Shown here: in pieces, positions 1-43,373 of the stretch
Position numbering within the stretch: the stretch's first letter is position 1
Layout of the letters: every line of letters begins with the position of its first letter
Assembly (NCBI GenBank): GCA_903869345.1
Contig: CAIPYM010000006.1
Span: 1-43,373, forward strand
DNA: 43,373 bases
DNA from: an uncultured Pseudomonadota bacterium
GTDB taxonomy: Bacteria > Pseudomonadota > Alphaproteobacteria > UBA9219
Direction of reading: 5' to 3'
Notes under the pieces: generated by a model
What the model was told of the DNA's origin: nothing
What the model saw: only the letters and a program-made list of their open reading frames with translations
Databases searched by the model: none
Position numbers and translations under genes: made by a program

Positions 1-88
1 TCACCCACACCTTTTTCACTCAAACCCTCTCCACTACTTATTGGGACCAAACAATTAACCTTTCCCCTCACCCTAGGAGTTAGATCCC

Positions 89-979
89 ATGATGGCTCGT
101 TCTCTTCTGCCTTTTCTGGTCCTCATCGTCCTGGCCAGCGCTCCGCTGCAAGCCCGCGCTGAATCCGTCGTCGAACCTCCCGTTGGGGCCGACGCAAGCC
201 CGGAGCACAGCAAAATCAACACCCTGGATGCTTCCCCCGTTGATCCCGGGCACTATGAAATCGAAACAGCGTATGCTTACACGCGGGCGTACCGTGCGTG
301 GGACAAGGACAGCTCTGCGCACCGGCGCGGCTTCACGTCGGAACAGGCCGTGGGTGTGACCGTCACGGCGGGTCTCGTCACGGACCTGGATGTTGCCCTG
401 AGCTTCGGGCACGCGTGGATTCAGGACAAAGACCACGATGCGGACGATGACGGTGTGCCGGGGCCTAAGAGCGGCCAGGGGCTTGGGGACCTGGGAATCA
501 GCGGACGCTACCGTTTCTTTCACAGCGAAGAACAGGCGTTGGATCTGGCCTACAGCGGGGGATTCACCCTTCCGAGCGGTACGCGGGGCGGAGACTTTGA
601 CATCGGCACCAGCCAAGCGTTCTGGAGTTTTGATCAAACTCTGGCCGCGAGCAAAGATTGGGGGGCTTGGACAGCCAACGCGGCCCTCGGCGCGTCTCTG
701 CCTTTGGGGGGCGAGCGTGGCAACGCACGCGGAACCCTGACGGCCGATGTGGCCGGGGGCTACCAAATCTTGCCGTGGTTGCAACCCGAGGTGGAGCTCA
801 ATTACAGCCGTGAGGTGATCGCCTCGGGGGATGACGCAGACCTTCTGGCGGTGACGGCTGGGCTGGTGATGCCCGTTCATGACTCCTTGCGCCTGCTCCT
901 TGGGGTCCAACAGGGCGTTTGGGGTCGCAACGCCGATCAGGCCACCACCCTCGCCATGACCGTCACCGCCGCGTTCTGA
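89..979 (+). CDS. Outer-membrane transporter-like beta-barrel protein, secreted
   Basis: The 296-residue product starts with a clear Sec signal peptide (charged MMAR, a hydrophobic stretch to about residue 20, A-x-A cleavage near residue 24). The mature part has alternating strands rich in Gly, Asp and aromatic residues and ends in A-A-F, with the terminal Phe common in outer-membrane beta-barrels. The phrase DASPVDPGHYEIE followed by repeated 'ALxLGxSLPLG'-type strands resembles the Phenol_MetA_deg/transporter family of small barrels. The ATG at 89 has an AGGAG site about 9 nt upstream; a second ATG follows directly. The next gene, a Zn-type Fur regulator, is codirectional, so a role in metal handling is possible but unproven. 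No substrate can be named. Confidence 0.7.
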   Translation: MMARSLLPFLVLIVLASAPLQARAESVVEPPVGADASPEHSKINTLDASPVDPGHYEIETAYAYTRAYRAWDKDSSAHRRGFTSEQAVGVTVTAGLVTDLDVALSFGHAWIQDKDHDADDDGVPGPKSGQGLGDLGISGRYRFFHSEEQALDLAYSGGFTLPSGTRGGDFDIGTSQAFWSFDQTLAASKDWGAWTANAALGASLPLGGERGNARGTLTADVAGGYQILPWLQPEVELNYSREVIASGDDADLLAVTAGLVMPVHDSLRLLLGVQQGVWGRNADQATTLAMTVTAAF

Positions 980-1072
980 ACCGACACCTTCCCGGAGACC
1001 CAAGAACGCGCTATTTTTGTGGGCCTCGTGTCAACAGGCCGTACACGTTCTTTTGCCGACAAGGTTCCCGCT

Positions 1073-1528
1073 GTGAACACGTCCTCTTCGGTCCCCTCAA
1101 CCGTTCCAGAGACCCTGGCTCGTCTCGAAGATCGTCTGCACCACGCGGGCCAACGCCTCACGGACGTGCGGAGAGAGGTTTTGCAAGCGATGGTCACGCT
1201 CGGCACCCCTCGAACGGCTTATGCGCTGCTCGAGTCCTTGAACCAAACGCGGAAACCGCCTTTGTCGCCCATCAGTCTGTACCGCACGCTTTCGTTCCTG
1301 ACCGAGGCCGGCGTGGTGGTGAAACTGGAAAGTCAGAACACGTTCAAGCTTTGCCTGGATGCGACCACCAACCATCAGCACGTGGTCATGATTTGCGACA
1401 CCTGTGGCCAAACACGCGAGATTCACGACGAGGCGCTCGCTAAAACCCTCACGCAAGCCGCCCGACGACATGGCCACACCCTCCGCCATCCCGTCATCGA
1501 GCTGCACGGCGTTTGCCAAAAATGCTAA
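1073..1528 (+). CDS. Fur-family transcriptional regulator (Zur-like)
   Basis: A 151-residue metal-dependent repressor of the Fur superfamily. The N-terminal winged helix (about residues 15-85) contains R-L-T-D-V-R-R-E-V-L and the recognition region S-P-I-S-L-Y-R-T-L. The C-terminal dimerisation domain has H-Q-H followed by C-D-T-C and ends in C-Q-K-C, the paired CxxC structural zinc site of Zur and many Fur proteins. The GTG at 1073 is preferred because the family begins close to this point; an in-frame GTG at 1019 would add 18 residues without homology. Zur rather than Fur or PerR is suggested by the short, cysteine-rich C-terminus, but which metal it senses cannot be settled from sequence. 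It lies 93 nt after the outer-membrane gene and converges with the gene at 1620. Confidence 0.82.
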   Translation: MNTSSSVPSTVPETLARLEDRLHHAGQRLTDVRREVLQAMVTLGTPRTAYALLESLNQTRKPPLSPISLYRTLSFLTEAGVVVKLESQNTFKLCLDATTNHQHVVMICDTCGQTREIHDEALAKTLTQAARRHGHTLRHPVIELHGVCQKC

Positions 1529-1619
1529 ACAAGCCCCCGCGCCGACTTACCTCGCCCTCATGCGCCACAACCTCGTTTTGTTCACAGACGCTATGGCCCA
1601 AAACGGACCTTAGCCGAGA

Positions 1620-2165
1620 TCATCCGATAAGCCGTTGCTGCCGCTGCCACGTCATCAGAGCTTCCCAAGAATGCAGGCGCAGGACGTGAAGATCCGGGCG
1701 GGCGGCCTCGGCCAACAGCCGCTCATAGCGAAGGCGGTTGTGGGGGTATTGCACGAGCAGATAGCGGATCAACGACAGGCTCACTTCACGCGAAGCGCCC
1801 TCCAGGTTTCCTGGGCGTACTTGAGGGGAACGCCTGAAACTGCGCTTCAGGTACCGGATCAAACAGCCCGTGACGGGCAGGTCCGTCCACAGAACCGCCG
1901 TCGCCCTTCGGAAACGCTGGGGCATGCACACGCTGTAATTGCCTTCCAGAATCCACGCCGGTTCTTGGATCAAAGCGTCGTGGTCCTTCACCCAAACGTC
2001 ATCCGGACGGCGATTCCAATTCGTGCCCGGCTCATGCGCCCATTGATCCAAATGAACGACGGGTAGCCCAAGACGCTTGCCCAAGGCCACCGCCAACGTG
2101 GATTTTCCGCTTGAGGAAGGGCCAATCACGCACACGCGCGGGCCCAGGAAAGACAGATCCATCAT
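1620..2165 (-). CDS. P-loop kinase-like protein of the FlaR / topology-modulation family
   Basis: This 181-residue protein has a Walker A motif G-P-S-S-S-G-K-S-T at about residues 15-23 and the adenylate-kinase-like phrase LPVVHLDQWAHEPGTNW that is typical of the small 'DNA topology modulation protein FlaR' family. These proteins are P-loop kinases of uncertain substrate; the topology name is historical. The Arg-rich stretch RYLKRSFRR near residues 104-112 matches the lid region. It begins 21 nt after the fabF stop on the same strand, so it is probably the last gene of the acpP-fabF transcript. The ATG at 2165 is followed directly by a second ATG. Confidence 0.72.
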   Translation of the reverse strand: MMDLSFLGPRVCVIGPSSSGKSTLAVALGKRLGLPVVHLDQWAHEPGTNWNRRPDDVWVKDHDALIQEPAWILEGNYSVCMPQRFRRATAVLWTDLPVTGCLIRYLKRSFRRSPQVRPGNLEGASREVSLSLIRYLLVQYPHNRLRYERLLAEAARPDLHVLRLHSWEALMTWQRQQRLIG

Positions 2166-2186
2166 GATCGGAAAGGTCCGGGGTCC

Positions 2187-3449
2187 TTAAACCTTCCGGA
2201 ACACGAGGCTTGCGTTTGTTCCGCCGAATCCGAAGGAGTTGGACAGAACGATGTTCAGGGGCTTTTCACGCGCCACAAGCGGCACCAGGTCAAGGCCTGC
2301 GCAGTCCTCGGACACGTTCTCCAGGTTCAGCGTCGGGGGCACAACACCGGCTTCCATTGCCTTCAGGCAGTAGATGGCCTCGACCGCTCCAGCGGCACCG
2401 AGCAAATGCCCAATGGCCGATTTGGTGGACGACATGAGGACTTTTTTCTCAGCTGTCTCGCCCAAGAGTCGCCGCACGGCGCGAACTTCAATCGCATCGC
2501 CCGTCGGGGTCGAGGTCCCGTGCGCGTTGATGTAATCCACGTCCTCGGGTCCAATCCCCGCACGCTCCAACGCCATGCGCATCGCGCGGTACCCGCCCGA
2601 GCCGTTTTCCGCCGGAGCGGTCATGTGGTACGCGTCACCCGACAGGCCATACCCCACAAGTTCACCGTAAATCTTGGCTCCGCGCCGCCGCGCGTGCTCC
2701 AGGTCTTCCAAGACGACAATCCCCGCGCCCTCGCCCATGACAAACCCGTCGCGGTCTTTGTCGAAAGGACGCGAGGCACGCTCGGGCGTTGCATTGAAGG
2801 CCGTCGAAAGCGCACGCAGGGCACAGAATCCGGCAATACCAATCCGGCACACGGCGGCTTCGGCACCGCCCGCCAACATCACGTCGGCATCACCCGCCTG
2901 AATAAGACGCGCCGCATCGCCAAGTGCGTGTGATCCCGTCGCGCACGCCGTCACGATGGCATGGTTCGGGCCGCGCCAACCGTGGCGAATGGAGACCTGC
3001 CCACTCGCCAAGTTGATCAAACTGCGGGGGATAAAAAACGGCGAGACGCGCCGGGGGCCTTCCTCGTGAAGGATCACGGACGTTGTGTAAATCTCGTTCA
3101 GTCCGCCGATGCCCGACCCGATCAGAATCCCGGCGCGGTCGGCTTCGGATTCATTCGCGGGCACGTACCCGCTGTCCCGCACGGCCTCGTCCGCCGCCGC
3201 CAGAGCCAGATGGATAAAACGATCCATCTTTTTCTGCTCTTTCGGCGGAAGAATGTCGTCCAGAGCCAGCTCTCCGGGGCCCGTCCCTGCAGGAACCTGT
3301 CCGGCGACCTGGCACGCCAAGTCCGCCGTCTCAAACCCGGTGGTTGCACGAATCCCGCTCGCGCCTTCGATCAGGCGCGACCAGTTGATGCCGACCCCCG
3401 CCCCGAGAGGCGAGACCATCCCAAGCCCTGTGACAACAATGCGCCGCAT
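2187..3449 (-). CDS. fabF: 3-oxoacyl-[acyl-carrier-protein] synthase II (KAS II)
   Basis: FabF condenses malonyl-ACP with acyl-ACP in fatty-acid elongation. The 420-residue protein has the full thiolase fold: nucleophile C169 in TACATGSHALGDA, H310 in NAHGTSTPTGD, K343 and H348 in STKSAIGHLLGAAG, and a Gly-rich C-terminus (SFGFGGTNASL). The length is normal for the family (about 410-420). It follows acpP by 39 nt on the same strand, the usual acpP-fabF order in proteobacteria; an mltG homologue, often next in line, is not present here. All catalytic residues are intact, so normal function is expected. Confidence 0.97.
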   Translation of the reverse strand: MRRIVVTGLGMVSPLGAGVGINWSRLIEGASGIRATTGFETADLACQVAGQVPAGTGPGELALDDILPPKEQKKMDRFIHLALAAADEAVRDSGYVPANESEADRAGILIGSGIGGLNEIYTTSVILHEEGPRRVSPFFIPRSLINLASGQVSIRHGWRGPNHAIVTACATGSHALGDAARLIQAGDADVMLAGGAEAAVCRIGIAGFCALRALSTAFNATPERASRPFDKDRDGFVMGEGAGIVVLEDLEHARRRGAKIYGELVGYGLSGDAYHMTAPAENGSGGYRAMRMALERAGIGPEDVDYINAHGTSTPTGDAIEVRAVRRLLGETAEKKVLMSSTKSAIGHLLGAAGAVEAIYCLKAMEAGVVPPTLNLENVSEDCAGLDLVPLVAREKPLNIVLSNSFGFGGTNASLVFRKV

Positions 3450-3488
3450 GCGGTTCCTCCTTGCCGGACAACGCCCGGAAGGGCTTTC

Positions 3489-3728
3489 TTAGCTCGCCTT
3501 CTTTTGGGTGATGAAGTCGACGGCGTCTTTAACGGTCGCGATTTTCTCGGCGGCCTCGTCGGGAATTTCCACCCCGAACTCTTCTTCAAACGCCATGACC
3601 AACTCAACCGTGTCCAGGCTGTCGGCCCCGAGGTCATCGATGAAGCTGGCCCCTTCGACGACCTTGGCGGCATCAACGCCCAGGTGCTCAACAACAATCT
3701 TCTTCACGCGTTCAGCAACATCGCTCAT
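3489..3728 (-). CDS. acpP: Acyl carrier protein
   Basis: A 79-residue acidic four-helix carrier. Serine 37 in the motif G-A-D-S-L-D-T is the site for 4'-phosphopantetheine attachment. The N-terminus [18 protein letters not shown] and the C-terminal I-T-Q-K-K are classic AcpP. The reading frame is open further upstream, but the ATG at 3728 is chosen because it gives the family's normal length and is preceded by an AGAAGG ribosome site. It carries the growing acyl chain for the neighbouring FabF in the cytoplasm. Confidence 0.97.
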
Positions 3729-4078
3729 GGTTCGTTCAACCTTCTTCTGTGGATCGGGCCGATCCCCCGTGGCCCTTGGAAAGAGCCCTGTCGGGAACCC
3801 CGGCCCCCCTGGGAAGGACCCCAAGGACGCGCGTCGCACACCCCGCCTCGTGGGAGGACAGGAGCGTGCTTCTGTCCAGAGGCTCACCCCCCAGGCTCAG
3901 AAACGCGGCTCAGGGATCAAGGTTTTTGACCGGAAAGTCAAGGGCCTCCGCCGCGATGCCCCCAACAATCCCTGAAAAGTTTCATGTCAGCGGCTGTTCG
4001 CGTCGCTTCGCTCGTCCCCGTCCGAAGCCCTTTGAAGAGATGAGCGTGTGTTTCCCACCATCGGCACCCGCCGCGAAT
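3729..4078. other. 350 nt intergenic region upstream of acpP
   Basis: No convincing gene is seen between acpP and the GNAT gene, both on the minus strand. The segment should hold the acpP-fabF promoter. The one notable element is a short inverted repeat TTGAC-N6-GTCAA at 3926-3941. It could be an operator or simply chance; no clear -10/-35 pair was found with it. Confidence 0.4.
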
Positions 4079-4474
4079 CTACACGGTGCGTTGGATGCGA
4101 AACGCGTTGCCGAGTTTTTCAAACCCCAGTTTTGGGTAGTAGGTCATGGCTTCTGGGGCGGCCAGCAAAACGAGAGAAACCTGAGGGTTGAGCGCGGCGC
4201 GTACCGTCTCAATCAACCGTTTGCCAACGCCTTGCTTTTGATAGGCCTTGTCCACCGCCAGATCCGACAAATAGCAGCAGTACGCATCATCCGTAAGCGC
4301 ACGCGCCACGCCGATCAGAGTCCCCTGGTCCCAGGCCGAGCAGATGAGATTCGCGTTGGAAAACATTTTTCCGATGCGGTCCACGTCCTCCGTTGGTCGC
4401 TTAATCCCGGAGGCTTTAAGTACGCGCACAATGTCATCAACCGCGAGTGTTCGGTTTTTTTCGTAAGTAATCAC
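4079..4474 (-). CDS. GNAT family N-acetyltransferase
   Basis: A 131-residue single-domain acetyltransferase. Acetyl-CoA binding is shown by motif A: strand LSDLAVDKAYQ followed by Q-K-Q-G-V-G-K-R-L-I (the Q/RxxGxG/A pyrophosphate loop) at about residues 78-87. The C-terminal YYPKLGFEKLGNAF matches motif B of the family. The start is GTG, 6 nt after the nusG stop, with AGGA just upstream, so translation is probably coupled to nusG. The substrate is unknown; this neighbour is not usual for nusG, which is normally followed by rplK. Confidence 0.85.
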   Translation of the reverse strand: MITYEKNRTLAVDDIVRVLKASGIKRPTEDVDRIGKMFSNANLICSAWDQGTLIGVARALTDDAYCCYLSDLAVDKAYQKQGVGKRLIETVRAALNPQVSLVLLAAPEAMTYYPKLGFEKLGNAFRIQRTV

Positions 4475-4480
4475 GCCGTC

Positions 4481-5011
4481 CTAAACCTTCTCCACCTGTG
4501 CGTATTCGAGGTCCACGGGCGTTGCGCGGCCGAAGATGGAAACCGCGACTTTGAGCCGAGCCTTGGATTCATCAATGCCTTCGACGGTCCCGGTGAACGA
4601 CGCAAACGGCCCGTCCATGACGCGCACTTGCTCGCCCACCTCGAACATGACGGAGGGTTTGGGATGCTCGACGCCTTCTTGGACCTGGTGAAGAATCCGC
4701 TGGGCCTCGGCTTCCGTGATGGGCGTGGGCTTGCCGCCGCCCCCCAAAAAGCCCGTGACCTTGGCCGTGTTTTTCACGAGGTGCCAGCTTTCATCCGTCA
4801 GGTCCATCTTGATGAGGACGTAGCCGGGGAAAAACTTGCGCTCGGCGTTGACCTTGCTGCCACGCCGCACTTCCACGACTTCCTCGGTCGGGACCAGAAT
4901 CTCGGAAAAGAACTCTTCCAAGCCTTTCTTGATCGCCGTCTCGCGGATCGTCTGAGCGACCTTCTTTTCAAAGCCCGAGTAAGCGTGAATCACGTACCAA
5001 CGGTGCGCCAT
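4481..5011 (-). CDS. nusG: Transcription termination/antitermination factor NusG
   Basis: A 176-residue NusG. The N-terminal NGN domain carries [15 protein letters not shown] and [12 protein letters not shown], which contacts RNA polymerase. The C-terminal KOW domain ([24 protein letters not shown]) contacts Rho or ribosomal protein S10. The frame is open 8 codons further upstream, but the ATG at 5011 is chosen because a GAGGAG site lies 11 nt before it and the protein then starts at the family's usual place. It lies downstream of secE in the conserved tRNA-Trp-secE-nusG order. The usual next genes rplK and rplA are missing. Confidence 0.96.
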
Positions 5012-5044
5012 GATGACGTCAACTCCTCTGCACAAAAAACCGGG

Positions 5045-5245
5045 CTAACCGCCCATGCCCAACAAACGCCGCAGCGTGGCCCCAAGGACCGAATCCACGA
5101 CAAAGAAAAACGCGCCGCCCACAACCGCCATCACCACCACGGCAACCGTCGTTGTGACCGTCTCGCGCTGCGAGGGCCATGTGACCTTCGATGTCTCGCG
5201 CTGCGTTTCGCGCAAAAACCCAACGACCTTGGATACCGTGATCAT
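5045..5245 (-). CDS. secE: Preprotein translocase subunit SecE
   Basis: The 66-residue short, single-span form of SecE found in most bacteria. It clamps SecY in the SecYEG channel. The amphipathic N-terminal helix with the signature ETSKVTWPSQRET (residues 17-29) precedes one transmembrane helix (about 31-53). A GAGGGG ribosome site precedes the ATG at 5245. It lies 40 nt downstream of the tRNA-Trp gene and 33 nt before nusG on the same strand, the common proteobacterial arrangement. Confidence 0.95.
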   Translation of the reverse strand: MITVSKVVGFLRETQRETSKVTWPSQRETVTTTVAVVVMAVVGGAFFFVVDSVLGATLRRLLGMGG

Positions 5246-5285
5246 GTCCCCTCCTTCAAACGCGCCCTAGACCCGTGCCTGTCGT

Positions 5286-5361
5286 TGGCAGGAGTGGAGG
5301 GCCTCGAACCCCCAGCCCCCGGTTTTGGAGACCGGTGCTCTACCAATTGAGCTACACTCCT
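5286..5361 (-). tRNA. trnW: tRNA-Trp (anticodon CCA)
   Basis: Read on the minus strand, the 76 nt segment folds into a full cloverleaf: acceptor stem AGGAGTG/CACTCCT, D arm with GCTCAATTGGTAGAGC, anticodon stem CCGGT/ACCGG around loop CTCCAAA (anticodon CCA), and T arm with GGTTCGAGGCC. Discriminator G and the 3' CCA are encoded. It is directly upstream of secE and probably cotranscribed with secE-nusG. Confidence 0.96.
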
Positions 5362-5862
5362 ACGCTGCCCTCCGCCGCGCCGCTTAACCCCGCGTCGCAA
5401 CGTCCTTTTTAGGCCACGCAACCACGTCGTCCTTCCGGAGGAGGGACGACGGAAAGTTCACTCCTAGACGATTTTTCCCCCCGAAGCTAGGGGTCTGATT
5501 CGTTCCTGGTCCGTGTTCTTGCTTCCCAGGCGAGCAAGAAGGGACTCACGACGCGCCAAAGGGTCCCGAATCCCTTCCGCGTCAGGGTGGGCTTATACCG
5601 GCTCAAAGACCATGAGAGCCTCCGTACAAGCCGTCCTTGCCTTGAGGAAGGCTGCCCGCCCTGAATGTGTTGGCCTTCCCCTTGCCCCGGTACCGTTGTC
5701 GCCCTCGACTGCCACCGTCTTTGATTCCACCTCAATCTCCCTGCATGGGGGCACTTTGTTTCGTCAATAGCCCTCCACCCCCCTCTTTTCAACAAAATCA
5801 AGGGGTTGTTCTTATCCATCACCCCCTTCCCGTGTTCGGCGGAATCCGGCACAAACGGCAGT
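5362..5862. other. 501 nt divergent intergenic region (tRNA-Trp / nspC)
   Basis: No supported gene is present, although two frames remain open by chance in this GC-rich DNA. A perfect 8-bp inverted repeat CGTCGTCC/GGACGACG with an 11 nt loop lies at 5425-5451; it has no T tract and may be a leader hairpin of the minus-strand tRNA-Trp transcript. The rest must contain the promoters for the minus-strand tRNA/secE/nusG block and the plus-strand polyamine genes, but no strong consensus pair is visible. No known structured RNA was recognised here. Confidence 0.4.
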
Positions 5863-7059
5863 ATGACCCTCGACGTTTCTCCCCAGCTCCTCCCCGATCG
5901 CCTTCGGATGGCGCTGCCCAAGATCGCGACTCCCGCTTACGTGGTGGACGAGGTGCGGTTGCGCGAGAACCTGGAAACGGCGGCGCGGGTGCGGGCCGCG
6001 ACGGGGTGCCGGATGCTGCTTGCGACCAAGGCGTTCGCGATGCCCGCCGCGTTTCCGCTTATGCGTCCTTTCTTGGATGGCACGACGGCCAGCGGCCTTT
6101 ATGAAGCGCGGTTGGGGCGTGAGGAGTTTGGCAAAGAGGTTCACGTCTACGCGCCCGCGTACACCGAAGCCGAGGTCCAGGAACTCACGCACCTCGCCGA
6201 TCACATCACGTTTAATTCCGTGGACCAGGTGCGGCGATTCGCGCCGCTCGTGCGGGCGGCGGGGCGCGGTATCCGGACGGGCGTTCGCATCAACCCCGGA
6301 TATTCCTGCGCGACCGTGGGCGGGTCCAAATACGATCCGTGCTCGCCCCTATCCCGATTCGGCGTGCCCCTTCGAGAGCTTGATGCGTTACCGTGGGAGC
6401 TTGTGGACTTTCTGCACGTTCATGCGCTCTGCGAGGCAGACCATCGGGCTTCAGCATTGTTGATGGACCGTGTTGTCGACGTTTTGGGGCCGTACCTTGC
6501 TCGCGTGAAAGCGATCAACCTGGGTGGCGGGCATTTCCTCAACAAGCGGGGGTTTTATAACCCCGACGCGCTGATGGCGAGGCTTCGGGCTTTTCGGGAC
6601 GCGTTTCCCCACCTGGACGTGATTTTGGAGCCCGGCAGCGGGCTTGTGGTGGATGCCGGGTACCTGGTGACGAGCGTTTTAGACCTTGTGGATAACGGGG
6701 CCCACGTTGTTGCGGTTCTGGATTCCTCGTTCACGTGCCATATGCCGGACGTCCTGACGGCCCCCTACACACCCTCCGTCCTGGGTGCGACGACGGAGAC
6801 CGATGCGGCGAATCCCTTCGGGTACCTCCTGGGGGGCAAGACGTGCATGACCGGGGACCTCGCGGGCCCCTTTTTTTTCGCGCAGGCGTTAAAACCTGGC
6901 GACAAAATCGTTTTGGGCGATATGCTCCAGTACACCTTTGTTCAAGCGACGACGTTCAACGGAACGCCGCTGCCGGACCTCGGGTGGCTCGATGCGGCGG
7001 GCGCGTACCGCGTGGAGCGCGCGTTTGGGTACGCGGATTTTCGCACGCGCCTTGGATGA
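5863..7059 (+). CDS. nspC: Carboxynorspermidine/carboxyspermidine decarboxylase
   Basis: A 398-residue PLP enzyme of the alanine-racemase-fold decarboxylases. It removes CO2 from carboxy(nor)spermidine in the alternative bacterial spermidine pathway. K56 in LLATKAFAM is the predicted PLP lysine. The LDVILEPGSGLVVDAGYL segment, the SSFTCHMPDVL loop and GGKTCMTGDLAGPF (active-site Cys) are diagnostic of NspC rather than of diaminopimelate decarboxylase. The ATG at 5863 is chosen over an upstream TTG at 5806; the ATG at 5908 (MALPKIATPAYV) is a possible shorter start. The gene is followed 14 nt later by an agmatinase-like gene. The partner dehydrogenase is not in the window. Confidence 0.93.
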   Translation: MTLDVSPQLLPDRLRMALPKIATPAYVVDEVRLRENLETAARVRAATGCRMLLATKAFAMPAAFPLMRPFLDGTTASGLYEARLGREEFGKEVHVYAPAYTEAEVQELTHLADHITFNSVDQVRRFAPLVRAAGRGIRTGVRINPGYSCATVGGSKYDPCSPLSRFGVPLRELDALPWELVDFLHVHALCEADHRASALLMDRVVDVLGPYLARVKAINLGGGHFLNKRGFYNPDALMARLRAFRDAFPHLDVILEPGSGLVVDAGYLVTSVLDLVDNGAHVVAVLDSSFTCHMPDVLTAPYTPSVLGATTETDAANPFGYLLGGKTCMTGDLAGPFFFAQALKPGDKIVLGDMLQYTFVQATTFNGTPLPDLGWLDAAGAYRVERAFGYADFRTRLG

Positions 7060-7073
7060 AGGGAGAGTAACGT

Positions 7074-7988
7074 ATGCTGCCCTGTAAGCCCCCCGAAGAA
7101 AGTTTGTTTGCGTTAACCGCCGACGAGGCGTCGTCGTTTGATGAGGCCCGTGCGGTTCTGATTCCCTTCGGGCTTGAGAAAAGCGTGAGCTACGAGGAGG
7201 GCACGGCACAGGCTCCGCGTGCGATCCTTGAGGCGTCTTCGGAACTGGAGCCCTTCGACGAAGAGTATTGGTGCGAGGCCTGGCGACGTTATGGGTTTGT
7301 GACTCTGCACGAGCCCCCCATCGCGGATTCGTTGCCCGCAGCCTTGAATCAGTTGGACGGAATCGTGGAAGCGGTTTTGGCGGCGGGCAAGTTTCCGCTG
7401 ACGCTTGGCGGGGAGCACACGCTGACGGCGGGCGCGATTCGGCCCTTTGCGCGGCGGTACCCACGCCTCGGCGTTTTGCATTTTGACGCCCACGCCGATT
7501 TGCGCGACAGCTTTCGCGGCGAGCGGCACAGCCATGCGTGCGCGTTACGACGTGTGCTCGACAACCCCGAGGTTACACAACTCGTCTCTGTCGGCATTCG
7601 CAACATCTCGGCGGACGAGATTCCGTTTTTCGATTCCGAATCACGCAGCGAGCGTCTGCACATTTTCTTCACGAAAGACCGGGCACGGTGGTCGTTGGAG
7701 GACATTCTGCGTCCGCTGGAAGGTCTACCGGTTTACCTGACGTTTGACGTGGATGGATTCGACAGCAGCCTGATGCCCGCAACGGGAACGCCCGAGCCCG
7801 GTGGTTTGTTGTGGGATGAGACCATCGCGATCATCCGTGCAGCGGGTGAACGCTTGAATCTGGTCGGTGCGGACATCGTGGAATTGGCCCCGCGTCCGGG
7901 ACTGCACGCCTGCGATTTCTTGGCGGCTAAGCTAGCGTACAAGATCCTGAGTGCCGCTTTTCTGGCCCGCGCGAGCCGTTCCGTTTAG
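7074..7988 (+). CDS. speB: Agmatinase-type ureohydrolase
   Basis: A 304-residue member of the arginase/agmatinase superfamily. All binuclear Mn ligands are visible: H115 in GGEHT, D138-H140-D142 in FDAHAD, and D225-D227 in FDVDGFD. The enzyme would hydrolyse agmatine (or another guanidino compound) to putrescine and urea. GGGAGA lies just before the ATG at 7074. It forms a two-gene unit with nspC: putrescine made here could feed the carboxyspermidine route. Exact substrate within the family is inferred from this pairing. Confidence 0.88.
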   Translation: MLPCKPPEESLFALTADEASSFDEARAVLIPFGLEKSVSYEEGTAQAPRAILEASSELEPFDEEYWCEAWRRYGFVTLHEPPIADSLPAALNQLDGIVEAVLAAGKFPLTLGGEHTLTAGAIRPFARRYPRLGVLHFDAHADLRDSFRGERHSHACALRRVLDNPEVTQLVSVGIRNISADEIPFFDSESRSERLHIFFTKDRARWSLEDILRPLEGLPVYLTFDVDGFDSSLMPATGTPEPGGLLWDETIAIIRAAGERLNLVGADIVELAPRPGLHACDFLAAKLAYKILSAAFLARASRSV

Positions 7989-8031
7989 AAGTGTTGCGCG
8001 TTCTTCATCTTTCTTAACAACGGGAGGGGCA

Positions 8032-8058
8032 CGTGTTAAACACGAAGGGGGCTGATTC
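8032..8058. promoter_or_regulatory. Palindrome and GANTC site upstream of ctrA
   Basis: A perfect 13 nt palindrome CGTGTTAAACACG lies at 8032-8044, and a GATTC site (GANTC, the recognition sequence of the CcrM methylase) at 8054-8058, 40-66 nt before the ctrA start. A TTAA core sits inside the palindrome and another TTAAC at 8014-8018. In Caulobacter the ctrA promoter is controlled by CcrM methylation and by CtrA itself, so these are candidate control sites. They do not form the canonical TTAA-N7-TTAA box. Confidence 0.35.
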
Positions 8059-8097
8059 GTTGTCCCTGGTTTGAGAGCTGTCCGAACGAGGTTTCCC

Positions 8098-8868
8098 ATG
8101 CGCGTGTTGCTCGTTGAAGACGATCCCTCGGTTGCCAAGAGCATCGAACTGATGCTCCAGGCCGAAGGGTTTATTGTGGACGCCACGGACCTGGGTGAAG
8201 ACGGGCTTGAGATCGGCAAGATCTACGACTACGACATCATCATCCTGGATCTGATGCTCCCCGACATTGATGGGTACGATGTGCTTCGTCGCCTGCGTGC
8301 CGCGCGGGTGGAAACGCCGATTCTTATTCTCTCAGGCTTGGCCGAGCTGGACAACAAGTTGAAGGGCCTTGGGTTTGGGGCGGATGACTACCTTACCAAA
8401 CCCTTTGACCGCCGCGAGTTGGTGGCCCGCGTGCACGCGATTATCCGTCGCAGCAAAGGGCACGCTAACAATGTGATCCGCACAGGCAAGCTGACCATCA
8501 ATCTCGATACGCGCATGGTGGAGGCGAACGGTGCGCCCGTGCGCTTGACCAGCAAGGAATACGGCATTCTGGAAATGCTGAGTCTGCGCAAAGGGACGGC
8601 GCTCACCAAGGAGATGTTTCTGAATCATCTCTACGGCGGCGTGGATGAGCCCGACGTCAAGATCATTGATGTGTTTGTGTGCAAGCTGCGCAAGAAGCTG
8701 GCCGAGGCGTTGGGCGGGGATGACGGCTACATTGAAACCGTGTGGGGCCGTGGGTACTTGTTGCGCGATCCGCCGACTTCGACGGGGGCTGCTTCGGTGC
8801 CTCCTCCTCCGAAGGTCGTCAAGACTGCCCCGGCCAAGCGCATCAAAGCCAGTCGGAGTGAGGGGTAG
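8098..8868 (+). CDS. ctrA: Cell-cycle response regulator CtrA
   Basis: A 256-residue OmpR/PhoB-type regulator. Receiver domain 1-120 has acidic pocket E7-D8-D9, phosphoacceptor D51 in [13 protein letters not shown], and K in [12 protein letters not shown] winged-helix DNA-binding domain follows with [17 protein letters not shown] and ends at [16 protein letters not shown]. This sequence type is specific to alphaproteobacterial CtrA, the master regulator of cell cycle, motility and division. The ATG at 8098 begins exactly at the receiver. The protein has an extra C-terminal tail of about 25 residues rich in Pro, Lys and Ser that ends in S-E-G, not the Ala-Ala end used for ClpXP turnover in Caulobacter. 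Confidence 0.97.
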
Positions 8869-9059
8869 GGGCTTCCTGCTCTCTCCCATCGGTCCGGCGA
8901 AATCCGAGACTCCGAGACATGAAGCGGGACGCCGAAGATTCTCTCGGGGCTGAGGCATGAGGACTCGTGAAGGAAGACGGAACGGCCTTCTGAAATCCCC
9001 CGTGGTGCCTCGAGGTCGGACGGGATCAGGGTCTTTCTCCCGTGGGAGGAACTTGTGGG

Positions 9060-9506
9060 ATGACCGATGTGCATTTTTACCACCTGACGCGATCCTCGTT
9101 GGAGCAAGCCTTGCCCGAGGTGCTCGAGAAAGTTCTTGCGCGGGGCTGGCGGGCGGTTGTTGTGGCGGGCTCTGCCGAGCGCGTGGAATCTTTAACGCAA
9201 CACCTGTGGACCTACCGTCCCGACAGTTTTTTGCCCCATGGGGACGCCCGCGACGGGTTGCCTGAGCATCAACCGATCTGGATCACACCGGACGATGTGC
9301 GCTCCAACAACGCCGAGGTGCTGATTCTGACGGACGGCGCGGCATCGACGCACCTGGACGATTACGCGCGTGTCTGTGAGATGTTCGCGGGAGCCAACGA
9401 CGAGGCCTTGGCGGAGGCGCGTCGCCGCTGGCGAACGTACAAAGAACAGGACCACGGCCTGACCTATTGGCGCCAGGAACCCAAGGGATGGGTCCAACAG
9501 ACGTGA
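9060..9506 (+). CDS. holC: DNA polymerase III chi subunit
   Basis: A 148-residue HolC. The family pattern is clear: TDVHFYHLTRSSLEQALPEVLEK at the N-terminus, AVVVAGSAERVESLTQHLWTY, FLPHGDA, QPIWIT, and the C-terminal YKEQDHGLTYWRQEPKGW. Chi joins the clamp loader through psi and binds single-strand binding protein. GGGAGGA 10 nt before the ATG at 9060 sets the start. It stands alone here, without the pepA gene that often precedes holC in proteobacteria. Confidence 0.93.
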   Translation: MTDVHFYHLTRSSLEQALPEVLEKVLARGWRAVVVAGSAERVESLTQHLWTYRPDSFLPHGDARDGLPEHQPIWITPDDVRSNNAEVLILTDGAASTHLDDYARVCEMFAGANDEALAEARRRWRTYKEQDHGLTYWRQEPKGWVQQT

Positions 9507-9545
9507 AACGGCTTTTTTCGTGCTTTTTTCCCCTGAATCACCCTC

Positions 9546-9574
9546 TTGCGCGACGGGAGTCCTTCAGGTAGAAG
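9546..9574 (+). promoter_or_regulatory. Candidate promoter for rplJ-rplL
   Basis: TTGCGC at 9546-9551 and TAGAAG at 9569-9574 are separated by 17 nt, a plausible sigma-70 pair. Transcription would start near 9581 and give a leader of about 230 nt before rplJ. The match is moderate. Confidence 0.35.
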
Positions 9575-9620
9575 GACGGGCCTGTTCCCGGAAGGGGCAG
9601 GTGTGATCCTGTCGAAGACC

Positions 9621-9717
9621 GTCGGTCCCCTTAAGGGGTTAAAGGTGCCGACGCAGATGGGGAGCGAGGGTGTGCGACGTCCGATGTAAGGGCCTTGATC
9701 GTCAAGGACCGCTTACA
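9621..9717 (+). ncRNA. Candidate ribosomal protein L10 leader (autoregulatory mRNA structure)
   Basis: Two strong hairpins lie upstream of rplJ. The first is GTCGG (9621-9625) with CCGAC (9648-9652), enclosing CCCCTTAAGGGG. The second, at 9685-9717, pairs TGTAAG with CTTACA and CCTTGA with TCAAGG. In many bacteria L10-(L12)4 binds a structured leader before rplJ to repress its own translation. Position and structure fit that role; the fit to the published L10 leader model was not computed. Confidence 0.5.
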
Positions 9718-9809
9718 CGATGCGCCAACCCCTCGGATCCTTATCCCTTGTCTTCGATGATCAGCGAACGGAAGACGCCGTCCAAGCGGACGGTCAAGGG
9801 GAGGAACGC

Positions 9810-10337
9810 ATGAGCGCCAATCGGTCAGCCAAACACACACGCATGGACAGCCTGAAGGCGGAAGTTGAGGCCAGCAGCCTCGTCGTCGTCTTGCACGTCA
9901 CGGGTCTTAACGCCGCACAGACGCTGGACTTGCGCCGCGCGATGCGGGCGGGCGGGGCGCGTTTCAAGATCGGCAAGAACACCCTGGCGCGTCTGGCCGT
10001 TAAGGGCACAAAGGCCGAAGGGGTTGCCACGTTCCTTAAGGGACCTACGGCCCTCGCCATGTCGGACGATCCCGTGGTGGCCGCCAAAGTCGCCGCTGAG
10101 TTTTCGAAAAAAGTCGGAGCCGAGGCGTGTGCTCTGGTCGGGGGCGTGTTGAATGGTCAGACGCTGGACGCGAAGGGGATTGCGGCGCTGGCCACACTCC
10201 CCTCGCTGGAGGCTCTGCGTGGGAAACTCGTTGGACTGCTCGTGGCCCCCGCGACGAAGATCGCTTGCGTCCTTCAGGCTCCCGGTGGCCAGGTGGCCCG
10301 CGTTCTTGCGGCTCGGGCCCGTCAGGAAGCTGCTTAA
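9810..10337 (+). CDS. rplJ: 50S ribosomal protein L10
   Basis: A 175-residue L10, normal in length. The RNA-binding N-terminal domain includes RMDSLKAEVEASSLVVVLHVTGLNAAQTLDLRRAMR and FKIGKNTLARLAVKGT; the C-terminal helix that anchors the L7/L12 dimers ends in QVARVLAARARQEA. The ATG at 9810 is preceded by GGGGAGGA and fits the family start, while an upstream in-frame ATG at 9720 falls inside the structured leader. The usual upstream rplK-rplA are absent; rplL follows. Confidence 0.96.
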   Translation: MSANRSAKHTRMDSLKAEVEASSLVVVLHVTGLNAAQTLDLRRAMRAGGARFKIGKNTLARLAVKGTKAEGVATFLKGPTALAMSDDPVVAAKVAAEFSKKVGAEACALVGGVLNGQTLDAKGIAALATLPSLEALRGKLVGLLVAPATKIACVLQAPGGQVARVLAARARQEAA

Positions 10338-10444
10338 CACCGAGATGGGGCCCGTTGAGGGGGATGCGCGCCAACGCTCCAACGGGTCTCGAATGTTTCA
10401 AGGGTGCGCTGGAAGTTTTGTTCTAACCGGAAGGAGTGTTCACG

Positions 10445-10819
<375 letters not shown>

Positions 10820-10831
10820 TGTGTCGTTGGG

Positions 10832-10863
10832 AAGCGGCGGGGGTAAACCCCTCGCCGCTTTCT
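10832..10863 (+). terminator. Stem-loop after rplL
   Basis: AAGCGGCG-GGGG-TAAA-CCCC-T-CGCCGCTT forms a long GC-rich hairpin starting 12 nt after the rplL stop. Only three Ts follow, so it may be a weak terminator or an mRNA-stabilising stem rather than a complete stop before coaD. Confidence 0.5.
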
Positions 10864-10897
10864 GCGGAAGGTTGTGCGGGGAGCCCTCGGGGTCGCC

Positions 10898-11491
10898 ATG
10901 AAAGAGCGGATTGGCCTTTACCCAGGCACGTTTGACCCCGTTACGCGGGGGCATGCGGATCTGATTTTCCGGGCGCTCAAGGTGGTGGACAGGCTTGTGA
11001 TCGGCGTTGCAAAAAATGCCGGAAAGGAGCCTCTCTTTGATGCGGAATCCCGAGCGAAGATGATGGAGCGGGAGGTCGCTCCGTTGGTGCGTCGGGGGGC
11101 CAAAATTGAGGTCCGCACGTTTGATACGCTGCTCGTGGAGGTTGCAGCGCAGGTTCATGCAGGAGTCATCATTCGGGGCCTCAGGGCCGTTTCGGATTTC
11201 GAGTACGAAATTCAAATGGCCAGCATGAATCAGCGTTTGACGCACGAGATTGAGACGGTGTTTTTGATGGCCTCGGATTGCCACCAGTTCATCGCCTCGC
11301 GTTTCGTGAAGGAAATTGCCGAGTTGGGCGGGGATGTTCGGTCGTTTGTGAGCCCCTTCGTCGCCCAAGAATTGGCGCGGCGGTTTGCGGGCGCGGCGAA
11401 CGGGCCGTCGGGACAAGGGAGGGAGCGCGTGTCCAAAAACGGACAGGTGCATGCAAGACAAGGCTTGACATCAAGGAAACGGCCCCTATAG
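10898..11491 (+). CDS. coaD: Phosphopantetheine adenylyltransferase
   Basis: CoaD makes dephospho-CoA from 4'-phosphopantetheine and ATP. The 197-residue protein has the nucleotidyltransferase motif GTFDPVTRGHADL (TxGH site) near the N-terminus, GVIIRGLRAVSDFEYEIQMASMN, the ATP-binding end ASRFVKEIAELGGDV, and FVSPFVAQEL. Family members are about 160-170 residues, so the last 30 or so (Gly/Arg/Lys rich) are an added tail. The ATG at 10898 begins at the fold. The stop codon overlaps the -10 element of the rpsM promoter. Confidence 0.95.
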   Translation: MKERIGLYPGTFDPVTRGHADLIFRALKVVDRLVIGVAKNAGKEPLFDAESRAKMMEREVAPLVRRGAKIEVRTFDTLLVEVAAQVHAGVIIRGLRAVSDFEYEIQMASMNQRLTHEIETVFLMASDCHQFIASRFVKEIAELGGDVRSFVSPFVAQELARRFAGAANGPSGQGRERVSKNGQVHARQGLTSRKRPL

Positions 11492-11492
11492 T
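11465..11492 (+). promoter_or_regulatory. Near-consensus sigma-70 promoter for rpsM-rpsK-rpoA-rplQ
   Basis: TTGACA (11465-11470) and TATAGT (11487-11492) are separated by 16 nt. This is the best promoter in the window. It overlaps the last codons of coaD, so the ribosomal/RNA polymerase operon has its own start, with a leader of about 165 nt before the rpsM GTG. Confidence 0.65.
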
Positions 11493-11664
11493 GCCATCCT
11501 TGGCCGAGGGTGACGACAGCCGTTCCCTTGCGCGTGCCTTGTAGGGCGGGGTTGATCGGGAATCGAGGCGCGGGCCACAGGCTCAGGCTTGGTTTTTCCG
11601 AAACGCGGGTCGTCGGACGGACGGTCTGCGGGGATGTCGAGGGTATCAACGGAAGGGGTTCCAC

Positions 11665-12045
11665 GTGGCTCGTATAGCAGGCGTTAACATTCCAGCGGCC
11701 AAGCCTCTGAAGGCCGCTTTGCGTTACATTTACGGAATCGGGGCCACACACGCGGCAGCGATTTGTGCGCGCACCGGCCTGGATCCCGCCAAGCGGGTGA
11801 ACCAGTTGACCGAGGCCGAAGTCCTTCGCGTTCGCGAGGACATTGACGCCCACTACAAGGTGGAGGGCGACTTGCGCCGCGAGGTTGCGATGAACATCAA
11901 GCGCCTGATGGATCTGGGGTGCTACCGGGGCCTTCGCCACCGCAAGGGACTTCCTGTGCGGGGGCAGCGGACTCACACCAACGCACGGACTCGTAAGGGC
12001 CCCGCGAAGGCGATTGCCGGTAAAAAGATTGCGACGCGTAAGTAG
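11665..12045 (+). CDS. rpsM: 30S ribosomal protein S13
   Basis: A 126-residue S13 ([25 protein letters not shown], then the [26 protein letters not shown] tail that contacts P-site tRNA). It binds the 16S head and bridges to the 50S. The GTG start at 11665 is fixed by homology (family N-terminus M-A-R-I-A-G) with GGAAGGGG upstream. First gene of the alpha-operon-like group here; secY and adk, usually just upstream, are absent. Confidence 0.97.
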
Positions 12046-12136
12046 GCGCGGCGAGGCCGAACCCCTCGAAAGGCGCATGCGCTGATCGGGAAGTTCGGTT
12101 GAATGATGATCAGCCTTTCAAACCATAGGACACATA

Positions 12137-12559
12137 ATGGCCGCCGAAACGCAAACCACCGAAAAAAAGAAACCCTCCTCGGCAGGCCGTCCGCGCCGCC
12201 GCGAGCGCAAAAACATCGTGAGCGGGGTTGCGCACGTGGACGCCAGTTTTAACAACACCGTCGTCACCATCACCGATGCGCAAGGGAACGTGATCGCGTG
12301 GTCCTCCTCGGGGCTTGTTGGCTTCAAGGGATCGCGCAAGTCCACCCCCTACGCCGCGCAGATGGCGGCCGAAGACGCAGGCCGCAAGGCGATGGAGCAC
12401 GGTATGCGGGCTCTGGAAATTGACGTCAAAGGTCCGGGTTCGGGCCGCGAGTCGGCGCTTCGGGCGCTGCAAGCCGTCGGGTTGACGGTCACGACCATTC
12501 GCGATGTGACGCCGATTCCGCACAACGGCGTCCGGCCTCGCAAGCGGCGGCGTGTGTAA
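12137..12559 (+). CDS. rpsK: 30S ribosomal protein S11
   Basis: A 140-residue S11 located on the 30S platform. It has [20 protein letters not shown], the [20 protein letters not shown] loop, and the conserved end [18 protein letters not shown]. The first 28 or so residues are Lys/Arg/Ser-rich and a little longer than in Escherichia coli. It lies 91 nt after rpsM in the same operon. Confidence 0.97.
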
Positions 12560-12633
12560 AGGATTGAGGGCTGCGCGAACGTCGGGGGGCGACGGTCGTG
12601 CGCGTTGTGGAAACCGTGTTGAAAGGGCATTCC

Positions 12634-13647
12634 ATGTTGGATAAAAATTGGAAAACGCTGATCCAAGCGAACAAGATTCTTCAATCGTCCGACCATCCCA
12701 AGCGCCTTGCAACGTTGGTTGTCGAGCCTCTGGAACGTGGCTTTGGCACGACGTTGGGTAACGCGCTGAGGCGCATTCTTCTGTCCTCTCTGCAGGGCGC
12801 GGCGGTCACCGCCGTTCAGATTGAAGGCGTCTTGCACGAATTTTCCTCGGTGCCCGGCGTTCGCGAAGATGTCACGGACATCATCCTGAATGTGAAGGCC
12901 TTGGCGCTGCGCATGCACGCCGAAGGCCCCAAGAAAATCCGCGTTCGCGCCGAAGGACCGGGGGAGGTCTACGCCCGTCAGATCGAAACGGGCAGCGAGG
13001 TGGAGGTATTGAACCCCGATCTCGTTCTCTGCACGCTGGATCGCGGCGCAAGTTTCACGATGGACATGACGGTGGAAAACGGCAAGGGGTACGTCCCGGC
13101 CTCTGCTTTCCGCAAGGAAGACACACCCATCGGACTGATCCCCGTGGATGCTCTGTTCAGTCCCGTTCGCAAGGTCGCGTACAAGATTGAGAACAGCCGC
13201 GTCGGGCAGGTGACGGACTACGACAAACTGTCCTTGACGGTGGAGACCGATGGCGCGGTGACGCCCGAGGATGCGATCGCTATTGCGGCCCGTATCCTTC
13301 AAGACCAGCTTAGCCTGTTCATCACGTTCGAAGAGCCCAAGGAAGACGCGGCCCGCGATGCTCTCAGCAGCCTGCCGTTCAACAAAAACCTGCTGCGGAA
13401 GGTGGACGAGCTGGAGCTCACCGTGCGTTCGGCGAACTGCCTCAAGAACGACAACATCATTTACATCGGCGACCTCGTTCAAAAGTCGGAAGCCGAGATG
13501 CTGCGCACGCCGAATTTTGGGCGTAAGAGCCTCAACGAAATCAAAGATGTTTTGACGCAAATGGGCCTGAGCCTCGGCATGGACGTGCCCAACTGGCCGC
13601 CGGAAAACATCGAAGATCTCATCCGCAAACTCGACGAACCGTTTTGA
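12634..13647 (+). CDS. rpoA: DNA-directed RNA polymerase alpha subunit
   Basis: A 337-residue RpoA. The N-terminal assembly domain includes [25 protein letters not shown], and the C-terminal DNA/activator-binding domain has [15 protein letters not shown] and [13 protein letters not shown]. The frame opens at a GTG 12 codons upstream, but the ATG at 12634 ([11 protein letters not shown]) fits the alphaproteobacterial start. It follows rpsK and precedes rplQ in the standard order; rpsD, present between rpsK and rpoA in enterics, is absent as in most alphaproteobacteria. Confidence 0.97.
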
Positions 13648-13799
13648 GACGGTCCGTTAAGGTGAACGGCTGACGACGCCGCCTTTCTGGGGCCCTTGGG
13701 GGATCTAGCAGGAGGCAGCGGTTTTTAACCATCGGTTCCTGAAAGGGCGTCCCAACGCGGGGCGATCACCACGGGGGCCCAACTTCGGGAGGAGCCATT

Positions 13800-14240
13800 A
13801 TGCGCCACGGTATGGCAGGACGGAAACTGAACCGCACCAAGAGCCATCGCAAAGCGATGTTTTCCGCGATGATGGTCGCGCTTTTGACGCACGAGCAAAT
13901 TCGCACGACTCTCCCGAAGGCCAAAGAAATTCGTCCTCTGACCGAGCACATGATCACGCTGGGCAAAAAGGGCGGGCTTGCCAACCGCCGTCGGGCTTTG
14001 TCGGACCTGCGCGATGAAGGCGTTGTGGCCAAGCTCTTCGGTCCCCTGGCCGAGCGGTACAAGGCTCGCGCGGGCGGCTACACACGCATCCTCAAGGCGG
14101 GAATCCGCTACGGCGATGCGGCTCCCATGGCGATCATTGAACTCGTGGACCGCGACCCCGAGGCCAAGGGCGCACCCGACCGGGCACGCCTGGCCGCCGC
14201 TGCGAAAGCCACCGAAGGCGACAAGCCTGCCGAGGGGTAG
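13800..14240 (+). CDS. rplQ: 50S ribosomal protein L17
   Basis: A 146-residue L17: [41 protein letters not shown], and [32 protein letters not shown] lies before the ATG at 13800. The last 25 residues are an Ala/Lys-rich tail, normal in alphaproteobacteria. It ends the rpsM-rpsK-rpoA-rplQ operon and is followed by a repeat-rich, IS-derived stretch. Confidence 0.97.
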
Positions 14241-14429
14241 AGGATCAGCCCCCCCCAAAAAAATACAAAAACATTCGTGAAGGCGGCATGAGCAACCTAC
14301 CGGATGAAATCATCAAGCTGATCGCCCTTATAGTCAATCCAAACAAGAACTCGACATGTCTTGCAGGGGCGAGGAGGAACCGTCTGTCCAAAGATGAAGG
14401 ACGTCCTTTCCTCCTTGCACGGCGGGATT

Positions 14430-14466
14430 CCCTCTCCCCTCGAGGGAGAGGGTCAGGGTGAGGGGG
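14430..14466. repeat. Palindromic CCCTCTCCC/GGGAGAGGG repeat
   Basis: CCCTCTCCC and GGGAGAGGG form a perfect 9-bp stem around CTCGA, followed by GTCAGGGTGAGGGGG. This string is of the same type as dispersed extragenic palindromes seen in many proteobacterial genomes. Confidence 0.6.
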
Positions 14467-14526
14467 CTTTAAACTCTCCAACAACAAGCTTTTTTTGTTC
14501 GCACTCGGCTCCGCCTCGCGGACCCC

Positions 14527-14559
14527 CCCCTCCCAACCTTCCCACTCAAGGGGGGAAGG
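14527..14559. repeat. C-rich/G-rich palindromic repeat
   Basis: CCTTCCC (14537-14543) pairs with GGGGAAGG (14552-14559) around ACTCAAGG, preceded by a run of C and CTCCCAA. It looks like a second type of dispersed extragenic repeat, next to the transposase remnant. Confidence 0.4.
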
Positions 14560-14651
14560 AGTCCCACTGCGTTCGCTTCACCGTCGCCTCTCACAATCAA
14601 CGTTTCAGGATGGAGGGATCTTACCTGGATTGACTCTACCTCGACCTCCCA

Positions 14652-14897
14652 ATGCGCCGCATCAATTGCAAAACGTGCGGCGTCAAAAACGAGAAGCTTG
14701 CGTTCCTCGCGGACAACACATGGCATGCCGTCAAAGACCTCGGCAAAATTGACATGCGCGAGCCGTTGCGCGTCGCGGGACCGCCGAAACCTCGCGTGAT
14801 TGACGTGGATGAAAAAGATGAAGGAAAAATATTGCGGGGCAGCAAGGCGCCGTGTAGCGTAAAGCCAGGTGGATGCGCAGCGCGGAAAGAACCTTAA
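14652..14897 (+). pseudogene. ISL3-family transposase remnant
   Basis: The first 22 residues, with RRINCKTCGVKNEKLAFLAD, match the N-terminal zinc-finger region of ISL3-family transposases (usual form RR-V/I-NCKTCGVK). Directly after LADN the sequence jumps to HAVKDLGKIDMREPLRVAG and KPRVIDVDE, which matches the family's 'TVKDLxKxYMxEQLxRAGxPGPKVIGVDE' segment. The family normally has about 30 residues between these parts, so there is an in-frame internal deletion. An in-frame TGA at 14631 interrupts the upstream part, and homology ends near 14825. No catalytic core remains. It ends 24 nt before yggT. Confidence 0.75.
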
Positions 14898-14921
14898 GCG
14901 CGGGACCTGGAAAGGCACACG

Positions 14922-15230
14922 ATGATGGCGGTTCTGACATCCCTCGGCGCGGCAGGGCTTGAAGTCATCGGCTTGGCCCTCGACCTTGTTCTGTGGGCCT
15001 TGATCCTGGGGGCCCTGCTCAGCTGGCTTGCGGCGCTCGGCGTTCTGAACGCCAACAACCGCGTGGTGGCGACTTTGGGCCAAGCCCTCTTTCGCCTGAC
15101 CGAGCCCCTTTTGCGACCCGTGCGGCGGAGGTTGCCCACGATGGGGCCTGTGGACCTCGCGCCGCTTGTGGTGATTTTTGCGATTCTGTTTCTGCAGGCG
15201 TTTTTGCGCCACTTGGGAGCTTCCCTATGA
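14922..15230 (+). CDS. YggT family membrane protein
   Basis: A 102-residue protein with two hydrophobic segments (about 15-40 and 80-97) separated by the family signature [14 protein letters not shown]. YggT proteins are inner-membrane proteins linked by others to osmotic or cell-division functions, but their activity is unclear. GGAAAGG lies 6 nt before the ATG. Its stop overlaps the folD start (ATGA at 15227), so the two are translationally coupled, an arrangement common in alphaproteobacteria. Confidence 0.88.
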
Positions 15231-16108
15231 CGGCACGCATTCTGGATGGCACGGGGATCGCGCGGCGGCTTCGTGAGACACTGAAGAACGAGGGGGCAGC
15301 CTTGAAGGTCCAGCGTGGAATCACGCCGGGGCTGGCGGTTGTCCTGGTCGGCAACAACCCCGCAAGCGAGGTTTACGTCCGCGCCAAGGGGGTTGCCTAC
15401 GCCGAGGCAGGGTTTTTGTCGTGGACGCACCGTCTGCCGTCCGAGGCTTCGCAAGGTCAGGTGTTGGACCTCATCGCTGCGTTGAATGCCGACCCGGAAG
15501 TCCATGGGATTCTTGTGCAAATGCCTCTGCCGTCCGGACTCGATTCCGAGGCAATCCTGGAGGCCGTCGCGCCCACCAAGGACGTGGACGGGTTTCATCC
15601 CTTCAACATCGGTCGGCTGGTGACAGGAAGGCCGGGGCCCGTGCCCTGCACGCCTCAAGGGTGTTTGCATCTTATCAAAGAGGCCTTGCCGGAGCCGAAC
15701 GCTCTGCGGGGCCTGCAGGCCGTGGTGGTGGGGCGGTCCACGATCGTCGGTAAACCCGTTGCGCATCTTTTGCTCCGCGAGGATTGCACCGTGACCCTCG
15801 CGCATTCGCGGACGCGGGACCTGCCGGAGGTTTGTGCGCGGGCCGATGTTCTGATTGCGGCGGTGGGGCGACCCGGCCTGATTCGTGGCACCTGGATCAA
15901 GCCCGGAGCCGTCGTGATGGACGTCGGCATCACCCGCACAACGGACGCCGAGGGGACTTCGGTTCTGAAGGGCGATGTGGCGTTTGACGAGGCCGTGGAA
16001 AGGGCAGGGGCCTTGACCCCGGTTCCCGGCGGCGTCGGGCCGATGACCATCGCGTATTTGCTGAAGAACACCCTGGAAGCAGCTCGGAACCAAGGAGAAA
16101 CGCGATGA
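15227..16108 (+). CDS. folD: Bifunctional methylenetetrahydrofolate dehydrogenase/cyclohydrolase
   Basis: A 293-residue FolD, which interconverts 5,10-methylene-THF and 10-formyl-THF with NADP. Visible motifs: [13 protein letters not shown] (active-site Lys), [35 protein letters not shown], the Rossmann [18 protein letters not shown], and [15 protein letters not shown]. The ATG at 15227 overlaps the yggT stop by 4 nt, and its own stop overlaps the next ATG by 4 nt. Length and motifs are normal. Confidence 0.96.
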
Positions 16109-16923
16109 TGATCGGCGGCCTTTCCATGCACGAGAAAGACGTTTGTCTCAGCGCTCTTGTCGTCGCGCGCAACGAAGTGGAACGCCTCGGCCCTTGCCTG
16201 CAAGCCTTGGCCTGGGCTGATGAGATGGTGGTGGTGTTGGACCGAACGACCGACGCCTCGGCGAGCGTCGCGCAGGCCTATGGAGCGCGTGTGATTGCGG
16301 GGGCCTGGCCGCTCGAAAGCGAACGCCGGCAAGCAGGGCAAGACGCGTGCCGAGGGCGGTGGATTCTGGAGGTGGATGCGGACGAATACGTCTCGCCCGA
16401 ACTGGCCGCCGAAATCAGGCGTACGCTTTCGGCCCGCGAATCCAAGGGCTCGGGCCCCGATTGGTGGCGCATTCCCTTCGACAATTACGTGGGAACACGC
16501 CTGATCCGCTACGGGTGGGGGGCTCAATTCGGTGTGGGGGCGAAGGCCATTTTGTACCGCCGGGGCGCGAAGGCGTGGGAAGCGCAGTACGTGCATTCGC
16601 GGGTGACGATGCAGGGAACCTGCGGCGGCGCGTTGACGCAGACCATCCGTCACGCGGTGGACCGCAACCTGAGTGATATGCTCCGCCGCCTGGACAGCTA
16701 CACAACGGCCCACGCCGCCGATTTGCGCGAAAAGCGCGCCCCGCGCGAGGGCACGGTGGGCAAGAACATCGCGCGTTTCTTGGGGCGTTTTTACAAATGC
16801 TATGTTTTGCGCAAAGGGTACCGCGAGGGAGGGTATGGGTTTGTCATCGCCATCCTGACGGGGCTTTACCCGCTGGTGTCATTTCTGAAAGCCCACGAGG
16901 ATGATCCGCATGGGGGAGGGTAA
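16105..16923 (+). CDS. Family 2 glycosyltransferase (LPS core type)
   Basis: A 272-residue GT-A glycosyltransferase of the WaaE/KdtX-like group. The N-terminal nucleotide-binding strand is [21 protein letters not shown], a D-R-T-T-D segment follows, and [18 protein letters not shown] contains the DxD metal site. The C-terminal part ([44 protein letters not shown]) matches the membrane-associated tail of this group. It overlaps folD by 4 nt (ATGA); an ATG at 16126 is an alternative start. The acceptor sugar cannot be named. Expected at the cytoplasmic face of the inner membrane. Confidence 0.85.
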
Positions 16924-17254
16924 TTCGGCCATTGCCGAACGAATCCGCGTCCAAATCGCGACGAACGATGTTGTTCTGTACATGCGAGGAACGCCCGTTT
17001 TTCCGCAGTGCGGTCCGTCGGCCCAGGCCGCCCAGATCCTCGGGTTTCTAGGCGTTCCGTTCACGAGTCTGGATGTTCTGGAGGACCCCGGCCTGAAGGA
17101 GGGCCTGAAGACCTTCAGCGACTGGCCGACGATTCCCCAGCTTTACGTGAAGGGGCAGTTTGTCGGGGGCGTTGATATCCTTCAGGCCCTCGGCGCGTCG
17201 GGCGAGCTGGAAGCCCTGTTTCGTGACCAGGGGCTTTTGCCACCGGCGGCGTAG
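16910..17254 (+). CDS. grxD: Grx4-family monothiol glutaredoxin (CGPS variant)
   Basis: A 114-residue single-domain glutaredoxin of the Fe-S carrier class. The family hallmarks RGTPVFPQC, DWPTIPQLYVKGQFVGGVDIL and the glutathione-binding TIP are present. The active site, normally C-G-F-S, reads C-G-P-S here (TGC GGT CCG TCG), an unusual Phe-to-Pro change next to the cluster-binding cysteine. The ATG at 16910 is preferred to 16901 because GAGGA lies 8-9 nt upstream. It overlaps the end of the glycosyltransferase gene. The usual bolA partner is not adjacent. Confidence 0.9.
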   Translation: MGEGNSAIAERIRVQIATNDVVLYMRGTPVFPQCGPSAQAAQILGFLGVPFTSLDVLEDPGLKEGLKTFSDWPTIPQLYVKGQFVGGVDILQALGASGELEALFRDQGLLPPAA

Positions 17255-17332
17255 CGCTGTTCGGTCCGGCTCCGGTCCAAAACTCGGCGCGGGGCAGTCC
17301 TGCCCAGTTCCCTTTTTTTCTAAAAATTTCTC

Positions 17333-17361
17333 TTGCTTTTTGAGGAGAAAAGGGCTATTGA
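17333..17361 (+). promoter_or_regulatory. Candidate promoter just upstream of an intrinsic terminator
   Basis: TTGCTT (17333-17338) and TATTGA (17356-17361) are 17 nt apart. Transcription would start near 17368 and meet the terminator at 17381 almost at once, giving a transcript of only about 45 nt. Confidence 0.3.
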
Positions 17362-17380
17362 CAAATCCATGGCGACCTGT

Positions 17381-17412
17381 ACCCGCGTTTCGGCCGAATC
17401 GCGGGTTTTTTT
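17381..17412 (+). terminator. Rho-independent terminator
   Basis: ACCCGCG pairs with CGCGGGT; the loop TTTCGGCCGAAT is itself self-complementary (TTCGGCCGAA), extending the stem. It is followed by a run of seven Ts. It lies about 130 nt downstream of the glutaredoxin gene and probably ends the yggT-folD operon. Confidence 0.8.
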
Positions 17413-17493
17413 GTGGCCGGTGGGGTGCCCCTCCCACCCGACACACCGGACGAAAGTTGATGAGAGAAAGAACAGGTGTTGCACCCCTCTTGA

Positions 17494-17636
17494 TCGTCGT
17501 CCCGGCGAAAGCCGGGATCCATGCTGTCCAACAAAGGGTTGAGGGCGGCCCATCCGAAAGAAACGGCACCATGAAGAGGGACGGAAACGCATCAACAAGC
17601 AAAAGAAAAGGGATTCCGGCGTTCGCCGGAATGACG
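17494..17636. repeat. Composite extragenic palindrome, copy 1
   Basis: The left half is CGTCGTCCCGGCGAAAGCCGGGA (17495-17517, stem CCCGGC/GCCGGG); the right half is GGATTCCGGCGTTCGCCGGAATGACG (17611-17636, stem TTCCGGCG/CGCCGGAA). The halves face each other across about 90 nt. The same pair of halves, more tightly spaced, recurs at 19232-19317. Confidence 0.75.
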
Positions 17637-17699
17637 CCGGTTGTTAATGTCTTCTAGGCTTTAGACGTTTTTGCTTCTGACCTCAGGGACACGGGCCCC

Positions 17700-18575
17700 A
17701 TGTTTCTGAACCACTTTGGCCTTCAGGCGTACCCGTTTAGCCTTGCGCCCGACCCGGCCTTTTTCTACCCCGCTGAGCGTGCGCGGGCCGTGTTGGACGG
17801 CGTCGCGTTTGCGCTGGCGCGAGGCGATGGCGTGGTGAAGGTGGTGGGCGAGGTCGGGAGCGGCAAAACGCTGCTCTGCCGATGTCTGTTGGAGCGCCTG
17901 AAGACCGAGCCCATCAACATCGCTTACGTGCCCGTGCCGTTGGGAATCTCCCCCGCGAATCTCGCACTGACGGTCGCGTCGGCCTTTGGGTGCCGCGTTC
18001 CCAAGGGCGGGGATGCGTTGGCAATTCTTGAAAAACGTCTGCGTGCGCAACACACGAAAAAACGCCGCAACGTGCTTGTGGTGGACGAGGCGCAGGCGCT
18101 GGGAGCCGCAGGACTGGAGGCCATCCGGCTGCTCTCGAACCTGGAAACCTCGCGCGACAAATTGCTGCAACTGGTGCTTTTTGGGCAGCAGGAGCTGGAC
18201 CTGTTGCTCGCAACCCACGGGCTTCGGCAAATGGCCCAACGGATCACGTTTGGTTTGGCGACGGAGCCTCTGCCGGACGACGCCGTGAAGGACTACGTGC
18301 GGTTTCGCCTGGCGCGGTGCGCCAAGCCGGGGACCTGGACCGGGGGGCTGTTTACGGAATCCGCCCTTGGCGCTCTTACCCGCGCCAGCCGGGGGTTGCC
18401 GCGCCTGGTCCATACCCTCGCGGACAAGGCGCTGATTGCAGCCTATGCCGATAAAAGCCCTCAGGTGTTGCCGCGTCACGTTCGCGCGGCGGCGCGTGAG
18501 GTTCGTGGTGTGCCTCGGGGGGTGGGGCTGTTGGGTCGCCTGGTGCGCTTGATCGTACGAGTGGGTCGGCGCTAG
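17700..18575 (+). CDS. AAA ATPase of the ExeA/MshM (GspA-like) type
   Basis: A 291-residue protein that opens with the family's typical phrase FLNHFGLQAYPFSLAPDPAFFY. Walker A is GEVGSGKT (about residues 50-57), Walker B is NVLVVDEAQ (about 124-132), and a sensor/arginine region RITFGLATEPL follows, then RASRGLPRLVHTLADKALIAAY. ExeA/MshM ATPases assist assembly of type II secretion secretins or type IV pilus-like MSHA systems. No secretion or pilus genes lie nearby, and the C-terminal peptidoglycan-binding part of ExeA is missing, so MshM-like is the closer match. The actual partner system is unknown. Confidence 0.82.
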   Translation: MFLNHFGLQAYPFSLAPDPAFFYPAERARAVLDGVAFALARGDGVVKVVGEVGSGKTLLCRCLLERLKTEPINIAYVPVPLGISPANLALTVASAFGCRVPKGGDALAILEKRLRAQHTKKRRNVLVVDEAQALGAAGLEAIRLLSNLETSRDKLLQLVLFGQQELDLLLATHGLRQMAQRITFGLATEPLPDDAVKDYVRFRLARCAKPGTWTGGLFTESALGALTRASRGLPRLVHTLADKALIAAYADKSPQVLPRHVRAAAREVRGVPRGVGLLGRLVRLIVRVGRR

Positions 18576-18606
18576 GTTGCCCTCGCCTACGGGAAGGGAA
18601 TCGCTC

Positions 18607-19098
18607 ATGTGCTTCGGAAAGAACCTGATGGCCTTACTCCGACGCAGGAGGAGCCCCGAACCCACGCGGGAGTTTTGCTACGGCAAGATTCACCGCTGCG
18701 TCGTGACCGAGGCCAACCTGGACTACGAAGGTTCCATCACGCTGGATCCTGCGTTGATGCGGGCGGCGGGCATCGCGCTTTACACGAAAGTGGAGGTTGT
18801 GAACGTGTCCCGCCGCGAGGCAGCGCGGATCATGACGTACGCGATTGCGGGCGAAGAAGGCTCGGGCGTCGTGTGTCTGAACGGCGCAGCGGCCCACCAC
18901 TTTGCGCGGGGCGATATCGCTATCATCATGGCGTACGAGCAGGTTCCCGTCCGTTGCCTGCCCACGCGCACCCACACCGTCGTTCACACAGCGGGAGCCG
19001 CAGGGCCCGACGCGAAGCCCCCGAATAAGATGATCAACGTTGTGGTCCACGATTCCGGCGCTCTCTTTTCAGCGTTGCGAGGCGGGCGAGGACCGTAG
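18607..19098 (+). CDS. panD: Aspartate 1-decarboxylase (pyruvoyl proenzyme)
   Basis: PanD makes beta-alanine from aspartate for pantothenate/CoA synthesis. The cleavage site G42-S43 in LDYEGSITLD generates the pyruvoyl group. The substrate-site Lys in YGKIHR, Tyr in MTYAI and the NGAAAH motif are all present. The 163-residue product is longer than the usual about 126, with about 18 extra N-terminal and 20 or so extra C-terminal residues. The ATG at 18607 has GGGAAGGGA upstream; a later in-frame ATG at 18628 would shorten the N-terminus. It lies just after the ATPase gene. Confidence 0.93.
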   Translation: MCFGKNLMALLRRRRSPEPTREFCYGKIHRCVVTEANLDYEGSITLDPALMRAAGIALYTKVEVVNVSRREAARIMTYAIAGEEGSGVVCLNGAAAHHFARGDIAIIMAYEQVPVRCLPTRTHTVVHTAGAAGPDAKPPNKMINVVVHDSGALFSALRGGRGP

Positions 19099-19372
19099 GC
19101 CCGCGCCCAACGAAACCATCCATACGTGAGACAGGCGGAGCCGACAGGAAGACTTCATGGCCTGACTCCAACGTGGATTGCTTCGTCGGCGTTGGCCCTG
19201 ACGACTCCTTTGGGAGACTCTGTCCCCCCCAGCGTCGTCCCGGCGAAGGCCGGGACCTCGAGAGGCTGAGAGAGCGCCAATGACTCTCTCGGGATTCCGG
19301 CTTGCGCCGGAATGACGGGGAAGGGGACGGGGCCTAAAAAAGACTCGCCCTTACGAACCCCTGAAGGGGAGA
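19099..19372. other. 274 nt convergent gap between panD and the minus-strand substrate-binding gene
   Basis: No gene is seen. The fragment TGGATTGCTTCGTCGGC near 19172 looks like a piece of another dispersed repeat type, and the composite palindrome at 19232-19317 fills the middle. No clear T-tract terminator was found for panD. Confidence 0.4.
19232..19317. repeat. Composite extragenic palindrome, copy 2
   Basis: The same two halves as copy 1: CGTCGTCCCGGCGAAGGCCGGGA on the left, GGATTCCGGCTTGCGCCGGAATGACG on the right. The spacer contains GAGAG...CTCTC, giving an 86 nt element that can fold on itself. It lies between convergent genes. Confidence 0.75.
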
Positions 19373-20293
19373 TCACTCCCTCGTAGGGGCGTAGAGGACC
19401 GTGTGTACGTCGACGAGCGGGGCCAGCAGGCCCTCGGCCCCAAAAATGTCGGCCAGTTTTTGGTAGGTCCCGATAGCTTCTGGCGTATCGGCGGACAGAT
19501 ACAGCTGAGGGGGCACGTGCTCCAGCTGGGAAGAATCAAGGTTCAGGTCACGCGCCAAAAGGGGTTTGTACATCGGAAAATCGGCCTGCACCTTGATCAT
19601 CGTTTTCTGCAGCACGTGAGCGAAAAGGGCGGCCTCGTGGGGATGATCGTTGATCAGCGCTTGGCTCACAAGAAACGCGCCGCCGGGAAAGGGATCCACG
19701 ACATAACGTGAACTGATGTTGGCCTCTTTCCGAATAACGCGGCCCGTCGCTTCGCCCACCGCGCCAACGGGTTCCAACGAAAACGTCGCGTCCACCTCGC
19801 CCCTCAAAAGCGCGGGGATGTGTTGATTAAGAGGCCGTTCCTCCACCTGCACGTCATGATCGGGGGCGAGTCCGTTTTTCTTGAGAATGTAACGCGTCAG
19901 CGCTTGCCACTGGATTCCCGGCGTGATCCCCAGTTTGTGACCCCGTAAATCGGCGAGGGTGTGCAGGGGCGATTCGCGCAACGTCAAGAAGGCGTCTTGG
20001 ATGAAAGATTCGGCACGAGTCGAACTTCCCGCCGCAAGTCCGAGAATTTTAAAAGATTCCGGAACCTGTTGAAGCGTAACAAGCGACATCAGGGCGGGAC
20101 CGGAACCCGCCTGGGCCTTGCCGCTGACCAGTGCATCAAGGACATTCGAGGGGTCTGGCAGCGGGAGGAGATGGATGGTCAGGCCCTCGCGCGCGAACAG
20201 CCCCTTCTCGCACGCGACACAGAGCGGCAGGATTTGCGTGACGGGGACGTAAGCAACGGTGATGGGCGCGGAGGATGAGGCGGGGGTGTTCAT
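19373..20293 (-). CDS. ABC-type substrate-binding protein (NMT1/SsuA-like) lacking a signal peptide
   Basis: A 306-residue periplasmic-binding-fold protein of the NMT1/THI5/taurine type. Motifs such as LPLCVACEKGLFAREGLTIHL, DALVSGKAQAGSGPALMSL, LADLRGHKLGITPG and LLRGEVDATFSLEPVG are typical. ATG 20293 is preceded by GGAGGAG at 8 nt; the reading frame also allows a GTG at 20299. Either way the protein begins almost at the first strand of the mature fold, and no signal sequence or lipobox is seen. No permease or ATPase gene is nearby. It may act in the cytoplasm as a binding or enzyme-like protein, or be an orphan of a transporter encoded elsewhere. Confidence 0.75.
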   Translation of the reverse strand: MNTPASSSAPITVAYVPVTQILPLCVACEKGLFAREGLTIHLLPLPDPSNVLDALVSGKAQAGSGPALMSLVTLQQVPESFKILGLAAGSSTRAESFIQDAFLTLRESPLHTLADLRGHKLGITPGIQWQALTRYILKKNGLAPDHDVQVEERPLNQHIPALLRGEVDATFSLEPVGAVGEATGRVIRKEANISSRYVVDPFPGGAFLVSQALINDHPHEAALFAHVLQKTMIKVQADFPMYKPLLARDLNLDSSQLEHVPPQLYLSADTPEAIGTYQKLADIFGAEGLLAPLVDVHTVLYAPTRE

Positions 20294-20555
20294 GATCACG
20301 TCTCCTCCCTGTGTTGTTATTCCCTCACGTACCTCCCGAGGTTTTGGGCAGGGGCCCCAAGGCCCTCACGTTGATCAAACGGGCTTCAAACGTTACTGAC
20401 ACTGTACTCCAGAAAAGCTGCACACAAAAGACCGTCGCAACGTTCCGCAGGACCGTTCGTTTTCCGTCTTGAAGGACCCAGCACGTTCTTTGTCCCACGC
20501 CCTCGTCGGTGTATAGAAGAAAAGGGGAAATGGTTTTAAGAGGGAGCGAGGGCTT
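20294..20555. other. 262 nt divergent intergenic region
   Basis: Separates the divergent substrate-binding and SufT-like genes and is likely to hold both promoters. No further element was identified. Confidence 0.3.
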
Positions 20556-20954
20556 ATGAACGACGCAATGGGTGCGTCCCCGGCGAACGACCTGCAGGCC
20601 CGCGTGATCGCGGCCCTCAAGACCGTGCGCGACCCCGAGATTCCTTTGAACATTTATGATCTGGGGCTGGTCTACAACCTAACGTTCACGCCGCGCCCCG
20701 CGCCCGACGTGCTCCCGTCCGCCCCTGCGATCCCGGACGAAACCGACGCTTCGACCCTTTACGACGTGGCGGTTGTCATGACCCTCACAACCCCCGCGTG
20801 CCCGATGGCGGACATTCTTTTGCTGCAGGTGCGTCAAGCGGTGGAAAACGTTTCCGGCGTGGGCGCCGTGGACGTGGATCTTGTCTGGGACCCTCCGTGG
20901 GACAATTCGCGGTTGTCCGAGGAGGCTCGGCTTCAGATGAATATGTTGTGGTAA
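20556..20954 (+). CDS. SufT/MIP18-like iron-sulfur assembly protein
   Basis: A 132-residue DUF59 (MIP18/PaaD-like) protein. The conserved start DPEIPLNIYDLGLVYNL and the loop TLTTPACPMADIL with its single cysteine are diagnostic. Related SufT proteins help maturation of Fe-S proteins. A Pro-rich insert (about residues 46-66, PRPAPDVLPSAPAIPDET) interrupts the second strand and is unusual. It stands alone, without suf genes, and is 44 nt upstream of flhB on the same strand. Confidence 0.85.
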   Translation: MNDAMGASPANDLQARVIAALKTVRDPEIPLNIYDLGLVYNLTFTPRPAPDVLPSAPAIPDETDASTLYDVAVVMTLTTPACPMADILLLQVRQAVENVSGVGAVDVDLVWDPPWDNSRLSEEARLQMNMLW

Positions 20955-20998
20955 AATTCGCTTTGTAACCTCTTTTCTCAAGGCTGAAAGCGCTCCGC

Positions 20999-22078
20999 AT
21001 GGCCGAGGATACCGACCAGGACCAAAAAACCGAAGAACCCACCGAAAAGCGGCTTTCGCAAGCACGGGAGGAAGAAGGTCGACTTCCGATCAGCCGCGAA
21101 ATCACCACGTGGGCGCTGTTTGTGGGATTCTTGATGGGGCTTGCGTGGCTGGTGCCTTCGGCGGTCCGCGACATCGCCCTTCCACTGCGCGCGTTCCTTG
21201 AAAAACCCGAGCAAATGAGTCTGGACGATAACGGTCTTCAGAACGTCTTGGGCGGAATCAGTGTGTCGATTGGCTGGCCCGCTGGACTGTTGTTTGCGCT
21301 TTTGATGGGGGCCGTGCTGGTGGCGGGCGTGGCCCAAACAGGCTTTTTTCTGAACAGTGCGCGGCTCAAACCGGACTGGAGTCAGGTCCTGCCGTGGAGC
21401 GGGTTCAAACGCCTTTTTTCCACCAACGCGATCGCCGAATTCGTGAAAAGCCTGGTGAAACTGGTCATCATCGGCGGGGTTGTCCTGATGGTCTTTCTGC
21501 CCCTGATCAACCTGATGCCCTCGTACGTGGGACGCGACATGGGACATTCCCTGGCGTTTTTGCACCACGAGTCGGTCCGCCTTTTGGCGCTGATGGTGTT
21601 GATCATCACCGTCATGGCGGTGGGGGATTTGCTCTATCAACGGTATCAATACTTCAAAAGTCTGCGCATGACCAAGCAAGAGGTCAAGGAAGAATACCGG
21701 CAGGCCGAAGGCGACCCGATCATCAAAAGCCGTTTGCGCCAGATCCGCATGGACAAGGCCCGCAAGCGCATGATGGCTCAAGTCCCCAAGGCCGATGTCA
21801 TCATCACCAACCCGACCCACTATGCCATTGCCTTGAAGTACGATGGGGTGACGATGAACGCCCCCGTTGTGGTGGCCAAGGGAACGGACGCTCTGGCCCT
21901 GCGCATCCGCACGGTGGCCGAGGAACACAACGTGCCGCTGATCAGCAACCCGCCCCTCGCCCGGACGCTCTACGAAACCGTGGACGTGGATTCGCCCATC
22001 AAGCCCGAGCAGTACCGCGTGGTTGCGGAAATTATCGCGTATGTCTACAAGCTCAAGAAACGCCTGAAACCTGGGTAG
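20999..22078 (+). CDS. flhB: Flagellar biosynthesis protein FlhB
   Basis: A 359-residue FlhB, part of the flagellar type III export gate. The N-terminal region EDTDQDQKTEEPTEKRLSQAREEG-like start, four hydrophobic segments (about 36-55, 90-115, 150-170, 195-215), and the cytosolic domain with the autocleavage motif N-P-T-H (VIITNPTHYAIALKYD) are all present. Typical FlhB proteins have this length. It is separated from other flagellar genes; fliR, the common neighbour, is not in the window. Confidence 0.95.
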   Translation: MAEDTDQDQKTEEPTEKRLSQAREEEGRLPISREITTWALFVGFLMGLAWLVPSAVRDIALPLRAFLEKPEQMSLDDNGLQNVLGGISVSIGWPAGLLFALLMGAVLVAGVAQTGFFLNSARLKPDWSQVLPWSGFKRLFSTNAIAEFVKSLVKLVIIGGVVLMVFLPLINLMPSYVGRDMGHSLAFLHHESVRLLALMVLIITVMAVGDLLYQRYQYFKSLRMTKQEVKEEYRQAEGDPIIKSRLRQIRMDKARKRMMAQVPKADVIITNPTHYAIALKYDGVTMNAPVVVAKGTDALALRIRTVAEEHNVPLISNPPLARTLYETVDVDSPIKPEQYRVVAEIIAYVYKLKKRLKPG

Positions 22079-22116
22079 ACGGCGATTCAGGGAACCTGCA
22101 ACGAACGAATCCCCCG

Positions 22117-22146
22117 TTGACACGCCCCCCCGGAAAAGGGTAAACG
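22117..22146 (+). promoter_or_regulatory. Candidate rplM promoter
   Basis: A perfect -35 TTGACA lies at 22117-22122. The best -10 is weak (TAAACG at 22141-22146, spacer 18). It is the only promoter-like site close enough to serve rplM-rpsI. Confidence 0.35.
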
Positions 22147-22159
22147 CTCGGGGAACGGG

Positions 22160-22206
22160 GACGGGAGCTTCTCGGTAAGCTACCGCGTCTTTTTTGTTGT
22201 TTTTTC
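22160..22206 (+). terminator. Intrinsic terminator between flhB and rplM
   Basis: GACG-GG-AGCTT and AAGCT-A-CC-G-CGTC form a stem with loop CTCGGT, followed by TTTTTTGTTGTTTTTT. It is well formed and ends only 24 nt before the rplM ATG. It can terminate flhB readthrough, but because the candidate rplM promoter lies upstream of it, it could also act as an attenuator. Confidence 0.75.
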
Positions 22207-22229
22207 GATTTTGATGAGGAGCAGGCCCC

Positions 22230-22733
22230 ATGGCCGCCAAGATTCGCCTTTCCGGGCGCGGGACTCAGACCACGGGCTTTGCCCTGAAGCCTGCCGATGT
22301 CACCAAACGATGGGTTGTCCTTGATGCCGAGGGCGTTGTCCTTGGTCGCTTGGCCGCGTTCATCGCGCACCTTCTGCGTGGCAAACACTTGCCGACGTAC
22401 ACGCCTTCGGTGGACGGCGGGGACCATGTCATCGTCATCAACGCCGAGAAGGTGAAGCTGACGGGGCACAAAATGACCGACAAGGTGTTCTTTTACCACA
22501 CCGGGTACCCCGGCGGGATCAAGGAACGCACGCCTGCGGCCATCTTGTCCGGTCGCTTCCCGGAGCGCGTTCTGCAAAAAGCCGTGGAGCGCATGCTGCC
22601 CGGCGGTCCTTTGGGACGGCGGCAATTGGGACACCTGAAAGTGTACAAGGGCCCGCAGCACCCCCACGAAGCCCAGAGCCCGACGGTGGTCGATTTCGCC
22701 TCCGCTAACCCCAAGAACAAGCGAGCCAGCTAG
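22230..22733 (+). CDS. rplM: 50S ribosomal protein L13
   Basis: A 167-residue L13 with [63 protein letters not shown], and [22 protein letters not shown]. It has about 25 extra N-terminal residues compared with the enteric protein. GATGAGGAG precedes the ATG. rpsI follows after one base, the near-universal pair. Confidence 0.97.
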
Positions 22734-22734
22734 G

Positions 22735-23322
22735 ATGCCGTCCGAGACTTCTTCCGCCCCTTCCTCCACGCCCTCCAAAGCGCCGCGCGTTAAAAAGGCC
22801 GCGCTCACGGGGCTGAAGACTCTGGTGAAGGCGGCGAGCACGCCCGTTGCCGCTGAATCGGCCCCCGCAGGCGGCATGCCCGTTCTGCAGACCGCTGAGG
22901 CCGGTCCCCGTGTGTACGTTCGCCAGGTGGACGCTCAGGGGCGATCCTACGCCACGGGCAAGCGCAAGAACGCCATTGCCCGCGTGTGGATCAAGCCGGG
23001 AAACGGCAAGGTGACCGTGAACGGGCGTGAACTCGCCGTGTACTTCGCACGGCCTGTTCTGCAGATGATCGTCGCGCAGCCCTTCGAGATCGCCAACCGC
23101 GTGGCGCAGTTCGACGCGGTGTGCACGGTCGTGGGCGGCGGGCTTTCGGGCCAAGCCGGAGCCGTGCGGCATGGCATTTCCAAGGCCCTGACGTTGTTTG
23201 AGACCGAACTTCGTGCGCCCCTCAAGGCCGCGCTCTTGCTACGCCGCGATTCGCGGATCGTCGAGCGTAAAAAGTACGGTCGCCCGAAAGCACGTCGTCG
23301 CTTCCAGTTCAGCAAGCGCTAG
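22735..23322 (+). CDS. rpsI: 30S ribosomal protein S9
   Basis: A 195-residue S9. The conserved core begins near residue 70 ([29 protein letters not shown]) and ends with the tRNA-contacting tail [17 protein letters not shown]. The first 65 residues are an Ala/Pro/Lys-rich extension, which is common in alphaproteobacteria. The ATG is at 22735, right after the rplM stop. Confidence 0.97.
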
Positions 23323-23790
23323 ACGCAGAGTCTATCTCCGCGTTGATTTCGGAAGCTACGCTGGGGGCCATCCAACGTTATCCTGCGGCACGGCGTGGAT
23401 TTTCCTTTTTGTCCTGTCCTCTCCGTCGTCATCGCGAGCGGAGCGAAGCGATCCAGCTCGGGGCCTTTCGGACGAACGGAAAGGGCGGGAGATGAATCGT
23501 CCCGGCCCCTTCGGGGCCTCGCGGATGACGATGGGGGGCGTGGCTGAGAAAAAGGCCCTTTTGTGCCGTGTTGCAGGATACTCCCCGGCCGTGCCCTGGG
23601 ACGGACGACGTACAAGACTGAAGGGCTTTGGCTCCGCAAGGACCTTTTCCGGCGCATGGGGGCTTCGGCACCGGGGCCCTGAAACGCTCGCTTTTTGGCA
23701 CAATGCGGGACGTGGGATTCGGATTCGGCGAGGCCGACGCCATCGGGCCTCTTTGTCCCGGTCCTATCGTCTCGTCACGGTCCAACCCTG
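23323..23790. other. 468 nt convergent gap after rpsI
   Basis: No supported gene. It contains the palindromic element at 23425-23536. The end of the gap and the following minus-strand gene are lower in GC than the surroundings, suggesting an inserted segment. Confidence 0.45.
23425..23536. repeat. Palindromic element with terminal inverted repeats, type 2
   Basis: Left end CGTCGTCATCGCGAG, right end CTCGCGGATGACGATG: imperfect terminal inverted repeats about 112 nt apart. Inside are GGAGCGAAGCGATCC and a GGCCCCTTCGGGGCC hairpin. The outer CGTC/GACG ends resemble the other composite palindromes of this window but the core differs. Confidence 0.65.
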
Positions 23791-24513
23791 TTACAAAACA
23801 AGGATTGGAGGGAGGAGTGGTCGGGTGAGGCATGCCTTTGGGGGAAGAATTTCGATTTGGAAGTGGTCACCTTGATCCAGTCTTTTGGCAACTTCACGTC
23901 CGGTTGTAAGGCGGTTTGCTGGTGCGAAACTTGCGCCAGGTTCTTGCAGGGCCAACACCCAAACCTTCTGACGAGTTTCAAGAGCAACAGCCTCCATCCA
24001 AGAAAAAGAAGGATTATTCCGCACAATCGGCCTTTTTTGTACAGAGACGACGTTTGCACGCACAAGGGGACGCATAACGGTTATTGCAAGAGTTGGACAC
24101 CAAGGGGTCAGGTTGCTCTGAATGGCGTAGAGTTGTGGGAGGGGGATCTCTTTTCCCGGTGGTGCAAGAAGGGCCCGTACCATTTCCCGCTGAGTTTCTT
24201 GCACGGCCGCGTGGAATGCATCATCTCCCATGTCACATCGGGCCAGTTCCCAAGCACCCCGAAGAGTAAGTCTTAGTGTTGGTGCCTGGACGTGGGAAAG
24301 TCCGCTGCTTACAGTTTGGAAACCTCTTGCAACAAGACCTTTCTTTTCAAGCCATCGGCATAACGTGTCTCTTTGTTCCGATTGGATTTGACCCGGTAAA
24401 ACATCATCCACGCGCAAAGGTTCGAATCGTTGGTCGGCTTCCACAGATGCTTGTAGGATGGCGGTCAATGCTCTTTGTGTAGCTTCTAAAAGATGAGGGA
24501 ATAGAGGTGTCAT
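23791..24513 (-). CDS. Hypothetical protein, possible winged-helix protein
   Basis: A 240-residue product with no family I recognise. It has no signal peptide or membrane segment. Two helix-rich parts look alike: DVLPGQIQSEQRDTLCRWLEKKGLVAR followed by LRLTLRGAWEL (wing-like), and later PLPQLYAIQSNLTPWCPTLAITVMRPLVRANVVSVQ. This could be a pair of winged-helix domains, but that is inference. The start at 24513 is the first ATG; TTG at 24528 or GTG at 24519 are possible. Base composition is lower in GC than its neighbours, a hint of transfer. It sits between the ribosomal genes and the hyf-like operon, on the opposite strand to both. Confidence 0.55.
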   Translation of the reverse strand: MTPLFPHLLEATQRALTAILQASVEADQRFEPLRVDDVLPGQIQSEQRDTLCRWLEKKGLVARGFQTVSSGLSHVQAPTLRLTLRGAWELARCDMGDDAFHAAVQETQREMVRALLAPPGKEIPLPQLYAIQSNLTPWCPTLAITVMRPLVRANVVSVQKRPIVRNNPSFSWMEAVALETRQKVWVLALQEPGASFAPANRLTTGREVAKRLDQGDHFQIEILPPKACLTRPLLPPILVL

Positions 24514-24785
24514 GCTCACCGATCTCAATCCGTTTTTTCACCAGAGTATCCTGTAATGATGAAAGTAGGGTTAATCATGGGGCCTCGCTTGGATCGCTCT
24601 CGACCCTCGGCGAAGCACGCGAGGACGGGCTGCCGGGGTTGCGCTTTTATCTTGCTCCGAGGGGTGATTGGGGCTACCTCTTGCCCCGGTGTAGGTCCTG
24701 GGCGAGTTGCGTTGAAGCGACTCGGTGCGAAGGGTTTCTGGGGCCTTCCCGTCGTGTTTGAAAATCTCTTGTGGGGTGGACCAGG

Positions 24786-26816
24786 ATGGTGGGGGTACCC
24801 GCGCTTGTTGCGCTCACCCTTCTTTTGGCGGGGCTTGGTGGCGTTGGGCTTGTCGCGATTGCGCTTGGGCGATTTCCCGGCGTGGCACGGTGCGCCGTCT
24901 ATGGCCTGAGCGCGGCCCTGTGTGCGGCGATGGCGGGAATCGCGGGGGTGTTCTTGCTGGATCCCGCCTCGGACACCCAGACTCTTGAGCTTCCCTTTGG
25001 AATTCCGACCGTCGGGGCGCACCTGCGTTTGGACCCCCTTTCGGCGTTTTTCCTGATGCTGATCGGGGGGATTGGCGCGCTGTGCAGCATCTACGGCGAA
25101 TCTTACGGGCGGCATGATTCCGAGCCTCTGCGGATTTTGCCCTTCTACCCCGTGTTTCTGGCGGGCATGGGGCTTGTGACGTTGGCGGACGATGTTTTTG
25201 TGTTCCTGCTGGCGTGGGAGCTGATGTCGCTCGCCTCGTGGTTGATGGTGCTGGGGGGCAAGCGGGATGGAATCACGTTGCAGGCTGCCTACCTTTATTT
25301 GCTGATGGCCATGGGTGGGACGTTAGCGCTCGTGGGGGCGTTTGCCCTGATGTCGAGCGAGTCCGAAAGCTATGTGTTCAGCACCTTTCGCGCCCAGACG
25401 TTTCCGTCCCTGACGGCCAGTGCGGTTATTGTGCTGACCGTGATCGGGGCGGGGGCCAAGGCGGGATTCGTCCCTTTGCACGTGTGGTTGCCGCGTGCGC
25501 ATCCCGTTGCGCCGAGTCACGTCTCGGCTTTGATGAGCGGCGTGATGACCAAAATCGCGCTTTACGGTCTGATCCGCGTGGGGTTTGACCTTGTGGGCCT
25601 GCCCGAGGGGTGGTGGGGGGGGCTGTTGCTGGTGGTGGGAGGGGTCACGGCGGTTGCGGGCCTTTTGTACGCGATGGTGCAGACGGACCTGAAAGAAACG
25701 TTGGCGTACAGCACGATCAAGAACGTGGGGATTATTGCCATTGGCCTTGGGCTTGCGCTTGCGTTTCGGGCGTACGGTTTGCATGTTTTAGCCGGAGTCG
25801 CGCTGATCGCGGCTTTGTTCCACATCCTGAATCACGCGCTGTTTAAGAGCCTTTTGTTCCTCGGCGCGGGGGCTGTCGTTCAGGCGACGGGCACGCGGAA
25901 CATCGAGCAAATGGGCGGTCTGGGGCGCCGCATGCCCGCGACGGCGGCGTTCTTTTTCATCGGCTCGGTCGCTATTTCCGCGTTGCCGCCGTTCAACGGG
26001 TTTGTGTCCGAATGGCTGACGTTCCAAGCGCTTTTGGGTGGTGTAGCCTTGCCCGTCTGGACTCTGCGGCTTGCGACCCCCGTTGTCGCGGCGCTTGTGG
26101 CGTTGTCCGCTGCGTTGGCGGCTATGGCGTTTGTGCGACTCTACGGGGTTGTGTTCTTGGGGCGGCCCCGCGATCCCGCTGCAGCTCGGGCGCGGGATGT
26201 GGGGATCGGGATGTTGGGGCCCATGGCGATTTTGGCGGGCGCGTGCCTCGTTTTGGGAATCGTGCCTCTGGGGGGGCTTGTCGTTCTTCGGCCTGTGATG
26301 ATCGAGCTTTTGCCGCGTTCGGGGGCGGCGCTCGCGGCTTCGGACGTGCTGACGTTGGTGCCCTTGGCCGCCAGCGGGAGCGCGTACAGTGGGGTTCTGT
26401 TGGTGGGGGTTTTGCTGGTTTTGGGACTGGGGGCCCTGGGGGTCGTTCGGGTGCTTGCGGGGCGAGCCTGCGTTCGGCGGGGCCCGGCGTGGGATTGCGG
26501 ATTCCCGAGCGACGATCCGTCTGCACAGTACTCGGCGGCCAGTTTCGCCCAACCCGTGCGGCGCGTTCTGGGGGGCTTGGTTTTTGGGATTCGGGATGTT
26601 GTGACGATGCCGCCGCCGGGGTCGATGCGGGCGGCGGTCCACAAGGTGACGCTGGACGATCGGCTGTGGAAGGGCCTTTACGCGCGGCTGGGGTGGGGTG
26701 TGCATCGCTTGGCGGTTGAGGCGGATCGGGCGCGGCAGATGACCATTCGCCATTACCTGATGATCATGTTCGGGTTGACGCTTGCGCTTCTCTTTCTGGT
26801 GGCGGTGACGGCATGA
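24786..26816 (+). CDS. hyfB: Hydrogenase-4 component B-like antiporter subunit
   Basis: A 676-residue, very hydrophobic protein of the Mrp/NuoL family, HyfB type. Ion-channel residues are visible: Glu in LLAWELMSLASWL, Lys in GAGAKAGFVPLHVWLPRAHPVAPSHVSALMSG, and His/Lys in ALFHILNHALFKSLLFLGAGAV. The C-terminal cytosolic-type tail RRGPAWDCGFP is typical of HyfB/HycC. GTGGA lies 6 nt before the ATG at 24786; a GTG at 24771 is an alternative. It opens a six-gene operon; its stop overlaps the next start by 4 nt. Predicted to move protons or Na+ across the inner membrane. Confidence 0.92.
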   Translation: MVGVPALVALTLLLAGLGGVGLVAIALGRFPGVARCAVYGLSAALCAAMAGIAGVFLLDPASDTQTLELPFGIPTVGAHLRLDPLSAFFLMLIGGIGALCSIYGESYGRHDSEPLRILPFYPVFLAGMGLVTLADDVFVFLLAWELMSLASWLMVLGGKRDGITLQAAYLYLLMAMGGTLALVGAFALMSSESESYVFSTFRAQTFPSLTASAVIVLTVIGAGAKAGFVPLHVWLPRAHPVAPSHVSALMSGVMTKIALYGLIRVGFDLVGLPEGWWGGLLLVVGGVTAVAGLLYAMVQTDLKETLAYSTIKNVGIIAIGLGLALAFRAYGLHVLAGVALIAALFHILNHALFKSLLFLGAGAVVQATGTRNIEQMGGLGRRMPATAAFFFIGSVAISALPPFNGFVSEWLTFQALLGGVALPVWTLRLATPVVAALVALSAALAAMAFVRLYGVVFLGRPRDPAAARARDVGIGMLGPMAILAGACLVLGIVPLGGLVVLRPVMIELLPRSGAALAASDVLTLVPLAASGSAYSGVLLVGVLLVLGLGALGVVRVLAGRACVRRGPAWDCGFPSDDPSAQYSAASFAQPVRRVLGGLVFGIRDVVTMPPPGSMRAAVHKVTLDDRLWKGLYARLGWGVHRLAVEADRARQMTIRHYLMIMFGLTLALLFLVAVTA

Positions 26817-27769
26817 CCTTGTTTTCGCTGGCCCTGGATGTCGCGCACGTGGGGCTCACGGTCGCCGTTGCGCCGTTGCTGACGGGATGGGTGCGGTGGG
26901 TGAAGGCGCGGCTGACGTTGCGCCGGGGGCCTTCGCCCTTTCAGCCCTACCGGGATTTGCGCCGCCTTTTGCGCAAGGACATTGTGCTTGCCGACAGCGT
27001 GTCGTGGGTGTTCATCGCAACGCCGTTTGTTCTCTTCGCGATCATGGCGCTTGCGGCGTGTCTGGTGCCGACGTTCACCCCCTCCTTGGCGTTGGCCCCT
27101 ACGTCGGATTTGATCACGCTGGTGGCTCTGTTAGGCCTTGCGCGGTTCATGCTGGCCTTGGCGGGAATGGACGCGGGGACGAGTTTTGGCGGTCTGGGAT
27201 CAAGCCGTGAAATGCTGATCGCCACGTTGGCGGAACCTGCGATGCTGATGGTTGTTTTTTCTGTCGCGCTGATGGCGCATACCACGGCTTTACCTAACGT
27301 TGCGCTGTTTGTGCTGGCGCATCCGCCTGTTTTTCACATCTCGCTGGTGCTGGCGTTGAGCGCGTTGGTGCTGGTGGCCCTGGCGGAAAACGCCCGCATT
27401 CCGATTGACAACCCAACGACGCACCTTGAGCTGACGATGGTCCACGAGGCGATGATTTTGGAATACACGGGGCCTCACCTCGCGCTGATTGAAGCGGCGG
27501 CGATGATCAAGTTGACCCTTTACGTGGCGCTGATCGCTTGCTTGTTCGCGCCCTGGGGCATGGCGACGGATCTGTCCGACGCTCGGGTCGTGGCGCTGGG
27601 AATCGGGACGTACCTTGGCAAGCTGGCTGTGGCGGGAACGGCGCTGGCCGTGTTTGAGACGGGAATCGCCAAGATGCGAGTCTTTCGCTACCCCGAGTTT
27701 CTGGGGACCGCGCTCTTGATGGGGCTTTTGGCCATTGTGTTCCTTTACGTGAATCAGGTGGTGTCGTGA
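26813..27769 (+). CDS. hyfC: Hydrogenase-4 component C-like (NuoH-type) membrane subunit
   Basis: A 318-residue NuoH/HyfC membrane anchor with about eight hydrophobic segments. The conserved cytosolic parts KARLTLRRGPSPFQPYRDLRRLLRKD and VALAENARIPIDNPTTHLELTMVHEAM are diagnostic of the hydrogenase-type HyfC/HycD group. This subunit joins the soluble electron-transfer module to the ion-pumping arm. It overlaps hyfB by 4 nt (ATGA) and hyfE by 4 nt (GTGA). Confidence 0.93.
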   Translation: MTLFSLALDVAHVGLTVAVAPLLTGWVRWVKARLTLRRGPSPFQPYRDLRRLLRKDIVLADSVSWVFIATPFVLFAIMALAACLVPTFTPSLALAPTSDLITLVALLGLARFMLALAGMDAGTSFGGLGSSREMLIATLAEPAMLMVVFSVALMAHTTALPNVALFVLAHPPVFHISLVLALSALVLVALAENARIPIDNPTTHLELTMVHEAMILEYTGPHLALIEAAAMIKLTLYVALIACLFAPWGMATDLSDARVVALGIGTYLGKLAVAGTALAVFETGIAKMRVFRYPEFLGTALLMGLLAIVFLYVNQVVS

Positions 27770-28461
27770 TTTTTGCGTTACCCCTCGAGCCCGCAACCCT
27801 TGCCGACATCGCTCAGGCCTTAAGCGTGGGGGTGATGCTGTGCGGGTTTTGGATGTTGTTGCAGCGTCGGCTCGTCAACGTTGTACGCACGTACGCGGCG
27901 CAGGCGTTCTTGTTGGCGCTCGCGGCGGCGTGGCAGGCCTACGTGCAGGACGAACGCCAATTGTTGACAACCGCTGTGATCATTCTGGTGGCCAAAGCCC
28001 TGATTGTGCCAGCGGTCCTTAACCGCATTATCGTGAAACTGGATCTTCGACGAAGCGTCGCCACGAGCGTGGGGTTTGGCAGGGGGCTCGTGGGGGCCAT
28101 GGGGCTTGTTGGTTTTTCCATGCTTTTGGTATTTCCTGTGACGACGACCTCGGGGGCGTTGACGCGGGAGACGTTGGCGATGGCGCTTTCGGTCGTGTTT
28201 CTGGGGTTTTGGATGATCATCACGCGCAACCGGGCGATTAGCCAAGTGATTGCTCTGATGGCGCTTGAAAACGGGGTGTTGCTGGCCGTTGTTGGGGTGA
28301 AGGGGATGCCGCTCGTGGTGGAGATGATCACGGCGGTTCTTGTGCTGTTGACGTTCATGGTTTTCGGCATCTTTTTCTTCCACATCCGCACACGGTTTGA
28401 TTCTTTGGACGTTCGGAATCTGGAGCGCGTGCACATCATTCCTTGGCTTCGGTCCTCATGA
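27766..28461 (+). CDS. hyfE: Hydrogenase-4 component E-like membrane subunit
   Basis: A 231-residue membrane protein with about six or seven hydrophobic helices. The match to HyfE is clear from LTRETLAMALSVVFLGFWMIITRNRAISQVIALMALENGVLLAVV and the end FHIRTRFDSLDVRNLERVH. HyfE contains a NuoK-like part with a conserved Glu (in ALENG). The GTG start overlaps the hyfC stop, and the stop overlaps the hyfF start, so expression is coupled. Confidence 0.92.
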   Translation: MIFALPLEPATLADIAQALSVGVMLCGFWMLLQRRLVNVVRTYAAQAFLLALAAAWQAYVQDERQLLTTAVIILVAKALIVPAVLNRIIVKLDLRRSVATSVGFGRGLVGAMGLVGFSMLLVFPVTTTSGALTRETLAMALSVVFLGFWMIITRNRAISQVIALMALENGVLLAVVGVKGMPLVVEMITAVLVLLTFMVFGIFFFHIRTRFDSLDVRNLERVHIIPWLRSS

Positions 28462-29969
28462 CGCTGATTCTGCTTCCGATCCTTTTGGGGATCCCCGCCC
28501 TCGGCGCGCTGATTCTTGGGTTCCTGCCCGCAAGGACGGGGGCCGCGTGGATGAATGTGGCGTTTAGCGCGGCGACGCTGGCGGTTGCGGGGGTGTTTGT
28601 GAGCGGGCCACTTCCTCCGCCGACGCTCTTTGTCCTGGTGGACGACCTGAATCGTCTGATGATCGCGTTGATCGCTTTCGTGGGATTCACGACCAGCCTT
28701 TTCAGCGTGGGCTACCTGCAGCGCGAGATCGACAGCGGGCACCTGAAGGGCTTTCCGGCGCGGCTTTACCATCCCCTTTTTCAGATTTTCGTGGGGATGA
28801 TGCTTCTCGCGGTTGTGAGCAACAACCTCGGCGTTCTCTGGGTGGCGATGGAAGGCGGCACGCTGGCAACCGTGTTCCTTGTTGCCTCGGCGCAGACCGA
28901 CCAAGCGATTCGCGCGGCGTGGAAATACCTGATGCTGTGCAGCGTTGGAATCGCGCTGGCCCTGCTGGGGACAACGTTGATTTATTTTGCGGCGCAGCCC
29001 GTTTTGGGCGAGGGGCTGAACGCAATGGCCTGGTCGGGGCTTCAAGAGGTGGCGGCGGACCTGAATCCCGCCTTGATGGGGATGGCGTTTGTTTTTCTGC
29101 TTGTGGGGTACGGGACCAAGATTGGGCTTGTTCCCCTGCATGCGTGGTTGCCCGATGCGCACGGTGAGGGCCCGGCCCCTGTGTCGGCGATGCTGTCGGG
29201 GCTGTTTTTGGGCGTGGGGCTTGTGGCCCTCTTGCGCATCAAGACGCTTATGGGGCCGTTGGTGAGCCCGCTCATCCCTGGGCCTGCGATGATGGCGCTG
29301 GGACTCGTGTCGTTGGCTTTTTCCGGGTTCATGCTGTACCGCCGTCGCTACTACAAGTTTGGGCTGGCCTATTCGTCCATTGAGCACATGGGCATCGCGA
29401 CGTTCGCGTTGGGGCTGGGGGGGCCTTTGGCCGCGTTCGCGGGGCTCTTGCACCTGCTGGCGCACGGGTTGATCAAGGCCTCCCTGTTCTCGATCGGGGG
29501 CGTTGTGGTGCAGATCAAAGGTGTGCAGGACATGAAGGCCCTTCGGGATCTGACCACCACGCATCCGATGGTGGGATGGGCCCTGGTCGCGGGGTTTTTG
29601 GCGTTGATGGGATTGCCGCCGTTCGGTCTTTTCCTCAGTGAGCTGCTTTTGTTGGTGGCGGTTGTGACAGTTCAACCTTGGTTGGCGGTGGTGCTCGCGT
29701 TGGGGATTCTTGTCGCGACGGGGGCTTTGTTGCTTTTCCTGCAACGCATGGCCTTTGGGAAGGAGCCGGGGTTGCCCGGTCTGGACGCTGGGGCCGCGAT
29801 CGAGTTGCCTGCGGTGGGCAAGCCCGTGGAATGGAGCAAGGCCAGTCTTTGTGTGTTCCTGATGATTCCCGTGGGGTTGAATCTGGCGGCGGCGGTCGCG
29901 TTGGGGTTAGGGCTTTTGGGGCCCGTGGGGGATTGGTTGGTCCGCGCGGCCAAGGTCGTGGGGTCGTAG
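28458..29969 (+). CDS. hyfF: Hydrogenase-4 component F-like antiporter subunit
   Basis: A 503-residue Mrp/NuoN-M-like antiporter subunit. Channel residues include Glu in WVAMEGGTLATVFLV, Lys in GYGTKIGLVPLHAWLPDAHGEGPAPVSAMLSG, and HLLAHGLIKASLFSIGG. IEHMGIATFALGLGG is typical of HyfF. The ATG at 28458 overlaps the hyfE stop by 4 nt. With HyfB it gives two antiporter-type subunits; the third (HyfD), found in E. coli hydrogenase-4, is absent. Confidence 0.92.
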   Translation: MTLILLPILLGIPALGALILGFLPARTGAAWMNVAFSAATLAVAGVFVSGPLPPPTLFVLVDDLNRLMIALIAFVGFTTSLFSVGYLQREIDSGHLKGFPARLYHPLFQIFVGMMLLAVVSNNLGVLWVAMEGGTLATVFLVASAQTDQAIRAAWKYLMLCSVGIALALLGTTLIYFAAQPVLGEGLNAMAWSGLQEVAADLNPALMGMAFVFLLVGYGTKIGLVPLHAWLPDAHGEGPAPVSAMLSGLFLGVGLVALLRIKTLMGPLVSPLIPGPAMMALGLVSLAFSGFMLYRRRYYKFGLAYSSIEHMGIATFALGLGGPLAAFAGLLHLLAHGLIKASLFSIGGVVVQIKGVQDMKALRDLTTTHPMVGWALVAGFLALMGLPPFGLFLSELLLLVAVVTVQPWLAVVLALGILVATGALLLFLQRMAFGKEPGLPGLDAGAAIELPAVGKPVEWSKASLCVFLMIPVGLNLAAAVALGLGLLGPVGDWLVRAAKVVGS

Positions 29970-29973
29970 AGCC

Positions 29974-31509
29974 ATGGAATCTTCCTCACCTCTGATGGTT
30001 TTTTTGGCGGAAAAGGCCCCGGTGTTTCTGCAAGCTCCCTGGGCGTTCGTCCGCCTGACGCGTCCGGGATGGTGTGAGTTGATCGCTCGTCTGGACACGA
30101 CCCCCGCGTGGGCTCTTTTGGCGTTATGGGCCGAGCCCAAGGATGTTCACGCGGCCCTGTACGATGAAGAATCCGGGGCGTTCGCGCTGGTCGCGTTAGC
30201 GTGTCCCGAGGGCTCGTTTCCGTCCTTCAGCGGTGCTCGTCCGGGGGCCGTTCGGTTTGAACGCGCCATTCAGGACCTGGTGGGGCTTCGGGCCGAAGGG
30301 CTGGAGGATCAGCGTCCTTGGTTGGATCACGGCCAATTTCCCGTGCGTCATCCTTTGGCGGCATCCCCGGAAGACCAACCGCCTGTGCCGCGTGCAGCAA
30401 CGGACTATGCGTTCTTGCCCACTCAAAGCAACGTGGTCCTGCATCAGATTCCCGTGGGGCCTGTGCATGCCGGGATCATCGAGCCCGGCCATTTCCGTTT
30501 TCACGCGAACGGTGAAACGGTTGTTCGGCTGGAAGCGCGTTTGGGGTACGTCCACAAAGGCGTTGAGAAACTGTTCGAGGGGAAGACCCCTGCCGAAGGG
30601 GCGCGGCTCGCGTGCCGTATCTCCGGCGACAGCGCCGTTGCCCACGCCGTCGCGTTTGCGCGGTCCGTGGAGTCGGCGGTTGGCGTGGAGGCTCCTCCCC
30701 GCGCCCATGCGCTTCGGGGAATCATGGCTGAGGTGGAGCGCATCGCCAATCACCTCGGGGATGTGGGGGCCATTGGGAACGACGCGGCGTTTGCGTTTCT
30801 GTTGGCGGTCTGTGGCGTGGAGCGTGAGCGCACGCTGGAGGTTGCGGGGGCGTGTTTTGGGCATCGGCTGATGATGGACACGGTCGTGCCCGGAGGTGTC
30901 ACGGTGGACCTTGCGCCCGAGAGCATCGAGCGCTTGCGGGCCTGGGCAGCGCGCTTGAGCCATGAAGCCCCGCGTCTTGAATCGCTTTACGATTCCACTT
31001 CGTCGCTTTTAGAGCGCACGATGACGACGGGCGTCGTGTCGGCGGCGCTGGTGCATCGCTTCGCGGCGGGCGGGTATGTCGGACGCGCTTCGGCACGCGG
31101 GTTTGATGCGCGGACGGCGGCGCCTTACCCGCCTTACACGGATCTTGATGTGACCGTGCCCGTGTTCAGCGAGGGCGATGTGGACGCGCGGATGCGTGTG
31201 CGGTTGCGCGAAATCCCCGCGAGTTTGAACCTGATAACGGCTCTTCTTGATTCATTACCTGAAGGGCCGACCGGGGTGCCTTTGCCGACGCGGGCGGGGG
31301 AGGGCGTGGCGCTGGTCGAAGGATTCCGGGGCGAGATTCTGACCTGGACGCGCCTGGGGGCCGATGGACGGATCAAACGCTGTCACCCACGGGATCCGTC
31401 GGGACTGCAGTGGCCTTTGCTCGAAGCCGCGATTGAGGGCAACATCGTCGCCGACTTTCCCCTCTGCAACAAATCGTTCAACGGCTCGTATTCCGGGCAC
31501 GACCTTTAA
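29974..31509 (+). CDS. Hydrogenase-like large subunit without Ni-Fe cysteines (Ehr type)
   Basis: A 511-residue fusion: an N-terminal NuoC-like part (about 1-130) and a C-terminal NuoD/NiFe large-subunit-like part (about 150-511), the architecture of HyfG/HycE. The start of the catalytic part (QIPVGPVHAGIIEPGHFRF, then LGYVHKGVEKLFEG) aligns well with HycE. At the first metal-ligand motif, where HycE has R-V-C-G-I-C-G-F-A-H, this protein has R215-I-S217-G-D-S220-A-V-A-H224, so both Cys are Ser. At the C-terminus the DPCxxC motif is replaced by D494-F-P-L-C498-N-K-S. It therefore cannot bind a normal Ni-Fe centre. No C-terminal processing peptide is seen. It resembles energy-converting-hydrogenase-related complexes. 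Confidence 0.88.
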   Translation: MESSSPLMVFLAEKAPVFLQAPWAFVRLTRPGWCELIARLDTTPAWALLALWAEPKDVHAALYDEESGAFALVALACPEGSFPSFSGARPGAVRFERAIQDLVGLRAEGLEDQRPWLDHGQFPVRHPLAASPEDQPPVPRAATDYAFLPTQSNVVLHQIPVGPVHAGIIEPGHFRFHANGETVVRLEARLGYVHKGVEKLFEGKTPAEGARLACRISGDSAVAHAVAFARSVESAVGVEAPPRAHALRGIMAEVERIANHLGDVGAIGNDAAFAFLLAVCGVERERTLEVAGACFGHRLMMDTVVPGGVTVDLAPESIERLRAWAARLSHEAPRLESLYDSTSSLLERTMTTGVVSAALVHRFAAGGYVGRASARGFDARTAAPYPPYTDLDVTVPVFSEGDVDARMRVRLREIPASLNLITALLDSLPEGPTGVPLPTRAGEGVALVEGFRGEILTWTRLGADGRIKRCHPRDPSGLQWPLLEAAIEGNIVADFPLCNKSFNGSYSGHDL

Positions 31510-31525
31510 CGGGGAGGCGTTTGGC

Positions 31526-32041
31526 ATGTTGTTCCCTCTCCTTCGCGCGTTGGGTCGGCGGCCCGTCACCCAGCCTGCGCTTGCGCCGAACCCCGACGAT
31601 CTGGTGCAGCTGGCGCAAAGCCTTCAGGAACGTGCCCGCGCACGGCTGGGGCGGAGCCTTGCGATCCGGCAGGTGGACGCGGGATCGTGCAACGGGTGCG
31701 AACTTGAAATTCACGCGCTGAACAATGCCGTCTATGCGCTCGAGCGTTTCGGGATCAGGTTCGTGGCCTCGCCGCGTCATGCGGACGTTTTGTTGGTGAC
31801 GGGGCCCGTGACCGTCAACATGCGCGAGGCGCTTTTACGGACCTACGAGGCAACCCCGTCCCCGAAGTGGGTTGTGGCGGTCGGGGCCTGCGCCCTGGAC
31901 GGCGGCGTGTTCGCGGGGAGCTACGCCGTGGTGGGCGGCGTGGGCCAGGTGATCCCGGTGGACCTTGTTATCCCTGGATGCCCCCCGACTCCGCGTCGGT
32001 TGCTTGAAGGCTTGTTGGCGCTTCTGGAGACGGCGAAGTGA
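31526..32041 (+). CDS. Hydrogenase-like small subunit (HyfI/NuoB type)
   Basis: A 171-residue electron-transfer subunit. Four cysteines that bind the proximal [4Fe-4S] cluster are intact: C55 and C58 in DAGSCNGCELEI, C122 in VGACALDGG, and C152 in VIPGCPPTPRRLL. The family is HyfI/HycG/NuoB. The ATG at 31526 is chosen since GGGGAGG lies 8 nt before it; the frame is open further upstream inside the large-subunit gene. It ends the operon. The intact cluster next to a large subunit without Ni-Fe ligands suggests electrons pass to another acceptor, such as a quinone-like or soluble carrier. Confidence 0.9.
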   Translation: MLFPLLRALGRRPVTQPALAPNPDDLVQLAQSLQERARARLGRSLAIRQVDAGSCNGCELEIHALNNAVYALERFGIRFVASPRHADVLLVTGPVTVNMREALLRTYEATPSPKWVVAVGACALDGGVFAGSYAVVGGVGQVIPVDLVIPGCPPTPRRLLEGLLALLETAK

Positions 32042-32051
32042 GGAGGGCACC

Positions 32052-32183
32052 ATGAGAAAGCGGAGCACCCTCAATCACCCACGCGATATTCCTCCCGTCC
32101 ATCCGGGGCGGCTTGTGGCGGAAGAGGTCTCAGAAACACCCTCGCTTACGAGGGAGATGTTGGGGGCAATCAGGGGGACGTAA
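32052..32183 (+). pseudogene. Truncated HigA-like antitoxin fragment
   Basis: A 43-residue frame with AGGAGGG just upstream of its ATG. The phrase DIPPVHPGRLVAEEV matches the N-terminus of HigA-family antitoxins (I-H-P-G-E-I-L-x-E-E). The helix-turn-helix that should follow is lost: the frame passes into unrelated residues and stops. No HigB toxin is next to it. It lies 10 nt after the hyf-like operon. It may still be translated, but a functional antitoxin is unlikely. Confidence 0.55.
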
Positions 32184-32201
32184 GGCGGAGCCGCGTGGAC
32201 C

Positions 32202-33053
32202 TTATGACGTGGCCCCTGTGTTTCGCCGAAAGGGGTGCGCTGGATAGACGCCAAGCACGGTGACTTCGTGCGCGAAAAAGCGAAGCTCTTCGAGGGCGCG
32301 ATTCACGGGCTCCTCGTCCACATGGCCTTCAAGGTCCAGGTGGAATTGCGCGGCGGTAAAGCGCTCGTCCACCAGGTAACTTTCGATTTTCGTGATGTTG
32401 ACCCCGTTGGTTGCAAAGCCGCCAAGCGCCTTGTAAAGCGCCGCTGGGACCGAGCGTACGCGGAACACCAGGCTGGTGATGCAGGGAACAGAACCCACAG
32501 GGGGCCAAACGGATTCGCGGGCCAAAAGCAAAAAACGCGTCGTGTTGGGGCGCACGTCCGCAATATCCGAGGCGAGACTGATCAATCCGTAGAGCTCGCC
32601 CGCCCTTTGGGAGGCGATGGCGGCCACGGTGGGATCACCGCGCTGTGCGACTTCGGCGGCGGCAGCGGCGGTGTCGCTGTAAGCAACGGGATGGATATGA
32701 TGTTCACGAAGCCAAAGGCGACATTGGGCCAACCCCTGATCAAGGCTGAGGGCTTGGGTGATCGTACCAAGCTGTGCTCCCGGAACGGCCAGCAAATGAT
32801 GGACAACAGGTTGATAGTGCTCCCCGACAATGGACAATCCTGCTTCAGGGAGAACGCAATGAACAGCCGCCACGCGCCCGGCAGTGGAGTTTTCGACGGG
32901 CAACAAAGCACGCTCGGCAAGACCTTCTTGCACAGCGGCAAAAGCGTCCTCAAATGTTGGGCACGGCAACGGTGTGTAAGACGGTGCCATGGCCCGGCAC
33001 GCAAGGTCTGAATAAGCCCCTGGAACGCCCTGGAACGCGATAGCGGCTGTCAT
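32202..33053 (-). CDS. pheA: Prephenate dehydratase
   Basis: A 283-residue enzyme for phenylpyruvate formation in phenylalanine synthesis. The catalytic domain has AFQGVPGAYSDLACRA, PVENSTAGRVAAVHCVL, AAIASQRAGELYGL and the key NTTRFLLL (Thr-Arg-Phe motif). The C-terminal ACT domain (ITSLVFRVRSVPAALYKALGGFATNGVNITKIESYL) has the alphaproteobacterial 'ESY' form of the ESRP motif for Phe feedback. There is no chorismate mutase part. The ATG at 33053 is used; the frame continues 32 codons upstream without homology. Confidence 0.95.
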   Translation of the reverse strand: MTAAIAFQGVPGAYSDLACRAMAPSYTPLPCPTFEDAFAAVQEGLAERALLPVENSTAGRVAAVHCVLPEAGLSIVGEHYQPVVHHLLAVPGAQLGTITQALSLDQGLAQCRLWLREHHIHPVAYSDTAAAAAEVAQRGDPTVAAIASQRAGELYGLISLASDIADVRPNTTRFLLLARESVWPPVGSVPCITSLVFRVRSVPAALYKALGGFATNGVNITKIESYLVDERFTAAQFHLDLEGHVDEEPVNRALEELRFFAHEVTVLGVYPAHPFRRNTGATS

Positions 33054-33328
33054 GTCGTGGGGCCCTCTGTGAAGGAAATGGAGGGGCATCCTACACCCAG
33101 AGCCCCTTGTCCTAAAAGGCTTTGGGGAACAGGTCCAGGGGTGATTCATAGGAAGTTAACGAGGGGAGGAGGAGAGGAAGCCCTTGTTGACGCAAGCTTT
33201 AACGTGCGATCGAGCCCCTCCACGGTAACACCGACGGCGCGGTCCTGTTTGCGGGGTGGGTTGAGGCGGTGGGGTCAGTTAAGTTAAGGTAAGCTCTCTG
33301 GTACGGAGCAAAACCCTGTGAGGTTGCG

Positions 33329-33919
33329 ATGTTGTGGGATGGGATATGTCGCCTAAGCTTTTGGGGGTTGATCGCCCTGATGCTCGCGCCAGATTGCTGT
33401 CAGGCCAGGAATATTCAGTCGTTCACCCTTTCAGATGATGGCCAACATTTAACCATCGTGTTGTCCGATAAAACGTCGTTTTCTGCGCCTCGTGATGGAT
33501 CGAATAACTTTGTGCCGGTTGAACAACAGGAGGGGTTTAGGGATGTCTTTGTATCTCCCAACCGTCAATTGATTGGGTGGACCGCCACTTTTCCAAATCT
33601 TAGCATGTCGTATCCGGTTTCTCTTTCCCTGGTGATTCACGATGGTGTGCGGGTTGTTCGTACGCTTTCCAACGAGTGGGGAATCATTTCCAGTTGGCAT
33701 TTTTCTCCTGATAGTCGATCGGTTGTGTATCGCACGGAGTTTCCACACGGCCTTTCTCCTGTAGAGTTCCGAAGGGTGCGCATCGCGGATGGCAAGACGT
33801 CGGCGATTTTTTCATGCTATCCGCCTGATCCCAAGCAACAGGTGTTGAAATGGAGTCACCCACCAAAGTGGACGAGGGCTTCCGATCTCCCGTGCGCTTG
33901 GGATGCGTCTACCCGGTGA
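33329..33919 (+). CDS. Secreted hypothetical protein with beta-propeller-like repeats
   Basis: A 196-residue protein with a signal peptide (to about residue 26, L-M-L-A-P-D-C-C-Q-A-R; the Cys pair could also suggest a lipoprotein, but the lipobox is poor). Phrases such as DVFVSPNRQLIGWTA and WHFSPDSRSVVYRTE match the 'SPDGxxLAY' pattern of TolB/WD40-like propeller strands. Only two or three such strands are present, too few for a closed propeller. No function can be given. GTGAGG precedes the ATG. Its GC content is lower than that of neighbours, and it lies between convergent/divergent housekeeping genes, so it may be acquired. Confidence 0.6.
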   Translation: MLWDGICRLSFWGLIALMLAPDCCQARNIQSFTLSDDGQHLTIVLSDKTSFSAPRDGSNNFVPVEQQEGFRDVFVSPNRQLIGWTATFPNLSMSYPVSLSLVIHDGVRVVRTLSNEWGIISSWHFSPDSRSVVYRTEFPHGLSPVEFRRVRIADGKTSAIFSCYPPDPKQQVLKWSHPPKWTRASDLPCAWDASTR

Positions 33920-33937
33920 AGAGCGAAAAACGGTTCT

Positions 33938-35389
33938 TTAAACAGGCGCGTCTTCGCGGATATGGGCTCCCCGGCTTTCGCGGCGGGCGAGGGCGGCGGT
34001 GGCGATGAGGAGCCCAACCTGGGCTCGGGGGTCCTGAATCGCGAGCGGTTGCAGGAGCCGGATGGCCTCGCGCAGGCCCGATTCGGAGCGGACCAAGCCG
34101 ACATGCCGCGTCATGATGGCCTGAAGGGGCGCGGGGTCCGGGAGGGATGTCGGGTCATCCGGGACGGTGGACTCGGGGGCAGGGGCTTCGGTCGCAGAAT
34201 CTTCCACGGGCCACGGGGCGCTCGGGGCGTTGCCGCTTTCGGAAAGCGCATCGGCCGCCAGAAGTCCCATGGCCACGGCTTCCAACAGGGAATTGCTGGC
34301 GAGGCGATTAGCGCCGTGAAGCCCCGTGCACGCGACTTCACCGCAAGCCCAAAGCCCCGGAACGGACGTGCGTCCCGCGCCGTCAACCTCGATCCCGCCC
34401 ATGTGGTAGTGTGCGGTGGGTTCAACCGGAAGAAGATCCCGCGCGGGATCCAACCCTTCTTCGGCGCAAAGCCGCGCGACGGTTGGAAAGCGTTGCGCAA
34501 AGTCGGTAAGGCCTCGTGCGTCCAGAGCGACTCGCCGTCCGCTGTGAATCTGCCGATGAATCGCCGAGGCGACAACGTCGCGCGGGGCGAGATCGCGTCC
34601 GGGGACATCGGCCATGAACGCTTCACCGAGGTTGTTGACCAGAAACGCCCCCTCGCCGCGGAGCGCTTCGCTGATCAAAGGACGCTCGGCGCGGCGCGGT
34701 ACGGCCAGGGCCGTCGGGTGGAATTGCATGAACTCCAGGTTGCGCAACACCGCGCCCACCCCTGCCGCGAGCGCCAGTCCCGCGCCCCAAGATCCGGCGG
34801 GGTTGGTCGTGGATTCCCAAAGCGCCCCTGCGCCACCCGTGGCCAAAATAACGGTGTCCGTTCCAAGACGTTGGCGGCGACCTTCATGCAGAACATCAAG
34901 GCCCGTGACGTGCTCGCCCTCGGTGCGAATCGCAACGGCCCGAGCGCCTGTGAGAAACCGCACGGACGGCGTGGCCGCCGCGCGGTGAACCAGGGCCTCG
35001 GTCAGCGCCGCGCCGGTGCTGTCGCCCCGGACGTGTGCGACGCGCCGAACGCTATGCGCCCCTTCAAGACTGAGGACGTGCTGGCCATAGGAATCGCGGT
35101 CGAACCGAGCGCCCCACGATTCGAGCGTTTGAACAACGCGCGGCCCCAGGCGTGTGAACCGCGCGACGGCTTCGGGATCACACAGGCCCGCGCCTGCACG
35201 GAGCGTGTCGTTGGCATGCTGCGCGGGGCTATCGTCGGTCCCCAAGGCGGCTGCGAGCCCCCCTTGCGCAAGGACGCTGCTTGTCGTCTGTCCCGGCCCT
35301 TGCGTGGTCACGACAAGGACGGGCCGGGGGGCCAAGGCCAGGGCGAGGGAAAGGCCCGCGAGACCGGATCCAACAATGACAGGGACCAT
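33938..35389 (-). CDS. nadB: L-aspartate oxidase
   Basis: A 483-residue FAD enzyme that oxidises aspartate to iminoaspartate, the first step of de novo NAD synthesis. FAD binding is shown by VIVGSGLAGLSLALAL and TTSSVLAQGGLAAA; the active-site parts EFMQFHPTAL, HYHMGGIEVDGAGRTSVPGLWACGE and GLHGANRLASNSLLEA are intact. The ATG at 35389 has GAGGA 6 nt upstream. It lies 16 nt after nadA in the same operon. nadC, often third, is not here. The C-terminal region after about residue 385 has a Pro/Glu-rich linker of unusual length. Confidence 0.96.
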   Translation of the reverse strand: MVPVIVGSGLAGLSLALALAPRPVLVVTTQGPGQTTSSVLAQGGLAAALGTDDSPAQHANDTLRAGAGLCDPEAVARFTRLGPRVVQTLESWGARFDRDSYGQHVLSLEGAHSVRRVAHVRGDSTGAALTEALVHRAAATPSVRFLTGARAVAIRTEGEHVTGLDVLHEGRRQRLGTDTVILATGGAGALWESTTNPAGSWGAGLALAAGVGAVLRNLEFMQFHPTALAVPRRAERPLISEALRGEGAFLVNNLGEAFMADVPGRDLAPRDVVASAIHRQIHSGRRVALDARGLTDFAQRFPTVARLCAEEGLDPARDLLPVEPTAHYHMGGIEVDGAGRTSVPGLWACGEVACTGLHGANRLASNSLLEAVAMGLLAADALSESGNAPSAPWPVEDSATEAPAPESTVPDDPTSLPDPAPLQAIMTRHVGLVRSESGLREAIRLLQPLAIQDPRAQVGLLIATAALARRESRGAHIREDAPV

Positions 35390-35405
35390 GACGTGTCCTC
35401 GGATT

Positions 35406-36404
35406 TTAAGCCACGGCCAACATGCGTTCGATCGCGTGGCGTGCACGGGCCGCAATCGCGTCCGGCACGGTGACGGGATGCGTCAAAGTCTCTAGCGCTT
35501 TGCGAATCCCCTTCAGCGTGATGCGCTTCATGTGCGGGCAGAGGGCGCAAGGTCGCACAAACGCGACGTCCGGGTAATCGGCGGCGAGGTTGGCGCTCAT
35601 GGAGCATTCGGTCAAAAGCAACGTCCGAGCTGGACGGTGGGCGGCAATCCAGGCGCTCATTTGGGCCGTTGAGCCCGCGTAGTCAGCAAGGGCCACAACT
35701 TCCGGCGGGCATTCGGGGTGCGCGAGGACGGAAAGGCCGGGGTACGATTCGCGCCATGTTGCCACGTCGTCGGGCGTGAAGCGCTCGTGCACTTCGCACG
35801 CGCCTTCCCAGGGAATCACCGTGACCGAGGTTTGCGCCGCGACGTTGCGAGCGAGGTATTTGTCCGGGACCATGATCACGGACGGAACACCGAGGGACTC
35901 CACGATTTTTTGGGCGTTGCCAGAGGTGCAGCAGATGTCCACCTCGGCTTTCACCTCGGCGGAGGTGTTGACGTAGGCCACAATGGGCACGCCGGGGTGC
36001 TGGGCCCGAAGCGTTCGGACGTCCTCGGCCGTGATGGAATCGGCCAGCGAACACCCGGCCCGAAGGTCGGGCATCAGGACCGTGCGCGTAGGGTTCAAAA
36101 TCTTGGCGGTCTCGGCCATGAAGCGCACGCCCGCCATGACAATCACGTCGGCTTGGGCGCGCTCGGCTTCCCGCGCGAGGGCGAGCGAATCGCCCGTGAT
36201 GTCCGCAACGCCATGGAAAATCTCGGGCGTTTGGTAGTTGTGCGCCAGAATCAGGGCCTTGCGTTCTTTTTTCAGGCGCTGAATGGCCACGATGTCGTCG
36301 GCGAACAGGGTCCACTCGGCCGGGGGGATGACATCCTTCACCTTGGCGTACAAGGAGGCCGTGGCTTCCAGGGCGGTCTGCGTGCCGGATGTCGCGGGCG
36401 CCAT
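35406..36404 (-). CDS. nadA: Quinolinate synthase
   Basis: A 332-residue [4Fe-4S] enzyme that condenses iminoaspartate with dihydroxyacetone phosphate to quinolinate. The three cluster cysteines are in RAGCSLADS, ICCTSGNA and PCALCPHMK; substrate residues are in LILAHNYQTPEIF and the VAYVNTSAEVKAE loop. The frame extends far upstream, but the ATG at 36404 with GGGAGA upstream fits the family start. Next gene nadB follows by 16 nt. A TATACT box at 36465-36470 (minus strand) could be the -10 of the nadAB promoter, but no good -35 is seen. Confidence 0.95.
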   Translation of the reverse strand: MAPATSGTQTALEATASLYAKVKDVIPPAEWTLFADDIVAIQRLKKERKALILAHNYQTPEIFHGVADITGDSLALAREAERAQADVIVMAGVRFMAETAKILNPTRTVLMPDLRAGCSLADSITAEDVRTLRAQHPGVPIVAYVNTSAEVKAEVDICCTSGNAQKIVESLGVPSVIMVPDKYLARNVAAQTSVTVIPWEGACEVHERFTPDDVATWRESYPGLSVLAHPECPPEVVALADYAGSTAQMSAWIAAHRPARTLLLTECSMSANLAADYPDVAFVRPCALCPHMKRITLKGIRKALETLTHPVTVPDAIAARARHAIERMLAVA

Positions 36405-36562
36405 GGCCTGTCTCCCTTCGGGTTCGGCGGGTTCTGGATGTCGGGGATCACGATGCTCGACTTGAGTATAAAGAGGCTTTGCCGAAAAGAAACCCCCCCT
36501 GGGAGCGGGCAAGACTGTCCCCTGCTGAGATGCGGACCCCCGCCTTGTATCGGGTGTTGGCT

Positions 36563-37813
36563 CTACGCCAAAAGGCTCATCTCCAAACCCTCTCTCAGCC
36601 GCTCTGCCAACCTCTCCGCAACTTCGGTTTTCGTTAAACGGGGCCAAGTTTCAACCGTCGGGGGAAGGCCGGGGGCCGCGCGACGAACGAGCGTAATCTC
36701 GTTGGTGTCCTGCCCAAACACCGCGCCTGCGCTCACGTCGTTCGCGACCAGCCAATCGCAGCCTTTGGCGGCCAGTTTCGCCTCGGCCTTCGCGCGGAGG
36801 TTGCCCGTTTCCGCCGCAAAGCCGACGACGAGCCGAGGTCTTGGTCCCGCACGCCCCGAAGCCAGCGCAGCCAGGATGTCCGGCGTTGGGACCAGCGTCA
36901 GCGCGGGCGGGGTCGCGCTTGCATCTTTTTTCATCTTGAGCGAGGCGGGTGCCTCGGGACGCCAATCGGCCACGGCAGCGGCGCACACGGCCACGTCCAC
37001 GGGCAAAGCCTGACAGCAAGCTGCCAACATCTCGTCCGCCGTCTGAACGCGCACGACCGCGACGCCGATGGGATCGGGAAGCGCCGTGGGGCCCGTGACC
37101 AGAATCACCTCGGTCCCTTGCTGAGCCAGCGCAGCGGCAATCGCATGTCCCTGCTTGCCCGATGAACGATTCCCGAGGAACCGCACGGGGTCCAGCGGTT
37201 CATGCGTCGGGCCACTTGTCACAAGCGCCCTCACGCCTTTCAGCCGCTGGACTCCCTCACCGTTGTTCGGAAGGGTCGCGAGGGCAGCCACAATCGCGGC
37301 GGGGTCCATCATCCGTCCGGGGCCTTCCTCGTGGCAGGCCATTGCGCCCGTGTCCGGGCCCAGGAACGTCACGCCGCGCTCCCGCAACAGGGCGACGTTC
37401 GCCCGCGTCGCAGGATGATTCCACATGACCGGATTCATGGCGGGCGCGACCACCACGGGAATCTCGGCGGCGAGCAACAGCGAACCCGCCAGGTCCTCGG
37501 CCAGCCCGTGCGCCATTTTCGCCAAAAAATGGGCCGTGGCGGGAGCGATGAGGATCACGTCCGATTCCCGCGCCAGGTCAATGTGCAGAGGCTTGCGCCC
37601 AGGATGAGAGTCCCAGAGGTTCGTGAACACGGCTCCCCCGGTGAGCGTTTCCAGTGCAAGCGGCGTGATAAACTGCGCCCCGCCCTCGGTCAGAACACAC
37701 CGAACCTCGGCCCCCGCCTCCCGCGCACGACGCGCGATCTCAGGGCTCTTGATCGCCGCGATCCCGCCCGTGACGATCAGCAAAAGTCGTTTGCCGTGAA
37801 GAAACGCGTCCAT
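36563..37813 (-). CDS. coaBC: Phosphopantothenoylcysteine decarboxylase/synthetase
   Basis: A 416-residue bifunctional CoaBC. The N-terminal flavoprotein decarboxylase (about 1-190) has VTGGIAAIKSPEI, the active-site His in KPLHIDLARESDVILIAPAT, PAMNPVMW and the Cys loop ACHEEGPGRM. The C-terminal synthetase has VTSGPTHEPLDPVRFLGNRSSGKQG, AAAVADWRP, and K-M-K-K. These are the second and third steps after pantothenate kinase in CoA synthesis. It stands upstream of nadA on the same strand with a 158 nt gap. Confidence 0.96.
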   Translation of the reverse strand: MDAFLHGKRLLLIVTGGIAAIKSPEIARRAREAGAEVRCVLTEGGAQFITPLALETLTGGAVFTNLWDSHPGRKPLHIDLARESDVILIAPATAHFLAKMAHGLAEDLAGSLLLAAEIPVVVAPAMNPVMWNHPATRANVALLRERGVTFLGPDTGAMACHEEGPGRMMDPAAIVAALATLPNNGEGVQRLKGVRALVTSGPTHEPLDPVRFLGNRSSGKQGHAIAAALAQQGTEVILVTGPTALPDPIGVAVVRVQTADEMLAACCQALPVDVAVCAAAVADWRPEAPASLKMKKDASATPPALTLVPTPDILAALASGRAGPRPRLVVGFAAETGNLRAKAEAKLAAKGCDWLVANDVSAGAVFGQDTNEITLVRRAAPGLPPTVETWPRLTKTEVAERLAERLREGLEMSLLA

Positions 37814-37838
37814 GGGGTTCTCTCCGTGGATCCCTTAG

Positions 37839-38603
37839 TTAGGCATCCTGCACAAAAGGCTCAAGCTCGGCCCGGACACGCGTGTAATAGGCATGCTCTG
37901 GCTCGCACGAGGGGAGATTAGCCGTTTTCGCGGCCCAAAGGGTAACGGCCTTGATTTGATGCCGCGCAAAGTCCTGGAGGTTCGCAGGCGAACCCATGCG
38001 CAGGAACGGAAAAAACGTCACGACCACGCGTTGCTGAATGGGGCTTTGCGCCGCGTGAGTCACGCGCTGCGCCAAGCTCGCATCCCGCTGAAGGAGTTTC
38101 GCAGTCCAGGTGCGCACCTCTCCGGCCTGGTCCAACAAGGCTTGCCGCTCGTTTTCAAAATCTGTCCGCTCCACCACGCGCCGATCACGGTAAACAACCG
38201 GAGCTTCGGCCCCTGTCACACAGCTCCAGCCTTTGCGGGGCACCAGAAGGTCCGCTTGGCGATCCTCGGCGCGGCGAGGGTCGAACGGCATCGTCCGGCA
38301 ACGAAGCGGCTTGTTCGGATGAAGCGCACACCGATTGTCAGGCGACAAAGCCGGGCAGCGCAGCGAGGGCGGAATGTACGCGGTCGGCGAGGCGACAAGG
38401 GCAACGTGTTGGCGCTTGGTGATCGGGATCGGAAGGCCGATGCGTTCGGCCAGAGGAAACGTCTTGTCGGAAGACTTCACGGGCGTCAGCACCATCGCGA
38501 GGGGAAAACGTTCGGCCTCGGTCAGAGCCTCGCACAGCGTCAACGGCAACCACCCCTGGCAGCAGAGACCACACCGCGTGCAAAGAAAACGATTTTCATT
38601 CAT
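37839..38603 (-). CDS. YkgJ-family cysteine cluster protein
   Basis: A 254-residue protein whose start, CTRCGLCCQG, and the later CPALSPDNRCALHPNKPLRCRTMPF carry the CxxCxxCC plus C...C pattern of the Zn/Fe-S-binding YkgJ family. Those proteins are of unknown function. The ATG at 38603 starts four residues before the first Cys pattern; an ATG at 38615 is also possible. It is 25 nt upstream of coaBC on the same strand, so both may be cotranscribed. Confidence 0.8.
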   Translation of the reverse strand: MNENRFLCTRCGLCCQGWLPLTLCEALTEAERFPLAMVLTPVKSSDKTFPLAERIGLPIPITKRQHVALVASPTAYIPPSLRCPALSPDNRCALHPNKPLRCRTMPFDPRRAEDRQADLLVPRKGWSCVTGAEAPVVYRDRRVVERTDFENERQALLDQAGEVRTWTAKLLQRDASLAQRVTHAAQSPIQQRVVVTFFPFLRMGSPANLQDFARHQIKAVTLWAAKTANLPSCEPEHAYYTRVRAELEPFVQDA

Positions 38604-38691
38604 GACGGGACTCATTCCCCCCCTGAGGCGTACACCCCTATCAAAACCCAACAGGGGCTAACTTTGTGATGATAACCCTTGCAGGGGCGAC

Positions 38692-41600
38692 TTAAAAAAA
38701 CCTACGGGAAACGGTAGGTGCAGAGGCGAAGCGGTGCCCCAGCCGCTCCAGGTACAGGTACACGACCGGCGTGATGAAGAGCGTCAGGGCTTGGGAGACC
38801 ACAAGTCCGCCGAGGACGGCCACGCCCAACGGCTGACGCACCTCCGCCCCCTCGCCAAGCCCGACCGCAACGGGGATCGCCCCAAACAGAGCCGCCGCTG
38901 TCGTCATCATGATGGGACGAAACCGTAGGGCACAGGCTTGGCGAATGGCCTCTTCCGCCGCAAGGCCCTGGCGACGCAGATTCAGGGCGACATCCACCAT
39001 CATAATCGCGTTCTTCTTGACGATTCCGATCAGAAGTACGATCCCGATAATGGCGATGACGTCGAGGTCAAACCCCGTCAGCACCAACATGATAATTGCG
39101 CCGAGTCCCGCCGACGGCAGGCCCGAAAGAATCGTCAGCGGGTGGATGAAGCTTTCGTACAGCATCCCCAGAATGATGTAGATCACCAGAACCGTCAGAA
39201 GAATCAGGAATCCCTGCCCCGCGACGGAGGCCTGAAACGCCTGTGCCAACCCCTGAAAATCGGTCACGATGCTGGTTGGCAGCGCGAGGGACGATTCCAG
39301 TGCGTGCAGCCGGTCCACGGCCTGGCCGAGGGCGACCCCCGGCGCAAGGTTGAACGAAATGGTTACGGAGGGCAGCTGCCCCTGGTGCGCGATGGACAAC
39401 GGCCCCGTTCCCTTGGACAGTGCCGCGACCGACGCGAGCGGCACCAGCGCCCCCGTCGCGCTGCGCACATAAATGTTCTGAATGTCCTGTGGATCGCGTT
39501 GGTCCGCGCGGGGCACTTCCAAAATCACCTGGTAACTGTTGGACGGCGTGTAGAGCGTGGCCACCTGAGCGTTGCCAAACGCGGCGTAAAGTGTGCTGCG
39601 CAAAACTTCATCGTTCACGCCCAGACGTGCCGATTCGTCGGCGTTGGGGGAAACCCGCGCCTCCAAACTTTTCAGGTAAACGTCCGTCGTCACGTCCCGA
39701 AACGCGGGCTCATGGGCCAGGACGCCCTCGATTTTCGCAGCCCAGGCGTAAAGTTCCGCAAGATCGCTTCCACGCAGCGTGTACTGGTAGAGGCTCTTGG
39801 CCGGACGTCCCCCAATTTGCAGATTTTGCACCGGCTGCAGGAAGACGCTCAGGCCCGGTACCGCGCTGGCTTCCTCACGCAAACGGCGAAGAACAACACC
39901 CACCGGCGGGCGTTGGTTGTGCGGCTTCAGGCCAATGAACATCCGGCCCGCGTTGGTCTGGCTGCGCCCGCCGCCCATGGCCACGAACACATGATCCACG
40001 GCAGGATCTGCCGCGAAGATCCGCGCGACCTCTTTGTGCTTGGCTTTCAGGGCATCAAAGCCGATGTCCTGGGCCGCCTCGGTTGCGACAAACGCGAAGC
40101 CCGTATCCTCCAGGGGAATAAACCCCTTAGGGGCGTAAATGTAAGCCGCGATCGCGACCACCAACGTGAACAGCGTGACCCCGAGCATCATGCGTTGGTG
40201 ATGCAGCGTCGCATCCAGGGCCCGCGCGTACCCCCGTTGCAGGGCCGAAAATCCGGCGGCGAGTCTTCGCCCGACCGCGCCTTCGTGTTCTTCCGTTCGG
40301 TGCGGGCGCAACCACCGGCTGCACAGCATCGGCGTGAGCGTCAGGGCCAAAAGGCCGGAGATCAGCACAGCCAGGCTGAGCGTGATCGCAAACTCCCGGA
40401 ACAGACGGCCAACAACGCCCCCCATAAAGATGACGGGAATGAACACGGCCACCAGCGACAACGTCATGGACAGGACCGTGAACCCGATTTCTTGCGAGCC
40501 CTTCAGCGCTGCCTCCCAAACCGATAGGCCTTTTTCGATGTGGCGCGTGATGTTCTCAAGCACCACAATCGCGTCATCCACCACGAGCCCGACGCACAGT
40601 GTGAGCCCCAAAAGCGAAATGTTGTTGATGCTGAACCCCAACGCCGCCATGCCCGCGCACGTTGCGATCAACGAGAGCGGCACGACAACAGCGGGAATAA
40701 ACGTCGCTGCCGCGCTCCGCAAAAAGAGGAAAATGACCCCTACGACAAGCACAATCGTGATGCCCAGCGTCACCTGCACCTCGTTCACCGCGTTGCGAAT
40801 TGCGACGGACCGATCAAAGAGCGGTGTCAACGTAACCGAGGCCGGAACCTGCGACCGGAAATTCGGCAACAGCTTGCGCACGCTGTCCACCACGTCCACG
40901 GTGTTCGCGTCCGGCTGACGCTGAACGGCAAGAACCACCGCCTTGCGTCCATCAATCGCGCCGTACGTGTAGAGGTCTTCGACTGAATCGCTAACCGTGG
41001 CCACATCGTTCAGACGCACGGGCGCACCTGACCTCCACGCAATCACGCGCGAGCGAAAACCGTCCGCATCTTTGGGCTGGCCAACAACCTTGAGCGTGAA
41101 CAGCTGCGGCCCACCGTTCAGCACCCCGGTCGGTTTAATGGAGGCCGCCGCGCCGAGGGCTTGGCTCAGGTCCTGAAAACTCAGATCATGCGCGGCCAGG
41201 GCCTGCGGGTTCGCCTGCACGCGCACGGCGTACTTTTGCGCCCCAAAGACCTGCACTTGCGCCACGCCGGGCAACGTCGAAATGCGTTGCGAGAGCAGCG
41301 TTTCAGCGATTTCGTCCACGTCGGCGACGGGCAGCGTGTCAGACGACACGGCGATGAACAGAATCGGCTGGTCGGCAGGATTCACTTTCTGGAACGAGGG
41401 GGCGGAGGTCATCTCGGCGGGTAATCGCCTTTGCACCGTCGCGATGGCCGCCTGAACATCCAGCGCCGCTCCGTCAATGTCGCGGTCGAGGTTGAATTGC
41501 AAAATGATGTTTGTGGACCCGAGCGCACTCGTGGAGGTCATCGAGTCGAGACCCGCGATCGTTGAGAACTGACGCTCCAGGGGCGTTGCGACCGACGAGG

Positions 41601-41778
41601 CCATGGTCTCCGGGCTCGCCCCCGGCAGGGAGGCCGACACCGAGATGGTCGGAAAATCCACGCGCGGCAATGCGCTCACGGGCAGCGCCCTGTACCCCGC
41701 CAGCCCCGCCACCACGAGCGCCAGGGTCAGCAGCGTCGTGAAAACCGGGCGACGAATGCAGAAGGTCGAAAGAATCAT
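38692..41778 (-). CDS. RND multidrug efflux permease (MdtB/MuxB-like)
   Basis: A 1028-residue inner-membrane pump of the hydrophobe/amphiphile efflux family. It starts with the typical CIRRPVFTTLLTLALVVAGLAGYRALPVSALPRVDFPTI. The proton-relay aspartates are in GLVVDDAIVVLENI (TM4), and the second half repeats the fold (GIVKKNAIMMVDVAL). Sequences around FDRSVAIRNAVNEVQ and NNISLLGLTL are nearest to MdtB/MdtC. MdtABC has two permeases, but only one is found here. Its ATG overlaps the adaptor stop by 4 nt. No TolC-like outer-membrane gene is nearby. The last codons overlap a terminator. Confidence 0.95.
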   Translation of the reverse strand: MILSTFCIRRPVFTTLLTLALVVAGLAGYRALPVSALPRVDFPTISVSASLPGASPETMASSVATPLERQFSTIAGLDSMTSTSALGSTNIILQFNLDRDIDGAALDVQAAIATVQRRLPAEMTSAPSFQKVNPADQPILFIAVSSDTLPVADVDEIAETLLSQRISTLPGVAQVQVFGAQKYAVRVQANPQALAAHDLSFQDLSQALGAAASIKPTGVLNGGPQLFTLKVVGQPKDADGFRSRVIAWRSGAPVRLNDVATVSDSVEDLYTYGAIDGRKAVVLAVQRQPDANTVDVVDSVRKLLPNFRSQVPASVTLTPLFDRSVAIRNAVNEVQVTLGITIVLVVGVIFLFLRSAAATFIPAVVVPLSLIATCAGMAALGFSINNISLLGLTLCVGLVVDDAIVVLENITRHIEKGLSVWEAALKGSQEIGFTVLSMTLSLVAVFIPVIFMGGVVGRLFREFAITLSLAVLISGLLALTLTPMLCSRWLRPHRTEEHEGAVGRRLAAGFSALQRGYARALDATLHHQRMMLGVTLFTLVVAIAAYIYAPKGFIPLEDTGFAFVATEAAQDIGFDALKAKHKEVARIFAADPAVDHVFVAMGGGRSQTNAGRMFIGLKPHNQRPPVGVVLRRLREEASAVPGLSVFLQPVQNLQIGGRPAKSLYQYTLRGSDLAELYAWAAKIEGVLAHEPAFRDVTTDVYLKSLEARVSPNADESARLGVNDEVLRSTLYAAFGNAQVATLYTPSNSYQVILEVPRADQRDPQDIQNIYVRSATGALVPLASVAALSKGTGPLSIAHQGQLPSVTISFNLAPGVALGQAVDRLHALESSLALPTSIVTDFQGLAQAFQASVAGQGFLILLTVLVIYIILGMLYESFIHPLTILSGLPSAGLGAIIMLVLTGFDLDVIAIIGIVLLIGIVKKNAIMMVDVALNLRRQGLAAEEAIRQACALRFRPIMMTTAAALFGAIPVAVGLGEGAEVRQPLGVAVLGGLVVSQALTLFITPVVYLYLERLGHRFASAPTVSRRFF
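38693..38719 (-). terminator. Intrinsic terminator overlapping the RND permease stop codon
   Basis: On the minus strand ACCTAC-CGTTTCCC-GTAGGT is followed by seven Ts. The stem encodes the residues P-T-V-S-R-R and the T run encodes F-F and the start of the TAA stop, so the terminator is inside the coding end. It would end the efflux operon. Confidence 0.75.
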
Positions 41779-42902
41779 GACGCACCTTTCGACGGCGATT
41801 CTTCAGGGGAGGGCGGCACGCTCACATCCGAACGTGGCGCAACCCGCGCGCCGTCCGTCAGGCGCAAGAGGCCGTCTGTCACAACAATTTCGCCTTCCTC
41901 AAGGCCGTCTGACACCACGGCCTCGGTGCCCAAAACCCGCGCGATGTGAACGGGACGTTTGTGGGCGGTGGTCGTTGTGGGATCGACCACGAACACAAAC
42001 AGCGCGTCCTCAGGGCCCTGCACGGCCTTGGCCGGAAGGACGAGGGCGTTTTTCAGCGTCCCAAGATCCAAGGTTAAGGTGACAAACATCCCTGGCCAGA
42101 GGCTTTCATCGGGGTTGGCAAACCGTACGCGGATCGGGAGCGTGCCCGTCGCGGAATCCAGCGCATTGTCCCAAGAATCGAGCGTCCCCGGCCATGTCCG
42201 GTCACTGCCCTCGCGCCTCGCCGTGACGGGCACAGATCCCTCGTGGGCGATGCGGATCAGGGATTCGTAAAACCGCTGGGGCAACGCCGCCTGAACCACC
42301 AGAGGGTCCACTTGGTTGATCGTGACAAGCGGCTGCGTGTCGTTGGCCTTGACCGTGTTGCCGACCGTCACGCGCACAGGTCCTGCGCGGCCCGTGAGGG
42401 GTGAGCGAACAACGGTGTACCCGAGCGACACAACCGTTGATCGCAGCAGGGCCTCTTGCGCCCGAAACGCGGCCAAATTTTGGTCCAACGTCTCGTTCGT
42501 CGCGTAGCCCCGCTCCGCCAGTTTTCGGGTACGTTCGTACTGAGCTTTGAGCGCGACAAGTTGGGCGGCCAGACGAGTCTTGTCGGCTTGCAGGGCCTTA
42601 TCGTCCAGACGGAAAAGCACATCGCCCTTCCGCACAAACGCGCCGTCTTTCAAGGCAACCTCAATCAACTGTGAATCCAGTCGCGTCTTGATGGCAACGG
42701 TTTGCAAGGGCTGCACCGTCCCGACAACCTCCACCGTCTCGGGCGCATCGCGCCGAGTCACAGCCTCGGTCACGACGACCACGGGCGCAGCGGGGGGGGC
42801 TGTTGTCGCCTTTTTCGCAAAAGGTCCGACGTGAAATCCCCAAGCCAGCGCCAGAGCGACCAGCACAACGCCACCCAGTCCCACAATTCGCTTCTGACGC
42901 AT
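41775..42902 (-). CDS. RND efflux periplasmic adaptor (membrane fusion protein)
   Basis: A 375-residue MdtA/AcrA-type adaptor. One N-terminal transmembrane anchor (about residues 8-26) is followed by lipoyl-like halves with VETVEVVGTVQPLQTVAIKTRLDSQLIEVALKDGAFVRKGDVLFRLDDKAL, a coiled-coil hairpin (about 100-160), and beta-barrel DPLVVQAALPQRFYESL and PGMFVTLTLDLG. The ATG at 42902 is chosen as GGAGG lies 8 nt upstream; an ATG at 42920 would add six residues. It overlaps the permease gene by 4 nt. Confidence 0.94.
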   Translation of the reverse strand: MRQKRIVGLGGVVLVALALAWGFHVGPFAKKATTAPPAAPVVVVTEAVTRRDAPETVEVVGTVQPLQTVAIKTRLDSQLIEVALKDGAFVRKGDVLFRLDDKALQADKTRLAAQLVALKAQYERTRKLAERGYATNETLDQNLAAFRAQEALLRSTVVSLGYTVVRSPLTGRAGPVRVTVGNTVKANDTQPLVTINQVDPLVVQAALPQRFYESLIRIAHEGSVPVTARREGSDRTWPGTLDSWDNALDSATGTLPIRVRFANPDESLWPGMFVTLTLDLGTLKNALVLPAKAVQGPEDALFVFVVDPTTTTAHKRPVHIARVLGTEAVVSDGLEEGEIVVTDGLLRLTDGARVAPRSDVSVPPSPEESPSKGAS

Positions 42903-43373
42903 CCCCAATCCTCCGGTCATGAGGGGCGAAGCAACGCACCGCCCAACCCGTAGCTTACACCTCCGAGGGACTGTGCAGGAAATCAGGGTCTGTTCACGAG
43001 AACGAGCCCTGAAGAAAACGAAACCGAGGACGGTTGATCTTCACGAGGTTTTCTGCGGCGTGCTGTACGCGCTTTTTGTTACCCTTCCTCTGGGGGAGTC
43101 CGGATACCGCAAGGCCCGAACCCCCTGGAACTATCCCCGTCTATGTCCCCCCTGTTTTCCTCAAGGGCGGGCCTCGTGACGCGGGATTAGGTCGTGGGAT
43201 AAAAAAAGACGAAAAACCCAACTCCCTGAAAAACAACAATAAAAAGGCAAAATATGGCGGAGAGGGGGGCCGTCTAAGTGAGGCTGTAAGCCATTGCTTT
43301 TCATTGTTATTTACAACCGAGAGGAATTATCTCCCCCAATTTCTCCCCCTAAATAAATGCCGTTGAACACCGA
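42903..43373. other. 471 nt region upstream of the efflux operon, to the window end
   Basis: No supported gene. It should hold the promoter of the minus-strand efflux operon, but no clear pair was found. The last 170 nt are clearly AT-richer than the rest of the window. Confidence 0.35.

Follow-up and report, generated by a model that had tools for sequence, protein, structure and literature searches.

An Ehr-type operon with conserved replacements of the Ni-Fe ligand cysteines in an uncultured alphaproteobacterium

Organization of the operon

The window, i.e., the whole stretch of 43,373 nucleotides that was analysed, carries a compact operon of six mostly overlapping genes in the order hyfB-hyfC-hyfE-hyfF-hyfG-hyfI (24771-32041), in which the large subunit is the fifth. 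The genes and their best family matches are as follows:

24771..26816, + strand: hyfB-like (EhrA), an antiporter-like membrane protein of 681 aa (NCBIfam NF005086, "hydrogenase 4 subunit B", 732 bits, exceeding the cut-off of 667)
26813..27769, + strand: hyfC-like membrane anchor of the NuoH/HycD type, 318 aa (Pfam NADHdh, 7e-33; aligned with HyfC)
27766..28461, + strand: hyfE-like, a small membrane protein of 231 aa (1.5e-16 to NCBIfam NF008556, hydrogenase 4 membrane subunit, under the cut-off)
28458..29969, + strand: hyfF-like second antiporter-type subunit (NCBIfam hydrogenase 4 subunit F, 2.3e-156, 521 bits against a cut-off of 533)
29974..31509, + strand: hyfG-like (EhrL) large subunit, 511 aa (Pfam Complex1_49kDa, 1.6e-33; NiFeSe_Hases, 4.1e-07; Complex1_30kDa, 1.2e-05)
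31526..32041, + strand: hyfI-like (EhrS) small subunit of roughly 171 aa, counted from ATG 31526 (Pfam Oxidored_q6, 1.6e-34)

The hyfC gene overlaps hyfB via ATGA and hyfE overlaps hyfC via GTGA. For hyfF, whose open reading frame is listed from 28443, the ATGA overlap indicates ATG 28458 as the likely start. A Shine-Dalgarno-like GGGGAGG is located at 31511-31517, before hyfI. In the alignment, HyfB and HyfF have kept their Glu, Lys and His stretches, and these antiporter-like subunits would be expected, from their sequences, to translocate ions. The large subunit is composed of an N-terminal 30-kDa-like domain fused to a 49-kDa/NiFe-like domain devoid of Ni-Fe ligands. The small subunit is predicted to carry one [4Fe-4S] cluster, the putative ligand cysteines of which were counted among 95 sequences of the clade:

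31688..31699, + strand: CxxC, proximal-cluster cysteines 1 and 2, with hydrogenase-like spacing (both Cys in 95 of 95)
31889..31891, + strand: third proximal-cluster cysteine (GAC; 95 of 95)
31979..31981, + strand: fourth proximal-cluster cysteine (GCP; 94 of 95, with one gap)

Past the operon and a prephenate dehydratase-like gene on the opposite strand, and just downstream of them, lies an open reading frame of 196 aa without a Pfam match (33329-33919, + strand). The window also codes for an AcrB-type RND pump of 1028 aa together with a membrane fusion protein (38692-42920, - strand).

Replacement of the Ni-Fe ligands and its conservation

Four features of the large subunit bear on the site which, in group 4 hydrogenases, holds the metal:

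30481..30483, + strand: E170, equivalent of MbhL E21 (kept in 136 of 137 relatives)
30616..30645, + strand: first ligand motif, RISGDSAVAH, residues 215-224, replacing RVCGICxxxH (translation and alignment)
31480..31497, + strand: second ligand motif, NGSYSG, residues 503-508, replacing DPCYSC (alignment)
31498..31509, + strand: natural C-terminus, H-D-L-stop, without a cleavable extension (comparison with HycE)

The original prediction held that this protein reads R215-I-S-G-D-S-x-x-x-H224 where HycE has its RVCGIC motif, and both the translation of 30616-30645 and the alignment confirm it; the aligned segment in HycE and HyfG of E. coli K-12 is RVCGICGFAH. The codons of the two serines (TCC and AGC) are each one base away from TGC. 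The change had been described as a paired Cys-to-Ser replacement. Both cysteines are indeed replaced, but the loss extends beyond a pair, as those of DPCYSC are also gone: the window protein reads SFNGSYSGHDL followed by the stop, versus SLDPCYSCTDR in HycE and HyfG. Each of the four positions that carry a Ni-Fe cysteine in HycE is thus substituted (S217, S220, S505 and G508), and D219, the counterpart of which is Ile in HycE, represents a further conserved novelty. The flanking Arg, Gly and His were likewise said to be kept; His224 is present in the window protein, but within the clade position 224 is Tyr in 91 and His in 34 of the 137 distinct Ehr large subunits, and the argument from a kept His does not hold there.

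HycE extends 32 residues past TDR, at which point the window protein stops; this C-terminal tail of HycE is removed by the protease HycI, at a position which we take to be about the same place as the C-terminus of the window protein. The C-terminus is at the same place, with the tail absent, in those Ehr large subunits that were checked. Since the four cysteines are replaced and the cleavable tail is missing, the conclusion that the complex is no hydrogenase, being unable to bind a Ni-Fe(CN)2CO centre, is well supported.

Among the 137 distinct Ehr large subunits, D219 and G508 are invariant (137/137), followed by G218 (135/137), S217 (134/137), S505 (131/137) and S220 (124/137); a minority has Ala, Thr or Met in place of S217 or S220. 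The old metal site is thus lined with nearly invariant polar residues, namely D219, N503, Y506, D510 and E170. As the mean column identity of the alignment is 59-60%, the conservation of SGDS is not due to chance. Eighty of the relatives (including Azospirillum, Rhizobium, Bradyrhizobium, Mesorhizobium, Magnetospirillum and Rhodopseudomonas) came from a scan of genome contigs in which they were chosen by the peptides IEPGHFRF and [VI][AP]DFPLCN, such that columns 169-176 and 492-499 are biased toward conservation and the SGDS and SYSG columns are unaffected; the others came from whole-genome searches. Among the 57 relatives from outside the peptide-chosen scan, 48 contain SGDS and the remaining nine differ in one position.

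For 12 related pairs, dN/dS ranged from 0.09 to 0.22. The Ehr clade, including a fast-evolving offshoot, was split from group 4 and NuoD with a support of 100/100 in trees built from proteobacterial and plasmid-borne relatives. No relatives were found in the viral contigs searched. The clade-wide conservation of the replacements and the low dN/dS mean that the Ni-Fe cysteines were lost long ago and that their absence is a maintained trait rather than decay. Selection had been predicted from the window alone, with random substitutions in the clade named as the sign of lost function; the substitutions found in the clade are specific and conserved.

Maturation genes, electron input and related forms

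The product of hypD is required for making the Fe(CN)2CO part of the Ni-Fe centre. With a positive E. coli control, hypD was not found in the window's own genome (99.31% complete) and was missing from 9 of the 15 Ehr-carrying genomes, own genome counted. The six genes of the operon include neither a ferredoxin-type subunit (HyfH/HycF) nor a maturation protease, and the same is true for the annotated operons of relatives. A blastp search of about 96 loci detected no relative of HyfA, HyfH, HycB, HycI or HyfJ within Ehr operons, and the identical search recovered subunits of these types in true group 4 loci; the single weak ferredoxin-like match in the Ehr loci lies at the far edge of one of them (L045). 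Independent backing for a loss of Ni-Fe chemistry comes from the absence of the second motif, of the tail and of hypD, HycI and HyfH. The operon is devoid of any electron-input gene and can occur without Ni-Fe maturation.

Clustering of 817 neighbouring open reading frames from 97 loci revealed no dedicated partner gene, no family being present in more than seven loci. In the window's own genome there is no match above the curated cut-off for TIGR01591 (formate dehydrogenase) or nifH; because both are missing there, formate dehydrogenase and nitrogenase were ruled out as a general electron donor.

Azospirillum argentinense Az39 holds both a true hydrogenase 4 and an Ehr: one plasmid bears hydrogenase 4 as a full operon that includes FdhF, HycI and Hyp genes, and the Ehr large subunit is on a plasmid of this species, NZ_CP007794, the accession of which adjoins that of the former. 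Elsewhere, a Ni-Fe large subunit of the true type (L168:7833-8909, genome G053) has DPCISCTER directly at the stop, with no cleavable C-terminal extension, and is located beside NuoE/F/G-like genes.

Several variants of the complex were encountered. A Rhodococcus plasmid codes for an SGDT large subunit with the same six subunits, and the large subunits on Burkholderia and Caballeronia plasmids read RVSGVDS. On the Burkholderia cenocepacia plasmid, such a large subunit is accompanied by a small subunit with an N-terminal ferredoxin-like domain (L175:10124-10924), with a DUF190 gene nearby; this fusion suggests a ferredoxin-like electron entry in the B. cenocepacia form, the one checked. In the Ehr-like small subunit on a Mycobacterium branderi plasmid (L170:10312-11106), none of the four proximal-cluster cysteines is left (GSNGSDE, VGTDA and PGAP), the large subunit beside it reads RVEGIAS, and this form is possibly redox-silent. 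Phylogenetically, the forms from Burkholderia and Mycobacterium are placed between Ehr and group 4. The fast-evolving offshoot, with RINAVDS (L152 and L153, from the small genomes G058 and G450), branches inside the Ehr clade with a branch length of about 4-5; it retains the small-subunit CxxC, and E170 and H165 are lost in L152. Real decay is exemplified by genome G432, of the same family as G058, where a degenerate Ehr large subunit reads RIDATRC and the small subunit has GSP for GCP (L154, - strand, 6845-9331).

In four plasmid records (H1, H11, H28 and H32), Ehr large subunits are labelled "nickel-dependent hydrogenase large subunit" or "HypE". Both labels mislead, and automatic ones such as the former are wrong for these genes.

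Proposed function and comparison with known systems

Ehr is an established class of group 4-like complexes lacking the Ni-Fe ligands, the function of which is described as unknown (PMC6349859, PMC10284858, PMC12342949, PMC7304191), and its published definition is the loss of the Ni-Fe cysteines (PMC6349859, PMC10284858, PMC12342949, PMC7894505). Such complexes are found in nitrifiers, rhizobia, Azospirillum and metal reducers. Geobacter EhrL, EhrS, EhrA-1 and EhrC were found by proteomics (PMC7894505), and the class is therefore made in cells. Judged by its features and the published definition, the window complex is a member of this class: a group 4-like large subunit without Ni-Fe ligands (definition in PMC6349859) is encoded in an operon with antiporter-like, NuoH-like, HyfE-like and NuoB-like subunits.

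The complex is probably an ion pump powered by a redox reaction other than hydrogen chemistry, and we consider it likely that its Ehr-type large subunit has exchanged the cysteines for a pocket rebuilt around a non-metal substrate. On the branch leading to the clade, the four Ni-Fe cysteines were replaced and an Asp was fixed between the first two positions, and purifying selection has retained one [4Fe-4S] cluster, E170 of the MBH type and a pair of proton-channel subunits linked by the HyfC anchor. By homology, electrons may pass between a soluble low-potential carrier, docked at the single cluster, and the non-metal substrate in a pocket rebuilt from S217, D219, E170, N503 and Y506, and this transfer may drive the pumping of H+ or Na+ by HyfB and HyfF, or the reverse. 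The clade has retained one cluster and the pumping parts with no known electron entry, and the related Burkholderia form, with its fused ferredoxin domain, is in keeping with this proposal. Nevertheless, a single cluster without an input subunit is unusual in a redox pump, no conserved neighbour points to a partner, model confidence is low in the pocket regions, and the Mycobacterium relative, having lost its cluster cysteines, hints that redox chemistry may be dispensable in some lineages.

A quinone-like substrate is no more than our leading guess, and the original prediction had likened the pocket to the quinone site of NuoD. The stronger form of this idea, i.e., a quinone oxidoreductase that works like complex I with a pocket accepting the quinone head group, is conceivable though on balance doubtful. 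Superfamily and fold are shared, and a NuoD copy is also present in the window's own genome. The predicted model of the large subunit (mean pLDDT 81, pTM 0.86) matched HycE in VIA with a Z of 38.0 over 473 residues, followed by complex I 49-kDa chains (Z about 34-36), one of which contains a modelled quinone; MBH and MBS are absent among the VIA rows, which is no evidence against them. The pLDDT is below 50 at residues 145-194 and 488-511, the pocket strands, so that the model cannot settle quinone binding. The quinone-binding residues of complex I are H38 and Y87 of Nqo4, and the key residue of MBH, E21 of MbhL, is missing in NuoD (PMC7684303). In the alignment (ungapped numbering), H38 and Y87 correspond to I169 and G218, and a NuoD-like quinone site is thus not borne out at the residue level. 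D270, at the conserved Asp position of NuoD (Asp in 136/137), would favour the quinone reading, but it has a counterpart in MbhL and is thus non-discriminating. The small subunit, moreover, has the hydrogenase-type CxxC, whereas in complex I the two cysteines are adjacent (CC; PMC7684303). As aligned, the pocket is not NuoD-like at the Nqo4 residues, with the MBH glutamate retained and D219 added; a quinone could bind through other contacts.

A more speculative and rather unlikely reading is a minimal complex-I-type machine with one Fe-S cluster and no electron-input subunit, in which a pocket built on the invariant Asp of Ser-Gly-Asp and on Asn-x-Ser-Tyr-x-Gly-x-Asp would catalyse a redox reaction new to the superfamily, possibly reversed by the proton gradient. 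It is improbable that the peripheral arm is a non-redox structural or gating cap over the proton/sodium channel pair: the missing electron input genes and the M. branderi relative without cluster cysteines would fit such a cap, but the retention of the four cysteines in 94-95 of 95 members of the clade is difficult to account for if no cluster is present. Binding of another metal or metal cofactor, through side chains of Ser, Asp, His/Tyr and Glu, is likewise improbable; near-invariant D219, N503, Y506, D510 and E170 do surround the former metal site, but no maturation or metal-insertion gene accompanies the operon, His224 is variable and the serines at 217 and 220 are exchangeable in a minority. 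Decay of the gene since hydrogenase function was lost can practically be dismissed, as the six-gene overlapping operon is intact, the replacement residues are conserved and dN/dS among relatives is low, even though every Ni ligand is gone and degenerate copies such as that of G432 are known elsewhere.

The analysis replaces a vague "hydrogenase-like" label with specific residues and tests: the site is strongly selected, four cysteines rather than two are replaced, and the replacing residues are now named.

Like the window complex, the Ehr of Geobacter sulfurreducens (GSU0739-0745) and that of Nitrospira consist of group 4-like large and small subunits with antiporter-like, HyfE-like and membrane subunits; the name EhrA-1 suggests more than one NuoL-like EhrA in Geobacter, versus one hyfB in the window. 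The E. coli formate hydrogenlyase and hydrogenase 4 share the fusion of a 30-kDa-like with a 49-kDa-like part, hyfB, C, E, F, G and I are all found in the window, and HycE is the best solved relative of the large subunit (7z0s_E, 7.5e-55), followed by MbhL. In contrast to hydrogenase 4 and HycE, the window lacks the Ni-Fe cysteines (RISGDS and NGSYSG in place of the two CxxC motifs), the C-terminal extension, HyfA, HyfD, HyfH, HyfJ and HycI, as well as hypD in the genome. Compared to the Pyrococcus MBH, it retains the MbhL glutamate as E170 but lacks an MbhN-type ferredoxin subunit. The Pyrococcus MBS (Mbx) has also lost Ni-Fe cysteines; its large subunit retains two of the four and its proximal cluster is held by three cysteines (PMC7684303), whereas the window complex has none of the four and a four-cysteine CxxC cluster. 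With NuoD/Nqo4 of complex I it shares the fold and the Arg and Asp positions, but not the quinone-binding His and Tyr, and its operon is without NuoI, NuoE, NuoF and NuoG.
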